Origin: an uncultured Tateyamaria sp.
GTDB lineage: Bacteria; Pseudomonadota; Alphaproteobacteria; Rhodobacterales; Rhodobacteraceae
Assembly (NCBI RefSeq): GCF_947503415.1
Contig: NZ_CANNDS010000003.1
Location: 1 to 64,000, forward strand
Reading direction: 5' to 3'
DNA length: 64,000 bases
In this document: piece after piece, positions 1-64,000 of the stretch
How the letters are laid out: each line of letters starts with the position of its first letter
How positions within the stretch are numbered: the first letter of the stretch is position 1
Position numbers and translations under genes: made by a program
Notes under the pieces: model-generated
Databases searched by the model: none
What the model was told of the DNA's origin: nothing
Seen by the model: only the letters and a program-made list of their open reading frames with translations

Positions 1-1
1 T

Positions 2-61
2 GTGATCACCATGGATCCGGTCGTGATCAAGGACCGGTTCATGAAGGCCGTCGCCAGCTGA
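2..61 (+). CDS. C-terminal end of an unidentified protein (partial)
   Basis: The window opens inside a reading frame that ends VVIKDRFMKAVAS followed by TGA at 59-61. The TGA overlaps the ATG of the next gene by one base, so the two genes are probably co-transcribed and translationally coupled. Only 19 residues are visible, with no recognisable motif, so I give no function. Confidence 0.5.
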   Translation: MITMDPVVIKDRFMKAVAS

Positions 62-1152
62 TGCGAGGGGGGAGGCGCATTCACTCAAGTGAGGATGCGC
101 GGCGTCTGGCCAAGGCTCGTCTTCCGTGGATGGTGTTCGATTACATCGACGGTGCGGCTGGGACCGAAGCAGGGGCGGCCAGAAACCGGGCTGCCCTTGA
201 TGAGGTTTGTCTTGAGCCGCGCATTTTGACTGACGTCAGTGAGCGCACGCTGGACGTTGGCTTGTTTGACAAGATCGCCAATCGTCCGTTTGGCATCGCG
301 CCCATGGGGATGTGCAACCTGTCTGGGCCGGGCGCTGATTTGATGCTGGCCCGTCTGGCCGCACGCAATGCAGTTCCGGTCGGGGTGTCGACGGTTGCAT
401 CGACCCCATTGGAAAAGATGATCGAAACGGCAGACGGACACGCCTGGTTCCAGCTTTACTTCAGCGGTGACGGAGCGGGATCATTTGCGTTGGCCAAGCG
501 CGCACAAGATGCAGGTTACGAGACGTTGATCGTGACGGTCGATGTACCTGAAGTCGGTCGTAGGCCGCGCGAATTGCGCCACGGGTTCACGATGCCCTTC
601 CGCATCGGTCCACGCCAGTTTCTGGACTTCGCGCTCCATCCTCGGTGGTCGCTCAGCTCATTGGCGGCCGGACGGCCTCAGATGGCAAACTTCGAGATGG
701 AAGGCTTTGAATTCGACCGAACCGAAAGCCGGGCGAAGGCAGACTGGAATACACTCAAGACGCTGCGCGATCTTTGGAAAGGAAAACTGGTCATAAAGGG
801 CGTCACCAACGTCGAAGACGCAGTACGCTTGAAAGCGGAAGGTGCGGATGCCATCCAAGTCTCCAACCATGGCGCGCGGCAGTTGGAAAGCTCACCTGCG
901 CCGATCCACGCGTTGCCAAAGATCCGCACCGCGCTCGGGCCAGAGTTCCCTTTGTTCTACGACAGCGGTCTTCGATCTGGTGAAGACGTGCTGAAAGCTT
1001 TGAACCAAGGTGCAAATTTCGCATTTTTCGGTCGCGTTCTGCAATTTGCGATCACTGCTGGTGGCGAAGAGGGCTTGCAGCGTATGTGGGACATCCTGAC
1101 CGCTGAACTGTCCATTGCAATGGCGCAGACAGGTCTTCGTCGGCTCGAGTAA
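61..1152 (+). CDS. FMN-dependent alpha-hydroxy acid dehydrogenase/oxidase
   Basis: 363 residues, the usual length for the lactate/glycolate/mandelate oxidoreductase family, which oxidises L-2-hydroxy acids to 2-oxo acids with FMN in a TIM barrel. Visible family marks are FDYIDGAAGTE near the N-terminus, APMGM early in the barrel, the catalytic-His motif SNHGARQLE near residue 270, and the phosphate-binding DSGLRSGEDVLKAL followed by FFGR. The ATG at 61 overlaps the previous stop, which supports this start although the ribosome site is weak. The exact substrate cannot be read from sequence. It lies 450 bases before the NMG-type operon on the same strand, so a link to that pathway is possible but unproven. 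Confidence 0.85.
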   Translation: MRGGRRIHSSEDARRLAKARLPWMVFDYIDGAAGTEAGAARNRAALDEVCLEPRILTDVSERTLDVGLFDKIANRPFGIAPMGMCNLSGPGADLMLARLAARNAVPVGVSTVASTPLEKMIETADGHAWFQLYFSGDGAGSFALAKRAQDAGYETLIVTVDVPEVGRRPRELRHGFTMPFRIGPRQFLDFALHPRWSLSSLAAGRPQMANFEMEGFEFDRTESRAKADWNTLKTLRDLWKGKLVIKGVTNVEDAVRLKAEGADAIQVSNHGARQLESSPAPIHALPKIRTALGPEFPLFYDSGLRSGEDVLKALNQGANFAFFGRVLQFAITAGGEEGLQRMWDILTAELSIAMAQTGLRRLE

Positions 1153-1603
1153 CAGCGCTGGCTCAGCTTGTGGGGCGCCATGAATACCCACTATATGCAG
1201 ATATGCGAGAGCGCATCGATTTCGGGGTTTCGTTCAAGTCGAAGACCCGAGGTTCTGCCATGACGCGCCGCGCAACAACCCACGTCGATTTGCCTGTGCT
1301 GACAGTACCTAGACGAGAATGTCCTTGTTTTATCATATTGAGTTAAATGTGTTTTCTGTTGAGTGTAGCATTTTTTTGCGCGTCGATGCCTGAACCCGTC
1401 AAAAGCCGAAAATGCGGGACAGATATGAATTCAAATACTGCCAGCATCTGGTGAAATACGCCGGACCTGTCGTCGCCACAAACGAGACTTCAGAGATGGC
1501 ACCAGCACGCCATCTTGCCTGTTGAGAAAAATAGTTTCCTAGTGGTTGAGTTTCGCTTGTGGGATGGTAGCGTCGTCTGCGTGCCTGAGTCGGGAGCAAT
1601 ACG
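1153..1603 (+). other. 451-bp intergenic region, probable promoter of the amidotransferase operon
   Basis: No convincing gene is seen. A strikingly AT-rich patch at about 1319-1380 stands out against the GC-rich neighbours and is a plausible promoter or regulator-binding region for the downstream operon. A short reverse-strand open frame overlapping the start of the next gene looks like a shadow. I recognise no riboswitch or repeat. Confidence 0.4.
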
Positions 1604-2527
1604 ATGTGCGGAATTGTCGGCCTTTTTCTTAAGGACAGATCACTTGAGCCAAAGCTGGGTGAAATGCTCACGGCGATGCTGATCACCATGACAGACCGTG
1701 GGCCCGATAGCGCGGGTATCGCGATTTATGGTGGAGAAACAGTGGGTCGGACGAAAATGACTGTTCAGTCTGACTCGCCTCAAACAGCTTTCTCTGGACT
1801 CGAGGTCGTTCTGAGCAAAGCCGCCGGTGACCCTGTTTCGATTGATGTCAAAAGCACGCACGCCATTCTCGACATTCCTGCCGGTTCGACTGCCAAAATT
1901 CGTGAGGCACTGGATAATCTGGGCATTCGGGTGATGAGCCGGGGAGACAGCCTTGAGATCTACAAGGAAGTTGGCTTGCCCAAAGATGTGGCGGCCCGGT
2001 TTGATCTTGTGGACATGTCGGGCACACATGGGATCGGGCACACTCGCATGGCCACCGAATCCGCGGTCACAACCATGGGCGCGCATCCATTCAATACCGG
2101 GGACGACCAGTGCCTTGTGCATAATGGATCATTGTCCAATCACAACTCCCTGCGTCGCAAGCTGCGCCGCGAAGGCATTCACATCGAAACCGAGAACGAC
2201 ACCGAAGTGGGCGCGGCCTATCTGACATGGCAGATGCAGAACGGGGCGACCTTGGGTGAGGCGCTGACCAGCAGCCTTGATGATCTGGACGGCTTTTTCA
2301 CGTTTGTCGTCGGCACCAAGGATGGATTTGGCGTCGTGCGCGACCCGATTGCGTGCAAGCCTGCAGTGATGGCTGAAACCGATCAATATGTGGCGTTCGG
2401 CTCTGAATACCGCGCCTTGGTTGATTTGCCCGGGATCGAGACTGCTCGGGTCTGGGAGCCCGAACCCGCGACCGTCTACTTCTGGAGCCACAACAACACG
2501 CCTTCAGCCACGGGGAAAGCGGCCTGA
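1604..2527 (+). CDS. mgsA: class II glutamine amidotransferase domain protein, N-methylglutamate synthase subunit A / GlxB-like
   Basis: 307 residues beginning MCGIVGLF. After Met removal Cys2 is the N-terminal nucleophile of class II (Ntn) amidotransferases, which fixes the start at this ATG. Further marks are TDRGPDSAGI near residue 30, GHTRMATES near residue 145 and HNGSLSNH near residue 170. It corresponds to the amidotransferase part of glutamate synthase split off as a separate subunit. It is the first of four tightly packed genes, with a TGATG overlap into the next. In methylated-amine-using roseobacters this set makes N-methylglutamate (mgsABC with gmaS); the homologous glxBCD-glnT set of rhizobia looks nearly the same, so the symbol rests on family plus the methylotrophic context of the window. 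Confidence 0.8.
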   Translation: MCGIVGLFLKDRSLEPKLGEMLTAMLITMTDRGPDSAGIAIYGGETVGRTKMTVQSDSPQTAFSGLEVVLSKAAGDPVSIDVKSTHAILDIPAGSTAKIREALDNLGIRVMSRGDSLEIYKEVGLPKDVAARFDLVDMSGTHGIGHTRMATESAVTTMGAHPFNTGDDQCLVHNGSLSNHNSLRRKLRREGIHIETENDTEVGAAYLTWQMQNGATLGEALTSSLDDLDGFFTFVVGTKDGFGVVRDPIACKPAVMAETDQYVAFGSEYRALVDLPGIETARVWEPEPATVYFWSHNNTPSATGKAA

Positions 2528-3210
2528 TGCAAACAATCGACCTGTCCGAGACCGGCTTGCGCGCCATGAACAAGATGCTGCATGAGCAATCCGGGACCAC
2601 AAACCAAACGGCATGGGAAATTGTAAACCCCAAAGGCGCGCATGCGATTGCGTGTGGGTTGGATGCCCCGATTGAAGTGACCGTCAAAGGGTCAACCGGA
2701 TATTATTGCGCGGGCATGAACCAACAGGCGACGGTGAATATTCATGGTTCGGCTGGTCCTGGTACCGGCGAGAACATCATGTCCGGAAAGATCGTCATCG
2801 AAGGTGACGCAAGCCAATATCTGGGTGCGACAGGCCATGGCGGGATGATCGTCGTGAAGGGCAACGCCTCGTCGCGCTGTGGCATTTCGATGAAGGGCGT
2901 AAACATCGTCGTTCAGGGCAATATCGGGCACATGTCCGCTTTCATGGGTCAGTCGGGCAACCTTGTGGTCTGCGGAGACGCTGGAGACGCACTTGGCGAC
3001 AGCTGCTACGAAGCCCGCTTTTTCGTGCGCGGAACCGTGAAAAGCCTTGGTGCTGACTGCGAGAAGAAAGAGATGCGCGAGGAACATCTGACTTTGTTGC
3101 AAGGTCTGCTGGATGAGGCGGGTATTGATGCGGACCCCTCCGAATTCACCCGGTACGGTTCCGCCCGCACCCTATACAATTTCGATGTCGACAACGCTGG
3201 CGCGTATTGA
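2527..3210 (+). CDS. mgsB: GXGXG-motif protein, N-methylglutamate synthase subunit B / GlxC-like
   Basis: 227 residues that match the C-terminal GXGXG beta-helix domain of glutamate synthase as a free-standing subunit. Regular glycine-rich turns are visible, for example GSAGPGTGENIMSG, GATGHGGMIVVKGNAS and GNIGHMSAFMGQSG, spaced as in a right-handed beta-helix. The ATG overlaps the TGA of the preceding gene by one base, and the next gene starts 13 bases after its stop, so the three synthase subunits form one transcription and translation unit. No catalytic residues are expected here; the family role is structural, in the domain that completes glutamate synthase. An alternative name is glxC. 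Confidence 0.8.
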   Translation: MQTIDLSETGLRAMNKMLHEQSGTTNQTAWEIVNPKGAHAIACGLDAPIEVTVKGSTGYYCAGMNQQATVNIHGSAGPGTGENIMSGKIVIEGDASQYLGATGHGGMIVVKGNASSRCGISMKGVNIVVQGNIGHMSAFMGQSGNLVVCGDAGDALGDSCYEARFFVRGTVKSLGADCEKKEMREEHLTLLQGLLDEAGIDADPSEFTRYGSARTLYNFDVDNAGAY

Positions 3211-3223
3211 GGACACCCACAGG

Positions 3224-4570
3224 ATGAACAAACGTGATCAAACGGGTATTCCCCACACAACACCGCGTCAGTCGGCGACATTCACACAGGACGTTAACAG
3301 TGACATCCGCCGAGCTGCCGCGACAGGCATCTACGACATTCGGGGCGGCGGTGCCAAACGCAAGGTCCCGTCATTCGATGACCTTCTCTTCATGGGTGCG
3401 TCGATCTCTCGCTATCCTCTCGAAGGCTACCGGGAGAAATGCGAAACATCCGTGACCATTGGCGGCTTGAACGCGGAAAATCCGGTCGAGCTTGATATTC
3501 CAATCACCATCGCGGGCATGTCCTTTGGCGCGTTGTCCGGACCGGCAAAAGAGGCGTTGGGACGCGGCGCGTCAGCCGCTGGGACGTCCACCACAACAGG
3601 TGATGGCGGAATGACCCCCGAAGAGCGTGGCCATTCGGACAAGCTTGTCTACCAATACCTGCCCTCGCGCTATGGCATGAACCCCGATGATCTGCGCAAA
3701 GCTGATGCCATTGAAATCGTCGTGGGGCAGGGCGCCAAACCGGGCGGTGGTGGGATGCTGTTGGGGCAAAAAATCTCGGACCGCGTGGCCGAAATGCGCA
3801 ACTTGCCCAAGGGGATCGATCAGCGTTCCGCCTGTCGTCATCCCGATTGGACCGGGCCGGACGACCTTGAAATCAAGATACTCGAGCTTCGGGAAATCAC
3901 CGGTTGGAAAGTGCCGATCTATGTTAAGGTCGCCGGCGCCCGCCCGTATTATGACACCACTCTCGCCATCAAAGCGGGTGCAGATGCGGTTGTTCTGGAC
4001 GGGATGCAGGGGGGCACAGCCGCGACGCAGAATGTTTTTATCGAACATGTGGGATTGCCAACACTGGCCATCGTCCGCCCCGCGGTTCAGGCGCTGCAAG
4101 ACCTCGGCATGCATCGCAAAGTCCAACTGATCCTGTCAGGCGGCATCCGGTCAGGTGCAGATGTGGCGAAGGCGATGGCTTTGGGCGCCGATGCCGTGGC
4201 CATCGGAACGGCCGCGCTGATCGCACTTGGGGACAATGACCCGAAATGGGAGGCCGAATACAACGCGCTTGGGACCACCGCCGGGGCCTATGATGACTGG
4301 CACGAGGGTCAGGACCCTGCGGGCATTACCACGCAAGACCCCGATCTGATGGCGCGGCTTGATCCGATTGAAGGGGGGCGCCGTTTGCGCAACTACCTGA
4401 AAGTCATGACGCTCGAGGCGCAGACAATCGCGCGGGCGTGCGGGAAAAACCACCTGCATAATCTGGAGCCCGAGGATCTGGTTGCACTGACAATGGAGGC
4501 CGCAGCCATGGCGCAGATCCCCTTGGCAGGCACGAATTGGTACCCTGGCAAACCGGGCACTGCATATTGA
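3224..4570 (+). CDS. mgsC: FMN-binding glutamate synthase family protein, N-methylglutamate synthase subunit C / GlxD-like
   Basis: 448 residues with the FMN and Fe-S catalytic domain of glutamate synthase. MSFGALSGPAKEALGRGA, GDGGMTPEER and GQGAKPGGGGMLLG are classic GltB-core motifs; VKVAGARPYYDTTLAIKAGAD and ILSGGIRSGADVAKAMALGA complete the barrel and phosphate-binding elements. The reading frame is open further upstream, but MNKRDQTG at 3224 is chosen because it follows the previous stop closely with GAGGACA in front and gives the normal family length. In the NMG pathway this subunit carries out the transfer that yields N-methylglutamate from methylamine-derived nitrogen and 2-oxoglutarate. 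The overall reaction cannot be distinguished from the GlxD role by sequence alone. Confidence 0.82.
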   Translation: MNKRDQTGIPHTTPRQSATFTQDVNSDIRRAAATGIYDIRGGGAKRKVPSFDDLLFMGASISRYPLEGYREKCETSVTIGGLNAENPVELDIPITIAGMSFGALSGPAKEALGRGASAAGTSTTTGDGGMTPEERGHSDKLVYQYLPSRYGMNPDDLRKADAIEIVVGQGAKPGGGGMLLGQKISDRVAEMRNLPKGIDQRSACRHPDWTGPDDLEIKILELREITGWKVPIYVKVAGARPYYDTTLAIKAGADAVVLDGMQGGTAATQNVFIEHVGLPTLAIVRPAVQALQDLGMHRKVQLILSGGIRSGADVAKAMALGADAVAIGTAALIALGDNDPKWEAEYNALGTTAGAYDDWHEGQDPAGITTQDPDLMARLDPIEGGRRLRNYLKVMTLEAQTIARACGKNHLHNLEPEDLVALTMEAAAMAQIPLAGTNWYPGKPGTAY

Positions 4571-4584
4571 GCAAAATGAGGGAG

Positions 4585-4600
4585 CGCCTGACTTCAGGCG
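4585..4600 (+). other. small stem-loop between synthase subunit C and the ligase gene
   Basis: CGCCTG and CAGGCG form a perfect 6-bp stem around an ACTT loop, and flanking G and C runs could extend it. There is no T-run, so it looks more like an mRNA processing or stability element within the operon than an intrinsic terminator. Confidence 0.4.
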
Positions 4601-4636
4601 GCCCCCTATTCGCTAGACGGAAGGGAAGGCACATTT

Positions 4637-5965
4637 ATGGCTACAGATCTCGCTAAGTTCGCCGAAGAAAACGGCGTGAAATACTTCATGATCTCGTTCA
4701 CCGACCTCTTTGGTGGACAGCGTGCCAAGCTGGTTCCGACACGCGCGATTGCCGAGATGCAACGCGACGGCGCTGGATTTGCAGGGTTCGCCACTTGGCT
4801 TGATCTGACACCAGCCCATCCGGACATGCTGGCCGTTCCCGACCCGGAGGCTGTGATTATCCTGCCTTGGAACAAGGAAATTGCGTGGGTGCCCGCCAAT
4901 TGTGTGATGGAGGACGAACCGGTTGCGCAGGCTCCGCGCAACGTCTTGCGCCGATTGATAAAAGAGGCCGCCGCCGAAGGGCTCCACGTCAAGACAGGGA
5001 TTGAAGCCGAGTTTTTCCTGCTGACCCCTGCAGGGGATCAAGTTTCCGACCCATACGACATAGCCGCAAAGCCATGCTATGATCAGCAGGCGTTCATGCG
5101 CCGTCTCGATGTTATCCGCGAGATCTCGGATCACATGCTGGAACTGGGCTGGAACCCCTACCAGAACGACCACGAGGACGCGAACGGCCAGTGGGAGATG
5201 AACTGGGAATTCGACGACGCCCTCAACACCGCCGACAAGCATTCGTTCTTCAAGTTCATGGCCAAATGCGTCGCTGAAAAGCACGGATATCGCGCCACGT
5301 TCATGCCAAAACCCATCGAAGGGCTCACCGGAAATGGCTGTCACGCGCACATCTCTGTGTGGGACGCGCCCGGTGCCGCGGCGAAAACCAACGTGTTCGC
5401 CGGTGAGGGCGAAGGCGAGACCGGAGAGTTGGGTCTGTCCAAACGGGGCAAGCATTTCCTTGGCGGGATCATGAAGCATGCCAGCGCACTTGCCGCGATC
5501 ACCAATCCAACGGTGAACAGCTACAAGCGCATTAATGCTCCACGGACGATGTCCGGCGCAACATGGGCGCCGAACACGGTGACCTGGACCGGCAACAACC
5601 GGACCCACATGGTCCGCGTGCCGGGCCCCGGCCGGTTCGAACTGCGCCTGCCCGATGGCGCGGCGAACCCGTATCTTCTGCAAGCGGTCATTATCGCTGC
5701 TGGCCTGTCGGGCATTCAATCCGAAGCGGATCCGGGCAAACGGTACGATATCGACATGTATGCCGAAGGTCACAAGGTCCGCGGCGCACCCAAGCTGCCC
5801 TTGAACATGCTGGATGCGTTGCGTGCATATGACAAGGACAAAGGCCTCAAGGAGGCGATGGGCAAGGAGTTTTCTGCCGCCTTCCTCAAGATGAAGCACG
5901 ACGAATGGAACGATTACGTGTCTCACTTCTCCGCGTGGGAAAAGGCCAACACACTGGACATCTGA
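4637..5965 (+). CDS. gmaS: glutamine synthetase-fold ligase: gamma-glutamylmethylamide synthetase or type III glutamine synthetase
   Basis: 442 residues with the glutamine synthetase catalytic fold. Visible are GIEAEFFLL (metal-binding glutamate strand), GNGCHAHISVWD (active-site His region), NPTVNSYKRINAP and RFELRLPDGAANPYLLQA. A good ribosome site (AAGGGAAGG) precedes the ATG. GmaS joins glutamate and methylamine with ATP to make gamma-glutamylmethylamide, the first step of the NMG route. Close relatives named GlnT make glutamine, and the two cannot be separated by eye. The adjacent mgsABC genes and the methylotrophic island downstream favour GmaS, while the missing mgdABCD leaves GlnT open. 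Confidence 0.7.
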   Translation: MATDLAKFAEENGVKYFMISFTDLFGGQRAKLVPTRAIAEMQRDGAGFAGFATWLDLTPAHPDMLAVPDPEAVIILPWNKEIAWVPANCVMEDEPVAQAPRNVLRRLIKEAAAEGLHVKTGIEAEFFLLTPAGDQVSDPYDIAAKPCYDQQAFMRRLDVIREISDHMLELGWNPYQNDHEDANGQWEMNWEFDDALNTADKHSFFKFMAKCVAEKHGYRATFMPKPIEGLTGNGCHAHISVWDAPGAAAKTNVFAGEGEGETGELGLSKRGKHFLGGIMKHASALAAITNPTVNSYKRINAPRTMSGATWAPNTVTWTGNNRTHMVRVPGPGRFELRLPDGAANPYLLQAVIIAAGLSGIQSEADPGKRYDIDMYAEGHKVRGAPKLPLNMLDALRAYDKDKGLKEAMGKEFSAAFLKMKHDEWNDYVSHFSAWEKANTLDI

Positions 5966-6241
5966 CCTATGAAACGTGCCGCGCGGGAGGCTTAGCCAAG
6001 CCAATCCGTTTCCTATCCATGGACGCTGAAATCCATTCGCGTTGAGCATGGCTCGACACATCTTTGGGAGTTGGATCGCTCAGTTGTGATGTCTTTGGCG
6101 GCTTTTTATGTGGTGTTTTGCGCGCAGATTGGATCGTATGCTCTGGCATCGCATGTGCAATAGATATCTAGGCCTAAAGTCTGATATGTTGGCCCTGCGA
6201 AACGGACTACGTTTGAACTCACATTAACGGAGGACATAAAG

Positions 6242-6349
6242 ATGGCGTGGACAAAGCCCAAAGCGCGCGAAGTGAAGTGCGGAATGGAGATTAACATGTA
6301 TGGGCCCGGTGAAGATGATGACCGCGGCGCAGAACGTGATGTGATCTAA
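6242..6349 (+). CDS. pqqA: PQQ precursor peptide PqqA
   Basis: A 35-residue peptide beginning MAWTKPKAREVKCGMEINMY. The motif E-I-N-M-Y gives Glu16 and Tyr20, the two residues that PqqE cross-links and that become the PQQ skeleton; this spacing and position match the family. A strong ribosome site (CGGAGGA) lies 8 bases before the ATG. The stop at 6347-6349 is 14 bases before pqqB. The gene is shorter than common annotation cut-offs and is easily missed. The promoter must lie in 5966-6241, where a weak version of the island's shared motif (GGCCTAAAGTC, 6171-6181) can be seen. Confidence 0.93.
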   Translation: MAWTKPKAREVKCGMEINMYGPGEDDDRGAERDVI

Positions 6350-6363
6350 GCCACTTTCGATAC

Positions 6364-7251
6364 ATGAGATTGATTGTTCTTGGGGCAGCCGCCGGAGGGG
6401 GGCTGCCCCAATGGAATTGCGGCTGCCGAAATTGCGCGGATGCACGTGCCGAGGTGATTCCACGGATGACACAGTCTTCGGTCGCGGTCTCCTTGGATGG
6501 CACCGCGTGGGTGGTGCTGAACGCCTCGCCTGATATTCGGGCACAGGTGGATGCCTGCCCACAAATGCACCCACCGTCATTGCGAGGGTCGCCAATTGCG
6601 TCGGTGGTGCTGACAAATGGAGACATCGACCACATTGCAGGGTTGTTGACCTTGCGAGAGAAGACCCCTTTCGATCTCTATGCGACATCTGCAGGGCTGG
6701 AAATTCTGCGCGGAAACTCGGTGTTTGGAGTTTTGGACCCATCGCTTGTCTCGCAGCGCCAGATTGCACTGGATGCCCCATTCGAGCCGCTTCCGGGGCT
6801 GACCATCACGCCTTTTGCAGTCCCTGGCAAAGTGGCGTTGTTTCTGGAAGGCGACACATTGAACCTCGAGGAAGTAGGTGAGCAGACTGTGGGTCTTTTG
6901 CTGGAAGATGGTACGACGCGCGCGGCCTATGTGCCCGGCTGCGCGGCGATCCCTGACTGGCTGATCGACCGCTTGGGTGGCTTGGACGCACTGCTGTTTG
7001 ACGGCACAGTCTGGAATAACGACGATATGCAACGGACCGGGACCGGAGAGAAGACGGGCGCGCGCATGGGGCACATTCCTTTGAATGGATCGCAGGGCAG
7101 TCTGGAGCGGTTGGCCGAATTGGGCGGGCGTAAGGTATACATCCATATCAACAACACCAATCCGATCCTGCAACCTGACAGCGCCGAGCGGGCGGAGGTT
7201 CTGCGACAGGGCTGGGAGATTGCCTTTGACGGCATGGAGATGTCGCTGTGA
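6364..7251 (+). CDS. pqqB: pyrroloquinoline quinone biosynthesis protein PqqB
   Basis: 295 residues, standard PqqB length, starting MRLIVLGAAAGGGLPQWNCG, a signature N-terminus of this metallo-beta-lactamase-fold family. CRNCADAR holds the cysteines that bind structural zinc, and LTNGDIDHIAGLLTLRE is the PqqB version of the fold's metal-binding region. The protein is cytoplasmic and is known from other bacteria to act as an iron-dependent hydroxylase on the cross-linked Glu-Tyr intermediate. It overlaps pqqC by four bases (GTGA), so translation is coupled. Confidence 0.95.
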   Translation: MRLIVLGAAAGGGLPQWNCGCRNCADARAEVIPRMTQSSVAVSLDGTAWVVLNASPDIRAQVDACPQMHPPSLRGSPIASVVLTNGDIDHIAGLLTLREKTPFDLYATSAGLEILRGNSVFGVLDPSLVSQRQIALDAPFEPLPGLTITPFAVPGKVALFLEGDTLNLEEVGEQTVGLLLEDGTTRAAYVPGCAAIPDWLIDRLGGLDALLFDGTVWNNDDMQRTGTGEKTGARMGHIPLNGSQGSLERLAELGGRKVYIHINNTNPILQPDSAERAEVLRQGWEIAFDGMEMSL

Positions 7252-7994
7252 CCGATCAGGCCGACAACCGGGACCTTTTTGAAGCGCGGCTGCGCGCGGT
7301 CGGCGACGCACAATACCACGACAAACACCCGTTTCACCATTTGCTGCATTCCGGTGGATGTACGCCGGATCAGGTGCGCGCATGGGTGATCAATCGCTAT
7401 TACTATCAAACGCGTATCCCGATGAAGGATGCGGCATTCATGTCCCGTGTATCGGACCCCGCCCTGCGCCGGTCCTGGCGATCGCGGATCGAAGATCACG
7501 ATGGTTCTGCCCCGGGCGAAGGCGGTATTGCCCGCTGGCTGAAGCTGGCCGAAGGTGTCGGGCTCGATCCCGACTATGTCGCGTCGGAGGTTGGGATCTT
7601 GCCTGCCACGCGATTTGCCGTCGATGCCTACGTGCGCTTTGTTCGGGACGAGCCGTTGCTGCCTGCCGTCGCATCGTCGTTGACTGAGTTGTTTGCTCCC
7701 GCCATCCACAAGAACAGAATTGCCGGCCTGTTGCAGCATTATGATTTCGCCAATGCCGAAACGCTCTCATATTTTCGAAACCGTTTGAACGAGGCACCAA
7801 AGGATGTCGCTTTTGGTTTGCAATGGGTCATGGATCACGCCGTTACGAAGGCGGATCAGGATGCCGCTGTGCGCGCGCTGACCTTCAAGACCGAGGTGTT
7901 GTGGGCGCAATTGGACGCACTTTGGTCGGCCTATGTCGAACCCGGTCGCGTGCCTCCAGGCGGTTGGCAACCCGGTGAGGGGGTGGCGTCGTGA
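7248..7994 (+). CDS. pqqC: pyrroloquinoline-quinone synthase PqqC
   Basis: 248 residues from a GTG start that overlaps the pqqB stop. PqqC is a cofactor-free oxidase that performs the last step, ring closure and oxidation to PQQ. Typical features are HPFHHLLHSGGCTPDQVRAW, NRYYYQTRIPMKDAAFMSR and EDHDGSAPGEGGIARWL, all helices of the haem-oxygenase-like TENA/PqqC fold, plus the C-terminal LWAQLDALWSAY. PqqC and PqqD are separate here, not fused as in some methylotrophs. Confidence 0.95.
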   Translation: MTDQADNRDLFEARLRAVGDAQYHDKHPFHHLLHSGGCTPDQVRAWVINRYYYQTRIPMKDAAFMSRVSDPALRRSWRSRIEDHDGSAPGEGGIARWLKLAEGVGLDPDYVASEVGILPATRFAVDAYVRFVRDEPLLPAVASSLTELFAPAIHKNRIAGLLQHYDFANAETLSYFRNRLNEAPKDVAFGLQWVMDHAVTKADQDAAVRALTFKTEVLWAQLDALWSAYVEPGRVPPGGWQPGEGVAS

Positions 7995-8269
7995 CGCAAG
8001 ACGATGTGCCATACTTGCCGCGCGGCGTACGCACACGCTTTGATACTGTGCGCAAGGTGGATGTCTTGTTGGGTCCTGAACGGGTGCTGGTGTTGGACCA
8101 GGTCGGCACAGCGGTGTTGGGTCGGCTGGATGGCAAGGCGAATTTGGCGCAGATATCCACTGATCTGGCAGAGGTCTATGACGCTCCGCTTGAGGTGATT
8201 GCGCCAGACGTGATCGCTTTTGTCGAGGACTTGCGAGATCGGGGGATGGTGCATGCTCGTCCGCGTTGA
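7991..8269 (+). CDS. pqqD: PQQ peptide chaperone PqqD
   Basis: 92 residues from a GTG start that overlaps the pqqC stop by four bases. PqqD is the RiPP recognition chaperone that binds PqqA and presents it to PqqE. It starts near YLPRGVRTRFDTVRKVDVLL and continues with LLGPERVLVLDQVGTAVLGRLDG-like text typical of the winged-helix fold of the family. Its 3' end overlaps the start of pqqE by 17 bases. Confidence 0.92.
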   Translation: MTQDDVPYLPRGVRTRFDTVRKVDVLLGPERVLVLDQVGTAVLGRLDGKANLAQISTDLAEVYDAPLEVIAPDVIAFVEDLRDRGMVHARPR

Positions 8270-9338
8270 TCCACCCATGGCAATGCTGGCCGAACTGACC
8301 CATCGATGTCCGCTGGCTTGCCCTTATTGTTCCAACCCCACAGAATTGCTGGCCAAAGAGGCTGAGCTAAGCACAGAAACATGGGCTGACGTCTTTCAAC
8401 AAGCGGCAAAGCTGGGTGTGTTGCAGCTGCATCTGTCGGGTGGCGAACCTGCATCCCGAAGAGATCTGGTAGAGCTTGTCATCGCCGCGCGTGAAGCGGG
8501 GCTTTACACCAATCTGATCACCTCGGGTATCGGATTGAACGAACGACGTTTGCACGATCTGGATGATGCTGGGCTGGATCACGTGCAGCTGTCCCTGCAG
8601 GGCGTTACCGCGGAAATGGCCGATCGGATTGGCGGGTACAATGGCGGGTTTGACCGCAAGATGCACGTGGCTGAGATCATTTCGGACATCGGCTTTCCCT
8701 TGACGCTGAACGCCGTGATGCACCGCGAAAATCTGGACGACCTGCCTGCCACCATTGACATGGCGCGACGCCTTGGCGCGCGGCGGATCGAGGTGGCCTG
8801 CGTACAATTTCAAGGTTGGGCCCTGATCAATCGCGCGGCTTTGCAGCCCAGCCGAGCGCAGGTGGATGCGGCGAAAGAAACGGTCGCACGGGCCATCGAA
8901 ACGCTGAAGGGACATCTGGTTATCGATTTCGTCCCGCCCGACTACTACTCGGACTTCCCCAAGGCGTGCATGAACGGGTGGGGCTCTACCGGATTGAATG
9001 TCACACCGAATGGCACCGTACTTCCCTGTCATGCGGCTGAGACCATTCCGCACTTGCAGTTTGACACTGTAACAGAGCGGACGCTGGAAGAAATATGGTA
9101 TGAGGGTGACGCATTCAACGCGTATCGCGGCACGGATTGGTTGCCGGAACTGTGCCAGTCCTGTGACCGGCGGGACATTGATTTCGGGGGGTGCCGCTGT
9201 CAGGCGATGGCGGTTCTGGGTGATGCGGGCGCGCCGGATCCGGTGTGCCGCAAATCGGGGGGACGCGCAGCTCTCGATGCGCTTTTGAAGGAAGAAACGA
9301 AAGAGGTGGCGGCACCGGACTTCGTGTTCCGTCGGTAG
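8253..9338 (+). CDS. pqqE: PqqA peptide cyclase PqqE (radical SAM, SPASM)
   Basis: 361 residues. The radical SAM cluster motif CPLACPYC (CxxxCxxC) is at the N-terminus, and a C-terminal SPASM region carries auxiliary-cluster cysteines in LPCHAAE, LCQSCDRRD and GGCRCQAM. PqqE makes the carbon-carbon bond between Glu16 and Tyr20 of PqqA. The frame stays open 33 bases further upstream, but the ATG at 8253 is chosen because it has a GGGGGA stretch in front and gives the usual N-terminus MLVRVDPPMAMLAELTHRCP. It is the last gene of the pqqABCDE order, with the VWA gene 9 bases on. Confidence 0.95.
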   Translation: MLVRVDPPMAMLAELTHRCPLACPYCSNPTELLAKEAELSTETWADVFQQAAKLGVLQLHLSGGEPASRRDLVELVIAAREAGLYTNLITSGIGLNERRLHDLDDAGLDHVQLSLQGVTAEMADRIGGYNGGFDRKMHVAEIISDIGFPLTLNAVMHRENLDDLPATIDMARRLGARRIEVACVQFQGWALINRAALQPSRAQVDAAKETVARAIETLKGHLVIDFVPPDYYSDFPKACMNGWGSTGLNVTPNGTVLPCHAAETIPHLQFDTVTERTLEEIWYEGDAFNAYRGTDWLPELCQSCDRRDIDFGGCRCQAMAVLGDAGAPDPVCRKSGGRAALDALLKEETKEVAAPDFVFRR

Positions 9339-9347
9339 GAAACGGTC

Positions 9348-10052
9348 ATGCGAAAGACAACAGGTCGAAAATGCGTGGCAGCCGCTTGCATCCTATCCCT
9401 GTTGATGACGGGTGCGGCCCGCGCTGAATGCACTGATGATGCGATGATTGTTTTCGACGGATCGGGCTCCATGGCCGAGATGGGGTTCAATCAAATCGAT
9501 GAACCCCGCATTTTCGAAGCGCGCCGCGCTGTACGGACCGCGATGCCGCAAGTGGCACCATTCAGGCGGATCGGGCTTATTGTCTATGGCCCCGGTGGCG
9601 CGGGTGGCGTCGGGGAATGTTCGGGCATCGAGTTACGCTTTGGTCCCCGTTCTGACGCGGCGGAGGCCGTCATCGCAGCGGTCGACGGCCTGGAACCCGA
9701 AGGCCGGACAGCTTTGACGGAAGCCGTCGCCTTGGCCGCAGAAACCCTCGGGTCGCCGGAGAAGCCCGGAACAGTGGTGCTGGTTACCGACGGCAAAGAG
9801 ACCTGTGGCGGGCAAACATGTATGTTGGCAGCTCAGTTGTCGGGCACAGGACTGGTCGTGCATGTCATCGGTTTCAAAGTGCGGGGCGAACACTTTGGTT
9901 GGCAAAGTGAGGGTGTGACCGACTATCAGACATCCGTCAGCGTTGCCAAGTGCCTCGCAACCCAGACGGGCGGAGAATACGTGAACACCGAAACCGTCGA
10001 TGAACTGGTCGAGGCAATGAGCCGGACGTTGGGTTGCAAACTGCTCTTCTAA
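9348..10052 (+). CDS. secreted von Willebrand factor type A domain protein
   Basis: 234 residues with a signal peptide (hydrophobic stretch ending GAARAE) followed directly by a VWA domain. The MIDAS metal site D-G-S-G-S is in IVFDGSGSMAEMGF, and VVLVTDGKETCGG is the later VWA strand. Six or more cysteines suggest disulphides in the periplasm. VWA proteins are common in methanol-oxidation loci (MxaC and MxaL types), where they are thought to help assemble the quinoprotein. This one follows pqqE by nine bases, so it is probably co-transcribed. The precise role is not known. Confidence 0.8.
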   Translation: MRKTTGRKCVAAACILSLLMTGAARAECTDDAMIVFDGSGSMAEMGFNQIDEPRIFEARRAVRTAMPQVAPFRRIGLIVYGPGGAGGVGECSGIELRFGPRSDAAEAVIAAVDGLEPEGRTALTEAVALAAETLGSPEKPGTVVLVTDGKETCGGQTCMLAAQLSGTGLVVHVIGFKVRGEHFGWQSEGVTDYQTSVSVAKCLATQTGGEYVNTETVDELVEAMSRTLGCKLLF

Positions 10053-10302
10053 GATGGCGGTTACGTCAACGTTTTGCCTGCGCGTGACGAGAGCGAGTTT
10101 CACTATTATGAACGCGACAACTTTGAGGGTGTAGACCCCCGCATGTCCGGTCCCGACCGTGTGGGCATACAGACAAATGCGGAAGCCAATTTCGGGGCGG
10201 TGAACGTGGAACTCGAAAACCAGTACAATCTTTGAAGTGGTGGTCAGGCCGTTGCGGATAGACACTAATATCTACGGCGAAAGTAACGGCCTTATTACAT
10301 GC
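10053..10302 (+). pseudogene. degraded fragment of an exported, possibly outer-membrane beta-barrel, protein
   Basis: The frame continues open right after the TAA of the VWA gene and reads 60 codons to a TGA at 10233, with coding-like composition and phrases such as ERDNFEGVDPRMSGPDRVG and NFGAVNVELENQYNL. If the TGA is read through it continues SGGQAVAD, and a one-base shift then gives DTNIYGESNGLI, the alternating pattern of barrel strands. There is no start codon or ribosome site. I read it as a 3' gene remnant with a stop and a frameshift. It could be chance, because the fragment is short and no family was identified with certainty. Confidence 0.35.
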
Positions 10303-10467
10303 TGTAGGTTCGCGCCTCACATCGCTGAGGGGCAACAAGAAGTTTCATGGAAAGCATGACAGTCTCGTTGTCGAAGCAGGCACTAATTGCGCGCCGAGCC
10401 TGTTAAACATGTGGTGATGCTCGGGGCCTTGCCAACCATCGTTCATACCTTAGTCGCATAGGGCAGC

Positions 10468-12603
10468 ATGGCGGGTCGTCATAGGCTGCGCTGGATGTCT
10501 CTGAGCAGATCCATATCAGCCCTGTTGGTAGCAACCATACTGTGGAGTATGGGGGCTTTGACGAGTTTGGGCGAGCCCCTGCCACGCGAGGCGTTGGAGC
10601 CCTATGTCGCACCGCCGATGAGCTTGGGTGAGCAGATCAACGACAAAGGCGTCTGGCAGTTGCTGAATTCCGGCGGGGCCGAGGCTGGATATGTGTTTGA
10701 AACCGAGCCCATGGCCCCGCTGCCTGGGTTTTCGGGGGCGGCGATCAACATGCTTGTTGTGCTTGATCTGGATGGTCGGTTTCTGGATGTCCAGTTGCTG
10801 TCGCACAACGAACCCATCTTTGTCTCGGGCCTTCCGGAAAAGCTGTTTTATGACTTTTTCAAACAGTATCGCGGGCATTCGATTTCGGACACGCTGGTGG
10901 TTGGCTCGCCCTATGGCGCTGGCAGCGATGGGTCTGCGCTGGTCTATCTGGATGGCGTGACCAAGGGCACAGCATCGGTCCGCATCGCACATGAAAGTAT
11001 TCTGGCCGCAGCCCTTCAGGTTGCACGGGAAAAAATGGGCGGGATTTCGACTGGGCCGCCTGCCTATCCGGATATGCAGTACCAAGAGGATCTGACTTGG
11101 GACGATCTGGTCGCGCAAGGTATTGTAACGCGCAAGGTCGTCACCAATGCCGAAATGGACGCCGCCTTCGCGGGGACCCTATGGGAGGACGATGACCCCG
11201 ACGCAAAGGGCGATCCGGCCGGAGCCTATCTGGACCTTTGGGTTGTGGATATCGGTGCCCCCTCCATCGCCCAAGCCGTTCTTAGTCCAAGCAGTTTTGA
11301 TGAACTTCGCAATTTCATGGAGATCGCGGATACGGACGAGCCTGTTCTGGTTATCGAGACCGGGCGGCATGGGCTGGTCACCGAAGAGTTCGTTCGCAAC
11401 ACCGCGCCGGATTTGATCAGCGCAGAACAAGGCGGCTTTCCCATCGCGTTTCGGGACAGTGATATCTATGTCGAACTCAATGACGCCTTACCGAATGAGT
11501 TGCATAACGCCGCGTATGAAGGGGCTGCCTTGATCCTGCGCACTGATCGCCGCTTGGGGTTCGATCCGGCAAGCGATTGGACGTTGCAAATCAAAGCGCT
11601 CCGCGAGCACGGTTCATTTCAGCCAGAAATTGGGTCCGTCACGTTGGACGTTGCGCATGTCACGCCCGAACGCTTTTATGCTCGTCCGGAGGTCATCAAG
11701 CCTGTGCCGCCTTGGGTCGACGCGCTGCGCAATCGCGCTGCCGATCTGATCGTGTTGAGTGTCTTTCTGGTGGGTCTTCTTGCGCTTTTGCTGTTTGGGA
11801 CCAACAGGCTGGCTGCGCACCGTTGGTTTACGCCCATGCGTCTTGGCATTCTCGCGTTTGTCACCGGGTTCATCGGCTGGTGGGGGCAGGGGCAATTGTC
11901 CATCGCCACCCCCTTGGCTGTTGCTCGTACTGCTCTTGATGGGGGCAGCTTTGCCTTCCTTCTCTATGATCCATTTTCACTGGTGATCTGGGCGGTTACC
12001 CTCGTCGGCTTTGTCCTGTGGGGCAGGGGGCTTTTCTGCGGGTGGCTTTGCCCGTTCGGCGCACTTCAAGAGTTCGCCCACCATTTGGGCCGATTGCTGC
12101 GATTGCCGCAGATCGAGCCGAATGCGTTCTGGGACAGCCAATTGAAGAACCTGAAATACATCGTGCTGGCGTCCTTGGTCGCCCTTTTGGTCACAGCACC
12201 CGCTGCTCTGGACAAGGCCATTGAAGTTGAACCGTTCAAGACGGCCATCACCACCTTCTTCATCCGCGAGTGGTACTATGTCGCCTATGCGGTCGGGCTT
12301 TTGCTGCTGTCGATGGTCCTTTTCAAAGGCTTCTGCCGCTATCTTTGCCCCTTGGGTGCCGTCATGGCGATTGGCGGTTTGGTGCGCGGTCGCGACTGGA
12401 TCGCGCGGCGTGCGGAATGCGGATCGCCTTGCCAGTTGTGCAAGGTCAAATGCAGCTATGGCGCGATCAAGAAGACAGGCGAAATCCAGTATTCCGAGTG
12501 CTTTCAATGTCTTGATTGCGTGACGATCCATGACGATGCGCAGCAATGTGTACCGCTGGTTCTCGCCGCAAAGGGGCGTAAACTGTCGGTGGCTGCGGAA
12601 TGA
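10468..12603 (+). CDS. NosR-like FMN-binding, polytopic membrane Fe-S protein
   Basis: 711 residues. The N-terminal membrane segment is followed by a large periplasmic region with an FMN-binding-like domain; VTKGTAS (Thr168) is a candidate covalent flavin site, a variant of the usual SGAT-x-S. Six or so membrane helices follow, with the two CP motifs FCGWLCPFGALQ and FCRYLCPLGAV as in NosR/NirI. The C-terminus has two 4Fe-4S clusters (CGSPCQLCKVKC and CFQCLDC). NosR proteins pass electrons through flavin and Fe-S centres across the membrane. No nos gene is nearby; the neighbours are pqq and xoxF genes, so a role in electron flow for the quinoprotein system is inferred. The next gene overlaps by four bases and encodes the flavin transferase. 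Confidence 0.82.
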   Translation: MAGRHRLRWMSLSRSISALLVATILWSMGALTSLGEPLPREALEPYVAPPMSLGEQINDKGVWQLLNSGGAEAGYVFETEPMAPLPGFSGAAINMLVVLDLDGRFLDVQLLSHNEPIFVSGLPEKLFYDFFKQYRGHSISDTLVVGSPYGAGSDGSALVYLDGVTKGTASVRIAHESILAAALQVAREKMGGISTGPPAYPDMQYQEDLTWDDLVAQGIVTRKVVTNAEMDAAFAGTLWEDDDPDAKGDPAGAYLDLWVVDIGAPSIAQAVLSPSSFDELRNFMEIADTDEPVLVIETGRHGLVTEEFVRNTAPDLISAEQGGFPIAFRDSDIYVELNDALPNELHNAAYEGAALILRTDRRLGFDPASDWTLQIKALREHGSFQPEIGSVTLDVAHVTPERFYARPEVIKPVPPWVDALRNRAADLIVLSVFLVGLLALLLFGTNRLAAHRWFTPMRLGILAFVTGFIGWWGQGQLSIATPLAVARTALDGGSFAFLLYDPFSLVIWAVTLVGFVLWGRGLFCGWLCPFGALQEFAHHLGRLLRLPQIEPNAFWDSQLKNLKYIVLASLVALLVTAPAALDKAIEVEPFKTAITTFFIREWYYVAYAVGLLLLSMVLFKGFCRYLCPLGAVMAIGGLVRGRDWIARRAECGSPCQLCKVKCSYGAIKKTGEIQYSECFQCLDCVTIHDDAQQCVPLVLAAKGRKLSVAAE

Positions 12604-13472
12604 GTTTGAACCGTCGCCGCTTTCTGGCCATTGCGGCCACCTTCGTCGCGGCGCCTGCGCTGGCACAGCCCCATGCCTGGACAGGGCGCGCCTTTGGCGC
12701 CGAGGTTTCGATCCAGTTGCATGGGCCATCGGCTGAGGTTGGTCCAGCACTTGCAGAGACGCAGGCGCTGATTGTCGAGATCGAACGCCTCTTTTCACTC
12801 TATGACCCGGCATCGGATCTTGTGCAGTTGAACAAGACCGGAGCAATACGCATGTCAGAGCGTTTTGAGGAGCTTGTGACACTTGCTGATCAGGCGCACC
12901 GCTTGACCGGCGGGTTGTTTGATCCGACGGTTCAGCCGCTATGGCGCGCCATCGCCGAAGGGGCGGATGTGGATACGGCGCTTGCTTTGATCGGTTGGGA
13001 TCGAGTGAGCGTCGTGGGGCGCGACGTGCGCTTGGATGCGGGACAAGCATTGACGTTCAACGGGATCGCACAGGGATACGCAACCGATCTGGTATCGCAG
13101 ATGCTGCGCGATCGCGGGTTTCATCAAACACTGGTCAATATCGGTGAGTACCGCGGCATGGGAGGGCCCTGGCGTCTTGGATTGACCGATCCGACCTATG
13201 GAATGTTGGCGACCCGCACCATCGAAGATGGTGCTGTTGCGACGTCAAGCCCCTTGGCAACGCCGATTGGTCCGCATGGGCATATCGTGCATCCGTTCCA
13301 CGCTCCGATCTGGTCTACTGTTTCGGTGGAAGCGGACACGGCAGCGATGGCTGATGCCTTATCCACCGGACTGACCCTGGCCGACATGGATTTGGTCCGT
13401 AAGGTGCGCGCGACGCCGGGCGTACGGCGGATCACACTTGTGGATCAGGCGGGAGATCTTGGCAGCTTGTGA
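12600..13472 (+). CDS. apbE: ApbE-family FAD:protein FMN transferase
   Basis: 290 residues starting MSLNRRRFLAIAATF, a twin-arginine signal ending ALAQP, so it is probably exported folded. The ApbE fold is seen in GLFDPTVQPLW, LTFNGIAQGYATDLV (the FAD-binding GxAxGYAxD-type motif), LVNIGEYRGMG and HIVHPF. ApbE attaches FMN covalently to a threonine of target proteins with Mg2+. The ATG overlaps the NosR-like stop, so the likely substrate is that protein (Thr168). GEYRG replaces the common GE(I/V)-type strand, a mild variation. Confidence 0.88.
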   Translation: MSLNRRRFLAIAATFVAAPALAQPHAWTGRAFGAEVSIQLHGPSAEVGPALAETQALIVEIERLFSLYDPASDLVQLNKTGAIRMSERFEELVTLADQAHRLTGGLFDPTVQPLWRAIAEGADVDTALALIGWDRVSVVGRDVRLDAGQALTFNGIAQGYATDLVSQMLRDRGFHQTLVNIGEYRGMGGPWRLGLTDPTYGMLATRTIEDGAVATSSPLATPIGPHGHIVHPFHAPIWSTVSVEADTAAMADALSTGLTLADMDLVRKVRATPGVRRITLVDQAGDLGSL

Positions 13473-13475
13473 CCA

Positions 13476-13502
13476 AAGAAAAGGGCGGGGTGGTCCCCGC
13501 CC
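13476..13502 (-). terminator. intrinsic terminator of the minus-strand cox operon
   Basis: An 8-bp perfect GC stem (GGGCGGGG / CCCCGCCC) with a 4-base loop lies between two convergent genes. Read on the minus strand it is followed by TTTTCTTT, so it fits termination of the coxM-side transcript. On the plus strand the T-run is poor. Confidence 0.8.
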
Positions 13503-13528
13503 TCTCAGAAGACTTCTTACTGTGACCG

Positions 13529-14311
13529 TTAGCCAGCAGCGGTGACGGCACGACCAGTCATGACCTTCACCAGATGAGCCCGGTACGCGGCAGGGCCGTG
13601 CAGGTCCGAAATCATGTTGTCTGCGGGCACGCTCAATCCATCCAGAGCAGACGCTGAGAAGTCGTCGCCCAGTGCCGCTTCGGCCTCAGCCCAACGGAAC
13701 ACACCCTCATTAGACGCACCCGTCACGGCCACGCGTATGCCGTCGGCGTATTTGGCCAAAAAGACACCGACCAAAGCAAAGCGGGACGCAGGCTGCACGA
13801 ACTTCTGATAGTTCGCGGCTTGCGGGATCGGAAAGCTGACTGCGGTGACGATCTCACCTTCATCCAAGGCGGTGTCGAACATGCCTTGGAAGTAGTCGTC
13901 TGCGGCAATCTCACGATTGGTCGTGATGATGGTCGCACCGGAGCCAAGGGCCGCTGCAGGGTAACAGGCTGCGGGGTCGTTGTTGGCAAGGCTACCGCCG
14001 ATGGTGCCACGATTGCGCACCGCCGGATCACCGATCTGCGCAGCCAAGGCCGACAAGGCAGGGTAATTGCCATCGGCCGCAACAGCGCCATGTGTGGTCG
14101 CGCCTCCGATGCGCAGGGCATCCCCATCTTTGCTGATCCCTTGCATCTCGGCCACGCCGGACAGCGACACCAGCTTGGCCGGGCTTGCCAGGCGTTGCTT
14201 GAGCGTGGGGATCAGTGTTTGACCCCCGCCCAAAGCCTGCGCATCCTCACCCGCCATCGCAGCGGTGGCTTCGGCAAGCGTACCCGGTTTCTCAACCTCG
14301 AAATTATACAT
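13529..14311 (-). CDS. coxM: CO-dehydrogenase-like FAD-binding medium subunit (CoxM family)
   Basis: 260 residues with the FAD-binding domain of molybdenum hydroxylases. Motifs are ALGGGQTLIPTLKQRLA, the FAD pyrophosphate loop, and IGDPAVRNRGTIGGSLANNDPAACYPAA, the second FAD motif. The start MYNFEVEKPGTL is preceded by a strong AGAGGAGG site and sits two bases after the large-subunit gene. In the enzyme this subunit takes electrons from the 2Fe-2S clusters to the acceptor. It is the last gene of the operon, with a terminator just after it. Confidence 0.85.
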   Translation of the reverse strand: MYNFEVEKPGTLAEATAAMAGEDAQALGGGQTLIPTLKQRLASPAKLVSLSGVAEMQGISKDGDALRIGGATTHGAVAADGNYPALSALAAQIGDPAVRNRGTIGGSLANNDPAACYPAAALGSGATIITTNREIAADDYFQGMFDTALDEGEIVTAVSFPIPQAANYQKFVQPASRFALVGVFLAKYADGIRVAVTGASNEGVFRWAEAEAALGDDFSASALDGLSVPADNMISDLHGPAAYRAHLVKVMTGRAVTAAG

Positions 14312-14312
14312 C

Positions 14313-16697
14313 TTAAGCCTCCTCTGACTTGGCGTTCTGCATGGCATCCCACACGCGGGCGGGCGTGACCGGCATGTCGATATGAGTGACGTTCGTGCCG
14401 CCTGATTGCAGTGCGTCGATCACCGCATTCACGACCGTGGGGGGCGATCCGATGGCCCCGGCCTCACCGCAGCCTTTCACCCCCAGCGGGTTGTGCGTGC
14501 AGGGCGTGCCTTGGCTGTGGTCCACATGGAACATGGGCATGTCGTCAGCGCGCGGCATGGTGTAGTCCATATAAGACGCGCTGAGCAGCTGGCCGTTTTC
14601 GTCATATGACGTGTTTTCAACCAATGCCTGCCCGATCCCTTGCGCCAGGCCGCCATGGACTTGTCCAGTCACGATCATCGGATTGATGACATTTCCGAAG
14701 TCGTCCACCGCGCACATCCGATCCACGCGCACTTTTCCGGTTTCGGGGTCCACCTCGACCTCGCAGGCATAGGCGCCGGAAGGATAGGTGAAGTTCGCCG
14801 GATCGTAGAACGCGGTTTCCTCCAGTCCCGGTTCGATATCTTCGAGCGGGTATTCGTGGGGGATGTAGGCCTTCAGCGCGACCTCACCGAAGGTCACGGA
14901 TTTGTCGGTTCCCGCGACCGAGAACACGCCATTTTCCAGAGTGATATCCTGATCGGATGCCTCCAGCATGTGACCTGCGATCTTTTTGGCCTTGTTGATG
15001 ATCTTCTCGGTCGCACGCACTACGGCAGAACCGCAGACTGCCAGCGAACGCGAGCCATAGGTACCCATGCCGAAGGGGATCTTGGACGTGTCGCCATGCA
15101 CGATGTCGATCACGGCAGGATCAATGCCCAGCATCTCGGCCACCACTTGCGGAAAGGCCGTTTCATGGCCCTGACCGTGGCTGTGTGCGCCGACCATGAC
15201 AGAAAGGTTGCCGGTGGCATTCACCCGTACCGTGGCTGCATCGTAAAGGCCCACGCGAGAGCCAAGCACACCTACAAGGTTCGACGGCGCGATGCCGCAC
15301 GCCTCAATGTAGGCGTTCACGCCAAAGCCGCGCATCAGCCCATTGGCTTCGCTTTGCTTGCGGCGCGCCTCAAACCCGGCGACATCGGCCACCTCCTCCA
15401 TCTTGTCCATGAGCGCGTCGTAATTGCCTGCGTCATATTCCAGACCCGCAGCAGAGGCGTAAGGGTACTGATCGGGTTTGATGAAGTTCTTGCGGCGCAA
15501 CTCGATTGGATCCATGCGCAGTTCACGCGCAGCCTTGTCGATCACCCGTTCAAGGGAATAAGTCGCCTCTGGCCGCCCTGCACCGCGATAGGCATCGACG
15601 GGGGCCGTGTTGGTGAACACAGCCTTCACGTTCACATAGACGAGTGGCACGGTGTAGTTCCCGGCCATCAGCGTGCCGTGCAGGAAGGTCGGCGTTGCCG
15701 TCGAGAAGTTCGACAGATACGCGCCCACATTGGCCTTGGTGTCCGTGCGGAAGGCGAGGAAGTTGCCCTCCTTGTCCAGCGCCAGTTCGATTTTGGTCAC
15801 GTGGTCGCGGCCATGGGCGTCCGTCAGAAAGGATTCCGTCCGGTCCGCTGTCCATTTGACCGGGCGACCCAGTTTTTTGGCCGCGGCCAGCACCAGTGCC
15901 TCTTCACCGTAATGATAGATTTTTGAGCCGAAACCGCCGCCCACATCGGGCGCGATGACCGTCAGCATGTTCTCCGGGATACCAAGGACAAAGGCCGAAA
16001 TCAGCAACCGCGTCAGGTGCGGGTTTTGCGACGTGGTGTGCAACGTGTACTCGCCCGTGCTGGCCTTGTAGCTGCCGATGGATGCGCGCGGCTCCATCGC
16101 GTTGGGGACCAGACGGTTGTTCACCAATTCCAGCGTGGTCACGTGGTGCGCATTCTTGATCGCGTTGTCCGTGGCGTCGCGGTTGTCCTCGATCCAGCCC
16201 CAGTCAAAGCACTGATTGGTCTCGATTTCATCGTGGACGAAATTGGACCCCGACAGCGCGTCGTTCATGTCTACCACGGCGGGCAGTTCGTCGATATCCG
16301 CCTCGATGGCTTCGACCGCGTCGCGGGCCTGTTCGATTGTTTCCGCGATGACAGCGGCATAGGCGTCGCCGACATGGCGCACCTTGCCATGGGCGAGAAC
16401 CGGGCGCTTGGGCTCTTTCATCGGTTCGCCATTGCGCGAGTTGATCAACCAGCCAGCGGGGTTGCCGCCCACCTCGACGAAATCCTCGCCCGTGAACACG
16501 GCCAGCACGCCGGGCATTCCTTCGGCGGCAGAGGTGTCGATGGACTTGATTGTGCCATGGGCGACAGTCGAACGTGCAAAGACCGCATAGGTCTGTTTTG
16601 CCAGTACGATGTCGTCGGTATATTCGCCGGTTCCTGTCAGGAAGCGGACGTCTTCGCGGCGCACGGGTGAGGCGCCAATCCCTGTATCTTTGGGCAT
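14313..16697 (-). CDS. coxL: form II CO-dehydrogenase-like molybdopterin large subunit (CoxL family)
   Basis: 794 residues of the xanthine oxidase / CO dehydrogenase large-subunit family. The active-site loop reads AYRGAGR (369-375), the form II signature; true form I CO dehydrogenases have AYxCSFR. The catalytic glutamate motif is [13 protein letters not shown] near the C-terminus, and [14 protein letters not shown] is a cofactor-binding loop. The frame extends upstream into coxS, but [12 protein letters not shown] at 16697 has a good AGGGAGA site and the family N-terminus. The substrate of form II enzymes is uncertain; many oxidise other small molecules or aldehydes rather than CO. No coxDEF maturation genes are in the window. 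Confidence 0.87.
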
Positions 16698-16711
16698 GTC
16701 TGTCTTCTCCC

Positions 16712-17197
16712 TTATTCGGCGGCGATGGCTGTCACGTCCTGCCCGGACGCAGCCATGATCGCTTTGACGATGTTGTGGTAACCGGTGCAGCGGCAGATAT
16801 TGCCTTCGAGGTACTCGCGCACTTCCGTCTCGGACGGTTTCGGGTTGTCCTTGAGCAACGCAGCGGCGGACATCACCATGCCAGGCGTGCAGAATCCGCA
16901 TTGCAGGCCGTGGTGGTCCTGGAACGCCTGCTGGATCACATTGAGCGACCCGTCCGCGTTGGACTGACCTTCAATCGTGTCCACATTCGCGCCGTCAGCT
17001 TCTGCTGCGAGCATAGTGCAGGCTTTGACCGCCGCGCCATCCACGTGCACGACGCAGGCCCCGCATTGCGACGTGTCGCAGCCCACATGGGTGCCGGTCA
17101 GGCCCTGATCCTCACGCAGAAAGGACGACAGCAATGTGCGTCCTTCCACGTCTCCCGAGACGGCCTTGCCATTCACCGTCATGGTTACCTTTGTCAT
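16712..17197 (-). CDS. coxS: CO-dehydrogenase-like 2Fe-2S small subunit (CoxS family)
   Basis: 161 residues with two 2Fe-2S domains. The plant-ferredoxin-type cluster uses Cys40, Cys45, Cys48 and Cys60 ([10 protein letters not shown] ... KAC); the helical domain has [11 protein letters not shown] and [10 protein letters not shown]. The subunit hands electrons from the molybdenum site to FAD. Order S-L-M on the minus strand with 14- and 1-base spacings shows one operon. Confidence 0.9.
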
Positions 17198-17236
17198 ACT
17201 GTCCTCCCTTAGAACGTCTGCAGTGTTGATGTGCGC

Positions 17237-17752
17237 TCAGGTGACCAAGCGCTTGAGCCAACCCTTTTTGGGCGCGTCGTCGGACGTCTCCGGCTCTGTG
17301 TCTTCGGCGGGCGGAGCGCCCACGTGATCCTGAAAGTTGTTAAAGAACTGGTCGGCCATCTTCTTGGCAAAGCCGTCGATGATGCGGCTGCCGAGTTGTG
17401 CAAGTTTGCCACCCACCTTGGCCTCGACGTCATAATGCAGCACGGTCTGATCACCTTGCTCTTCCAGCCGCACTTTGGCACCACCCTTTGCAAAGCCCGC
17501 AGCACCGCCCTTGCCTTCGCCCGAGATGGTGACGCTTTCCGGGGCTTGCATCTCTGACAAGGTTACGGCCCCTTTGAATGTCGCTTTGACCGGGCCAACC
17601 TTTTGCACAACCGTCGCGGTGAACCCGTCCTCGGGCGTGCCGTCCATCTCCTGACAGCCCGGAACGCACGCCATGAGCACCCCTGGATCGAGGATGGCGG
17701 ACCAGACCGTGGGCCGGTCGGCATTGATAACGCGTGAGTCGCTGAGATTCAT
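17237..17752 (-). CDS. coxG: CoxG-like SRPBCC-domain protein
   Basis: 171 residues of the CoxG family (SRPBCC/START-like fold): MNLSDSRVINADRPTVWSAI, LMACVPGCQEMDG and VTISGEGKGGAAGFAKGGAKV are diagnostic. CoxG is thought to anchor or assemble CO dehydrogenase at the membrane, and the C-terminal half here is variable and acidic before a basic end. It is the first gene of the cox set, 39 bases before coxS. The 88-base gap upstream of it contains three ACCAA-type boxes shared with other promoters of the island. Confidence 0.82.
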   Translation of the reverse strand: MNLSDSRVINADRPTVWSAILDPGVLMACVPGCQEMDGTPEDGFTATVVQKVGPVKATFKGAVTLSEMQAPESVTISGEGKGGAAGFAKGGAKVRLEEQGDQTVLHYDVEAKVGGKLAQLGSRIIDGFAKKMADQFFNNFQDHVGAPPAEDTEPETSDDAPKKGWLKRLVT

Positions 17753-17790
17753 GGATTGACCCCCTTTTGGCTTCCTCAAAAGCCTATGGG

Positions 17791-17836
17791 GCCAAAGGTC
17801 AGGGCACCATTCGACCAAGTGTGTAAGACCAAAGTC
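17791..17836 (-). promoter_or_regulatory. putative regulator-binding region upstream of coxG
   Basis: GCCAAAGGTC (17791-17800), GACCAAGTG (17813-17821) and GTGTAAGACCAAAGTC (17821-17836) lie in the short gap before coxG. GTGTAAGACCAA recurs exactly at 19538 and GACCAAAGTC recurs exactly at 24990, in the other two key intergenic regions of the island. The binding protein is unknown; the LuxR response regulator at 27034 is the obvious candidate. Confidence 0.45.
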
Positions 17837-17840
17837 GCTC

Positions 17841-18743
17841 TTACCTTTCAGGGGTTTGGTGGGTCAGTCCGTACCTTTGGTAGATCGCCGGAATCCGGCC
17901 ATCCTGGAGTGCGTAATTGATCGCGTCATCCACAAAATAGGACAGCGGGCGATAGCGGAAATTGACCGCCACGCCGAGGGTCCATTGACTGACGGCGAAA
18001 CCTGCCAGCGGCGGTTGATGCACATCCGATGTGTTAGTCAGCCCGTGTTCCAACTCCCCCAGTGGTCCCATGACGGCCATCACGTCACCTGCGTTCAGCG
18101 CTGCCATGGCAGCACCTGTTGTGGGAAAGCGGCGAATGTTGTTTTGAAGCTGACCGCCAACAAAGCCCGACAGGTAGAAGTCGGAGATTGAATCGTTCTC
18201 AACGCCGACGGTGTCGAAGCGGAAATAGGCGGGGACAGGCTTGTCATCGGGGTAAGTCGCCTTGTCATACGCGATGGCAATGCTTTCTCCGGCGTATTGA
18301 CCGGTAAACACCACCTGCTCGACCCGGCATTTGAACGCGCTGTCATAGGGGATGCGCATCATGACGTTGGCGATACGGCCGCCGATCAAGGCACCGCGCC
18401 AGATGTTGTTGCGCAGATCGGCGTCCAGGTTTTCGCCAGCAGATACGAAGTTGAAGCGTGCCTCGACCCCGATATCCTCAGCGATAATTCTGGCGATCTC
18501 CACATCGACGCCTCGGGCCTCGCCCCCTTCTTCCCAGGAGTAGGGCGGGTAATCCTCGTAAACGGCGAATAGCATGTGCCCTTGTTCCTGGATTTGGTCC
18601 AGTTCCTGCCCGACAATGTCGCGCCCCACATTCTGGGGCTTGGCCTGAGGGACATAATCCGCACACGGATCAGCAGCGTGGGCCTGCCCCGTCAAGGACA
18701 GACCCACAACCACCAGGGAGAATAGCGTTGTTCGAAATGTCAT
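17841..18743 (-). CDS. xoxJ: XoxJ/MxaJ-like periplasmic binding protein associated with quinoprotein dehydrogenase
   Basis: 300 residues with a signal peptide ending GQAHA and the family 3 solute-binding fold: LFAVYEDYPPYSW, ARGVDVEIARIIAEDIGV and VMMRIPYDSAFKC. MxaJ/XoxJ proteins resemble amino-acid binding proteins but sit next to PQQ alcohol dehydrogenases and are thought to help activate or load them. It starts four bases after the PedF/XoxG cytochrome gene, so the pair is one unit. No ABC permease of the amino-acid type is nearby, which supports the non-transport reading. Confidence 0.82.
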   Translation of the reverse strand: MTFRTTLFSLVVVGLSLTGQAHAADPCADYVPQAKPQNVGRDIVGQELDQIQEQGHMLFAVYEDYPPYSWEEGGEARGVDVEIARIIAEDIGVEARFNFVSAGENLDADLRNNIWRGALIGGRIANVMMRIPYDSAFKCRVEQVVFTGQYAGESIAIAYDKATYPDDKPVPAYFRFDTVGVENDSISDFYLSGFVGGQLQNNIRRFPTTGAAMAALNAGDVMAVMGPLGELEHGLTNTSDVHQPPLAGFAVSQWTLGVAVNFRYRPLSYFVDDAINYALQDGRIPAIYQRYGLTHQTPER

Positions 18744-18747
18744 ACCG

Positions 18748-19446
18748 TCAGTTTGCGGCTGACAGTCCGATGGTCAAGGCTTCGGAGGCCGACTTGTACG
18801 CAGCGGGCGTCCCGTCGATCAGGTTTGCCGCGCGGAAGGCAGCACTGTCTGCCACCGGAGCCCCAGACAGTGTCGGGATTTCACCCGCAATCTCGCCAAG
18901 CCGCCCTTTCAGCGCATCTGCATCTGCACCGCTTGCATCGGTGGCGTAGCCTGCAAGTTGATCCCGCATCGCTTTCAACTCTTCTGCGACCTCTTCCACT
19001 GCAACGTCGTCCGGGCGCGCCTCGATATAGGTTCGGATAGCCCAAGCAGCTTCTTGGCCCAGCAGTTCGCCGAAGGCGGGCATCTTTGTGGTGCCATTTT
19101 GGGTGTATCCTGTCCGAAACCGTTCAACATACCATTCGTCACCGTATTCTTCAGCTTCGAGGAACCGCAGGTCCGGGGCCAAACCGCCTGAGACAACCTC
19201 GAGACCATGGCAGCGCGCGCAGTTCTGATTGTAACCGGATGCGCCGATTTCGATGGCGCGCAGCCAGGTTTCTTCGCCCACCTTGTCCGCTCGGTAGGGG
19301 TTCTCGGTCAACCAGTCGCCTTCGATTGCAGGCAGGCCGGTTGTGTCGACGGCTTGTGGGGCGACGTCGCCATGGGCGAAGGCCAGGCTCGCGATTGCGG
19401 TCAACGCACCGGCGAGTAAAAAGCGTTTTTCGGTTGTGCTGGGCAT
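18748..19446 (-). CDS. PedF/XoxG-like monohaem cytochrome c
   Basis: 232 residues from MPSTTEKRFLLAG, chosen because AGGGAGGG lies six bases upstream; a longer open frame exists. Signal peptide ending SLAFA, then HGDVAPQAVDTTGLPAIEGDW, which I recognise as the N-terminus of the cytochrome c-550 PedF family. One haem site, CARCH, with a probable axial Met in TKMPAFGELLG. It should accept electrons from the PQQ enzyme in the periplasm. It diverges from the PQQ-associated binding-protein gene. Confidence 0.83.
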   Translation of the reverse strand: MPSTTEKRFLLAGALTAIASLAFAHGDVAPQAVDTTGLPAIEGDWLTENPYRADKVGEETWLRAIEIGASGYNQNCARCHGLEVVSGGLAPDLRFLEAEEYGDEWYVERFRTGYTQNGTTKMPAFGELLGQEAAWAIRTYIEARPDDVAVEEVAEELKAMRDQLAGYATDASGADADALKGRLGEIAGEIPTLSGAPVADSAAFRAANLIDGTPAAYKSASEALTIGLSAAN

Positions 19447-19514
19447 CACATCCCTCCCTGACATGAACGTTCGTGTTACCTTTGTCCTACGTGACTGGGC
19501 TGGTGTCCGGTATT

Positions 19515-19553
19515 GGACTTTGGTTGTGCGGCGAAAGGTGTAAGACCAAGGTC
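19515..19553. promoter_or_regulatory. divergent promoter with inverted copies of the island motif
   Basis: GGACTTTGGT (19515-19524) and GTGTAAGACCAAGGTC (19538-19553) form an imperfect inverted repeat between the cytochrome and binding-protein genes. The second arm shares its first 12 bases exactly with the site before coxG. Its position between divergent genes suits control of both. Confidence 0.5.
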
Positions 19554-19611
19554 TAATTCCGCCCCGAGAATGGCCCACGTTAGCGTGACTGTCATGGGAG
19601 AATTCAGATTT

Positions 19612-20772
19612 ATGCAAAGGGTTACCGGCTTTTGTGTCGGATGCATCATGGCGACGGCAAGCTTTGCGGACACGACGCTGTCGATTGGCTATCTGCGCGT
19701 TGAACAGCCTGTGCCACCGACCTTGTCGAATCTGGATCCGATTCCGAACGATAATGGGCTGGCCGGAGCCCAAACAGGCTTGGCGGATAACCTGACAACA
19801 GGCAAATTCCTGGGCCACGCCTATGAGATGACTGTGGCAGATGTGGCCGAGGGTGAGGACGCGTTGGCGGCTGCCCGCACTCTGTTGGCCACATCCCGCT
19901 ATTTGGTGATCGACGCAAATGCCGATGATCTATTGGCCATTGCTGATCTGGACGAGGCGCAGGGCGCGCTGTTGTTCAATACGTCGGCCGGCAATCTGGA
20001 TCTCCGCGATGGTGCGTGCCGCGCCAATGTTTTGCACACCCTCGCCTCGGATGCGATGCGCACAGATGCGTTGGCACAGGTGTTGGTGCAGAAGCGATGG
20101 AATGATCTGGTGATGATCTTTGGGACCCATGCTGCCGATATCAGCTATGCCGCTGCCATGCGCCGGTCGCTGACCAAGTTTGGTCTGTCGCTGGAGGGCG
20201 AAAAGGAATGGGCCTTTGATGCCGACATGCGCCGCAATGCAAGCCAGGAAGTGCCGCTCTTCACGCAGGATTTCGGGGATTACGATGCGTTGATCATCGC
20301 AGATGAGGTCCACGATTTCGGGCGCTACGTGCTGTATAATACATGGCAGGCGCGGCCTGTCGTGGGCTCCGAAGGGCTGACCGCTGTGGGCTGGTCACCG
20401 GTGATCGAACAATGGGGCGCGGCCCAATTGCAATCGCGTTTCGAAGAAGAGCACGCCCGTGATATGACGGCACAGGACTACGCCGCATGGGCAGCGGTGC
20501 GCACATTGGGCGAGGCGCTGACAAGGACCAATGCAATCGACCCCGAAACCTTGCGCACCTATATCCTGTCAGACGAATTCGAGCTTGCAGGTTTCAAAGG
20601 GCGCCCGCTGACGTTCCGAGACTGGAACGGTCAGCTCCGCCAACCCATTGCCGTCGCTCACCCGCGTGCCTTGGTGGCACAGGCTCCGCTTGAGGGGTTC
20701 CTGCATCAGACCAACGAACTAGACAGCTTGGGGCTCGACCGTCCCGAAAGCAAATGCGAGGCGTTCCAATGA
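19612..20772 (+). CDS. substrate-binding protein of the PQQ-dependent alcohol dehydrogenase-associated ABC system
   Basis: 386 residues with signal peptide (ending TASFA). The run SIGYLRVEQPVPPTLSNLD followed by DNGLAGAQTGLADNLTTGK is typical of the branched-chain-type binding protein found only beside PQQ alcohol dehydrogenases. The ATG at 19612 is preferred because GGGAGA lies about ten bases before it; ATG 19594 is an alternative. It overlaps the beta-propeller gene by four bases. The ligand is not known. Confidence 0.8.
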   Translation: MQRVTGFCVGCIMATASFADTTLSIGYLRVEQPVPPTLSNLDPIPNDNGLAGAQTGLADNLTTGKFLGHAYEMTVADVAEGEDALAAARTLLATSRYLVIDANADDLLAIADLDEAQGALLFNTSAGNLDLRDGACRANVLHTLASDAMRTDALAQVLVQKRWNDLVMIFGTHAADISYAAAMRRSLTKFGLSLEGEKEWAFDADMRRNASQEVPLFTQDFGDYDALIIADEVHDFGRYVLYNTWQARPVVGSEGLTAVGWSPVIEQWGAAQLQSRFEEEHARDMTAQDYAAWAAVRTLGEALTRTNAIDPETLRTYILSDEFELAGFKGRPLTFRDWNGQLRQPIAVAHPRALVAQAPLEGFLHQTNELDSLGLDRPESKCEAFQ

Positions 20773-21731
20773 TCCGACTGACTGCGCTGCTGACCCTTCT
20801 GTCCACAACCGCCGTGGCGGATGAGATCTGGGTCACGAACGAAAAAGACGACACGGTGTCGGTAATTTCGACTGACACGCTGGAGGTTATCAAAACCTAC
20901 GAAACCGGCGAACGCCCGCGTGGCATCATCTTTTCCAAGGACTACAGCCGCGTCTACATCTGCGCGTCGGACAGTAATGCGGTTCAGGTGATGGACCCCA
21001 ACTCGGGCGAGATCCTGCACGAACTGCCATCTGGCGACGATCCGGAGCAGTTTGTACTGCATCCCAACGATCGCCACCTCTATATCGCGAACGAAGATGA
21101 CGCGATCACGACCGTCGTGGACACCGAAACGCGCAAGGTCATTGCCCAGATCGACGTTGGGGTGGAACCCGAAGGCATGGCCGTATCCCCGGATGGCAAG
21201 ATTGCCATCACCACATCCGAAACAACCAACATGGCGCACTGGATCGACACCGAGACGCAAGAGCTTTTTGCCAATACGCTTGTGGACAGCCGCCCGCGTC
21301 ACGCCGAGTTTGTCAAAGAGGGCACCGAGATGTGGGTCAGTTCCGAGATCGGCGGCACGCTCACCGTTTTTGACACCGCCACTCAAACCGAAAAGGCCAA
21401 GATAAGCTTTGAGGTGCAGGGCGTGCATCCCGACCGCGTCCAACCCGTGGGTTTTGAGTTTGCTGCGGGTGACACCCATGCCTTTGTCGCGCTTGGTCCG
21501 TCGAACCACATCGCCGTTGTCAACGCCGAAACCTACGAGATCGAAGACTACATTCTTGTTGGCCGCCGCGTCTGGCACATGGATTTCAACGCGGATCGGT
21601 CGATGCTGTTCACGACCAACGGCGTGTCGGGCGACGTGACAGTGATCGACGTCGCATCACGCAAAGCCATCAAATCCATCAAGGTGGGCCGCTTTCCCTG
21701 GGGGGCCGCATTCCGACCCACCGGATCATAA
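20769..21731 (+). CDS. YVTN-type beta-propeller protein associated with PQQ catabolism
   Basis: 320 residues with a signal peptide ending AVADE and seven repeats of about 42 residues of the YVTN type, for example EIWVTNEKDDTVSVISTDTL, IYIANEDDAITTVVDTET-like text, and LFTTNGVSGDVTVIDVASRK at the end. The family is a known companion of PQQ-dependent alcohol oxidation loci. Likely periplasmic, with a binding or scaffold role. ATGA overlap with the upstream gene fixes the start. Confidence 0.85.
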   Translation: MIRLTALLTLLSTTAVADEIWVTNEKDDTVSVISTDTLEVIKTYETGERPRGIIFSKDYSRVYICASDSNAVQVMDPNSGEILHELPSGDDPEQFVLHPNDRHLYIANEDDAITTVVDTETRKVIAQIDVGVEPEGMAVSPDGKIAITTSETTNMAHWIDTETQELFANTLVDSRPRHAEFVKEGTEMWVSSEIGGTLTVFDTATQTEKAKISFEVQGVHPDRVQPVGFEFAAGDTHAFVALGPSNHIAVVNAETYEIEDYILVGRRVWHMDFNADRSMLFTTNGVSGDVTVIDVASRKAIKSIKVGRFPWGAAFRPTGS

Positions 21732-21755
21732 TCAAGACATTTTGGGAGAACTCAC

Positions 21756-22208
21756 ATGAAAACCTTGGCTTTGATCGCCGCGATGACACTTGCGGTGCCG
21801 ACGCTTGCATTGGCCGACGACGATGATGACCGCCCCAGCTTTGGTGCTGCGGGCCTGTTGTCGGGCAAGAACAAGGAAGACCTGCCGCCGATCATCCTCT
21901 CCTCGGGCGAACCAATCGCACCGGACGGGCCGTGGGAGCTGCAATCGGGAACCTACTACGAGTTCGAAATACAGGGCGATGGCAGCCAGGAACTTGCCTT
22001 GGTCGGCCCTGAGTTTTTTCGTGCCATCTGGATCGATGAAATTGTCGTTGAGGGCCTGGAAATCCGACCCCTTGGCCTCGACAGCATCGAATTTGACGAG
22101 GCGGGCGAGATGGAAATCGGTTTCGTCGCGATCAAACCCGGTGCATATTACATCAAGATCCCCGGCACATCCGGGGAAACGCAGCGGTTGGACATCACCA
22201 TCAAATGA
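21756..22208 (+). CDS. periplasmic protein of unknown function in the PQQ/ABC operon
   Basis: 150 residues: signal peptide ending LALADDDDD, then a small, acidic, mostly beta protein (YYEFEIQGDGSQELALVG; GAYYIKIPGTSG at the end). The C-terminal strand pattern is reminiscent of cupredoxin-like folds but I see no copper ligand set. It is flanked by the beta-propeller gene and the ABC ATPase gene, overlapping the latter by four bases, so it belongs to the same operon. Function not recognised. Confidence 0.75.
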   Translation: MKTLALIAAMTLAVPTLALADDDDDRPSFGAAGLLSGKNKEDLPPIILSSGEPIAPDGPWELQSGTYYEFEIQGDGSQELALVGPEFFRAIWIDEIVVEGLEIRPLGLDSIEFDEAGEMEIGFVAIKPGAYYIKIPGTSGETQRLDITIK

Positions 22209-22921
22209 TCGGGCTTGAGGCGCAGGGCCTCAGCTATTCCTACGGACAAAAGCACGCGCTGGAAGATGTCTCTTTCAGCGTGCAGTCCGGCGTGTTCTGC
22301 GCGCTTCTTGGACCGAACGGCGCAGGCAAATCGACCTTGTTCAATCTGCTGACCCGGCTTTTCGTCGCACCGACGGGCCGGATTGAAATTGCGGGCCATG
22401 ATTTGCGAACTGCACCACGTGCGGCTCTTGCAGAGCTTGGCATCGTGTTCCAACAGACGACGCTCGATCTGGACCTGACCGTGTGCCAAAACCTGACTTA
22501 CTTCGCAGCTTTGCACGGATTGTCCGGTCGTTCGGCACGGTCCCGCATCGACGCGGCGCTTGATCAGCTGGATATGCGCGAGCGGGCAGGGGAGAAGGCC
22601 CGCGACTTGAACGGCGGCCATAGACGCCGGACCGAGATTGCCCGCGCTTTGCTGCACGATCCGAGCGTTTTGCTGTTGGATGAACCTACCGTTGGACTGG
22701 ACGCGGCAGCGCGAGCGTCGATCACCGATTATGCTCATGCACTGGCGGAAACGGGCAAAACGATCCTTTGGGCAACGCACCTGACGGACGAAGTGCAACC
22801 GGGCGATGATCTGATCATCCTGCATCAGGCCCGCATTCTGGCGCACGGCAAAGCACGCGACATCGCGGGAGATTTGAGCTTGCAAGACCGCTTCCTGTCG
22901 CTGACCGGAGTGCAAGCGTGA
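22205..22921 (+). CDS. ABC transporter ATPase, PQQ-dependent alcohol dehydrogenase system
   Basis: 238 residues. Walker A GPNGAGKST near residue 36, signature LNGGHRRR (a variant of LSGGQ), Walker B VLLLDEPTVGLD and switch His in ATH. The variant signature is typical of the PedA-like ATPases linked to alcohol oxidation. ATGA overlap upstream and GTGA overlap into the permease gene. Confidence 0.87.
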   Translation: MIGLEAQGLSYSYGQKHALEDVSFSVQSGVFCALLGPNGAGKSTLFNLLTRLFVAPTGRIEIAGHDLRTAPRAALAELGIVFQQTTLDLDLTVCQNLTYFAALHGLSGRSARSRIDAALDQLDMRERAGEKARDLNGGHRRRTEIARALLHDPSVLLLDEPTVGLDAAARASITDYAHALAETGKTILWATHLTDEVQPGDDLIILHQARILAHGKARDIAGDLSLQDRFLSLTGVQA

Positions 22922-23709
22922 CGGCCTACCTCACATCCTTGCGCGCAATTGTCCTGCGCGAGGCGCTGCGTTTCATTCATCAGCGCGAGCGTTTTGTCGC
23001 GGCTCTTGTTCGGCCGCTGGTTTGGCTTTTGGTCTTTGCTGCCGGCTTCCGCGCAGCCCTCGGGCTCAGTATCATACCGCCCTATCAAACCTACATCACT
23101 TACGAGACCTACATCGTGCCGGGTTTGTGCGGGATGATCTTGCTGTTCAACGGAATGCAGTCGTCGCTGTCTTTGGTCTATGACCGCGAAATGGGGTCAA
23201 TGAAACTGCTGCTCACGTCGCCGTTGCCTCGCGGGTGGCTGTTGTTCTGCAAGTTGCTGGGGTCGACGGCGATTTCGATCTTGCAGGTCTATGCATTTCT
23301 GGCCATCGCTGCCGCCTTCGACATTCGTATGCCCGGCTGGGGTTATGTCACAGTGCTGCCAGCCCTGATTGTTGCGGGGCTGATGCTTGGCGCGCTTGGG
23401 TTGCTCTTGTCCAGTTTTATCAAGCAGTTGGAAAACTTCGCCGGGGTCATGAATTTCGTGATCTTCCCGATGTTCTTTCTGTCCTCGGCGCTTTATCCAC
23501 TTTGGAAAATGGCCGAAAGCTCAGAGCTCTTGCATGACATCTGCGCGCTGAACCCTTTCACGCATGCGGTCGAATTGATCCGCTTCGCGTTGTATACGCA
23601 ACTCAATGGTTCTGCGTTGGTCTGGACGCTTGTGGCTGCGTCAGTTTTCGCGGCGGCGGCTCTGATCGGTTACGATCCTGCGCGCACTCGGATCGGGCGG
23701 CGCGGGTAG
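22918..23709 (+). CDS. ABC-2 type permease (PedC-like)
   Basis: 263 residues, GTG start overlapping the ATPase stop. Six predicted membrane helices of the ABC-2 exporter type; PFTHAVELIRFALY is the common C-terminal ABC-2 motif, and NFVIFPMFFLSSALYPLW the typical penultimate helix. ABC-2 permeases usually export, which makes the role of the separate binding protein unclear; that odd mix is normal for this family. Confidence 0.87.
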   Translation: MTAYLTSLRAIVLREALRFIHQRERFVAALVRPLVWLLVFAAGFRAALGLSIIPPYQTYITYETYIVPGLCGMILLFNGMQSSLSLVYDREMGSMKLLLTSPLPRGWLLFCKLLGSTAISILQVYAFLAIAAAFDIRMPGWGYVTVLPALIVAGLMLGALGLLLSSFIKQLENFAGVMNFVIFPMFFLSSALYPLWKMAESSELLHDICALNPFTHAVELIRFALYTQLNGSALVWTLVAASVFAAAALIGYDPARTRIGRRG

Positions 23710-23741
23710 GTCGCCCAGCGAATCCGTGCTATGACAGAGCC

Positions 23742-24278
23742 ATGCACAGCTTTTTTCCCACCGCTATCTTGATCGCGTTTGGCGCCACATCAGCCGCTGC
23801 CGACGAGTTTGGCACACTTAATCCGGACGAGATGACCTGGCAGCATTTCCTGGATCAGGCCGAGCGTGGGGAAACCGGAATGGTCATTTGTTCGATGGGA
23901 TATGCGTTGACGAAATCGGGTGATCATGCGTCCGCGCGCACTCTGTTCCGGAACTGTGCCAATGACGGATACACCGGAGCGATGACGTGGATGAGCCAGC
24001 TGGACAACAATGGTCTGGGCGCTGAATACGACCCCGACAGTGCTGCCGAATGGGACCGCCGTGCGGCGCAGGCGGGTGATCCTGTCGGGAAATTCAACTA
24101 CGGAATATCACTGATGCGCGGGCACGGTGTAGCGCAGGATGATGCGCTTGGCAGGCAACTGGTGGACGAAGCTGCGCGCGACGGACTGATGATCGCCAAG
24201 CGATTGCAACGTGCAGGATATGATTTGGACGAGGTCACGCCGGATGCCGACAACTGGAAATACGCGCCGTCATTCTAA
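23742..24278 (+). CDS. secreted Sel1-repeat-like protein
   Basis: 178 residues, signal peptide ending TSAAADE, followed by helical repeats of Sel1/TPR type: HASARTLFRNCANDGYTGAM, DSAAEWDRRAAQAGDPVG and YGISLMRGHGVAQDDALG. The last has the Sel1 signature G-x-G-V-x-x-D. Likely a periplasmic scaffold protein. It ends the ABC operon, 32 bases after the permease gene. Confidence 0.72.
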   Translation: MHSFFPTAILIAFGATSAAADEFGTLNPDEMTWQHFLDQAERGETGMVICSMGYALTKSGDHASARTLFRNCANDGYTGAMTWMSQLDNNGLGAEYDPDSAAEWDRRAAQAGDPVGKFNYGISLMRGHGVAQDDALGRQLVDEAARDGLMIAKRLQRAGYDLDEVTPDADNWKYAPSF

Positions 24279-24412
24279 AAACCTTCATCGGCAACGAACA
24301 AGTGCCTCAAAGCGATTTGCCAGCTATTGAATGCGACGTCTTCAACCCCGGAACTGGCGCTGGTGTAGCCTGAACGCCTTGGCATAGTCGGAAGTCGACC
24401 AGATCCTCTCGG

Positions 24413-24934
24413 CTATTCGATCACCATATGGGGCAACCAATGGCTGTCGGGGTCGCTTGCATGCAGGTCTGCTGCCTTGAGTGGGCGAAGGTTGCCTGCG
24501 TCGGGCGGGGCTGACAGCAAGTCCATATCCAACTCCAGCAGCGTGCCGATCAAACGGTCTCCCTCTGCTTCCAGCTTGTAATAGATCCCGTTCCACATAT
24601 TGATCCCGTACTCTCCGGCGCCCTTCCATACGAACAGAAAGTCATACTCCAGATCGGTGAGGTCCGTGCTGATATCGCGCGCAATCTCATAGGGGTAGGG
24701 GACATGGCACCAGTGCTTTTTCGGTCCTTCAAGGCAGCGGAACGGGCGCATGGACAGGAAGTGGTTGGCAAACGGGTCGCTTTCCATTTCGACAGAATAC
24801 GTGCCACTGTCAGAAATCTCGACGGTCGCAATCCTGACCTGCGTTCCGTCCTGCGCCTGAAGATATACATTTCTGGTGTCCGCCCATACGCCAGTGGCAA
24901 GAATGGCAAGGGCAATAGATGCATAGCGTATCAT
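24413..24934 (-). CDS. secreted protein of unknown function divergent from xoxF
   Basis: 173 residues from MIRYASIALAILATGVWADT (signal peptide), with AAGGGGGAAA before the ATG at 24934. The mature part is small, with two cysteines in FRCLEGPKKHWCHVPYPYE that may form a disulphide, and many acidic and aromatic residues. I do not recognise the family. It shares the 221-base divergent promoter with xoxF, so co-regulation is likely. Confidence 0.72.
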   Translation of the reverse strand: MIRYASIALAILATGVWADTRNVYLQAQDGTQVRIATVEISDSGTYSVEMESDPFANHFLSMRPFRCLEGPKKHWCHVPYPYEIARDISTDLTDLEYDFLFVWKGAGEYGINMWNGIYYKLEAEGDRLIGTLLELDMDLLSAPPDAGNLRPLKAADLHASDPDSHWLPHMVIE

Positions 24935-24989
24935 GTCGATTTCCCCCTTGAAAGCGCACGATATGGACTGCCGCCATGAGTCGCTGCGC

Positions 24990-25032
24990 GACCAAAGTCG
25001 CAAGGTTCATGTCAAGTTTCTTGGGGTCTTAC
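24990..25032. promoter_or_regulatory. putative regulator-binding sites upstream of xoxF
   Basis: GACCAAAGTC at 24990-24999 repeats exactly the core of the site before coxG, and GGTCTTAC at 25025-25032 is the reverse complement of GTAAGACC found at both other sites. The region lies between the divergent hypothetical gene and xoxF. Confidence 0.45.
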
Positions 25033-25155
25033 GACCATTGTGCAATACCTGTGCACCCTTTTTGCACGAATAATTGACGCAGGGTGAAGGCCGTTCTGTT
25101 GCGACAGGTTGCCTTTGCAAGAACTGCCCACCAACGGGTTTTGGGAGGAAAACAT

Positions 25156-26925
25156 ATGAACAGATTTATTGCAGCCGCCATTGTCGGGGTGCTGTCGACC
25201 ACACCCGCATTTGCGCAGGGTGTCACGGAAGAGATGCTGGCCAATGATGCCGCCTCGACCGCTGACGTGTTGACCAATGGGATGGGCCGTCACCTTCAGC
25301 GGTATTCACCGTTGGACATTTTGAATAAGGACAATGTGGACAATCTGGTGCCTGCTTGGGCGTTCTCATTGGGCGGTGAAAAGCAGCGCGGCCAGGAAAC
25401 ACAACCCATCGTACATGACGGGGTGATGTATATCACCGGTTCCTATTCGCGCCTCTATGCCATCGATGTGAAGTCAGGCGAAGAGCTGTGGCAATATGAT
25501 GCCCGCCTGCCCGAAGGCATTCTGCCCTGCTGCGATGTGGTCAACCGCGGTGCGGCAATCTATGGCGACAACATCTATTTCGGCACGCTTGATGCGCGCA
25601 TTGTGGCACTGAACGCAAAGACCGGCGACACTGTCTGGAACAAGAAGATAGCCGACTACAAGGCGGGCTACAGCTATACGGCGGCGCCGCTCATCGTGAA
25701 CGGGTTGGTCATCACCGGCAACTCTGGTGGTGAGTTCGGGATCGTCGGCGAAGTGCAGGCGCGCAACGCCGAGTCAGGTGAGCTTGTCTGGACCCGCCCC
25801 GTGATCGAAGGTCACATGGGCACGCTCAACGGCGAAGAAAGCACAATGACCGGCACACTGAATGCAAGCTGGCCAGGTGACATGTGGAAAACCGGCGGCG
25901 GGGCCACCTGGTTGGGCGGATCCTACGACTCCGACACCGACACGCTTGTGTTCGGCACCGGCAACCCGGCCCCATGGAACAGCCACCTGCGCAACGCAGG
26001 CGAGCCAACCGAGGGCAATGCAGGTGACAACCTGTATGCCGCGTCACGCATCGGCATCGACCCTTCCAACGGCGAGATCAAGTGGCACTACCAGACCACT
26101 CCGCGCGAAGGCTGGGACTATGATGGCGTGAACGAGGTCGTTGCCTACGAAAACCGCGAAGGCGTGAAGCGTTTTGCCACCGCCGACCGGAACGGTTTCT
26201 TCTATGTGCTCAACCGTGAAGATGGCGCATTCGTGTCAGCTGTGCCCTTCGTCAAGGACATCAGCTGGGCAAGCGGCATTGACGAGAATGGGCGCCCAAT
26301 CTTCATCGAAGACAACCGCCCCGGTGATCCGGCAGCTTCTGCCGATGGCAAGAAGGGTGAGGTCGTGTTTTCTTCACCTGGCTTCCTTGGGGGCAAAAAC
26401 TGGATGCCGATGGCCTTCAGCCAGCGCACCGGCAATTTCTATGTGCCCTCGAACGAGTGGGGCATGGATATCTGGAACGAGCCGATCACCTACAAGAAGG
26501 GCGCTGCCTATCTTGGGTCTGGCTTTACCATCAAGCCCAACTACGAAGACCATATCGGTAGCTTGAAAGCGATTGACCCCGATACGGGTGAGACCAAGTG
26601 GGAATACAAGAATGATGCGCCGCTTTGGGCGGGTGTTATGACCACTGCGGGTGGCCTTGTCTTCACCGGTACGCCCGAAGGCAAGTTCATCGCCTTTGAC
26701 GATGAAACCGGTGAAGAGTTGTGGTCCTTTCAGACCGGCTCGGGCATCGTGGGTCAGCCGATCACTTGGGAACAGGATGGCGAACAATATGTCACCGTCA
26801 TTTCTGGCTGGGGCGGCGCGGTGCCACTCTGGGGTGGTGAAGTGGCCAAAAAGGTCAACTACCTGAACCAGGGCGGCACACTCTGGACATTCCGCCTGCC
26901 GGAACAGCTGGCCTCCGCCAACTGA
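25156..26925 (+). CDS. xoxF: lanthanide-type PQQ-dependent methanol/alcohol dehydrogenase XoxF
   Basis: 589 residues, signal peptide ending TPAFAQ. It is an eight-bladed quinoprotein with tryptophan-docking repeats ([39 protein letters not shown]). The adjacent cysteines Cys125-Cys126 (LPCCDVV) form the disulphide ring over PQQ. The active-site text [10 protein letters not shown] supplies the catalytic Asp321 and the extra Asp323 that marks lanthanide-dependent XoxF enzymes; calcium-type MxaF has Ala there. The ATG has GGGAGGA in front. Electrons should pass to the PedF/XoxG cytochrome. The physiological substrate could be methanol or other alcohols. Confidence 0.93.
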
Positions 26926-26942
26926 TTAGTTGAAGAAATGCG

Positions 26943-26976
26943 AAACGCCCCTGCCTGTGCGGGGGCGTTTTGCTTT
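26943..26976 (+). terminator. intrinsic terminator of xoxF
   Basis: AAACGCCCC pairs with GGGGCGTTT around a 10-base loop, followed by TGCTTTT. It sits 17 bases after the xoxF stop and separates it from the response regulator gene. Confidence 0.85.
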
Positions 26977-27033
26977 TGGCCTAGTACCTTTTGACAAGTG
27001 ACCGACACGCGGACTGTGGTTTAGGCTAGGTCT

Positions 27034-27735
27034 ATGACGCTTCAAACCACGCCCGTGTCCAACCCATCCGAATCCAAGCCGCCGCAAGGCTGGGCGTTGG
27101 TGATCGATGATCATCCCTTGTTCTGTGATGCCCTCGAACTGACACTTCGATCCGTTGCGAATTTCACCAAGGTGGTTACCGCCGACAGTCTGGAACATGC
27201 GATAGAGCGTCTGGCGCAAGACACGCCACCATCCCTTATCTTGCTGGATCTGAACCTGCCGGATGTCGATGGGCTGGACGGGCTGATGCGTCTGAAACGA
27301 ACGGCAGAACACACGCCGGTCATCATTGTGTCGTCGATGACGGACAATTCGATCATTGCCAATTCAATTGTCGCAGGTGCGCAGGGCTTTGTTCCGAAAC
27401 ATTCGCATAGATCCGTTTTCCTTGAAGCGATCCAGACGATCGCCGCGGGGGAAACCTATAAACCGGCGGGTTATGTCGAGGGCAACGGGACCGAAGGCAA
27501 GGAGGACCATCTGACACGCTTGTCTTCTCTCACCAATCAGCAAGCCCGGATTCTGGAGCTGATTTGCGAAGGCAAGCTGAACAAGCAGATTGCCTTTGAC
27601 CTATCCATTGCCGAAACCACCGTGAAGGCGCATGTCACCGCCATCATGCGAAAGCTTGGTGTGCAAAGCCGGACGCAGGCCGTACTTGTCGCGCAAGAAG
27701 CCAAGTATTCAAAGGTCTTGCCAACGCCCAACTGA
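27034..27735 (+). CDS. LuxR/NarL-family response regulator
   Basis: 233 residues: receiver domain (ALVIDDHPLFCDALELTLRS, phosphoacceptor Asp in ILLDLNLPDVDG, Ser and Lys in IVSSM and VPKH) and a C-terminal LuxR helix-turn-helix (ICEGKLNKQIAFDLSIAETT followed by VKAHVTAIMRKLGV). It resembles the regulators of PQQ alcohol oxidation in pseudomonads (ErbR/ExaE-like). It is followed closely by the FIST and kinase genes, so it is the likely DNA-binding output of the system and the likely reader of the repeated GACCAAAGTC-type sites. Confidence 0.88.
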   Translation: MTLQTTPVSNPSESKPPQGWALVIDDHPLFCDALELTLRSVANFTKVVTADSLEHAIERLAQDTPPSLILLDLNLPDVDGLDGLMRLKRTAEHTPVIIVSSMTDNSIIANSIVAGAQGFVPKHSHRSVFLEAIQTIAAGETYKPAGYVEGNGTEGKEDHLTRLSSLTNQQARILELICEGKLNKQIAFDLSIAETTVKAHVTAIMRKLGVQSRTQAVLVAQEAKYSKVLPTPN

Positions 27736-27769
27736 CGCCCCTATCGTAGGTGTCAGGGAGAAAATCAAA

Positions 27770-28966
27770 ATGACATTGCAGTCCAAGGCCGACAGGCTTG
27801 AAGGACGTGCCGTGGCAGACCAATGCGACATACTTCGCACTGGTGAAGTGCGCGCTTCAACGACGTCGCCCGTCAAACATCTCAAACGTGAATTGGGCGA
27901 AGGTCCGTTTGCGCTGGTCGCCCTTTTCGTAACGCCCAACGTCGATTTCCACGGGGTCGTGGCCGAAGCGGAAACACTGTTTCCAGACGTTGATGTGCTG
28001 GCCTGTACGACGGCCGGGGAAATCGGCACGACCGGGTACGAAGAGGGCCTTGTTGTTGCAATCGGGTTCCCGTCAGACGGGTTTGTGACCAAGTCCTTGA
28101 TGATTGAGGACGTGAGTGTCCTTGATATGCAGGCAACCATCGACCAGGTCACGCTGGAAAGGATCGCTTTGCGGGATGGAACGCCTGACCTTGATCACAA
28201 CTTTGCCTTTCTCGTGGTGGATGGCCTTTCGCTAAGCGAGGATACGCTGGCGGCAACAATTGCGCCTGCGTTGCGAGATTTCCCGATCTTCGGTGGATCG
28301 GCCGGCGATGGCACCAGCTTTACCCAGACCTTTGTTGCTCTGAACGGTAAGGTCGCCACAAACGCAGCCATTTTGACATTGGCGCGCAGCAAGTACCAAA
28401 CCCGTGTGTTCAGCCTGAACCATCTTGTCCCCGGCGACACGCAGATGGTCGTCACCGGCGCTGACCCGGCGCGCCGCATCGTGAAAGAGATCAATGCCGA
28501 ACCTGCTGCCCGCGAATATGCGCGGCTTGTTGGTAAGGACCCCGATCAGCTGGACCGCTTCACCTTTGCATCGCACCCGGTCGTGGTGCGGATTGGCGAC
28601 ACGCACCACGTGCGCGCCATCCAGCAGGTCAACGAACACGGCGAACTGGTCTTCTTTTCCGCCATTGACGAAGGAATGGTTCTGACCGTTGCGTCGCAGG
28701 AAAATCTGGCGGCACATTTGCAGGCCAGGCTGACCGATCTGAGTTATCCTGACAGGCCGGCCAACATCATAGGGTGCGATTGTATCTTGCGCCGCATAGA
28801 GGCGGAACAATCGCAGCAAACCCGCCAGATTTCAGAGGTGCTCAGCGCCAATCACGTCACCGGGTTTTCGACCTACGGTGAACAGATTGGTCCATTGCAT
28901 GTAAACCACACGATGAGCGGTGTCGCTTTCTATCATCCCATGCCTGACAGCAAGGCAGATACATAG
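27770..28966 (+). CDS. FIST N/C domain sensor protein
   Basis: 398 residues. The N-terminal FIST domain (VALFVTPNVDFHGVVAEAE, DVLACTTAGEIGTTGY, FGGSAGDGTSF) and C-terminal FIST_C domain (ISEVLSANHVTGFSTYGEQI, HTMSGVAFYHP) are clear. FIST proteins are thought to bind small ligands and sit beside histidine kinases. Start ATG 27770 is chosen for its GTCAGGGAG site; a longer frame overlaps the previous gene. The stop overlaps the GTG start of the kinase gene, so both are made together. Confidence 0.87.
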   Translation: MTLQSKADRLEGRAVADQCDILRTGEVRASTTSPVKHLKRELGEGPFALVALFVTPNVDFHGVVAEAETLFPDVDVLACTTAGEIGTTGYEEGLVVAIGFPSDGFVTKSLMIEDVSVLDMQATIDQVTLERIALRDGTPDLDHNFAFLVVDGLSLSEDTLAATIAPALRDFPIFGGSAGDGTSFTQTFVALNGKVATNAAILTLARSKYQTRVFSLNHLVPGDTQMVVTGADPARRIVKEINAEPAAREYARLVGKDPDQLDRFTFASHPVVVRIGDTHHVRAIQQVNEHGELVFFSAIDEGMVLTVASQENLAAHLQARLTDLSYPDRPANIIGCDCILRRIEAEQSQQTRQISEVLSANHVTGFSTYGEQIGPLHVNHTMSGVAFYHPMPDSKADT

Positions 28967-31182
28967 TGTCGCTGATCAATCCGCAGGACTCACTTGAGCG
29001 GCAGAACGAAAAACTTCTGCAAATCTCGCAAGCTTTGATGCGGCGGGTCGAACAAAAGACCGAGCAGTCGGGCTTTGCCTACCAGCAATTCGAGCGGGCT
29101 GCCCTTCTGGAGTCCGAGGTGCGGGAACGCACCCGTGATCTGGAACGGACATTGGACCTGCTCCAAGATTCCAATGCGCGCCTTGAGCGGGCGAACATGG
29201 AGACTGAGAACGCCCGGTCGAACTTGACCGAAGCGATCGAGACGATCAACGAAGGCTTTGCGCTGTTCGATCAGGACGACAGGCTGGTTCTGTTCAACAG
29301 TCGGTTCTGTCGGGATCTGCAAGACGTTGAGCCGGTGCTGAAAGAAGGGCTGACCTTTCACGACTATGTCACCTCGATCTCGACCAGTCGCTTTCTGGCA
29401 TTGCCCGACGGGCAGACGGCTGACGATTGGGCACAACTGCGGCTGGAACGGCACCGGGAAGAGCACGTGGTGTTCAATGTCAGTCTGATCTGGGACCGGT
29501 GGTTGCAAGCCTCTGAACACCGGACATCGCGCAATGGGACCGTGATCCTGCAGACGGACGTAACCGACATCATCCGAATGGAACGTCAGGAACGTGACAA
29601 GATGCGCCACCAGGAGGCGCGCAAATTGCAGGCAACGCTTGATCACCTGAACCAGGGTGTCTGCATTTTCGACCACAACAAGACGCTTGTGGGCTGGAAC
29701 AAGCGGATGGACCGGTTGCTTGACGTCGCACCTGTTCGCCATCGCCACAGGTTAAGCTTCGATGACCTGATGGAGCAGTTTCGAGAGGAGCTCGAATTCA
29801 ATGCAACATTCTCAGCCGAGCGTCTGATAGAATGGACGAAACGCGCCCGACCGCGCGATCCTATAGCGTTCGAGGTGGCCCGCAAAGGTGACCAGACGTA
29901 CAGTATCTTTGCCCAGGAAATGCCGGATCGAGGCTTCGTTATCAGCTTGACCGATGTAACCTCGGAACGTGCCGCCACACGGGCCCTCGCTGAGGTCAAT
30001 GAAAAGCTCGAAGGGTGGGTCGAAGAGCGCACGGCCGAACTTGAGGAAGCTCTGGCGGAGGCGGAACGCGCCAATGCATCGAAGTCTCGATTTGTTGCGG
30101 CAGCCAGCCACGACCTGTTGCAACCGCTGTCTGCCGCCAAACTCTTTGTCTCGTCCATCTCGGATCAAACGGACAACGCTGACATTCAACATGTCGTGGC
30201 AAAAACCGAAACGGCCCTTCAGGGTGTCGAACAGATCATCGAAGCGTTGTCAGCAATTTCCAAATTGGATGCGGGCCATGCCGTGTTCGATGTCCAACCC
30301 ATTTCATTGACCGAGATTTTCGATCCGCTCAGGGACGAACTTGCCCCGAGTGCGCGCGCGAAAGGGTTGGACTTTACCTTGGTGCACAGCGGGCTGACGG
30401 TTCTCAGCGATCCTGGGTATCTGCGAAGGATCGTGCAAAACCTTCTGTCCAATGCGATCCGCTATACCGAAAACGGACGAATTTTGGCGGGGGTAAGACG
30501 CGTTGGAGATTTTGCCCGGATCGAGGTGTGGGATACTGGGTGCGGCATCGCCGAGCTGGATCAGGACACGATTTTCCAAGAGTTCAAACAGCTTGGATCC
30601 GGCGCGGCCAATTCCGGATTGGGGCTGGGTTTGGCTATCGTCGAGCGCGCGTGCAAGGGACTTCGCCATCCGCTTGAGCTTTGGTCCAAGCCGGAGACCG
30701 GCAGCTGCTTTACCGTCATGGTGCCGGTATCTGCGACCGCGACGGGGCTGCTCGATCCAAGCACTGCGCCGTCAGCGCACCCGTTGCGCGACCTGAACGG
30801 ATTGCTGGTCATGCTGGTCGAAAACAACCGTGGCGTAGCACAGGCGATCAGCCAATTGATCGAAAGCTGCGGCGGCGAAGTGATTGTCGCGGAGTCGGCG
30901 GAAGAAGCCCTCGATACCATTTCCGAAATCGATCTTGTGCCCGATGCTTTCCTTCTCGACTACCAATTGGGCAACAGTATGAACGGGATCGAGTTGTACG
31001 AACGCATACTGGAGAAATACGGTCGCGTTCCCGCATCCATTATTTCGGCAGACCGCACAGCGGAGCTGCGTTCCCAGTGCAAGCGATTGGACTTGAACCT
31101 CTTGTCCAAACCGGTGAATGCGCAACGCATCTACGATTTCTTGAATGCGGGCTTCGGATTGTCCGACCGGATGCAGGCATAG
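28966..31182 (+). CDS. hybrid histidine kinase, NahK/ErcS-like
   Basis: 738 residues, GTG start overlapping the FIST stop (TAGTG). Order: N-terminal coiled coil (ERQNEKLLQISQALMRRVEQ), two PAS-like domains (about 90-200 and 215-335), a second coiled coil, HisKA with ASHDLLQPLSAAKLF (phosphoacceptor His), HATPase with NLLSNAIRYTENG and GLGLGLAIVERACKG, and a C-terminal receiver with Asp in FLLDYQLGNSMNG. No membrane segment, so cytoplasmic. The receiver begins VMLVENNRGV, where one of the usual two acidic residues is replaced, a weakened metal site. Such kinases control PQQ alcohol oxidation in other bacteria. Confidence 0.88.
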   Translation: MSLINPQDSLERQNEKLLQISQALMRRVEQKTEQSGFAYQQFERAALLESEVRERTRDLERTLDLLQDSNARLERANMETENARSNLTEAIETINEGFALFDQDDRLVLFNSRFCRDLQDVEPVLKEGLTFHDYVTSISTSRFLALPDGQTADDWAQLRLERHREEHVVFNVSLIWDRWLQASEHRTSRNGTVILQTDVTDIIRMERQERDKMRHQEARKLQATLDHLNQGVCIFDHNKTLVGWNKRMDRLLDVAPVRHRHRLSFDDLMEQFREELEFNATFSAERLIEWTKRARPRDPIAFEVARKGDQTYSIFAQEMPDRGFVISLTDVTSERAATRALAEVNEKLEGWVEERTAELEEALAEAERANASKSRFVAAASHDLLQPLSAAKLFVSSISDQTDNADIQHVVAKTETALQGVEQIIEALSAISKLDAGHAVFDVQPISLTEIFDPLRDELAPSARAKGLDFTLVHSGLTVLSDPGYLRRIVQNLLSNAIRYTENGRILAGVRRVGDFARIEVWDTGCGIAELDQDTIFQEFKQLGSGAANSGLGLGLAIVERACKGLRHPLELWSKPETGSCFTVMVPVSATATGLLDPSTAPSAHPLRDLNGLLVMLVENNRGVAQAISQLIESCGGEVIVAESAEEALDTISEIDLVPDAFLLDYQLGNSMNGIELYERILEKYGRVPASIISADRTAELRSQCKRLDLNLLSKPVNAQRIYDFLNAGFGLSDRMQA

Positions 31183-31214
31183 CGCGTCCATACCATCGGT
31201 ATTTTGAGCCGCAC

Positions 31215-32498
31215 TTACCCGCCGACCATCGAAGGCAATGTCAGCGAAATCGCGGGTACGAACGTGATCAGCATCAACGCGATCAAGATGGCAATATAGA
31301 AAGGCCAAATGGTCCGAACCGCCTTTTCCATCGGCAGCTTGCCCACGGCGCACCCGACGAACAGACATGAACCCACCGGCGGCGTGCACAGACCAAGACC
31401 AAGGTTCACCAACAGGATCATTCCAAACTGCAAGGGGTCAATGCCCAGACTGTTTGCGACTGGCAGGAAGATTGGTGTGCAGATCAGGATCAGGGCCGCC
31501 ATGTCCATGATCATGCCAAGGATCAGCAAAACGAGATTGATCATCAGGAGGATCAGAATGGGGTTCTCGGTCAACCCGGTCAGCAGATCGACCGTCTTGG
31601 CCGGGACCCGGTAGAACGTCAGCATGTATGCGAACGCGCCCGCACAGGCGATCAGGATCATGACCATGGCCGTTGTACGAACGGATTGGATGACGGCCGT
31701 TTTGAACTTTTCCACCGTGATGGAACGGTAGACCAAAAGCGTCACGAGGAATGCATAGATCGCCCCAAACGCACCGGATTCAGTGACGGTGAACACGCCC
31801 GAAAGAACGCCGCCGACAATGATCACGGCCGTCAGTAGCCCAGGGATTGCACCCAGAAAAGCCATGACCAAGGCGGCCCACCCGGGAAATTTTTCTGCGC
31901 TGTAGCCTCGTTTGACAGCCACAATGTAAGCCGCTGCGGCAAGGCATAGACACATGAGGATACCCGGCACCACACCAGCCAGGAAAAGCTTGGAGATCGA
32001 AATGCCGCCACCCGCCGCGATGGCAAAGATGATCATGTTGTGACTGGGTGGGATGATGATTCCCGCAATCGACGACGTCACCGTGACGTTTACGGCATAG
32101 TCCGCGTCGTACCCTTTTTCCTTCATGACCGGCACAAGGATGGATCCAAGTGCGGAAATGTCCGCGATGGCAGAGCCTGAGATGCCGCCGAAAAGCATAG
32201 ATGAAAACACGTTCACGATCCCCAGACCGCCGCGCACGGCCCCCACTGCGGCCTGGGCGAACCGAACAAGCCGCATGGCGATGCCGCCGTGGAACATCAA
32301 CTCCCCCGCAAAGATGAAGAACGGGATCGCCATGAGTGCGAACACGTTGATGCCGGAAATGATCCGCTGAAATCCGATCATCAATGGCAGACCTTCGTAC
32401 CAGAAGGCGACAATGGCCGAGATGCCGAGCGCGAAGGCGACAGGCGCGCCAATCACGACGCAAAAGGCAAACGCGCCCAGAAGGACTGCAATTCCCAT
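31215..32498 (-). CDS. dctM: TRAP transporter large permease DctM
   Basis: 427 residues, about 12 membrane helices. Family text includes INVFALMAIPFFIFAGELM, VFSSMLFGGISGSAIAD and IIIPPSHNMIIFAIAAGGGIS, with PPVGSCLFVGCAV near the end. It forms the ion-coupled channel of the importer. It lies nine bases after the dctQ gene. The order dctP-Q-M on the minus strand, with the GntR operator upstream of dctP, makes one regulated operon. Confidence 0.93.
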   Translation of the reverse strand: MGIAVLLGAFAFCVVIGAPVAFALGISAIVAFWYEGLPLMIGFQRIISGINVFALMAIPFFIFAGELMFHGGIAMRLVRFAQAAVGAVRGGLGIVNVFSSMLFGGISGSAIADISALGSILVPVMKEKGYDADYAVNVTVTSSIAGIIIPPSHNMIIFAIAAGGGISISKLFLAGVVPGILMCLCLAAAAYIVAVKRGYSAEKFPGWAALVMAFLGAIPGLLTAVIIVGGVLSGVFTVTESGAFGAIYAFLVTLLVYRSITVEKFKTAVIQSVRTTAMVMILIACAGAFAYMLTFYRVPAKTVDLLTGLTENPILILLMINLVLLILGMIMDMAALILICTPIFLPVANSLGIDPLQFGMILLVNLGLGLCTPPVGSCLFVGCAVGKLPMEKAVRTIWPFYIAILIALMLITFVPAISLTLPSMVGG

Positions 32499-32507
32499 GA
32501 TCGGATC

Positions 32508-33035
32508 CTATTCGATGCTGTCCGTACGCTCATCCGCGCCAAGGAACAGGCGGACAAGGTGGCCAAGTGAAAAGAGCAGGATCAGACCGCCCCCGATTGT
32601 AAGCGGCAGCGATCGCAGACCTTCCGGCACCTGGATCAAGGGGATGAGCGAGCCCCATTTGAAGACCGTCAACTGCCATCCGTACCAGAACATGAGACCG
32701 CCAAAACTGGCCATCGCCACGTCCGTGATAACAACAAGAACCGCGCGAATGTGCCGTGGCAGGGATGTACGCAGAATGGAGACAGACAGGTGGGTGTTTT
32801 CGTGCACGCCGACAGCGGCGCCCAGAAATGCGATCAGCATGACCAGCAGAAGAGCCACTTGCTCGACCCATGTCGGCGTTGCATTCAGCACGTAGCGACC
32901 GAACACCAGCCAGCCAAAAATCACCGTCAGAACAACCAGCGCGACACCGGTCACGACACGGCACACCAGCGCAATCCAGTCGAGCACGGTCGACATGCGC
33001 TGCAGCTTTGGCGAGGTTTGAGAAGCATCACTCAT
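32508..33035 (-). CDS. dctQ: TRAP transporter small permease DctQ
   Basis: 175 residues with four membrane helices; WVEQVALLLVMLIAFLGAAVG and the preceding FGRYVLNATPTW are typical of DctQ. It links the binding protein to DctM. A 75-base gap separates it from dctP. Confidence 0.88.
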   Translation of the reverse strand: MSDASQTSPKLQRMSTVLDWIALVCRVVTGVALVVLTVIFGWLVFGRYVLNATPTWVEQVALLLVMLIAFLGAAVGVHENTHLSVSILRTSLPRHIRAVLVVITDVAMASFGGLMFWYGWQLTVFKWGSLIPLIQVPEGLRSLPLTIGGGLILLFSLGHLVRLFLGADERTDSIE

Positions 33036-33110
33036 GCGGCGTCTCCTGCGTAAAAACGCCCGGCTCCGAATGGTCGAAACCGGACGCTCATCGACTAGTT
33101 TAGCGACAGT

Positions 33111-34091
33111 TTATTCAGTTGTCTGGATCAGTTCGACCAAGGGGCGCAAGCCCGGATTGGTTTCGAAATACGCCTCGTACACAGGCGCCATAGCTTCCTG
33201 GAACGGCGTCTTGTTGGCGATTTCGTTCACGACCACACCTGCGGCTTCCACCGCTTCGCGGCTTGCCGCTTCACGCGCCGCCCACAACTCTCTTTGCAGC
33301 GTGGCTGACTCTTGCGCCGCTTCCGACACAGCCGCCTGCATATCCGCAGACAGCGCGTTGAACGCGTCAGTGTTCACACAGATGCATTCGGGGATGATCA
33401 GGTGCTGCGACAGCGAGTAGTAGCCCGCGACCTCAAAGTGGCCGGTGGATTCATAGGATGGCCAGTTGTTTTCCGCACCATCCACAACCCCCGTCTTGAG
33501 CGCTTGGTACACTTCGGCAAAAGCCATCGGCGACGGGTTGCCGCCTAGCTGGGCGATCATGCCGGTAAACAGGTCGTTGTTCATGACCCGAACCTTCATA
33601 CCTACAACATCCTCGGGTGTATTGATTGCCTTGTCGCCATTGTAGAAAGACCGCGCACCTGCATCATACCATGCCAAGGGCGTCAGCCCCTTTGCGGCCA
33701 TACCTTCGGCGATGGCTGCACCACCGTCGCTGTCCAGCACGCGGAACATGTGTGGCACATCTTTGAAAACGAACGGCAACGAGACAACATTGGCCTCAGC
33801 GACGATTGGGCCAATGGGTCCCAGATTGAAGTTGCCGATCTCGAGCGCACCCGCGCGCACCTGCTCAACTGCGTCTGGCTGGCTGCCCAGCGTACCGCCA
33901 TGGAACATTTGCAGGGTGATTTCCCCACCCGTCTTTTCCGAAACCAACTCGGCGAATTTGTCCATGGCGACGGTGTTTGGATACCCTTCGACGTGAATAT
34001 TCCAACCGCGCCAGTCTGCGGCATGGGCGGTGACGCCGATGACGGCTATGGCGGCCGCGCCAACCAATGATTTGGTAATGTTGTTGAACAT
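33111..34091 (-). CDS. dctP: TRAP transporter substrate-binding protein DctP
   Basis: 326 residues from MFNNITKSLVGAAAIAVIG with a signal peptide ending AHAAD. DctP fold: LVSEKTGGEITLQMFHGGTL, VRAGALEIGNFNLGPIGPIV, and MKVRVMNNDLFTGMIAQLGG with the family Arg (VRV) that pairs with a substrate carboxylate. This Arg suggests an organic acid substrate. FAEVYQALKTGVVDGAENN is the usual DctP motif. The start has AGGGAGGA upstream. Substrate inferred to relate to the neighbouring SDR and cupin, perhaps a sugar acid. Confidence 0.9.
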   Translation of the reverse strand: MFNNITKSLVGAAAIAVIGVTAHAADWRGWNIHVEGYPNTVAMDKFAELVSEKTGGEITLQMFHGGTLGSQPDAVEQVRAGALEIGNFNLGPIGPIVAEANVVSLPFVFKDVPHMFRVLDSDGGAAIAEGMAAKGLTPLAWYDAGARSFYNGDKAINTPEDVVGMKVRVMNNDLFTGMIAQLGGNPSPMAFAEVYQALKTGVVDGAENNWPSYESTGHFEVAGYYSLSQHLIIPECICVNTDAFNALSADMQAAVSEAAQESATLQRELWAAREAASREAVEAAGVVVNEIANKTPFQEAMAPVYEAYFETNPGLRPLVELIQTTE

Positions 34092-34216
34092 GATGTCCTC
34101 CCTTTGAAATCGCGCCAATTTGCTTCTTGGGCATGCTGGCCCTTCATCGGAGGCTCCATCTCCCACCCCGATAGGTCCAACACGACGGCTTGGCATTTAG
34201 GTACATCAAGAGGAGT

Positions 34217-34230
34217 ACTAGTATACCAGT
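34217..34230. promoter_or_regulatory. 14-bp palindromic operator before dctP
   Basis: ACTAGTATACCAGT is a near-perfect palindrome (consensus ACTrGTATACyAGT) in the gap upstream of dctP. The identical 14 bases occur at 35677-35690 in the GntR/SDR divergent promoter, so this is very probably the GntR operator. Confidence 0.8.
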
Positions 34231-34309
34231 TTTGTCAACAATAATCTTCTGTGCTATTACGGCGTTCCAGGTGGCAAAATGCGGTGACAAGCGCGTTCTG
34301 TATCAACGA

Positions 34310-34822
34310 TCATGCTGTGCCGCGCACCGGGCGGTTGTTGCTGATGTTGAATTCCATCCCGTCCAGCAATTCACTGAGGTCCGGTCGTGCAGCCGGTCCA
34401 TTGGAAATGTCCACCAGCATCAAGGTGCCATCAGGGCGTATGCCGAAGGCACCGGGTTCCGCGAAACGGTCTGTCGTCTCGGCCTCGGACAAAGGATCAG
34501 AAACGTACAGGCCAAGGGACCGCATTTGATCTTCTGTCAAACCGTAGGCGAGATCGAAGTCCCAACCGAACTCCTCTTTGTCCAGCCGTGCTTTTTCCGC
34601 AGTGTCCGCCGATACGACGACCACATCCATGACAGCCACCCACTGCGCCAACATGTCGTTCAGTTTATTCAGAAACCTTTTGCACCGGGGGCAATGCCGC
34701 CCTCTGTAGACGAACAGCATGGTCCATCGATCTTGATTTTGACCAATGGTCATCGTTCCGCCGCCGACTGTGTCAAAGTTGAAGATGCCGACGGGTTCAC
34801 CAACGCGGGGTTTGGCGTTCAT
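34310..34822 (-). CDS. AhpC/TSA-like redoxin
   Basis: 170 residues from MNAKPRVGEPVGIFNFD, with AGAGAGGA before it. Thioredoxin-fold peroxiredoxin-like domain: TMLFVYRGRHCPRCKRFLNKL carries a CPRC pair, then VVVVSADTAEKARLD and GAFGIRPDGTLMLVDISNGP. It lies 23 bases after the GntR stop, in the same direction. A thiol-disulphide or peroxide-reducing role is likely; why it is tied to this regulon is unclear. Confidence 0.78.
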   Translation of the reverse strand: MNAKPRVGEPVGIFNFDTVGGGTMTIGQNQDRWTMLFVYRGRHCPRCKRFLNKLNDMLAQWVAVMDVVVVSADTAEKARLDKEEFGWDFDLAYGLTEDQMRSLGLYVSDPLSEAETTDRFAEPGAFGIRPDGTLMLVDISNGPAARPDLSELLDGMEFNISNNRPVRGTA

Positions 34823-34845
34823 GCGATATTCGTCCTCTCTTGTGG

Positions 34846-35538
34846 TCAATGGCTCTCGGGCATGAAGTAGTTTGTGTTTGTCTCTGAGATCCGCGCAATG
34901 GTCTCGTCGAGCCGCGACAGATGATGGACACCGGCCTTTATTGCCTCGACAGGATCATGGATCTTGATGGCGGCGGCTATGGCGCGGTGATCTTCGACGA
35001 GTTCCGGCATGCGGTCGCCTTTTGACAAGCTCAAAGTGCACAAGCGATCCACTTTGGACTTCTCGGACACGATCACGTCGAACGCAAATTCGGACCGCGC
35101 AATCTGGCACAGCAACTTGTGAAACTCATAATCGAGTGCGTTGAACTGATCAATGTTCCTGTCTTGAACGGATTGCTCTTGCAGCTTCAAGGCAGTGTCG
35201 AGTTGCTTTGCATCGTCGGAATCGCATTGCTCGGCTGCGCGTTGCAATATTTCCTTTTCGACGGCCAAACGAACGAATCGAGATTTGACGATCTCGCGCA
35301 TGGAAAACCGTTTCACTTCCGTGGCGCGTTGTGGGCGGATCAACAACAGGTCCTGCGTCGCCAATCGGCTGAACGCATCCCGAACAGGTTGGCGAGACAC
35401 ACCGAACTGAGTAGCGATATCGGCCTCGGAAATCTTGTCACCCGGTCTGAGACGGAGCGACGAAATCTCGTCGTAGAGGTAGGCATAGATGTCATCGACA
35501 CTTGTGCGACGCACACCGAACTGAGTTACCTGCGCCAT
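34846..35538 (-). CDS. GntR-family (FCD) transcriptional regulator
   Basis: 230 residues. The N-terminal winged helix is seen in DIYAYLYDEISSLRLRPGDK and ATQFGVSRQPVRDAFSRLAT. The C-terminal FCD domain has the metal/ligand-binding His and Asp residues (DYEFHKLLCQIARSE, EDHRAIAAAIKIHD, GVHHLSRLDE). It is divergent from the SDR gene; the 14-bp palindrome in between and the copy before dctP are the expected operators, with a sugar acid or its breakdown product as probable inducer. Confidence 0.9.
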   Translation of the reverse strand: MAQVTQFGVRRTSVDDIYAYLYDEISSLRLRPGDKISEADIATQFGVSRQPVRDAFSRLATQDLLLIRPQRATEVKRFSMREIVKSRFVRLAVEKEILQRAAEQCDSDDAKQLDTALKLQEQSVQDRNIDQFNALDYEFHKLLCQIARSEFAFDVIVSEKSKVDRLCTLSLSKGDRMPELVEDHRAIAAAIKIHDPVEAIKAGVHHLSRLDETIARISETNTNYFMPESH

Positions 35539-35676
35539 TTGGCGGCCTCCGTAATTTGGTCTTCCATTTGAGGTCTACTGCCTTTGCAGCAGAGCCAAAA
35601 CTGCATTTTCAGACCCTGCATCTGGCAGAGTGTTCAAGTTGGGCCGAAGCGGCAGCACTCCAAGTAACACTGATTG

Positions 35677-35690
35677 ACTAGTATACCAGT
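35677..35690. promoter_or_regulatory. 14-bp palindromic operator in the GntR/SDR divergent promoter
   Basis: ACTAGTATACCAGT, identical to 34217-34230. It sits 138 bases from the GntR start and 131 bases from the SDR start, suiting both autoregulation and control of the catabolic genes. Confidence 0.8.
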
Positions 35691-35821
35691 TTGAGTGAAA
35701 AGTGAAACCGAATCTGTATGGCACTGGTTATCTGCCTCACTCGACTGGTGCGTGGATGTGCGGTCGCGTGAGGGTTGCACAGTGCGGGTCAGAGCGTCGG
35801 GATAATAAAGAGGATCAAGAC

Positions 35822-36565
35822 ATGAAACTTGCTGGACAAACAGCCATCGTCACCGGTGGCGGTCGCGATATCGGTCTTGCCGCGGCACTCAAGCTCGCCT
35901 CTGAGGGTGCAAATATTGCCATTAACTACTTTTCCAGCGGCGACGGTGCAGATGCCGCTGTTGAAAAGATCAACGCGCAAGGTGGCCGCGCATTCTCGAT
36001 GCAGGGCGATCTCAAGCGCCAAGAGGATGTGGATGCGCTGGTGTCTCGAACAGTCCAAGAGTTCGGCAGTATCGATATCCTGGTGAACAATGCCGGCGGT
36101 TTGATCGCCCGCAAGAAAATGGCCGAGATGGATTTGGATCACTGGAATGCCGTGATGGATCTGAATCTGACAAGCGTTTTCATGATCACCAAAGCCTGCC
36201 TTGAGCACATGAAAACGGGCGTCGTAGTGAATTTGGCCAGCCAAGCGGGCCGCGATGGGGGCGGCGCCGGTGCGGTCGCCTACGCAACGTCCAAGGGCGC
36301 TGTCATGACGATGACGCGGGCACTGGCGAAGGAATTGGGTCCGGACATTCGGGTCAACGCCTTGTGTCCGGGTATGATCGACACCGACTTTCACAACATT
36401 CACACAGCCGATGCGGCCAGGCGCGGCTACGAGGCCGCAGTACCAGTGAAGCGACAGGGAACGATCGAAGATACGGCCAATCTGATCCTGTTTTTGGCGT
36501 GTGATGACTCGGCTTTCATCACAGGTGCAAATATCGACATCAACGGCGGCATGCTGTTTTCCTGA
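35822..36565 (+). CDS. short-chain dehydrogenase/reductase
   Basis: 247 residues. NAD(P)-binding TGGGRDIG near residue 11 (TGxxxGxG variant), NNAGG, catalytic Ser in LASQAG and YATSK (Tyr-x-x-x-Lys). C-terminal GANIDINGGML is typical. The start at 35822 has AGAGGA upstream; an open frame runs further back but has no ribosome site. With the TRAP transporter, GntR regulator and cupin this looks like part of a sugar acid or hydroxy acid catabolic set; the substrate is unknown. Confidence 0.87.
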   Translation: MKLAGQTAIVTGGGRDIGLAAALKLASEGANIAINYFSSGDGADAAVEKINAQGGRAFSMQGDLKRQEDVDALVSRTVQEFGSIDILVNNAGGLIARKKMAEMDLDHWNAVMDLNLTSVFMITKACLEHMKTGVVVNLASQAGRDGGGAGAVAYATSKGAVMTMTRALAKELGPDIRVNALCPGMIDTDFHNIHTADAARRGYEAAVPVKRQGTIEDTANLILFLACDDSAFITGANIDINGGMLFS

Positions 36566-36586
36566 TCGGCAAAGGAGCGTTTTGAC

Positions 36587-36898
36587 ATGACCAAATTCCC
36601 CGTGGTGAAAACCGGAGAAGACGTGACCCGCCAAGTACTTGCGGATGATCCTGCGCTCATGGTCGTGGTCTTTCGTTTCGACGCGGAAGGTGCCGTTGGC
36701 GATCTGCACAACCACCCTCACGTCCAATCAACCTATGTCGAGAAGGGGCGTTTTCGATTCACGATTGGCGATGAAACCAGAGAGGTTGGTCCGGGCGACA
36801 GCTTTGTCATCCCGTCAGACGTGACGCACGGCTGCATCTGCCTCGAACCCGGCACCTTGATCGATTGCTTCACCCCGCGGCGCGAGGATTTTCTTTAG
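36587..36898 (+). CDS. small cupin-domain protein (KdgF-like)
   Basis: 103 residues, one cupin fold. Metal ligands are likely His of HNHPHVQSTYVEKG plus the second-motif His in GDSFVIPSDVTHGC. Small cupins of this kind (KdgF) linearise pectin- or alginate-derived unsaturated uronates. It starts 21 bases after the SDR stop with AAAGGAG in front, so it is in the same operon. The KdgF assignment is tentative. Confidence 0.75.
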   Translation: MTKFPVVKTGEDVTRQVLADDPALMVVVFRFDAEGAVGDLHNHPHVQSTYVEKGRFRFTIGDETREVGPGDSFVIPSDVTHGCICLEPGTLIDCFTPRREDFL

Positions 36899-37075
36899 GG
36901 CACCGAGCCGATTGGTGATTGGCTCATCCTGCCGCCTTGGAAAGACGATCTATTGTAACCCTGCAAGGCGATAAGATGCGGCTCGGTGGGCGCGGGCAAT
37001 TGGCTGTTTCGGTCACTGATTGCCCTCTAACGAAAATTCGCAAAAATCAGTGGCTGCCGAAGTTGATGTATGGGC

Positions 37076-38896
37076 CTACCATGTTGCGTTTTCTCCGCGC
37101 ACATCCACGTGCACGAAGGTGTTGTACCGTCCAATCCCTCCGGAAAATACACCTCGATTGCGCATTTCCAGGATCTTGTTGTACCACGTGAGTGGCGTGT
37201 TTCCATTTGCAATTGTGATGTCTGCGGCCGTGAAACGCATGTGCTGGCTGCGGCTCGCGCCACCGATGCAACTGTTGTATTCGGGGGACCGGTAGCAGCT
37301 GCTGATGCGGAGCGGAGCCCCAAACTCATCCCGAATGGCTTGCAACAATGTACTCAGTGCAACCGCGTTCTGCCATAGGTCCTCGGGTGGGTCAGTGTTG
37401 AGCCCCTTGCAGGCACCAGCCGCATTGCCACCGCCGGGATACAGCAGTTCTGTCGCGCTGAAATTCGGTGCGTGGCTTTGAATTTCATCCTCAAAGAACT
37501 GCGCAAAACTGCGTTGGCTTGGCTGAATGGCAGGCATCTGCGTGATTTCGGGCAGCCGTGGTGGGATAATCCGTCCCTCATTTTCGTCGTCGGACGCAAA
37601 GAACCCCCAGGCCCCCAGATCGTAGTTGACCGAATGCACTTTGCCGCGTCCGGAAATGAAGGCTCTGCGCCGTGCGAATACGTCATCGGCCCACTTTGAA
37701 TTGGACAGCTGTGCGCGCAGTGCTTTCGCAAGAACTTCCCGCAAAGACATTTCCGTCGCATTGGGGTTTGCCGCCCGCGCGGCCTTCACTTTTTCAAGCG
37801 TTGAGTTGGATGCACCACCTTGTTGAATGGCCGCGTCGAAAAGCATGCCAAGGCTCAGCGGTTCGTGCAGACCCATAAGCGTCGCCTGAGGCACTGCAAT
37901 ACCGTCCCAAAACGCTTCACGACTGTGCTCCAGCATTGCCGTACGCGCACTTTCCTGCTCGCCCAGATCTGCAAACTGGGTATGCCAATCGCTGCGGATC
38001 CTGCTTTGGCCGTCCAAAACGTTTTGGCGCGCCCAGTCCAATTGACCCTGTAGCGGCATTTGCAGCATCTGACGAACTTGGTTGGCTCGTTCTGATCCGA
38101 ACACGGCGTCCAGTGTCTGTGGTCCCTTGGCTTCGATCCGGCCCAGCACGGCCTGCAAATGACCGAACTTGAGAGTGTACCCGTGATAGCCCCAGGTCAT
38201 GACGGCGCCGTCAAAGTCTCCGACAATCTTACCAAAACCGTGACCTTCAAAGGACGCCGTGGCTTGGGCACAAAAGTCGAAAAGGTCCACTTCATCCTGT
38301 CCCGTGAGGTCCGTGAATTCATTCTTCGTAATGATGGCATCCAGCGTGGACCGACCCGTGCTGGCGCGCCACGCAAGGAGGGCGTTGGCCGTGTCATCGC
38401 CAAAGATCATATCGACGCCATTGGTGCTGAAGCCTGCGTTGCTCAACGCGTTTTGCATCGCCCGAACCAAATGCCCGTACACGGCTCGCGTGCCCGAACT
38501 GCGGCGCAGCATTACCGGGTCATCGGCCACCGGGTTGACGATAGCGGGTGTCGGGGCGGTGTTGGGAACGACGGCGACGGGATCGGGCGTGATGTCGCGG
38601 ATGATGCGTTGGACGTCCTCGCGAATGGAAGCAACGACGGCGGACAGCCCATCCAAAACCTTGCCCAACACGTTCCGCCCGGCCGCCTCTGTCGAGGCAA
38701 CGACAGCCTGTGAGGCGGCGTTAACTTGCGTGGCGGCATGATCCATCATGACCACGTCGATATCGTCGATTTCAAAATTGATTTCCGAGATACGCCGCGC
38801 TTTTTCCGCGGGTGTAAGCGCGGACTGCCCGACCTCCGCCGCTGCGGCAATCAATTCATCCCGTAGTGCTTGGAGTCTTCTGAGTTCCTCGTCCAT
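37076..38896 (-). CDS. multidomain putative peptidoglycan hydrolase with C-terminal M15-type peptidase
   Basis: 606 residues, no signal peptide (starts MDEELRRLQALRDEL, coiled coil). Residues about 140-180 look like a peptidoglycan-binding helical repeat (RAMQNALSNAGFSTNGVDMI). Residues about 205-400 resemble a lysozyme/chitosanase-type domain, with an acidic pair at Glu217 and Asp227/229 (SFEGHGFGKIVGDFDGAVMT). The C-terminal 120 residues match the M15/DD-carboxypeptidase fold with zinc ligands His552, Asp559 (SQHMRFTAADI) and His596 (FVHVDVRG). So it may cut both glycan and peptide of the cell wall. A lipoprotein gene precedes it by 27 bases. The middle domain assignment is less sure than the ends. 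Confidence 0.7.
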   Translation of the reverse strand: MDEELRRLQALRDELIAAAAEVGQSALTPAEKARRISEINFEIDDIDVVMMDHAATQVNAASQAVVASTEAAGRNVLGKVLDGLSAVVASIREDVQRIIRDITPDPVAVVPNTAPTPAIVNPVADDPVMLRRSSGTRAVYGHLVRAMQNALSNAGFSTNGVDMIFGDDTANALLAWRASTGRSTLDAIITKNEFTDLTGQDEVDLFDFCAQATASFEGHGFGKIVGDFDGAVMTWGYHGYTLKFGHLQAVLGRIEAKGPQTLDAVFGSERANQVRQMLQMPLQGQLDWARQNVLDGQSRIRSDWHTQFADLGEQESARTAMLEHSREAFWDGIAVPQATLMGLHEPLSLGMLFDAAIQQGGASNSTLEKVKAARAANPNATEMSLREVLAKALRAQLSNSKWADDVFARRRAFISGRGKVHSVNYDLGAWGFFASDDENEGRIIPPRLPEITQMPAIQPSQRSFAQFFEDEIQSHAPNFSATELLYPGGGNAAGACKGLNTDPPEDLWQNAVALSTLLQAIRDEFGAPLRISSCYRSPEYNSCIGGASRSQHMRFTAADITIANGNTPLTWYNKILEMRNRGVFSGGIGRYNTFVHVDVRGENATW

Positions 38897-38923
38897 ATCT
38901 TGTCCTCCAATGTGTTCAGTTTA

Positions 38924-39754
38924 TCAATTCGCAGCAGATAGCCGTTTGATCCTGTCCACCCGAGCGCGCAGGTCACCAGACAGCACCGCCGCTTCGATCA
39001 GGCGGCCATTTCGATCAACCGACGAGCCTGCAGCGCTCACTGCTTGTGACAGTGCCGATTGCGACAATTCGATCAGATGAAGCCATTCGGCCAACATCTC
39101 ACGCTCGGTCGCGATATCCTCTCTGATCGCGGCCGCGTTGGGTGGATTACCCCGCAAGGCGCGAAACTCGCTTGCCGTGAGGGCGGTAAACGCGACTTGC
39201 GCGTTGTCCAGAATGACATCCAGCACATCACTGATCTTGCCCGCGGTTTTGCTCAGTTCCGTTCGGAACGCTTCGCGTGATCCGATACCTGCAAAGACAT
39301 CAAGGGCTTCTTCAAACACCGCGATTTTGCCGTTTAATGCGCCGGACAGGCCATTGCCGGTGTCCTGCTTCTCAAACCCAAGTGCTGACACCTGCAACGC
39401 GTTGACGTCCTTTTTAAGAACGTCGAGAGGCCGACCTTGGGCATAGGCCAGTAGAATGCCGTTCAGGTCTGCGACGGACTGCACCGCAAACCGCATGGAT
39501 GCAACGAAAGGCGGATCGGCAGATGGCGCAAAAATCGAGATATCGTCGCGTGTGAATTTGTTGGATACGCTGCCACGGTCAATTGTCCGCTTCCGGGTCA
39601 AACGTTCTTCCGCAGCTATCTCATTCAAAACCGTGTCGGACGCCTCAACCACCCCGTCAAATGCCTCTGCATAGGCTGTAAATTCCCGAACAGCGACCGT
39701 CGTGCCGCAATTCGCCAACGCAGAAAATGCCATTAATAAAACGAGTTTTTTCAT
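38924..39754 (-). CDS. putative lipoprotein upstream of the cell-wall hydrolase
   Basis: 276 residues from MKKLVLLMAFSALANC, a lipoprotein-type signal with the lipid-bearing Cys16 (LANC is a slightly unusual lipobox). The rest is mostly helical and rich in Ala, Glu and Asp, with no family I recognise. It is 27 bases before the hydrolase gene on the same strand with a GAGGAA site, so the two form an operon. An immunity or anchoring role is only a guess. Confidence 0.7.
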   Translation of the reverse strand: MKKLVLLMAFSALANCGTTVAVREFTAYAEAFDGVVEASDTVLNEIAAEERLTRKRTIDRGSVSNKFTRDDISIFAPSADPPFVASMRFAVQSVADLNGILLAYAQGRPLDVLKKDVNALQVSALGFEKQDTGNGLSGALNGKIAVFEEALDVFAGIGSREAFRTELSKTAGKISDVLDVILDNAQVAFTALTASEFRALRGNPPNAAAIREDIATEREMLAEWLHLIELSQSALSQAVSAAGSSVDRNGRLIEAAVLSGDLRARVDRIKRLSAAN

Positions 39755-40062
39755 ATGTTCCTCGTTGAAAATGCAAACGCTAAAAATCTTACAACAAGTG
39801 CTAAACACGGCCCGGCAATGCGAAATGGTCGCCCGGCTCAATCGTCCAACCGCAAATTGCACACGAAAAATAAATATGTGACGGGCTGGTTGACTGGCAA
39901 CTATTGTAAAAGCCCTTGGCTTTCCACGCAAGGATGTTGCCGTATCGGCCTCGGAATAGGCGGAAAACCCGGTCGACGACCAAGCGGCGAGCGCCCCAGT
40001 GTTCGCACTTTCCGACAGTTCGGATCGACCTCAATCAGTTGGGAACAAGAACCAGCCGCTTC
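39755..40062 (-). other. 308-bp intergenic region before the lipoprotein operon
   Basis: No gene seen. AT-rich stretches at about 39866-39910 (reading AAAAATAAATATGTGACG and onward) suggest the promoter for the lipoprotein-hydrolase operon on the minus strand. No clear terminator for the multihaem gene that ends at 40063. Confidence 0.35.
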
Positions 40063-43000
40063 CTATTGAAGCTGCGCCGAATCTTCTTGGATCTTCAACT
40101 TCCAATTCTCGATCAGCGTGCCTTCGGTCTGCAACCGGCTCGCCAAATAGTACAATCGCTGTGTCGCCGGGCCGTTTGGTGCGGTCTCGAACCGTTGCTT
40201 GAGGTAATAGGGTGGAATGGCTTGCGAATAGAGCGTTGCCGATACGGTCACAGACGCCGGATCGACGTCAGGCGGCAAGTTGATCTGATAGGTTAGCTTG
40301 TCCTTGCCTGCTTTGACGCCTGCGTCATGCTCTGCCCGACCTTCGGGCATCGTTGCTTTCATGAATGCGGCGGTCACGGCAGAGTCGCCAAATCGTTCCA
40401 CAAATTCGGGCGTTCCAGGTTCCGCGGCACCCCAGGGCAACAAGCGGTTGTCTTTCGGATGGTGCACTCGGTGCACAAAACTGGTCGTGAATTCCTTCTT
40501 CGCGTTTTGCGTCAGCTCTTCGTAGATTTGTACCTGCGTTTGATCGTCGATGACGTCGTAATGGGGCTGATACAGCGCTTCGGTCGCGCCTTCGGGCACC
40601 ACATCCAGAAACTCGGTCGGGAGTGGTTGCATGTCCGGACCGATGATCACACCCGCTCCATTTGTGCAACCCGAACACCAGACCGACGCGCCACTTGCAT
40701 CGGTCACATTCACCTCCAGAAACGCCCGTCGGAAACCGACACCAGACGGTAGGCGGTGGCCGGTCTTGTTGTCGACACTGACAACGACCTCAAGCGTCCC
40801 GTCAGCTTCGGTCAGGCTTTCGATGACAACGTCGGCGGTCTCATCCCGCGCTTGCAGCGCCATTGTCTCAATGGACAGTTCCGCGCCGTTGGTTGCATAG
40901 GTCATTGGATCCTTCGGTCCCAATCCCATCTCCTCATCAAATTGCGACAGCATTTCGACCATAAAGGCATTCAGCCCCACAAAGTTGTGCCGCTTGTAGT
41001 CGTCGCGAAACGGCACATCGATCTCGTCTTGGGGCAGGGCGTTGGGCACCTCGGGCAGGTTGGTGTCCTGGATTGTTGCAATCTGAGTTGTCAGGCTGTC
41101 GATCTTGATCGTGCCGTCGAGCGTTTCAAAATTGCTTTTCATGTGGCAATCCTGACAGGACTGCGCGGTGCCCGCATCCGCGAATTGGCTGTTCTGCCAT
41201 TCGATGAACGTCGCCTGCTCGACCGAATGCTGGAACTGGACCAATGGCTCGCGGTAGGTCACGCCAAATTCTTCATTCAGGAAATCGACCGCGTTCTTGG
41301 CGGCTTGGTTGAGAATGGCTTGCTCCGCGGGCGTGAAACCGGGCAGTGGTTCGTCCGTCGCCGCGTCCACATTTGGCAGGTTGATCGTATGGCATGCGCC
41401 GCACATCTCACTGTCCTTGATGTAGTCATCATACATGGGCGTGATGCCCATCGCGTTCTGCATGGGTTTTTCGCGCACATCGGAAAACGGACCAATCAGT
41501 TCGTCCGCAGCGGTTGTGCGGAATACACCCGTTGTGCCGTTCATCAGATAGGTGTCGAGCTTGTTGTAATCGGGTTGGCCAGCAGCCTGTTCCGGCGGCG
41601 CAATATGATGGCAGACCGCGCACGAGATCCCCTCGCGGGCCAAATTGCCGTACTGATGATAGGGGTATGTTCCATCGGCCACCTGCTGCTCTTTCTCCGC
41701 AACAGTCAGCGGGTCGTGCAGCAACGTGTATTCGACTTTGAAGGCGTTGCCGTCGAGGCCCAGATCCGGGTTTGCGTGCGCATCAATTTCCAGCTGACGT
41801 TGGCCCATTGCACCGTGACACGACAGGCATGTGGTTCCAAGGTTCTCGGACAGGTCCCCAACGCCGGCCTGTTCCAGCAGTGCAAATTCCGATTCCAGCT
41901 GGGCAAAAAAGATCGGATCGCGCCCGGCGAGACCCATCGGTGACCAGCGCCATTCTCCATATTCGGAGATGTTGTAGCCGTCGCCATATTCAGAGCCATC
42001 CTTGATGAACATGGTCACACCCGACGGTGCGCCGCCCAATCCGCCATGACAGCCAAGGCAATTGTCTGATGTCAGGAAATGCTGCGTATCGTTGGGGCGT
42101 GCAGGAACATGATCCAGCCACTCGCTGGGCAATGTCTGCAAGTTGGCGCGCGTGATATCGACACCGCCTGTACCGGGGAACATGTCGGTGAAGTCCTTGT
42201 TCTGATCGACCGGCGATGCCTTGGCCGCCGCCACATGGGCGGCGCGCATGGCGGCCGGATCATGCGCGTCGTTCACATACGACTTGATCATATCTTCCAG
42301 ACTGGCACCAAACGCGGGTTTTTGCGCCTTGGGAAGATCGCGCCAACTTTCGTCGACGCGGAAAATGACCGGCTCCCCCGGATACCCTTCGATGTTTTCC
42401 AATGCGGAAAAGATCAGCTCCTCGGCGGCGGACGCATGGCAGCGCATACACATTCCATCGCCCCCGGCACCCAATGGCGGGCTGTAGGGTGCTTCAAACG
42501 TGTCGATGGCCGGCTTTCGCGCCTTCATGTCGTCCTTGTCGGCAAAGTACACCGAGGCAAAGAACCACCCGCCATGCGACAGGGCGCTGTCCTTGACCAT
42601 GACCGTCCAGTTCAAACCACCGGTATCATAGGCATAGTTCGACATCTCTTCGGCGACTTTGGCGGGATCATTGGGGTATTGTTCGACAAGGCCCGCCCGG
42701 TATTCGTTGTACATGGCAGACGGTGGGTTCACCATTTCCTTGATCACGATGGCGCCATCTTCGATCTCACCGGTCCGACCGCCTTCGAGCCACACAATGA
42801 TCTCGGGCGAGTAATACATGCGCACCGCCGGGTGGATGCCAAAGCTCATGTTAAAGACAAACGGGCCCGTATCACGCCAGCTTTTGTCGCGCTTCCACCC
42901 CAACCCCACGTATTCGCGGTTGGCAATCCACGGGAAGAGGACGTTCTCGTAGTCAATTAGCGGTAGCGTGCTCGGCAGCGGCAAGTTGGCAGACTGTGAC

Positions 43001-43092
43001 TCATACGTGGTGCTATCGGCCATGGAGGGTGTTGGGGAGGCAAGTGGAATAAGGAAACAGAGGACAAAGGCAAAAAGCAGAGAGCGCAGCAT
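40063..43092 (-). CDS. six-haem cytochrome c with P460-like N-terminal region
   Basis: 1009 residues, signal peptide ending PSMADS. The start at 43092 (MLRSLLFAFVLCFL) has AAGGAAAGA upstream; an open frame extends further back. Residues about 110-220 have the look of a cytochrome P460 domain (DGAIVIKEMV, NWTVMVKDSALSHGGWFF, then CMRCH). Six CxxCH sites lie at 215, 345, 422, 491, 564 and 646, plus a CSGC without His in the C-terminal third. KTGHRLPSGVGFRRAFLEV marks the beta-rich C-terminal part common in multihaem cytochromes. It follows lodB by 268 bases. I infer a periplasmic electron carrier or terminal partner for the LodA-like enzyme. Confidence 0.85.
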   Translation of the reverse strand: MLRSLLFAFVLCFLIPLASPTPSMADSTTYESQSANLPLPSTLPLIDYENVLFPWIANREYVGLGWKRDKSWRDTGPFVFNMSFGIHPAVRMYYSPEIIVWLEGGRTGEIEDGAIVIKEMVNPPSAMYNEYRAGLVEQYPNDPAKVAEEMSNYAYDTGGLNWTVMVKDSALSHGGWFFASVYFADKDDMKARKPAIDTFEAPYSPPLGAGGDGMCMRCHASAAEELIFSALENIEGYPGEPVIFRVDESWRDLPKAQKPAFGASLEDMIKSYVNDAHDPAAMRAAHVAAAKASPVDQNKDFTDMFPGTGGVDITRANLQTLPSEWLDHVPARPNDTQHFLTSDNCLGCHGGLGGAPSGVTMFIKDGSEYGDGYNISEYGEWRWSPMGLAGRDPIFFAQLESEFALLEQAGVGDLSENLGTTCLSCHGAMGQRQLEIDAHANPDLGLDGNAFKVEYTLLHDPLTVAEKEQQVADGTYPYHQYGNLAREGISCAVCHHIAPPEQAAGQPDYNKLDTYLMNGTTGVFRTTAADELIGPFSDVREKPMQNAMGITPMYDDYIKDSEMCGACHTINLPNVDAATDEPLPGFTPAEQAILNQAAKNAVDFLNEEFGVTYREPLVQFQHSVEQATFIEWQNSQFADAGTAQSCQDCHMKSNFETLDGTIKIDSLTTQIATIQDTNLPEVPNALPQDEIDVPFRDDYKRHNFVGLNAFMVEMLSQFDEEMGLGPKDPMTYATNGAELSIETMALQARDETADVVIESLTEADGTLEVVVSVDNKTGHRLPSGVGFRRAFLEVNVTDASGASVWCSGCTNGAGVIIGPDMQPLPTEFLDVVPEGATEALYQPHYDVIDDQTQVQIYEELTQNAKKEFTTSFVHRVHHPKDNRLLPWGAAEPGTPEFVERFGDSAVTAAFMKATMPEGRAEHDAGVKAGKDKLTYQINLPPDVDPASVTVSATLYSQAIPPYYLKQRFETAPNGPATQRLYYLASRLQTEGTLIENWKLKIQEDSAQLQ

Positions 43093-43360
43093 GATCAATC
43101 TTTCCTTGAAAATCAGGCCCAGCATCCTAGCAATTTCGATTCGAAGAAACCCGTTATGATTGAATTTGTTGATTTTTCTGACGGAGGATCGGTGCAATTC
43201 ATTGATCATAAACTACAATTTCGTGTGTCAGTCAGCGAGCGTAGCAGGTCTGGACCGTCAGCCCGTTTGACTTTGTTCTAAGGTCGGACGTGTAGTTCCG
43301 GCCGCTTATGCGTGCGTCTGCGCCACTCGATCAAATCGCACCGAAAACGTGGGCGTACTG

Positions 43361-44440
43361 CTAGACTGCAGCGTCTGTTTCCTGCTCCGCTCTTTCCGTT
43401 CGACGCTGCCAAAAGGTGCTGCCTGGCCATCTTGTTTCTCGACGGTAGACCGCCTGCTGCGCGATCAAATAGTCCTCGACGCCCTTGGCCACGCTCTCAG
43501 CATAGGCGAGCATTCGATCCCGATCTTGCGCAACAAATGCATCGGCAGCTTCGATGGCGGTCCATAATGCGGTCGTCATGCCATGCGATGATAAGGGATC
43601 AAACGCTGCGGCAGCATCCCCGATCGCAACCCAACCCGCACCTATTGATGGCGCGATCCAACTGCTGTTTGTAGCGATCCGTTTTGGCGTCCCGCACATA
43701 GAATACCCATAGTCTGACAGGTAGGCGCCAATTGCGGTCGTCAGCTGCGCATTCGCTTCCAGATCTGCATTTCCAAATCCGGGCAAATCTGCGTCAGAGT
43801 AATAGTTCACGACGACGCGCTGATCGGCCAGCACAGACATGTACCACCAGCCATGTTCCTGCGCTTCGATCAACGTGACAGGCCTGGGCGCCGTTTCGCC
43901 AGACGATGCGAACAGCGCGTATTGGCACTGTAACTTATCCGCCTGAAATCTCCGCGCGAACTTAGAGGCGACCATTGCCTTGCGCCCTGTCGCGTCAAAC
44001 ACAAACCGCGTCTGGACCTGACCTGCTGCCGTCTCAATCTGCCACAGGCCATCCGCAATCCGAAAATCGATCACGTCATGATCCATCCGGTCAGCGCCCG
44101 CGGCGGTCGCCTGTGCGGACAAGGCTGCCTCGAAAGCCCACCGGTCCAAAACGGTGGGCGGTCCTTCAAGCTGCACAATGGCATTGCGTTCGATCAGCAG
44201 ATCACTGCCCCACGCGGAATACGTGCTATGGGCGTGCCGGTGCACTTCAGATCGCAGCATTGCGTCGGACCCAAGGCGCTTGAGTAGGGGTATGGCGGCA
44301 GCGCTCAGGTGTTCACCCGGCTTGAACGCATCCTGCCGATCTTGCGCGATCCAAATCGGTCGCACACCACCCTGCGCCAAACGCAAGGCCGCCGCAGCAC
44401 CAGCGATCCCACCGCCAAGAACGGCAACATCGTGGATCAA
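43361..44440 (-). CDS. lodB: LodB-like FAD-dependent flavoprotein for CTQ formation
   Basis: About 359 residues from a probable TTG start at 44440 that overlaps the lodA stop (TTGA) with CAGGGGA about ten bases before. FAD-binding DVAVLGGGIAGAAAALRLA begins only a few residues in, which supports this start; a longer frame to 44566 would lie inside lodA. IGDAAAAFDPLSSHGMTTAL is the second flavin motif of the tryptophan-halogenase/LodB group. LodB proteins are needed in the cytoplasm to make the cysteine tryptophylquinone of LodA. Confidence 0.78.
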   Translation of the reverse strand: MIHDVAVLGGGIAGAAAALRLAQGGVRPIWIAQDRQDAFKPGEHLSAAAIPLLKRLGSDAMLRSEVHRHAHSTYSAWGSDLLIERNAIVQLEGPPTVLDRWAFEAALSAQATAAGADRMDHDVIDFRIADGLWQIETAAGQVQTRFVFDATGRKAMVASKFARRFQADKLQCQYALFASSGETAPRPVTLIEAQEHGWWYMSVLADQRVVVNYYSDADLPGFGNADLEANAQLTTAIGAYLSDYGYSMCGTPKRIATNSSWIAPSIGAGWVAIGDAAAAFDPLSSHGMTTALWTAIEAADAFVAQDRDRMLAYAESVAKGVEDYLIAQQAVYRRETRWPGSTFWQRRTERAEQETDAAV

Positions 44441-46461
44441 TTCGGCAACATCCCCTGACCCGGGTTCCACTGGAACCGCGTTTCCATGTTGTCCGCATGC
44501 TGCATTTCCACAAACACGTCGCCTTGGGGGGAGGGCATGCGCACGACAAAGCCCATACGTTCCCAAACCGTGATCATATTGGTGATGCCATCCCAGTAAC
44601 TTGAATTGGCATGATATCCGATCCCCGCGACCCCCCGTGACCAGTTGACACGGTTGGCAAAGAACTTTTCGCGCTCTTCCTCTGTCAGATTTTCATCAAG
44701 GCCTGCCATGTAAAACGGTTCAGGCAAGACATCGATGGGCAGCAGGGCGGGCCACCATACTGCGATGGGATAGTTCTGTTGCATCAACACCTGTTGGCAA
44801 CTGAACGCATCGCATTGCCACGGAAGCCCCATCCATCTCGTCAAATCACCTGCCATCTGCGGGCCGAGGGGCGGCGGCGTGTCCTCGAACCCGGCAAACG
44901 CAACCTCAGGTGTCAAAAGGCGCCCAAGGTTCTGGTTCAGGCTTGGCCGGGCACCATGCGCAATGCGAAACGGCTCTGCCGTTTCGTCGTAATTGCGCGC
45001 ATACATTTCCTTGATGCGCAGGTAATAGGTCAGCTCGACACCGGGGTGAAAGGCACCACCTGAACACGGCTCAAGCGCGGCTTGGGTCAAGGCACCCGGT
45101 TGCAGCTCAAGTGGAATATCGTCGAATGTCTGGTAGTCGGTCACGCCGTCTTCGGCGACTTGACCATTATAGTCATTCACGAATTCACCGGCTGCCCACA
45201 TGCGCAAGTAATCGTATTGCAGCTTTGGGAACTGGAACCACTGCAATGGGCTGCCATCGTAGTTCACCCCGTCGCCCAGCATATACGGAATCTTGAGGCG
45301 CTCTTCGAGATAGGCGCTGTCACTCAGGTTGTAGGGATCGCGGAAGAGATCGAAGATGGACTGACGGAAATCAGCGTTTGACGGATCGGGATCAGCCAGC
45401 CGCGCCACGTAATCAGGGTCGCCCAGGTCTCCGATCGCCATCCATCCTTGACGCAGGTTCGCGGCTTGGGTGACCCACTCCATCAAGGCCACGCGCCGAA
45501 ACGTGGGATAGACGTATTTCATGAACGAAAGTGGCAGCTCTGGCGCGTCAGACCATCCTTCCTGGACATTCATATCTTCGATCACGTCATAAAGGGTGGT
45601 GATCGGCGGGATTTCCGGTGCAAAATTTGGACCGACACACGCCACCCAAGACGGCTCCGCTTCGAACTCCTGATCGCCAACGGTGACCCGCGCGGTCACA
45701 GGCCCATCGCACCAATCGTCATGCCAGGCGTTGTTGTCGGCAAAGCTGGTGATTGGCGCATCGCTGGGGGAGTTGGAAACTCCATCTGGCGGGACCACCA
45801 GTAAACGGCCGGCGTCGTCCGTTCTGAGCTGCCCAAGGTCAACCGAAATTGCATCGGGTTGCCCGCCCCAAAAGGTGCCTTCGAATTGATATGCGGGATC
45901 ACCACCCGACTGATTGACCTCAAGTCCCGAAATCTGCAGTGCGCCGCCGTCGATGATCAGGTTCTCTTCCCGATCCGCATTTGACACGAAGTACTGGTTG
46001 CGTTTCTGCGAAGGCAATCCCGGTGCAAGCGGCCCGTTGTCCAACGGATTGTTGAACCCGTACCAATTGGCTTTTGTGTTGGCGAGATGAACGCCCCAAG
46101 TGATGCTGTCGCCGGTCACCTCACCGATGATCTGGTCATCTGCGTCAAAGGCGTACACGCGGAATCGCTGCACCTGCTTTTTGATCTTTTCCGAACCGTC
46201 CTTGAACGTGCCATCGTCCGGTTGCGGCGGCAGTCCGGGTACCTCGGGTGCGTAGAACCATTTTGGCGAACCACCAACTCTGCAAATCCCGAGCGCTGGG
46301 TAAATGCGCACTTTGGCCACCGCCGCGCCGGACGGCGCCACATCATAGACATTCTGGGTAGAGACGTTGGCGCGTGCAGGCCAAGGCGCACCGGCAATCA
46401 ACGCGGCGCTGGATGCCATCCCAAGAAATTGACGGCGTGAAGCTAATGGCTGGTCTGGCAT
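44437..46461 (-). CDS. lodA: LodA-like CTQ-type oxidoreductase with Tat signal
   Basis: 674 residues. The N-terminus LASRRQFLGMASSAALIAG is a twin-arginine signal, so the protein is exported folded. LodA-family text: YPALGICRVGGSPKWFYAPE, EPCSGGAFHPGVELTYYLR, RWMGLPWQCDAFSC and VWWPALLPIDVLP. The cysteines Cys550/Cys555 and tryptophans Trp569/Trp570 are candidates for the cysteine tryptophylquinone pair; I cannot choose between them by eye. Known LodA/GoxA enzymes oxidise lysine or glycine with O2. Here the adjacent multihaem cytochrome suggests a dehydrogenase instead. AAGGACG precedes the ATG. Confidence 0.82.
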   Translation of the reverse strand: MPDQPLASRRQFLGMASSAALIAGAPWPARANVSTQNVYDVAPSGAAVAKVRIYPALGICRVGGSPKWFYAPEVPGLPPQPDDGTFKDGSEKIKKQVQRFRVYAFDADDQIIGEVTGDSITWGVHLANTKANWYGFNNPLDNGPLAPGLPSQKRNQYFVSNADREENLIIDGGALQISGLEVNQSGGDPAYQFEGTFWGGQPDAISVDLGQLRTDDAGRLLVVPPDGVSNSPSDAPITSFADNNAWHDDWCDGPVTARVTVGDQEFEAEPSWVACVGPNFAPEIPPITTLYDVIEDMNVQEGWSDAPELPLSFMKYVYPTFRRVALMEWVTQAANLRQGWMAIGDLGDPDYVARLADPDPSNADFRQSIFDLFRDPYNLSDSAYLEERLKIPYMLGDGVNYDGSPLQWFQFPKLQYDYLRMWAAGEFVNDYNGQVAEDGVTDYQTFDDIPLELQPGALTQAALEPCSGGAFHPGVELTYYLRIKEMYARNYDETAEPFRIAHGARPSLNQNLGRLLTPEVAFAGFEDTPPPLGPQMAGDLTRWMGLPWQCDAFSCQQVLMQQNYPIAVWWPALLPIDVLPEPFYMAGLDENLTEEEREKFFANRVNWSRGVAGIGYHANSSYWDGITNMITVWERMGFVVRMPSPQGDVFVEMQHADNMETRFQWNPGQGMLPN

Positions 46462-46868
46462 AATACGTCCTTAAAAAATGCGTCGCTGGGTATCAGCGTC
46501 TATGCAAAGACGAAAAAAATCAACCAGGAGGTGTGGGTGTTCACTGGTCAGGCATGGTGATGAGACGGGCCGACACATGATGTTGTGTCGATGGTGTAGG
46601 CAGGTTGAGAGCCAACCTTGTTCACGTAGATTTGGAGTGCAAGGCACGCTTATTGAGTGACCACATTTGAACGCTCTTTCTCTTAGTGGGAGGCACATTC
46701 CGCATCGCAAAGTCAGTATTTGGCCTGCAAAAATGGCTTGGCAGCTCCGGATGGTCAAAAAAGGTGCGCAGTTATGCTCTACCTGGAAGAACTGCCACAG
46801 TTGTTCCAAGCGCGCCACCCGAGCCGAATGACCAAGCCCACCTAGTTGCGTTCAGACGGAGCGCCCTG
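46462..46868 (-). other. 407-bp intergenic region, probable lodA promoter
   Basis: No gene supported. It holds the 20-bp palindrome described separately and a 6-bp hairpin (AGGTTG / CAACCT, 46601-46617). It separates lodA from the two-component genes, both on the minus strand. Confidence 0.4.
46570..46589. promoter_or_regulatory. 20-bp palindrome upstream of lodA
   Basis: CGACACA and TGTGTCG are perfect inverted 7-mers around TGATGT, about 110 bases before the lodA start. This is the size of a dimer-binding operator. The regulator is unknown. Confidence 0.4.
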
Positions 46869-47261
46869 TCAGGCTGCGGAACAATAGCGATCAATGACGT
46901 CGTTCACTTCCGTCGCCACGATCGGTTTGCGTAGATAACCATTCATTCCCGTCTCGCGGATGGCTTCATCATCGTGGTAGTCGCTGTCGGCAGTGACGGC
47001 GATAATCGGAATGTTCTTGGGCGGATCCGATGCGGTTTCACGGATCGTGCGGGTGGCATCCACGCCGGACATGCGGGGCATGTGGATGTCCATCAACACC
47101 ACGCCGTAGGCACCGGGGTTTGCGCGCAAGATGTCTTCGCATTCCTGACCGTCCTTGGCGACGTCAAAATCGAAGCCCAAAGTGTGAAATATTTCGCCCA
47201 TCATGTAGCGGGTGAAACCGTCGTCTTCGGCAAGAAGCACTTTTTTCGGCAATTGGGTCAT
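46869..47261 (-). CDS. single-domain response regulator
   Basis: 130 residues, receiver domain only: VLLAEDDGFTRYMMGEIF, phosphoacceptor Asp in VVLMDIHMPRMSGVDA, IIAVTAD and YLRKPI. The ATG overlaps the kinase stop (ATGA). No output domain, so it acts by protein contact or in a phosphorelay. Confidence 0.88.
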   Translation of the reverse strand: MTQLPKKVLLAEDDGFTRYMMGEIFHTLGFDFDVAKDGQECEDILRANPGAYGVVLMDIHMPRMSGVDATRTIRETASDPPKNIPIIAVTADSDYHDDEAIRETGMNGYLRKPIVATEVNDVIDRYCSAA

Positions 47262-48724
47262 GCAGTCTTTTCCCCCATATGATGGGCCGGGATGTGCAGA
47301 GTAAATGTCGTATTGTAGCCGCTCAACGGTGACGGGCACTCTGCGAACAGTTCGCCACCCATCAATTTTGCGAGGTCTGCGCTGATCGACAAGCCAAGCC
47401 CTGTACCGCTATGACGCCTTGTCAGGCTGTCGTCAACTTGCGCGAACCTGTCAAAAACGGCGCTCACCTCGTCAGCTGGCAGGCCTGCCCCCGTGTCAGA
47501 CACCGATATCGTCACCATTTCGGGGTCCGTTTGTGGGGCGCAGCCGATGTGGATCAGGATCTTGCCTTCCATGGTGAATTTCGCGGCATTGTCACACAAG
47601 TTGTGCACGATTTGAGTGACACGCTTGTCATCGACATGCAGCGTGGCAGGCACGTCATCGGCGACTTCCACTATGACTTCGATATCCTTGTCATACCGCT
47701 GCACGGCACCTTCGGCGGTTTCGCCCCACTGGTCCGCAAGCTTTCTCGTATCGATATGGTGCCGGGTCAGCTTCACCGCATTTGCTTCGATACGAGACAC
47801 CTCCAAAACATTGGTCAGTTGGCTCAGCATGACCTTCGCGGCTTCGAGCCCGGTAGAAGCCTGCTTTTTCTGCCGTTCCGGGACGTCAGACATTTCGATC
47901 AACTGGAACAGGCCCATCATCGCATTGAGCGGTGTTCTGATCTCGTGACTCATGTTTGCAAGGAACCGCTTGCGCGCCAGTGACGCGGTCAACGCTTCTT
48001 GCTCCGCGACTTTGCGCTGTGCGACCTCGCGCTCAAGCGCGTCGATCTGAAGGGCTGATCTAAGGCTCATGTCATTCAACGCCGACACGATTTTGTCGAT
48101 GGCATCCGCGCGATGTGTAGCAGGGCGGTCCAGTTCCAGCCCCAACGGTGCGTTCGGCTCATCAAAGGCTTCTACACGTCTGGCGATCTTGGACAGGTGA
48201 CGCGTCACAAGCCTGTAGTAGAAAACAAGCAGCGCAATGGCGACCAGATATGCCTTGATCAAATTCGTTGCGACCAGCGTCAGAAACTGTGCCCACAGGC
48301 TTGCCCAGATCGTGTCGAGCGACAAGTATATCGTGAGCGACCCAATCAGGTCCTCGTCCCCATCAACCTGATGCACGAGTTCGAAGTTCGTCTTCCGCTC
48401 TTTGTATTCGCTGTCTCCGAATTCAAATACATGCCCGGTGGATGAATTCAAAAGCACGTGGGCAACGGCAGGGTCGGACTGAATACCGCGCAGGATGATA
48501 TCGACCTGTTCGAAATCAAACTGCCAGAGCGCATTCTGGAGTGGTTCCAATGCAGTTGCACTGACGCGGTCCACGACCTGAAATGCTGTTCCAACCTGCC
48601 GTTGATAGCTGAGGTAAAGCTGCACACCTGCAGCGACTGCCGAGAACAGCGTGCTGACCAGCAAGGTCACAACAACAAGGCGAAGACCAAGCCTGTCGCG
48701 CAGGGCAGTGCGGACAAATGTCAT
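47258..48724 (-). CDS. membrane sensor histidine kinase
   Basis: 488 residues: membrane helix at about 15-37, periplasmic region to about 155, second helix, then HisKA (ANMSHEIRTPLNAMMGLF) and HATPase (NLCDNAAKFTMEG, DTGAGLPADEV, GTGLGLSISADLAKLMGG). No attached receiver. It follows the binding-protein gene by three bases and overlaps the receiver gene, so the three products form one signalling chain. Confidence 0.9.
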   Translation of the reverse strand: MTFVRTALRDRLGLRLVVVTLLVSTLFSAVAAGVQLYLSYQRQVGTAFQVVDRVSATALEPLQNALWQFDFEQVDIILRGIQSDPAVAHVLLNSSTGHVFEFGDSEYKERKTNFELVHQVDGDEDLIGSLTIYLSLDTIWASLWAQFLTLVATNLIKAYLVAIALLVFYYRLVTRHLSKIARRVEAFDEPNAPLGLELDRPATHRADAIDKIVSALNDMSLRSALQIDALEREVAQRKVAEQEALTASLARKRFLANMSHEIRTPLNAMMGLFQLIEMSDVPERQKKQASTGLEAAKVMLSQLTNVLEVSRIEANAVKLTRHHIDTRKLADQWGETAEGAVQRYDKDIEVIVEVADDVPATLHVDDKRVTQIVHNLCDNAAKFTMEGKILIHIGCAPQTDPEMVTISVSDTGAGLPADEVSAVFDRFAQVDDSLTRRHSGTGLGLSISADLAKLMGGELFAECPSPLSGYNTTFTLHIPAHHMGEKTA

Positions 48725-48727
48725 GCG

Positions 48728-49474
48728 CTACGGTTTAACATGCTGAGCGAGGATTTCCGCGAGCGATCCATCCGACCGCATTTCCCGCAGCGTTGCATTA
48801 AAATCATCGAGCGTCTGCTCGAGGTTGGGAAAGTCCGTTCGCATTGCCATGTGAATGTCTTGCGATGTCAGAACACCCGGCACAAACTCAAGCCGACCAG
48901 ACAGATCCGGGTCAAGCGTATCGGTTGCATAGTTGACGACATCAACACTATCGAGCGTCAGATCGGCTCGCTCGAATGCGACCATCCGAAGGGCTTGCAG
49001 GGTCGTTGTGACGGTCACTTTATTCAAATAGTCCGCCCGGTCAAATTCATCTTCGTAGAGAAACCCGTCACCGACGGCGATACTGTACGGCTGCAACTCG
49101 GAAACGCTTGTAAAGACGTGGTCGCCACCAACACGCTGAACAAGCTGCACATTGGTGGTGTAAAAAGGGTCTCCGTAATCCAGAAACTCCGTCAGGCTGG
49201 GATCGTAAAAGAGACTTCCAACGACATCGAATTCACTGCGCCGCGCACCATCCATGATCCGCGCCCACGGCAGTACATCGCTTTCGACAGCATAGCCCGC
49301 CCGCTCGAATACTGCGGAAATGACGTGAATGGACAGCCCGTTGTTCGGCAGGTCGACCCCTGAAAAGGGGGGCCACTCATCGGCCACAACACGAATGGTC
49401 GGCTTGTCATCGCTCGCATGCACTGACGTGGCGAACAGCACCGCCAGCATGACCAAGTGAAGCAATGTTTTCAT
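48728..49474 (-). CDS. family 3 periplasmic solute-binding protein, likely sensor partner of the kinase
   Basis: 248 residues from MKTLLHLVMLAVLFATSVHA (signal peptide). Fold marks are TIRVVADEWPPFSG, RAGYAVESDVLPWARIMDGA and FDVVGSLFYDPSLTEFLDYG. No permease genes are near, but the kinase gene starts three bases after its stop, so I read it as the ligand-binding input of the kinase. The GAGGAG site and normal length support this start. Confidence 0.82.
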   Translation of the reverse strand: MKTLLHLVMLAVLFATSVHASDDKPTIRVVADEWPPFSGVDLPNNGLSIHVISAVFERAGYAVESDVLPWARIMDGARRSEFDVVGSLFYDPSLTEFLDYGDPFYTTNVQLVQRVGGDHVFTSVSELQPYSIAVGDGFLYEDEFDRADYLNKVTVTTTLQALRMVAFERADLTLDSVDVVNYATDTLDPDLSGRLEFVPGVLTSQDIHMAMRTDFPNLEQTLDDFNATLREMRSDGSLAEILAQHVKP

Positions 49475-49912
49475 ATTATCTCCTCGGTCCTTGAACCGTT
49501 TGTCGTATCTTGATGCGCCATGGCGGACGCAAACGCGGTATTTCAATCACCGGGTGTATAAGCTGTAAGTGCATGGGCATCAAAAACAAATCACGCGAGA
49601 GCTCGACAGGGTTTCTCAACAGTCTCAAAATCCGCGACCTTCACCAAAAGCAAGCGATAACATCCTCCGTTTTGTTTCGCCCTCACGTACGGACATATGC
49701 CAGATGTCACACAGACTGGTTAAAGGATTGTATACCTGCATATCTGCACCTGAAGTGGCCGTGTCCCCATGTCCGGCGCGTGAGTTATCAAGTCATCCAG
49801 CCAACCAAACGAGGGGTGCGAACCTCTTGTGCTTGCGTCCCGAACGGCGACGCGGGCTTGCGCGCCACATCGAAACATGCGGACCTGCGCGCAAGATATC
49901 AGGAGAGCAACG
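49475..49912. other. 438-bp divergent intergenic region
   Basis: Lies between the minus-strand binding-protein gene and the plus-strand decarboxylase-family gene. Open frames here have no ribosome site or familiar content. Promoters in both directions are expected, but no clear motif was found. Confidence 0.35.
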
Positions 49913-50293
49913 ATGAGCACCTTTGACGAAGATCTGTTTCTGAAAGGTCTGGAACAGCGCAAGGCCACTTTGGGGGCAGAGTATGTGGAAAAGAACCTTG
50001 CGGCAGCGGATGACTTCTCGCGGCCGTTCCAAGAGGCAATGACCGCATGGTGCTGGGGCTTCGGCTGGGGTGATGACGTGATCGATGCCAAGACGCGATC
50101 AATGATGAACCTCGCCATGATCGGCGCGCTGGGCAAGATGAGCGAGTGGGAAATCCACTGCCGCGGGGCCATCACGAACGGTGTCAGCCGCGAGGAAATT
50201 CGTGCGATCATCCACGTGGTTGCGATCTATTGCGGCGTGCCGCAGGGGCTGGAATGTTTTCGTGTCGCCCGGCGGGTTCTGGACGAAGAGTGA
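49913..50293 (+). CDS. carboxymuconolactone decarboxylase family protein
   Basis: 126 residues from ATG 49913 with AGGAGAG upstream. PcaC/AhpD-like all-helical fold: WGDDVIDAKTRSMMNLAMIG, EWEIHCRGAITNGVSREEI and VVAIYCGVPQGLECFRVARR. It is close in form to 4-carboxymuconolactone decarboxylase of the protocatechuate pathway, but no other pca gene is seen, so the substrate is open. Confidence 0.8.
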   Translation: MSTFDEDLFLKGLEQRKATLGAEYVEKNLAAADDFSRPFQEAMTAWCWGFGWGDDVIDAKTRSMMNLAMIGALGKMSEWEIHCRGAITNGVSREEIRAIIHVVAIYCGVPQGLECFRVARRVLDEE

Positions 50294-50448
50294 TCGTTTG
50301 CCTTGTTGAACAGCCACCGAAAGCCGTGACATCCAACTGATCGTATGGGCGGGACGCTGCGTCCGCTCACAGTTGGCCAGCAACCGTCCCAAAGGGCTTT
50401 GGAGCCGATCTTCTGCTTTAGTGCGCTGATTTTAAATAACAAATGTCT

Positions 50449-50492
50449 ACTAACTTTTTAGTTTGACAGAAAATTTACTTTGAGCCTATCGT
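50449..50492 (+). promoter_or_regulatory. probable promoter of the glycerol transporter operon
   Basis: TTGACA (50463-50468) and TATCGT (50487-50492) are 18 bases apart, a fair sigma-70 type promoter about 50 bases before the ATG. A small dyad, ACTAA-cttt-TTAGT (50449-50462), abuts the -35 box and could be an operator. Confidence 0.5.
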
Positions 50493-50542
50493 AAGCCAAG
50501 TCGGCAAAAACCGGCTCAACTAAAAATTTGGGAGGACACAAG

Positions 50543-52276
50543 ATGCGCAAGTATCTTCTCTCCGCGACGGCTGTTGCTGCAGTCATTGCGGGGCATGGAA
50601 CTGCTTTTGCCGATACGGCAGCAGCCCAGAAATGGATTGACCAGGAATTCCAGCCATCCACGCTTTCGAAAGAAGAGCAGATGTCTGAAATGGAGTGGTT
50701 CATCGGCGCGGCCGAGCCATTCTCGGGCATGGAAATCAACGTGCTGTCCGAGGGCATTCCGACCCACGGCTACGAATCCGAAGTGCTGACCAAGGCGTTC
50801 GAGGAAATCACTGGGATCAAGGTGAACCACCAGATCCTTGGCGAAGGTGAGGTTGTGCAGGCTGTGCAAACACAGATGCAGACCCAGCGGAATCTTTATG
50901 ATGGTTATGTCAACGACTCTGACCTGATCGGCACGCACTCACGCCTGCAACTGGCCTACAACCTGACCGAACAGATGGCGGGGGATTGGGCAAGCACGAC
51001 AAGCCCGACGCTTGACCTTGATGACTTCATGGGCATCCAGTTCACCACTGGCCCCGATGGCAACCTGTACCAGCTGCCAGACCAGCAGTTTGCGAACCTC
51101 TACTGGTTCCGCAAGGACTGGTTCGATGACGAAGACAACAAAGCCGCGTTCCAAGCCAAATACGGCTACGAACTGGGCGTCCCGGTCAACTGGTCCGCGT
51201 ACGAGGACATCGCAGAGTTCTTCTCGAACGACGTCAAGGAAATCGACGGCGTCGCGATCTATGGTCACATGGATTACGGCAAGCGCGCGCCCGACCTTGG
51301 TTGGCGTATGACCGACGCGTGGCTGTCCATGGCAGGCACCGGGTCAGTGGGCGAGCCAAACGGTATCCCAATCGATGAATGGGGCATCCGCATGGAAGCC
51401 GGCTCGTGCAATCCGGCGGGTGCAAGCGTCACCCGTGGCGGTGCGGCCAACGGTCCGGCGGCGGTCTATGCGATCCGCAAATGGGATGAATGGCTGCGGA
51501 ACTACGCACCACCCGGCGCGGCATCCTATGACTTCTACCAGTCGCTGCCCGCATTGGCGCAAGGCAACGTGGCCCAGCAGATCTTCTGGTACACCGCCTT
51601 CACCGCCGACATGGTCAAGCCGAAGTCCGAAGGCAACAACACCGTGGACGATGATGGCAACCCATTGTGGCGGATGGCCCCCAGCCCGCACGGCCCATAC
51701 TGGACCGAAGGGCAGAAGGTTGGCTATCAGGATGTGGGGTCCTGGACCTTCCTGAAATCCACACCGTCCGAACGTGCGCAGGCCGCATGGCTCTATGCTC
51801 AGTTCGTGACGTCCAAGACCGTCGATGTGAAGAAGTCCCATGTGGGTTTGACCTTCATCCGCGACAGTTCGGTCAACCACGAAAGCTTCACCGAACGCGC
51901 ACCCAAACTGGGTGGTCTGGTCGAGTTCTATCGCTCGCCTGACCGCGTGGCATGGTCGCCAACCGGCATCAACGTGCCCGATTATCCCAAGCTGGCCCAA
52001 ATCTGGTGGCAGCAAATCGGTGACGTGAACTCCGGTGCCTTCACACCTCAGCAAGCGATGGACCGTCTGGCCGAGGAAATGGACATCACCATGGCCCGGA
52101 TGCAGCAGGCGGACGAAGCGGCTGGTGTCTATGGCGGATGTGGCCCTCGTTTGAACGACGAACAGGACGCGGAATTCTGGTTCGCCAATGGCGGTGCCAA
52201 GCCCAAGCTGGAGAACGAGAAGCCTCAGGGCGAGACCGTCAACTACGACGATCTCGTGGCCCGCTGGCAGAACTAA
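50543..52276 (+). CDS. glpV: ABC transporter substrate-binding protein, glycerol type (GlpV)
   Basis: 577 residues, signal peptide ending GTAFADT. It is unusually long for a binding protein; family text includes MEINVLSEGIPTHGYESEVL, TTGPDGNLYQLPDQQF and NLYWFRKDWF. Followed by two ATPases, two permeases and a DUF2160 membrane protein, the exact component set of the rhizobial glycerol importer GlpSTPQUV. Here the binding protein comes first. No glpD or glpR is adjacent, so the glycerol assignment rests on homology. GGGAGGA lies before the ATG. Confidence 0.78.
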   Translation: MRKYLLSATAVAAVIAGHGTAFADTAAAQKWIDQEFQPSTLSKEEQMSEMEWFIGAAEPFSGMEINVLSEGIPTHGYESEVLTKAFEEITGIKVNHQILGEGEVVQAVQTQMQTQRNLYDGYVNDSDLIGTHSRLQLAYNLTEQMAGDWASTTSPTLDLDDFMGIQFTTGPDGNLYQLPDQQFANLYWFRKDWFDDEDNKAAFQAKYGYELGVPVNWSAYEDIAEFFSNDVKEIDGVAIYGHMDYGKRAPDLGWRMTDAWLSMAGTGSVGEPNGIPIDEWGIRMEAGSCNPAGASVTRGGAANGPAAVYAIRKWDEWLRNYAPPGAASYDFYQSLPALAQGNVAQQIFWYTAFTADMVKPKSEGNNTVDDDGNPLWRMAPSPHGPYWTEGQKVGYQDVGSWTFLKSTPSERAQAAWLYAQFVTSKTVDVKKSHVGLTFIRDSSVNHESFTERAPKLGGLVEFYRSPDRVAWSPTGINVPDYPKLAQIWWQQIGDVNSGAFTPQQAMDRLAEEMDITMARMQQADEAAGVYGGCGPRLNDEQDAEFWFANGGAKPKLENEKPQGETVNYDDLVARWQN

Positions 52277-52283
52277 ACTCCCA

Positions 52284-52348
52284 GTCAGCCCGCGCGGTGA
52301 GTGCGTGTGGGCTGACAGTGGCCGGGGCCCTACAGGTGCCCCGGCTTT
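52284..52348 (+). other. tandem stem-loops after glpV
   Basis: GTCAGCCC / GGGCTGAC (52284-52316) and GCCGGGGC / GCCCCGGC (52321-52344) followed by TTTCT. Such structures after a binding-protein gene commonly stabilise its message and lower downstream expression, giving excess binding protein. Confidence 0.65.
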
Positions 52349-52370
52349 CTACGGAAACTGGATACAACCC

Positions 52371-53435
52371 ATGACAATCGAGCTGAAATCGGCCAGCAAG
52401 GTGATCCGCGGGGTCACACATATCAAGCCGACCTCACTGGTGCTGGAGACGGGGCATTTCAACGTCCTGCTTGGCCAGACCGGATCGGGCAAGACATCCC
52501 TGATCAAGCTGATGGCGGGCCTTGATCCGCTGGCGTCAGGCGAGATCTGGATGGACGGGCAGAACGTGTCGCGCCTGTCCACGCAGAAACGCAACGTCAG
52601 CCTCGTGCACCAGTTCTTTGTGAATTATCCGCAGATGACGGTCTACGACAACATCGCCTCCCCCTTGCGGGTTGCAGGCATGGCGAAGTCCGAAATTCAG
52701 GGCCGGGTGGAGGAAGCGGCGGACATCCTGCAACTGCGCCCGATGCTGAACCGCCGCCCGCAGGAATTGTCGGGCGGGCAGCAACAGCGCTGCGCTTTGG
52801 CGCGCGCGATCGCCAAGGAAAGCCGCGCTGTCTTTCTGGACGAGCCGCTCGCGAACCTCGACTACAAGCTGCGCGAAGAATTGCGCGAGCAACTGCCAGA
52901 ACTTTTTGCAGGGCGGGGGGCGGTTGTGGTCTACGCCACGTCCGAACCGGAAGAGGCGTTGTTACTGGGCGGCAAGACCGCATTGATGGACGACGGGGTG
53001 GTCACGCAGTACGGCACCACGGCGCAGATTTATCGCAAGCCCGAGAATCTCACCGCAGCACGTGTCTTTTCGGACCCGCCGATCAATGCGGCGCGGATGT
53101 CCAAGGTTGGTGACACCGCGACCCTCGATACAGGGGCAAGTTGGACCGTGTCGGGCGCTGCGGCGGGTCTGCCGGATGGGGCCTATACCCTTGCCATTCG
53201 TCCCCACCACGTGACACCTGTCCCCGCGGGGACAGATTATGTTAAATTATCTGGTAAGGTTTTGGTAACCGAATTGTCCGGGTCCGAGTCCAGTGCCCAC
53301 TTTCAATTGGGCGACGATGGCTGGGTGTCTTTGGCCCATGGCGTGCATCCCTACGAGGTGGGTGAGGCGCATGAGTTTTACATGGATGCGTCCCACGCCT
53401 TCTATTTCACGCAAGACGGAAAGTTGGTGGCGTAA
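52371..53435 (+). CDS. glpS: glycerol-type ABC transporter ATPase GlpS
   Basis: 354 residues. Walker A GQTGSGKTS, signature LSGGQQQR, Walker B AVFLDEPLANLDYK, C-terminal regulatory (TOBE-like) domain. The start at 52371 is chosen over a longer frame because it gives MTIELKSASKVIRG, the normal ATPase N-terminus. TAATG overlap with glpT. Confidence 0.83.
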   Translation: MTIELKSASKVIRGVTHIKPTSLVLETGHFNVLLGQTGSGKTSLIKLMAGLDPLASGEIWMDGQNVSRLSTQKRNVSLVHQFFVNYPQMTVYDNIASPLRVAGMAKSEIQGRVEEAADILQLRPMLNRRPQELSGGQQQRCALARAIAKESRAVFLDEPLANLDYKLREELREQLPELFAGRGAVVVYATSEPEEALLLGGKTALMDDGVVTQYGTTAQIYRKPENLTAARVFSDPPINAARMSKVGDTATLDTGASWTVSGAAAGLPDGAYTLAIRPHHVTPVPAGTDYVKLSGKVLVTELSGSESSAHFQLGDDGWVSLAHGVHPYEVGEAHEFYMDASHAFYFTQDGKLVA

Positions 53436-54520
53436 TGGCAAAGATCACCCTTTCCAATCTACGCCATTCCTACATGCCGAACCCCACCGGGCCTGCGGAC
53501 TATGCGCTGAAAGAGATTGACCTCGATTGGCAGGACGGCGGCGCCTATGCGCTGCTCGGGCCGTCGGGCTGTGGCAAGTCCACGCTTTTGAACATCATAT
53601 CGGGCCTGCTCACCCCGTCCGAGGGGCGCATCCTCTTTGATGATCGTGACGTGACGGACCTACCGCCGGATCAGCGCAACATTGCGCAGGTGTTCCAGTT
53701 CCCGGTGATCTACGACACGATGACGGTGCGCAACAATCTGGCCTTTCCCTTGCGCAATCGCGGCGTGGACGAAGGACGGATTGCGCGGCGCGTGGCCGAG
53801 ATTGCGAAGATGCTGGAGGTCGAGGAGATGCTCGACATCCGCGCCTCGCACCTGTCGCCCGACAACAAGCAGAAGATTTCCATGGGTCGGGGGCTGGTTC
53901 GCGACGATGTGAATGTCGTGATGTTCGACGAGCCGCTCACCGTGATCGACCCGCATCTGAAATGGAAGCTGCGGTCAAAGCTGAAAGAACTCCACCAGCG
54001 GGTGCGGGCGACGATGATCTATGTAACGCACGACCAGACCGAGGCGCTGACCTTTGCCGATCAGGTGGTGGTGATGCAGGACGGTGAGATCGTGCAAATC
54101 GGCACGCCGGTCGAGTTGTTCGAGCGGCCTCAGCATACGTTTGTGGGCCACTTCATCGGCTCGCCCGGCATGAACGTATTGCCCGCTGAGGAATCGGGCG
54201 GTGCGGTGTCGTTCCAGGGAAATCGGATCACGCTTGAGGGGGCCGTCACGGGGCAGGGGGGAACAACGCAGGTTGGCATCCGTCCTGAATTTGTGTCGCT
54301 TGCCCATTCCGGATTGCCTGCACGCGTCAGTAAAGTGTCGGATGTCGGCCGCCATGCGGTGGTTGAAGCTGTGGTGGGAGATACGCCGGTCAAAGCCATC
54401 GTCGAGGGTGAATTACCAGAGCAGGGGGCGGAGGTGCATTTGGCGTTTCGCCCGGATCACACGCGCCTCTACAGAGACGGCTGGCTGTCTACTGAAAATG
54501 AGGGGTCGGCACGCACATGA
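53435..54520 (+). CDS. glpT: glycerol-type ABC transporter ATPase GlpT with degenerate signature
   Basis: 361 residues. Walker A GPSGCGKST, Walker B VVMFDEPLTVIDPH. The signature region reads HLSPDNKQKISMGRG, where LSGGQ is replaced by LSPDN, so the GlpS/GlpT pair probably has one normal and one weak ATP site. C-terminal TOBE-like domain. ATGA overlap with glpP. Confidence 0.83.
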   Translation: MAKITLSNLRHSYMPNPTGPADYALKEIDLDWQDGGAYALLGPSGCGKSTLLNIISGLLTPSEGRILFDDRDVTDLPPDQRNIAQVFQFPVIYDTMTVRNNLAFPLRNRGVDEGRIARRVAEIAKMLEVEEMLDIRASHLSPDNKQKISMGRGLVRDDVNVVMFDEPLTVIDPHLKWKLRSKLKELHQRVRATMIYVTHDQTEALTFADQVVVMQDGEIVQIGTPVELFERPQHTFVGHFIGSPGMNVLPAEESGGAVSFQGNRITLEGAVTGQGGTTQVGIRPEFVSLAHSGLPARVSKVSDVGRHAVVEAVVGDTPVKAIVEGELPEQGAEVHLAFRPDHTRLYRDGWLSTENEGSART

Positions 54521-55380
54521 AAACCGAAAACCAAAAGGCGTGGTTCTTTGTCCTGCCCGTGCTGCTGCTGGTCGCGTTCAACGCGCTGGTGCCCATCATG
54601 ACGGTGGTCAATTATTCGGTGCAGGAGACGTTCGGGAACAACGTATTCTTCTGGCAGGGCCTTGATTGGTTCGAACAGATTCTGCGGTCGGATCGATTTC
54701 AGGCGGCGTTGGGGCGGCAGTTCCTGTTCACCTTCCTGATCCTGATCATCGAGATTCCGCTGGGCATCATCATCGCCCTGTCCATGCCCAAGAAGGGCAT
54801 GTGGGTGCCGGTCTGTCTGGTGCTGATGGCGCTGCCGATGCTGATCCCGTGGAACGTGGTGGGGGCGATGTGGAACATCTTTACCCTGCCCAAAATCGGC
54901 TTGCTGGGATACTTCCTGAATGACGTGTTGGGCGTTTCCTATGACATGACCCAGAACCCCTTTGCGGCGTGGGTGACGATCATTGTCATGGATGTGTGGC
55001 ACTGGACATCGCTGGTGGTGCTGCTGAGTTACGCGGGCCTCGTGTCGATCCCGGATGCCTATTACCAGGCGGCCAAGATTGATGGGGCGTCGCCCTGGAA
55101 GGTGTTCCGGTACATCCAGTTGCCGAAGATGAAGACGGTGCTGACCATCGCGATCCTGCTGCGTTTCATGGATAGCTTCAATATCTATACGGAGCCGTTT
55201 GTTTTAACCGGTGGTGGGCCAGGGAACTCGACGACGCTCTTGTCGATTGATCTGGTGAAGATCGCCTTGGGGCAGTTTGACCTTGGGCCTGCGGCAGCGA
55301 TGAGCCTGATCTATTTCGCGATCACGCTGCTGGTGTCGTGGTTGTTCTATACTCTGATGACGAAGGATGACGCGCAATGA
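54517..55380 (+). CDS. glpP: glycerol-type ABC transporter permease GlpP
   Basis: 287 residues, six membrane helices; EAA loop YYQAAKIDGASPWKVFRYIQ. Start overlaps the glpT stop by four bases. It ends ATGA at 55377-55380, where the next gene would normally begin; see the palindromic element. Confidence 0.87.
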   Translation: MKTENQKAWFFVLPVLLLVAFNALVPIMTVVNYSVQETFGNNVFFWQGLDWFEQILRSDRFQAALGRQFLFTFLILIIEIPLGIIIALSMPKKGMWVPVCLVLMALPMLIPWNVVGAMWNIFTLPKIGLLGYFLNDVLGVSYDMTQNPFAAWVTIIVMDVWHWTSLVVLLSYAGLVSIPDAYYQAAKIDGASPWKVFRYIQLPKMKTVLTIAILLRFMDSFNIYTEPFVLTGGGPGNSTTLLSIDLVKIALGQFDLGPAAAMSLIYFAITLLVSWLFYTLMTKDDAQ

Positions 55381-55430
55381 ATGTGTCGTTTGAGCATTGC
55401 GTGACGGCTGACGTCGCGCTCAACCGGCGC

Positions 55431-55561
55431 GCATGCGCCAAGCCCGACCTCCCCCCCGGGAGGGCTTACCGCAACAACTGTGGCACTCGGGACATCTGCA
55501 ATTCTTGGAACGCAGCTCGCACCAAGCACAGCCACCTCCCGAGGTCGGGCTTGGCGCATGC
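55431..55561. repeat. 131-bp palindromic element between glpP and glpQ
   Basis: A 21-bp perfect inverted repeat: GCATGCGCCAAGCCCGACCT(C) at 55431-55451 and its reverse complement at 55541-55561. Inside the arms there is a further GGGAGG / CCTCCC pair, offset by a run of C. The enclosed 89 bases have no gene. It looks like a MITE or REP-type element inserted in the operon. No second copy was found in this window. Confidence 0.7.
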
Positions 55562-55584
55562 GGCCTTTGGCGGAGGGTCTGCTC

Positions 55585-56382
55585 GTGCGTAAACGCTCCC
55601 TCATCCCGATCCTCTACATCGCGTTCCTGATGCTGCCGATCTATTGGCTGGTGGCGATGTCGTTCAAAACCACGAACGAGATCCTGTCCGGGTTCAGCCT
55701 GTTCCCCCAGACCTTCACGCTGGAAAACTACCGGGTGATCTTTACCGATCCGAGCTGGTACTGGGGCTACATCAACTCGATCATCTACGTGTCGATGAAT
55801 ACGGTGATCTCGGTCGCTGTGGCGTTGCCCGCGGCCTATGCATTTTCGCGTTACCGGTTTCTGGGCGACAAGCAGTTGTTTTTCTGGTTGCTGACAAACC
55901 GGATGGCGCCGGCGGCCGTGTTCGCCTTGCCGTTCTTCCAGCTTTATTCATCGGTGGGCCTCTTTGACACACATATCGCCGTGGCGTTGGCGCATTGCCT
56001 GTTCAACATCCCGCTTGCGGTGTGGATTTTGGAGGGATTCATGGGCGGCGTGCCGAAGGAGCTTGATGAGACGGCCTATGTCGACGGTTATTCCTTCCCG
56101 CGTTTCTTCGTCGTGATCTTCCTGCCAACGATCAAGGCAGGCGTTGGGGTGGCGGCGTTCTTCTGCTTCATGTTCTCTTGGGTTGAACTGCTGCTGGCCA
56201 AGACGCTGACGGCTGTTCAGGCCAAGCCCATCGCCGCCGAGATGACCAAGACGGCGTCGTCTGCCGGATATGAGCTGGGCCTGCTGGCGGCGGCGGGGAC
56301 GTTGACGATCATTCCCGGCGCCATCGTGATCTACTTTGTCCGCAACTACATCGCCAAGGGCTTTGCCCTGGGGAGGGTGTGA
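55585..56382 (+). CDS. glpQ: glycerol-type ABC transporter permease GlpQ
   Basis: 265 residues from the GTG at 55585, which has GGAGGG at seven bases and gives the expected N-terminus (M)RKRSLIPILYIAFLML. An in-frame ATG at 55558 lies inside the palindromic element and would add an odd arm. Six helices; EAA loop ELDETAYVDGYSFPRFFVVI. TGATG overlap with glpU. Confidence 0.85.
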   Translation: MRKRSLIPILYIAFLMLPIYWLVAMSFKTTNEILSGFSLFPQTFTLENYRVIFTDPSWYWGYINSIIYVSMNTVISVAVALPAAYAFSRYRFLGDKQLFFWLLTNRMAPAAVFALPFFQLYSSVGLFDTHIAVALAHCLFNIPLAVWILEGFMGGVPKELDETAYVDGYSFPRFFVVIFLPTIKAGVGVAAFFCFMFSWVELLLAKTLTAVQAKPIAAEMTKTASSAGYELGLLAAAGTLTIIPGAIVIYFVRNYIAKGFALGRV

Positions 56383-56780
56383 TGAAACGTCTTGTCTATC
56401 TTGCTGCTGTTTTGCCCACGACGACGTGGGCCCAAGGCTGGGGCAATGTCGCCAACAATCAGGAAGACAAGGGGTTTTCGTGGACTGATCCGCTCTGGCC
56501 TGCGTTCTGGATGGCATGGACCCCAGCCACGTTTGTGCTCTTCTGCTGCATCTTCGGGGCCATCGCCATCATCGGTGTGCTGGAGGTGTTCAAGTACCGC
56601 GACGGGATCGAACGGCAGGGTATCCTTGGGCTGACGACCACATTGGGGGACCGGCTGTTTATCTCGCTGTTGGGGTCGGCCTACATCTTCCTTGCATGGC
56701 TGGGTCTGATGGGGCAACCGCTGTGGATCCCGCTGGGTCTGGCCATCGGTTGGGGCATCTTCTGCTTCTGGAAGGTGTGA
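56382..56780 (+). CDS. glpU: DUF2160 small membrane protein GlpU
   Basis: 132 residues: signal-like first helix, then DPLWPAFWMAWTPATFVLFC and two more helices, with LGLTTTLGDRLFISLLGSA. DUF2160 proteins occur almost only in this type of transporter operon; function unknown but needed with GlpSTPQV in rhizobia by association. The ATG overlaps the glpQ stop by one base. Confidence 0.83.
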   Translation: MKRLVYLAAVLPTTTWAQGWGNVANNQEDKGFSWTDPLWPAFWMAWTPATFVLFCCIFGAIAIIGVLEVFKYRDGIERQGILGLTTTLGDRLFISLLGSAYIFLAWLGLMGQPLWIPLGLAIGWGIFCFWKV

Positions 56781-56860
56781 AAAAGCGTTTTGTAACAGAA
56801 AGGTTTTCGTATTTACTCACCCCGCGTAAAGAGTGAGCGATACGTCTTGGATTGGACGGC

Positions 56861-57256
56861 ATGAGACAAAAGAAGAAAAGCGAACTGCTGACCGAGGTTG
56901 AACTGGAGTTCATGACCGAGCTTTGGGAACTGGGAGAGGGCACCGTACGGGATGTTCTGGACCAGTTGCCGGAAGGTCGGGACCTTGCCTATACCTCTGC
57001 CGCGACGATCCTGCGCATTCTGGAACAGAAGGAATTCGTGACCAGCCGCAAGGACGGCAAGCGGCATGTGTTCAAACCGACGCTGGCCAAGGATGCGTAC
57101 CAGACACGCTCACTCAAGGATCTGTCGATGAAGCTGTTTGACGATACGCCCGCGTCCCTCGTGGCGCGGCTGGTCAATGATGATGCGCTGACAGAGGAAG
57201 CATTGGGGCAAATCCGGGCACTTGTGGATCGGAGGTTGAAAAATGATTCCGGGTGA
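56861..57256 (+). CDS. BlaI/MecI-family transcriptional repressor
   Basis: 131 residues; winged helix of the BlaI family: ELEFMTELWELGEGTVRDVL, AYTSAATILRILEQKEFV and GKRHVFKPTL. The BlaI-type C-terminal dimer helices follow. The start ATG 56861 has weak upstream signal; a TTG nine bases earlier is possible. It overlaps the next gene by 14 bases. GTAA...TTAC at 56792-56816 in the leader could be the operator. Confidence 0.85.
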   Translation: MRQKKKSELLTEVELEFMTELWELGEGTVRDVLDQLPEGRDLAYTSAATILRILEQKEFVTSRKDGKRHVFKPTLAKDAYQTRSLKDLSMKLFDDTPASLVARLVNDDALTEEALGQIRALVDRRLKNDSG

Positions 57257-58388
57257 CGCGCTGCTCGACACTTTTATCAATGCCAATATTCTGCTGATCG
57301 TGGCCTATGCCCTTTGGTCAGTTGCACGGTACGCTTTTCACCGTTTGGGGCTTAGCCACAGTTACGCCACGCAATTGCGCCTGCTGAACGCGGTGTTTGT
57401 GGCGATTGTCCTGTCGCCCTTCCTGATCCTTGCCTTCACCACGCTGCAATCAAGCGGATATGCCAAATCGGTGAACATGAACCTGTCGGACATGGTGGTG
57501 GCCTACTATCTGAATGGCGGGTTCGAAATGCAGGCGACCGAGTTCGAACGGCTTGTGAACCTGCGTGACACCTTTACCAATAACGTCGTCAATGCGGCGG
57601 GATGGATGGCATGGGCCGTGATCTGTGCTTTCCTTGTGGGCCTTGTCATAGGGGCAGGGCGGCTGGCGTATTCCATGTTCTGCCTGCACAGTATCGTGTC
57701 GGCCAGCTATGCGTGGCGCAGCTTTGGCCGCATTCGGTTGCGTCTGTCGGACAAGACGCTGGTACCTTTTTCGACCCGTGGATTGCGCAACTACTACGTG
57801 GTCATCCCGTCCCACATGCTGGGGCAGCGGCAAGAGTTGACGGTGTCGCTTGCCCATGAATTCCAGCATCTGCGCCAAGGCGATATCGAATGGGAGATCG
57901 TGCTTGAGACACTCAAGCCGTTCTTTTTCCTCAACCCGGCCTATCACGCGTGGAAGCGGCAGGTGGAAAACCTGCGTGAGCTGTCCTGCGATGCCGAGGT
58001 GCTGAACCGGGGCCGCATCGACGTGCGCGCCTATTGCGATACGTTGCTGGCGGTGTGCCAGCAGACTTTGCGTAAGGACCGGATGTTCGTTGTGGCGGTG
58101 CCCAAGGTGACGCTGGTGACGGCGGACCGGTCCGCACTGCGCGACGGACGGATGACATTTTTGGAACGGCGGATCACGTCGCTGCTGGACCTCCGTCATC
58201 TGCGCCGTCCTCGACTGCTGTATATGGCGACGCTGCTGCCCTTGATTGGGGCGATCATGCTGACCGCCATCGCCATTCAACGGCCCGGAGACTGGAGCCA
58301 GGACCGGCTTATGCTGTCGACGGTCGTGAATCTTGAACGGCTGGACGAGATCAACCGTCTGTCCACGTTCGGGCGTATCCGGAACTAA
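57243..58388 (+). CDS. M56-family (BlaR1-like) membrane metallopeptidase
   Basis: 381 residues, about four membrane helices. Zinc protease motif HEFQH in VSLAHEFQHLRQGD, followed by the second ligand region ELSCDAEVL. No penicillin-sensing domain, unlike BlaR1, so the signal is different. With the BlaI repressor it should form a proteolysis-driven switch. The target genes are not evident; the glycerol operon lies just upstream. Confidence 0.85.
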   Translation: MIPGDALLDTFINANILLIVAYALWSVARYAFHRLGLSHSYATQLRLLNAVFVAIVLSPFLILAFTTLQSSGYAKSVNMNLSDMVVAYYLNGGFEMQATEFERLVNLRDTFTNNVVNAAGWMAWAVICAFLVGLVIGAGRLAYSMFCLHSIVSASYAWRSFGRIRLRLSDKTLVPFSTRGLRNYYVVIPSHMLGQRQELTVSLAHEFQHLRQGDIEWEIVLETLKPFFFLNPAYHAWKRQVENLRELSCDAEVLNRGRIDVRAYCDTLLAVCQQTLRKDRMFVVAVPKVTLVTADRSALRDGRMTFLERRITSLLDLRHLRRPRLLYMATLLPLIGAIMLTAIAIQRPGDWSQDRLMLSTVVNLERLDEINRLSTFGRIRN

Positions 58389-58390
58389 GC

Positions 58391-59443
58391 CTAATCTGAC
58401 CGCCACGCGCTGTCGTTGGGGTGGTCCAGCTCTTGCATTGGCGGCTCTGTCGGGGCGTTGATCCGGTGCATCAGGGCGCGCGCCATGAAGTTGCCCGCCT
58501 GATCAATATCTTCCTCCACCACCAGAATGCCGGACCGGAAGCGGCGCAGGAAGGTGATCGCTTCCTTGGCGACCACATCGAAATCCTGTTCCAGCACAAA
58601 TCCCATATGTTCCACGGTCGAGACCATGGTGACGCAACCGCCGATGCTGGGCGCGATCAACCCATCGGGGCGGTCTTTGCGTTCAAACAGCGGGATCATG
58701 GCTTGTTCAATAACCGGGTTGTCTTGATGGGCGTCGGCGCCGTCGATCACCGAAAACCGCACCCCGTACTCAGCCGCCGCGCGCGTGGCCCCTTCGATCA
58801 TGTTCTGGGCATAGGTCTGGTTTTGCGGCGGGGCCAGCATGGCAATGTGTTTGCGCCCGCGTGCGGCCAATGCCTTGACCGCCAATGCGCCAAAGCTGGT
58901 GTTGTCATAGTCGAAATAGGCGTGACGGTCGCAGGCTTCCGTCCGGCCATGGGTCACAAACGGGAACTTGTGATCCAGCAGGTAGTCCACGCGCGGATCA
59001 TTCGGTTCGATCTGGTTGATGATCAGCCCGTCCGCACTGCCGGTTTCCACGATGTAGCGGATGGGAACCATGGGGTCTTCGTCCGGGAAATAGGGGGTGA
59101 TGATCATGTGGTATTGGGTGCCGCGCAACGACGACGCGACCGACGATATCAGGCGCGCGGTGTGGTTCATCATGTCATGTTCGGTCGACATCACGATGCT
59201 GATCACGTTGGTACGCCCCGTGCGCAGGCGCACGCCCGCGCGGTTGGGACGATAGCCGATTTGCTTGGCGATATCGCGCACCCGTTCCTTGGTGTTCTTG
59301 CGAATGTCCGGGGCGTCGGCCAAAGCCCGCGACACCGTGGGCACAGCCAAGCCAGACAGCCGCGCAATCGTCTTGAGTGTGGGTCGTTCGCCCGGTTCCA
59401 GAGCGACGGGTGTGGGGGTGTCCGGGGTCCCGGATTTGGTCAT
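58391..59443 (-). CDS. LacI-family transcriptional regulator
   Basis: 350 residues from ATG 59443. DNA-binding PTLKTIARLSGLAVPTVSRA with hinge RPNRAGVRLRTGRTN, then a periplasmic-binding-type effector domain. Close in form to AglR of alpha-glucoside loci. It is divergent from the CUT1 importer, with two operator-like sequences between. Confidence 0.9.
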   Translation of the reverse strand: MTKSGTPDTPTPVALEPGERPTLKTIARLSGLAVPTVSRALADAPDIRKNTKERVRDIAKQIGYRPNRAGVRLRTGRTNVISIVMSTEHDMMNHTARLISSVASSLRGTQYHMIITPYFPDEDPMVPIRYIVETGSADGLIINQIEPNDPRVDYLLDHKFPFVTHGRTEACDRHAYFDYDNTSFGALAVKALAARGRKHIAMLAPPQNQTYAQNMIEGATRAAAEYGVRFSVIDGADAHQDNPVIEQAMIPLFERKDRPDGLIAPSIGGCVTMVSTVEHMGFVLEQDFDVVAKEAITFLRRFRSGILVVEEDIDQAGNFMARALMHRINAPTEPPMQELDHPNDSAWRSD

Positions 59444-59577
59444 TTCGGGCCCTTTCCGGCGCGTATCCGCATGAGTGCCCTGCCGGTTGGCCGGGGCGAT
59501 GTCAACGGATTCAAGCCGTTGCATTCTCGTCGATGATTAATTCGAGCCATAGCAAAATTCTAGCTTGATCGAAAAAT

Positions 59578-59611
59578 CTAAATCGTTGTAGCAATTACTA
59601 TAACGATTTAG
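59578..59611. promoter_or_regulatory. twin LacI-type operators upstream of the sugar importer
   Basis: CTAAATCGTTGTAG (59578-59591) and CTATAACGATTTAG (59598-59611) are each CG-centred palindromes of LacI type and are reverse complements of each other with one mismatch. Centres are 20 bp apart, two helical turns, which suits cooperative binding. They end 20 bases before the ATG of the binding protein. Confidence 0.8.
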
Positions 59612-59630
59612 AAGTCAGGGAGGACTCAAG

Positions 59631-60857
59631 ATGAAAACTTTTACAAAACTGATGGCAACTGCCGCGTTGGGTGTCGCGACGGCGGCCCATGCGGGTGAGT
59701 TGGAAGTGACCCATTGGTGGACGTCCGGCGGTGAAGCGGCTGCCGTGGCCGAATTTGCCAAAGCGTTTGATGCCACGGGCAACAAGTGGGTGGACGGTGC
59801 CATCGCGGGGTCGGGCGGCACCGCACGGCCCATCATCATCAGCCGCATTCTGGGCGGGGACCCGATGGGTGCCACGCAGTTGAACCACGGACGTCAGGCC
59901 GAAGAATTGATCGAAGCGGGCCTGATGACGGACCTTACCGACCTGGCGGAAGAGCAGGGGTGGAAAGAAATCGTGAACCCGCCGTCCCTGCTGGATGCGT
60001 GCACGTTCGAGGGGCGCATCTACTGTGTGCCCGTGAATATCCATTCGTGGCAGTGGATCTGGCTCAGCCATGATGCCTTTGCCAAGATCGACACAGCCGT
60101 ACCGTCGAACTGGAACGAATTTGCCGCCGCCGCGCCCAAGCTCGAAGAGGCCGGGATTGTGCCCTTGGCCATGGGGCAGCAGGGCTGGCAGCAGAACGGT
60201 GCCTTTGGTGTGATGACCATTGCCATCGCGGGCCTTGATGCCTGGCGCAAGGTTGTCGTCGACAAGGATGCTGACACGGCCCGCGGCCCGGAATATGCCG
60301 CCGTGTTCGAGGCGGCGGTGGATGCCCGCAATTTTGCGGCGGATTCCAATGTGCAGGACTGGAACCTGGCGACCAACATGGTCATCACCGGTAACGCAGG
60401 CGGCCAGATCATGGGGGACTGGGCGCAGGGTGAGTTCCAAGTGGCCGGTCAGGTCGCGGGCGAAGACTACACCTGTCTGCCCGGTCTGGGCGTGAACGAA
60501 ATCCTCGATACCGGGGGCGACGCGTTCTACTTCCCGGTGATCGACGATGAAGAGACGAAAGCCGCGCAGATGGCGCTGGCCTCGACCCTGATTTCGCCCG
60601 AGGTGCAGGTGGCCTTTAACCTCAAAAAGGGGTCGCTGCCGGTGCGCGGCGACATTGACCTGAGTGCGGCCAATGACTGCATGCAGAAGGGTCTCGATAT
60701 CCTCAAGGCAGGCGGCGTCATGCCCTCGGGCGACATGAACCTGTCTGCGGATACCCAAACCCAGATCGAGGATCTGATGGCCGAGTTCTGGACCTCGGAC
60801 ATGTCTGCCGGTGACGCGCAAGAGCGCTACGCCGACATCATCGCGTCTGCTGACTAA
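59631..60857 (+). CDS. CUT1 sugar ABC transporter substrate-binding protein
   Basis: 408 residues, signal peptide ending AAHAG, then ELEVTHWWTSGGEAAAVAEF, typical of family 1 sugar-binding proteins. QQGWQQNGAFGVM and SPEVQVAFNLKKGSLPVR are further marks. The strong AGGGAGGA site is next to the LacI operators. The beta-mannosidase at the end of the operon suggests a beta-mannoside ligand. Confidence 0.87.
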   Translation: MKTFTKLMATAALGVATAAHAGELEVTHWWTSGGEAAAVAEFAKAFDATGNKWVDGAIAGSGGTARPIIISRILGGDPMGATQLNHGRQAEELIEAGLMTDLTDLAEEQGWKEIVNPPSLLDACTFEGRIYCVPVNIHSWQWIWLSHDAFAKIDTAVPSNWNEFAAAAPKLEEAGIVPLAMGQQGWQQNGAFGVMTIAIAGLDAWRKVVVDKDADTARGPEYAAVFEAAVDARNFAADSNVQDWNLATNMVITGNAGGQIMGDWAQGEFQVAGQVAGEDYTCLPGLGVNEILDTGGDAFYFPVIDDEETKAAQMALASTLISPEVQVAFNLKKGSLPVRGDIDLSAANDCMQKGLDILKAGGVMPSGDMNLSADTQTQIEDLMAEFWTSDMSAGDAQERYADIIASAD

Positions 60858-60872
60858 GGCGCGCCTCCCAGT

Positions 60873-60903
60873 CGCCTGTCCGGTCGTTTCCACCGGGCAG
60901 GCG
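60873..60903 (+). other. stem-loop after the sugar-binding protein gene
   Basis: An 11-bp stem (CGCCTGTCCGG / CCGGGCAGGCG, one G-T pair) with a 9-base loop and no T-run. Likely protects the binding-protein message, as in other ABC operons. Confidence 0.65.
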
Positions 60904-60929
60904 CAGTGCGACATGTGACGGGGTGAGCC

Positions 60930-61829
60930 ATGTCTTCTTCCAAAGCGCGGAAGCCTTCGGGCCTGTTCCGCAACCTGTCGGCCAAGATTGCATCCGTGCC
61001 TATGGTCCTGACCGCATTGGTGGTCTTCGTGGGTGGGACGGCGTGGACGGTGGTCTATTCCTTCACCTCGTCCAAGCTGCTGCCGAAGCTGAACTTCGTT
61101 GGCCTTGACCAATACGAGCGGCTGTGGAGCACGCGGCGCTGGCTGATCTCGATCGAGAATTTGGCCATCTACGGCTTCTTTTCGATGATCTTTACGTTGC
61201 TCATTGGCTTCACCCTCGCCGCCCTGTTGGATCGCAAGATCAGGGGCGAGAACGTGTTTCGCACCATTTTCCTCTATCCCTTTGCCCTCAGCTTTGTTGT
61301 CACCGGGTTGGCGTGGCAGTGGATTTTGAATCCCGATCTGGGGGTTCAGAATGTCGTGCGGTCGATGGGCTGGGAGAGTTTTGCCTTCAATCCGCTCAAT
61401 GACCCCGACATTGTGATTTATGGCATCCTGATTGCGGGGCTGTGGCAAGGCACGGGCCTGATCATGGTGATCATGCTGGCCGGTCTGCGCGGCATTGATG
61501 AAGACATCTGGAAAGCGGCGCGCGTCGACGGGATTGGCACGATCAAGACCTATGTCCGCGTGATCATTCCCATGATGCGGCCCGTGTTTGTGACCGCGCT
61601 GGTGCTGATCGCGAGCGGTATAATCAAGATTTACGATCTGGTGGTGGCACAGACCAATGGTGGTCCTGGCATCGCATCCGAAGTGCCGGCCAAATACGTG
61701 ATCAACTACATGTTCCGCGCGCAGAACCTGGCCCAAGGCTTTGCCGCATCGACCATGATGTTGGTGAGCGTGATCATCATCCTTATCCCGTGGGCCTATC
61801 TGGAATTCGGAGGGAAGAAACGTGGCTGA
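60930..61829 (+). CDS. CUT1 sugar ABC transporter permease
   Basis: 299 residues, six helices; EAA loop DIWKAARVDGIGTIKTYVRV. Related to AglF/MalF-type permeases. Overlaps the next gene by eight bases. Confidence 0.88.
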   Translation: MSSSKARKPSGLFRNLSAKIASVPMVLTALVVFVGGTAWTVVYSFTSSKLLPKLNFVGLDQYERLWSTRRWLISIENLAIYGFFSMIFTLLIGFTLAALLDRKIRGENVFRTIFLYPFALSFVVTGLAWQWILNPDLGVQNVVRSMGWESFAFNPLNDPDIVIYGILIAGLWQGTGLIMVIMLAGLRGIDEDIWKAARVDGIGTIKTYVRVIIPMMRPVFVTALVLIASGIIKIYDLVVAQTNGGPGIASEVPAKYVINYMFRAQNLAQGFAASTMMLVSVIIILIPWAYLEFGGKKRG

Positions 61830-62712
61830 TGTGATCACCCCGCGCGGTCCCAAACCGCGCCGCCGTTTTTCCCGCACCAACATCATGCTTTACGGCACAT
61901 TGATCGTTGTCGCGGCCTACTATGCCTTGCCGCTTTACGTGATGATCGTGACATCGCTGAAGGGCATGCCGGAAATCCGCATCGGCAACATCTTTTCCCC
62001 ACCGGTCGAGATCACGTATCAACCGTGGGTCAAGGCATGGGCCGAGGCGTGCACCGGCATCAATTGCGAGGGGTTGAGCCGGGGCTTCTGGAACTCGGTC
62101 AAGATCCTGATCCCGTCGGTGATCCTGTCCATCGCGATTGCATCCGTGAACGGCTACGCGCTGGCCAATTGGAAGTTCAAAGGATCGGAGGTGTTCTTTA
62201 CCATCCTGATCGTGGGCGCGTTCATCCCTTATCAAGTGATGCTCTACCCGCTGGTGATTATCTTGCGCGAACTGGGACTGTACGGCAACGTTTGGGGGCT
62301 GGTGCTGGTGCACACGGTCTTTGGGATGCCCATCCTGACGCTGCTCTTCCGCAACTACTTCACCTCGGTGCCCGAGGAGTTGTTCAAGGCGGCACGTGTC
62401 GATGGGGCCGGGTTCTGGGGTATCTATTTTCGCATCATGCTGCCCATGTCCCTGCCCATTTTCGTGGTGGCGATTATCCTGCAGGTCACCGGCATCTGGA
62501 ACGATTTCCTGTTTGGCGTGATCTACACCAAGCCCGCCGATTATCCGATGACCGTGCAGCTCAACAACATCGTCAACTCGGTGCAGGGCATCAAGGAATA
62601 CAACGTCAACATGGCCGCCACGCTGCTGACCGGCCTTGTCCCCCTCATCATCTACTTCGCATCCGGCAAGCTGTTTGTCCGAGGCATCGCCGCGGGCGCG
62701 GTGAAAGGCTGA
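61822..62712 (+). CDS. CUT1 sugar ABC transporter permease
   Basis: 296 residues, GTG start with GGAGGGAAG upstream, inside the end of the preceding gene. Six helices; EAA loop ELFKAARVDGAGFWGIYFRI. AglG/MalG-like. Confidence 0.88.
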   Translation: MADVITPRGPKPRRRFSRTNIMLYGTLIVVAAYYALPLYVMIVTSLKGMPEIRIGNIFSPPVEITYQPWVKAWAEACTGINCEGLSRGFWNSVKILIPSVILSIAIASVNGYALANWKFKGSEVFFTILIVGAFIPYQVMLYPLVIILRELGLYGNVWGLVLVHTVFGMPILTLLFRNYFTSVPEELFKAARVDGAGFWGIYFRIMLPMSLPIFVVAIILQVTGIWNDFLFGVIYTKPADYPMTVQLNNIVNSVQGIKEYNVNMAATLLTGLVPLIIYFASGKLFVRGIAAGAVKG

Positions 62713-62715
62713 TCC

Positions 62716-63789
62716 ATGACTTCTGTTCTTGTCAAAGACCTGACCCTTAAATTCGGTGCGCTCACGGTGCTGGACAACCTCAACATCGACATCCCCGAGG
62801 GCGAATTTCTGGTGCTGCTGGGGGCCTCGGGCTGCGGGAAATCCACGCTGCTGAACTGCATCGCGGGGCTGCTGGATCCGACTGATGGAGAAATCCACAT
62901 CAACGACCGCAATGTCACTTGGGAAGAACCGTCGGGCCGGGGCATTGGCATGGTGTTCCAATCCTATGCGCTTTACCCGCAGATGACGGTTGAGGGGAAC
63001 CTGTCCTTTGGCCTGAAAAACGCGCGGATGGATAAGGCCGAGATCAGGAAGCGCGTCGCGCGGGCCGCCGAAATCCTGCAGATCGAGCCGCTTCTGCACC
63101 GAAAGCCTGCGGCCTTGTCCGGCGGGCAACGACAGCGCGTCGCCATTGGCCGGGCTTTGGTGCGCGACGTGGATGTGTTCCTGTTTGACGAACCGCTGTC
63201 GAACCTCGATGCCAAGCTGCGCGCCGACCTGCGGGTCGAGATCAAGCGCCTGCATCACAACCTGAAAAACACGATGATCTATGTGACCCATGACCAAGTG
63301 GAGGCGATGACGCTGGCCGACCGCATTGCCATCATGAAAAGCGGGATCATTCAACAACTCGACACGCCCACGGAAATCTACAACCGGCCGGTCAACAAAT
63401 ACGTGGCGGGGTTCATTGGCAGTCCGGAGATCAATTTTTTCGAAGGCGCGGTCGAGGATGGGGCGTTCGTGACCGGGGACACGCAATTCACGTTGGCGGG
63501 TTATGCGTTTCAGGGCGATGCCGCAAATGTCCCCGCGTGGTTGGGCATCCGGCCTGAGCACATTATGTCCGGTGACGCCGCCAGGGACCTGCCTGTATCC
63601 GCTGAGGTGCAAATCGACATTGTCGAGCCGATGGGTTCGGACACCCTCGCATGGGCCAGCCTTGCCGGTGTGCCGATCCGCATTCGAATGGACGGGCAGG
63701 CGGCAGTGTCGACCGGTGACAGCATCCTGATCGGATTTGATCCCGCCCGCGCATCGCTGTTTGACAAGACCACCGAACTCAGGATCTGA
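62716..63789 (+). CDS. CUT1 sugar ABC transporter ATPase (MsmK/UgpC-like)
   Basis: 357 residues. Walker A GASGCGKST, signature LSGGQRQR, Walker B VFLFDEPLSNLDAK, switch VTHDQ. C-terminal TOBE domain (LGIRPEHIM). It begins three bases after the permease stop. Confidence 0.92.
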   Translation: MTSVLVKDLTLKFGALTVLDNLNIDIPEGEFLVLLGASGCGKSTLLNCIAGLLDPTDGEIHINDRNVTWEEPSGRGIGMVFQSYALYPQMTVEGNLSFGLKNARMDKAEIRKRVARAAEILQIEPLLHRKPAALSGGQRQRVAIGRALVRDVDVFLFDEPLSNLDAKLRADLRVEIKRLHHNLKNTMIYVTHDQVEAMTLADRIAIMKSGIIQQLDTPTEIYNRPVNKYVAGFIGSPEINFFEGAVEDGAFVTGDTQFTLAGYAFQGDAANVPAWLGIRPEHIMSGDAARDLPVSAEVQIDIVEPMGSDTLAWASLAGVPIRIRMDGQAAVSTGDSILIGFDPARASLFDKTTELRI

Positions 63790-63793
63790 TCGC

Positions 63794-64000
63794 ATGCTTG
63801 ATCTGTCTGGCACCTGGCACCTCTCTGACGAGACGGGGCAGCACACCGCACCGATGGCGTTGCCCGGTGACGGCATCAGCGCGTTGCGGGATGCAGGTGT
63901 CATTCCCGATCCGTACTGGGGCCAGAATGAATACGACCTGCGCTGGATTGCAGAGCGGGATTGGCTGCTGACCCGCACCTTCCGCGTCACGGATCGCAAA
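63794..64000 (+). CDS. GH2 beta-mannosidase, N-terminal part (runs off the window)
   Basis: 69 codons visible from ATG 63794, four bases after the ATPase stop. MALPGDGISALRDAGVIPDP followed by YWGQNEYDLRWIAERDW is the typical first sugar-binding domain of GH2 beta-mannosidases. No signal peptide, so it should act in the cytoplasm on imported mannosides. Catalytic residues lie beyond the end. Confidence 0.85.
   Translation, partial: MLDLSGTWHLSDETGQHTAPMALPGDGISALRDAGVIPDPYWGQNEYDLRWIAERDWLLTRTFRVTDRK

Follow-up and report, generated by a model that had tools for sequence, protein, structure and literature searches.

The members of the LodA/GoxA family with a reported activity are, in the literature that we consulted, oxidases, and one of them, the GoxA of M. 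mediterranea, is exported by the Tat route and makes H2O2 from glycine (PMC3948610). The window analysed here, a stretch of 64,000 nucleotides from an uncultured Tateyamaria sp., holds the genes of such an enzyme and its maturase next to that of a large multihaem cytochrome, which raises the question of whether the electrons of the CTQ cofactor could be given to haems. An earlier note on this DNA had proposed that they go to haems instead of oxygen in an exported amine or amino acid dehydrogenase; the "dehydrogenase" label is for the window enzyme a hypothesis, to be weighed below.

The locus and its genes

The locus comprises three complete genes, goxA, goxB and the cytochrome gene, all on the minus strand. 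They encode an exported quinone enzyme of a kind already known, its maturation protein and a large six-haem neighbour. Family scores and a count of six CXXCH motifs bear out the earlier assignment of a LodA-like protein, a LodB and a six-haem cytochrome. The features are as follows:

44437..46461, minus strand: goxA, Tat-type LodA/GoxA-family CTQ enzyme of 674 aa (NF038173, PF17990, PF18417)
46420..46440, minus strand: twin-arginine motif SRRQFLG, GoxA residues 8-14 (translation, by eye)
44797..44799, minus strand: GoxA Cys555, predicted CTQ cysteine (aligned with position 682 of PlGoxA chain 6byw)
44752..44754, minus strand: GoxA Trp570, predicted CTQ tryptophan (opposite Trp697 in the alignment with 6byw)
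43361..44449 (listed ORF 43361-44566), minus strand: goxB, flavoprotein maturase (NF038174)
40063..43092 (listed ORF 40063-43209), minus strand: P460-pentahaem cytochrome of 1009 aa with six CXXCH and a Sec-type N-terminus (by eye)
42421..43005, minus strand: P460-type domain with one CXXCH at 42436-42450 (PF16694 in relatives, alignments, Foldseek)
40066..42165, minus strand: penta-haem core with five CXXCH (5ze8 profile and Foldseek)
42046-42060, 41815-41829, 41608-41622, 41389-41403 and 41143-41157, minus strand: CXXCH motifs of the core (motif count)

A stretch of 268 bases separates goxB from the start of the cytochrome gene, and a terminator scan, whose counts did not exceed those of shuffled sequence, listed no minus-strand terminator within it. 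Beyond the three genes, the neighbours that the window locus has in common with the other fetched loci are merely 38-47% identical.

The CTQ enzyme and its maturase

The CTQ enzyme scored 1170.7 bits against the equivalog model for group II glycine oxidases (NF038173, cut-off 750) and 154.6 bits against the LodA model (NF038172), under the cut-off of 600. It matched both LodA_N (PF17990, 219.4 bits, cut-off 26.3, E 7.3e-65) and LodA_C (PF18417, 105.5 bits, cut-off 25, E 2.7e-30). In place of "LodA-like", the name given by family score is GoxA; its substrate is probably glycine. The twin-arginine signal reported previously is visible by eye as SRRQFLG, similar motifs are present in GoxA relatives, and a twin-arginine motif is a trait of the group II proteins, with three proteins excepted (PMC4417212). 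From family and signal motif together we infer that GoxA is exported by the Tat route. Tat-type LodA-family enzymes are already in print in the shape of the M. mediterranea GoxA (PMC3948610), and the export half of the window system is therefore not a novelty. The two enzymes are alike in NF038173/NF038174 family membership by score, Tat motif and GoxB partner, a likeness at the level of the family, and differ in setting: goxAB of M. mediterranea is a two-gene operon with surrounding genes in the opposite orientation, whereas in the window goxB is followed by the gene of the P460-pentahaem cytochrome, read from that strand too.

Alignment with the GoxA of Pseudoalteromonas luteoviolacea (PlGoxA; 6byw and variants) placed window residues H472, D551, C555, W570, Y616 and H617 on H583, D678, C682, W697, Y766 and H767. 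C682 and W697 of the 6byw chain are the CTQ residues of PlGoxA. The match to LodA 3weu stops at 556 = 517, by which Cys555 falls on LodA Cys516, one half of the LodA CTQ pair Cys516/Trp581 (PMC4417212). Where two candidates had been offered for each residue (Cys550/555 and Trp569/570), the alignments thus select Cys555 and Trp570 as the CTQ pair and leave Cys550 and Trp569 as mere neighbours, and we infer that CTQ is formed on this GoxA. PlGoxA is longer, at 816 residues, and unlike the window GoxA it has no space for a Tat signal ahead of its LodA domain, which starts near chain residue 5.

The LodB/GoxB-type flavoprotein gene adjoins goxA, and its product scored 452 bits against NF038174 (cut-off 400), the first 44 residues of the long ORF lying outside the match; the true start is probably the GTG near 44449, which would overlap the end of goxA.

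The six-haem cytochrome

The ATG at 43092, where the alignment of relatives begins, gives a protein of 1009 aa, the length stated in the earlier note, in which an N-terminal P460-type domain (one CXXCH) is joined to a penta-haem core (five CXXCH). The P460-like region noted before holds up through its relatives: PF16694 scored E 0.062 in the window protein, under the Pfam cut-off, and was over the cut-off in both six-haem relatives scanned (L089, 1.6e-9; L122, 1.7e-8). Foldseek matched the domain to 9hrk and to 6hiu, the cytochrome P460 of Methylococcus capsulatus (McP460), with which it shares, besides the fold match, the position of the cross-linking lysine: Lys119 (42739-42741) corresponds to McP460 Lys78 by way of the alignment of L089 with McP460, which is weak (E 0.43), and the Lys119 column is invariant in 20 of 20 aligned rows. 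The window domain differs from McP460 in being fused to a penta-haem core and may also differ at the distal position: in the same weak alignment the place of McP460 Asp102 is taken by Ala in L089 and, in the window protein, by Asn162 according to alignment A1 or by Thr164 in an ungapped count, none of them acidic. The distal carboxylate of cytochrome P460 has been tied to hydroxylamine oxidation, and NsP460, which the window domain may resemble in keeping the lysine position with no distal carboxylate seen (weak alignment), does not oxidise hydroxylamine.

The penta-haem core matched the profile of the penta-haem c552 of Thermochromatium tepidum (5ze8) at E 1e-7. The same structure was its top Foldseek match (E 7.6e-5) on a poor model, predicted from 20 sequences with a mean pLDDT of 42.7, and the Foldseek results were used only because the sequence profile agrees. 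The likeness to c552 lies in the five-haem core; the window protein is much longer and has the extra N-terminal P460-type haem domain. A literature search that covered mostly journals outside subscription yielded nothing on the T. tepidum cytochrome and nothing on a cytochrome paired with a LodA/GoxA-type enzyme.

Linkage within and beyond Tateyamaria

Among the six Tateyamaria genomes that have both genes, goxA and the cytochrome gene are adjacent in three, for which the rough chance is 2e-7 if the cases are independent. Two gene orders occur, goxA-goxB-cytochrome in the window and cytochrome-goxA-goxB in G004 and G012, and the overlap of these places at the level of orthologues consists of the three genes only. 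In the GoxA tree the window sequence stands together with those of G004 and G012 (81/94), whereas in the cytochrome tree the window copy groups with unlinked copies (90/86), and owing to this disagreement the trees do not decide on a single origin of the linkage. Presence of the two genes was not associated inside the genus (p 0.25): GoxA lacks the cytochrome in G013, G015 and G039 (plus G019, which has only a fragment), and the cytochrome lacks GoxA in G002, G003, G008 and G011, each of which has a 37-40% LodA paralogue elsewhere. We discarded the idea that a gox locus always includes the cytochrome, as each occurs without the other; the link is real, not obligatory.

LodA was found in 7 of 393 other genomes of the family, and in five of the seven the cytochrome is present too (Fisher p 2e-7; this and the other association tests are uncorrected for phylogeny and genome size). 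In two of these five, G161 and G284 of two other genera, a distantly related lodA-lodB-cytochrome cluster, whose cytochrome has no P460 domain, lies on one strand, with overlapping gene ends in G161 and with LodB located between the other two by tblastn in G284 (rough chance of such adjacency in 2 of 5 genomes 5e-5, G161 and G284 not being independent). Their LodA has no visible signal peptide and their cytochrome begins with one, as judged by eye, so that contact between the two is not obvious. The genera of G161, G284 and G248 (2, 2 and 1 genomes searched) held no further case. The penta-haem core thus seems to be modular: a P460 domain accompanies it in the window and in solitary copies and is absent from these distant clusters.

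Across the class, LodA and the cytochrome were not associated (1 of 336 genomes in both sets, p 0.22); the sole genome with both has them on different contigs, and it is one of eight other class genomes with cytochrome homologues. In named genomes scanned with the cytochrome as query, goxA lay in the fetched flanks of 2 of 19 loci, five of the loci having short flanks. Pfam found no common partner among ten cytochrome neighbours, eight from near copies without adjacent goxA and two from linked loci (L022, L024), four of the ten having no Pfam match. A few other marine bacteria do carry pairs related to goxA and the cytochrome. The conserved linkage that the earlier note made a condition is found in part, in the family-level association and the clusters of two other genera, and fails in part, each gene also occurring alone.

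What the cytochrome could do beside GoxA

The reading that we tentatively prefer, while granting it somewhat less than even confidence, is a GoxA-type glycine oxidase with the cytochrome as an exchangeable partner that accepts CTQ electrons besides O2. GoxB would assist CTQ formation on GoxA, and the folded enzyme would leave via the Tat route; the cytochrome would be exported by Sec, loaded with haem outside, and work with LodA-family enzymes as an accessory that can be exchanged. O2 could reoxidise the reduced CTQ, as it does in known GoxA; in bacteria that have the cytochrome the penta-haem core could do so as well and would send the electrons on to respiration. Functional coupling of the two proteins is likely, the putative transfer from CTQ to haems is plausible, and the recurring pairs suggest that such enzymes can give electrons to haems besides oxygen.

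It is also quite possible that an ordinary GoxA oxidase, turning O2 into H2O2, merely adjoins an unrelated and often solitary P460-pentahaem cytochrome with a substrate of its own, both genes belonging to the accessory set of marine Roseobacters and coming to lie side by side only now and then. Known GoxA functions as an oxidase, the cytochrome has its own N-terminal P460-type domain, 17 of the 19 named loci show no goxA in their fetched flanks, seven of the eight class genomes with cytochrome homologues have no LodA, and on a Paracoccus plasmid a 78% identical cytochrome sits beside nqr genes in a stretch where goxA is not annotated. Two findings speak against mere neighbourhood: the genes occur together in the family far more often than chance would give, and lodA-lodB-cytochrome clusters exist in two other genera.

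A protective role of the cytochrome, by which its P460-type haem or a different open one would clear the H2O2, or some other reactive product, that GoxA makes, with electrons arriving by way of the penta-haem core, appears improbable. GoxA does produce H2O2 (PMC3948610), and the P460-type domain, with its lysine position kept and, as in NsP460, no distal carboxylate seen in a weak alignment, could for that reason take another ligand; but the cytochromes of the distant clusters have no such domain, and no peroxidase family scored in a Pfam/NCBIfam scan of the window cytochrome. Still less credence, indeed very little, is due to a cytochrome that completes the cofactor by oxidising a reduced CTQ precursor on exported GoxA, in the manner of MauG with TTQ or as suggested for the QHNDH haems. 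Haem proteins finish the tryptophylquinones of other systems (PMC7876137), yet in GoxA the CTQ depends on the flavoprotein GoxB, and goxA/goxB pairs exist without the cytochrome.

Returning to electron transfer from CTQ, a bolder form of the proposal seems to us rather doubtful: that a branch of LodA/GoxA consists of quinoprotein dehydrogenases in which CTQ, reduced by glycine or a different amine, delivers its electrons to a penta-haem cytochrome dedicated to the purpose. The core of this cytochrome would be a plug-in wire with either a separate CTQ enzyme, as in the clusters that lack a P460 domain, or a fused P460-type haem as its input, the window locus holding both. If some members do feed a haem wire, extracytoplasmic amino acid oxidation would supply respiration in marine Roseobacters, beyond the making of peroxide, and the lodA-lodB-pentahaem clusters offer a small system for testing CTQ-haem coupling. 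The coupling of CTQ to haem, as in QHNDH, would then have a second and structurally distinct form in the LodA/GoxA family. QHNDH (qhp) likewise combines a CTQ enzyme with c-type haems, and differs in that the window CTQ protein is large and LodA-like; membership of the window system in QHNDH was rejected, GoxA having no match to the gamma-subunit family PF08992 up to E 0.01. The flavoprotein QhpG of that system is related to GoxB, which scored 143.8 bits against the QhpG-type model NF049967, under the cut-off of 240.

Results

Organization of the gox locus

Three complete genes follow one another in the window, encoding a CTQ enzyme of the LodA/GoxA family, a LodB-like flavoprotein maturase, and a P460-pentahaem protein of 1009 residues (hereafter, the cytochrome):

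44437-46461, minus strand: goxA, first of the three
43361 to about 44449, minus strand: goxB, second of the three
40063-43092, minus strand: cytochrome gene, third of the three

The goxA product scored 1170.7 bits with the NCBIfam GoxA model (cut-off 750) and 154.6 bits with the LodA model, below its cut-off of 600, and the goxB product scored 452 bits as GoxB (cut-off 400); the locus is therefore gox, not lod, and the “LodA-like” enzyme and LodB partner of an earlier note on this DNA keep their family and partnership under other names. The twin-arginine signal described there is visible by eye as an SRRQFLG motif, and from the CTQ candidates it listed (Cys550/555, Trp569/570), alignment with Pseudoalteromonas luteoviolacea GoxA (PlGoxA, PDB 6byw) predicts C555 and W570 as the pair. 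GoxA residues H472, D551, Y616, and H617 align with H583, D678, Y766, and H767 of the 6byw chain, positions that matter functionally in PlGoxA. PMC7876137 discusses one of them, Asp678.

An exported CTQ enzyme with its maturase is already in print, in PMC3948610 (Marinomonas mediterranea) and PMC4417212 (group II). In M. mediterranea, GoxA carries a Tat signal and produces H2O2 from glycine, and goxA and goxB form a two-gene operon flanked by genes of opposite orientation. According to PMC4417212, all but three group II LodA-like proteins carry a twin-arginine motif, and Alphaproteobacteria supply 13 of the 15 members of groups IIA and IIB; “cytochrome” does not appear as a word in its main text.

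The cytochrome

Six CXXCH motifs (residues 216, 346, 423, 492, 565, and 647 of the translated stretch) bear out the claim of a six-haem cytochrome downstream on the same strand. The N-terminal domain that contains the first motif is the P460-like region noted earlier; its resemblance to P460 is weak in the window (E 0.062, Pfam) and passes the Pfam cut-off in each of the two six-haem relatives that were scanned. Through a weak alignment (E 0.43) of L089, one six-haem relative, with Methylococcus capsulatus P460 (McP460), carried over via alignment A1, window Lys119 takes the place of Lys78, the cross-linking residue; under the same weak alignment, Asp102 on the distal side corresponds to Ala in L089 and to window Asn162 (A1) or Thr164 (ungapped count). 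These residue roles are taken from PMC11928373 and PMC6427953, and a table in the former lists NsP460, with the Lys and without the carboxylate, as not oxidizing hydroxylamine. Lys119, Asn162, and Thr164 are invariant (20/20 rows), and of the histidines outside CXXCH, a seven-row alignment shows only three to be invariant. The remaining five haems form a core matching the T. tepidum penta-haem c552 (profile, 1e-7), which was also the top Foldseek match of a poor predicted model, followed by two P460 proteins.

Linkage in and near Tateyamaria

Among the 41 genomes around the window, ten carried a full-length cytochrome, all within the genus and the window counted, with a fragment in G019 and a marginal match in G025. 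GoxA at at least 60% identity was likewise present in ten (nine in the genus, window counted, and G039). Both occurred in six genomes, and the linkage held in half of these: the genes were adjacent in the window (goxA-goxB-cytochrome), G004, and G012 (both cytochrome-goxA-goxB) and on separate contigs in G001, G005, and G014. Only these three genes were common at orthologue level (74-87%) to the window and G004/G012 loci, the other matches being 38-47% identical. Two of 19 named cytochrome loci (8 Tateyamaria overlapping the other genome set; five with short flanks) had goxA in the fetched flanks, namely Tateyamaria omphalii KCTC 12333 and an uncultured Tateyamaria, and these two were the only ones with LodA-family genes among 40 cytochrome loci (tblastn, four LodA-type queries; L022, L024, L084, and L086, with linkage already known, lay outside the set).

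Beyond the window cytochrome, 31215-38896 holds a TRAP transporter DctM gene, a cupin, an M15 peptidase, and, judged by eye alone, genes for a GntR-type regulator and a short-chain dehydrogenase; no gene of this region was common at orthologue level to the other fetched loci. On Paracoccus seriniphilus plasmid p599725 (L100), a 78% identical cytochrome annotated as a hypothetical protein adjoins nqr genes and a cytochrome c3 family gene, and goxA was not found in the 21-kb stretch.

Co-occurrence across genomes

Co-occurrence, the check suggested in the earlier note, exceeded chance at family level. In 394 genomes from 393 genera of the family (LodA by PF17990; cytochrome search with E up to 1e-10), LodA occurred in 8 and the cytochrome in 13, window included; without the window, 7 and 12 genomes overlapped in five (G102, G161, G222, G248, G284; Fisher p 2e-7, phylogeny and genome size ignored, as in all following tests), or p 1e-5 with the G248 cytochrome dropped. 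This cytochrome copy is broken, its three pieces lying about 8 kb away from goxAB, which is intact (L088:4754-6253, G248:C4). The genes lie on different contigs in G102 and about 100 kb apart in G222, and neither of the two other LodA genomes, G133 and G313, yielded a cytochrome in a profile search. Across 336 other genomes of the class (10 LodA, 8 cytochrome), the overlap was one (G656, different contigs; p 0.22). Within the genus, goxA and the cytochrome were not associated (p 0.25); the cytochrome was tied more tightly to a 37-40% LodA paralogue, present in 9/9 other cytochrome genomes (p 6e-4).

Distant clusters

G161 and G284 each carry three consecutive genes on one strand, for a LodA-family protein (25% identical to GoxA, BLAST), a flavoprotein resembling LodB, and a homologue of the cytochrome with five haems (about 30% to the window cytochrome, without a P460 domain), with overlapping gene ends in G161 and LodB between LodA and cytochrome in G284 (tblastn). 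Cytochrome and LodA are 62-65% alike between the clusters, which were counted as one event, and each genome has a six-haem cytochrome elsewhere. Both LodA proteins start straight at the LodA domain with no signal visible. That of G161 (L084:12682-14865) has a weak PF08992 (QHNDH gamma-subunit) match (E 0.045, residues 608-639) covering its CTQ-motif region.

Discussion

Recurring adjacency and co-occurrence in the family suggest functional coupling of LodA-family enzymes with the penta-haem core as the simplest account. Its strong form, in which CTQ would pass electrons to the haems, we consider plausible but less likely than not, because characterised GoxA uses O2 and the cytochrome often has no goxA next to it; that LodA in G161 and G284 lacks a visible signal also counts against direct contact with the cytochrome. 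The coupling could possibly consist instead in removal of peroxide by the cytochrome, known GoxA being an H2O2-forming oxidase, and the association could possibly reflect shared ecology.

Further LodA-family genes

Another LodA-family gene of the window's genome (G000:C4:198209-199942; L002, L039), the second there, is 38% identical to GoxA and accompanied by a LodB-like gene of its own; no signal peptide is visible in its product. Two other fetched loci (L040:7685-14219, L041:8595-15072) hold arrays in which two LodA types stand in tandem, a LodB-like gene coming after each and then a hydrolase-OsmC fusion gene (by Pfam in L040, by clustering in L041).
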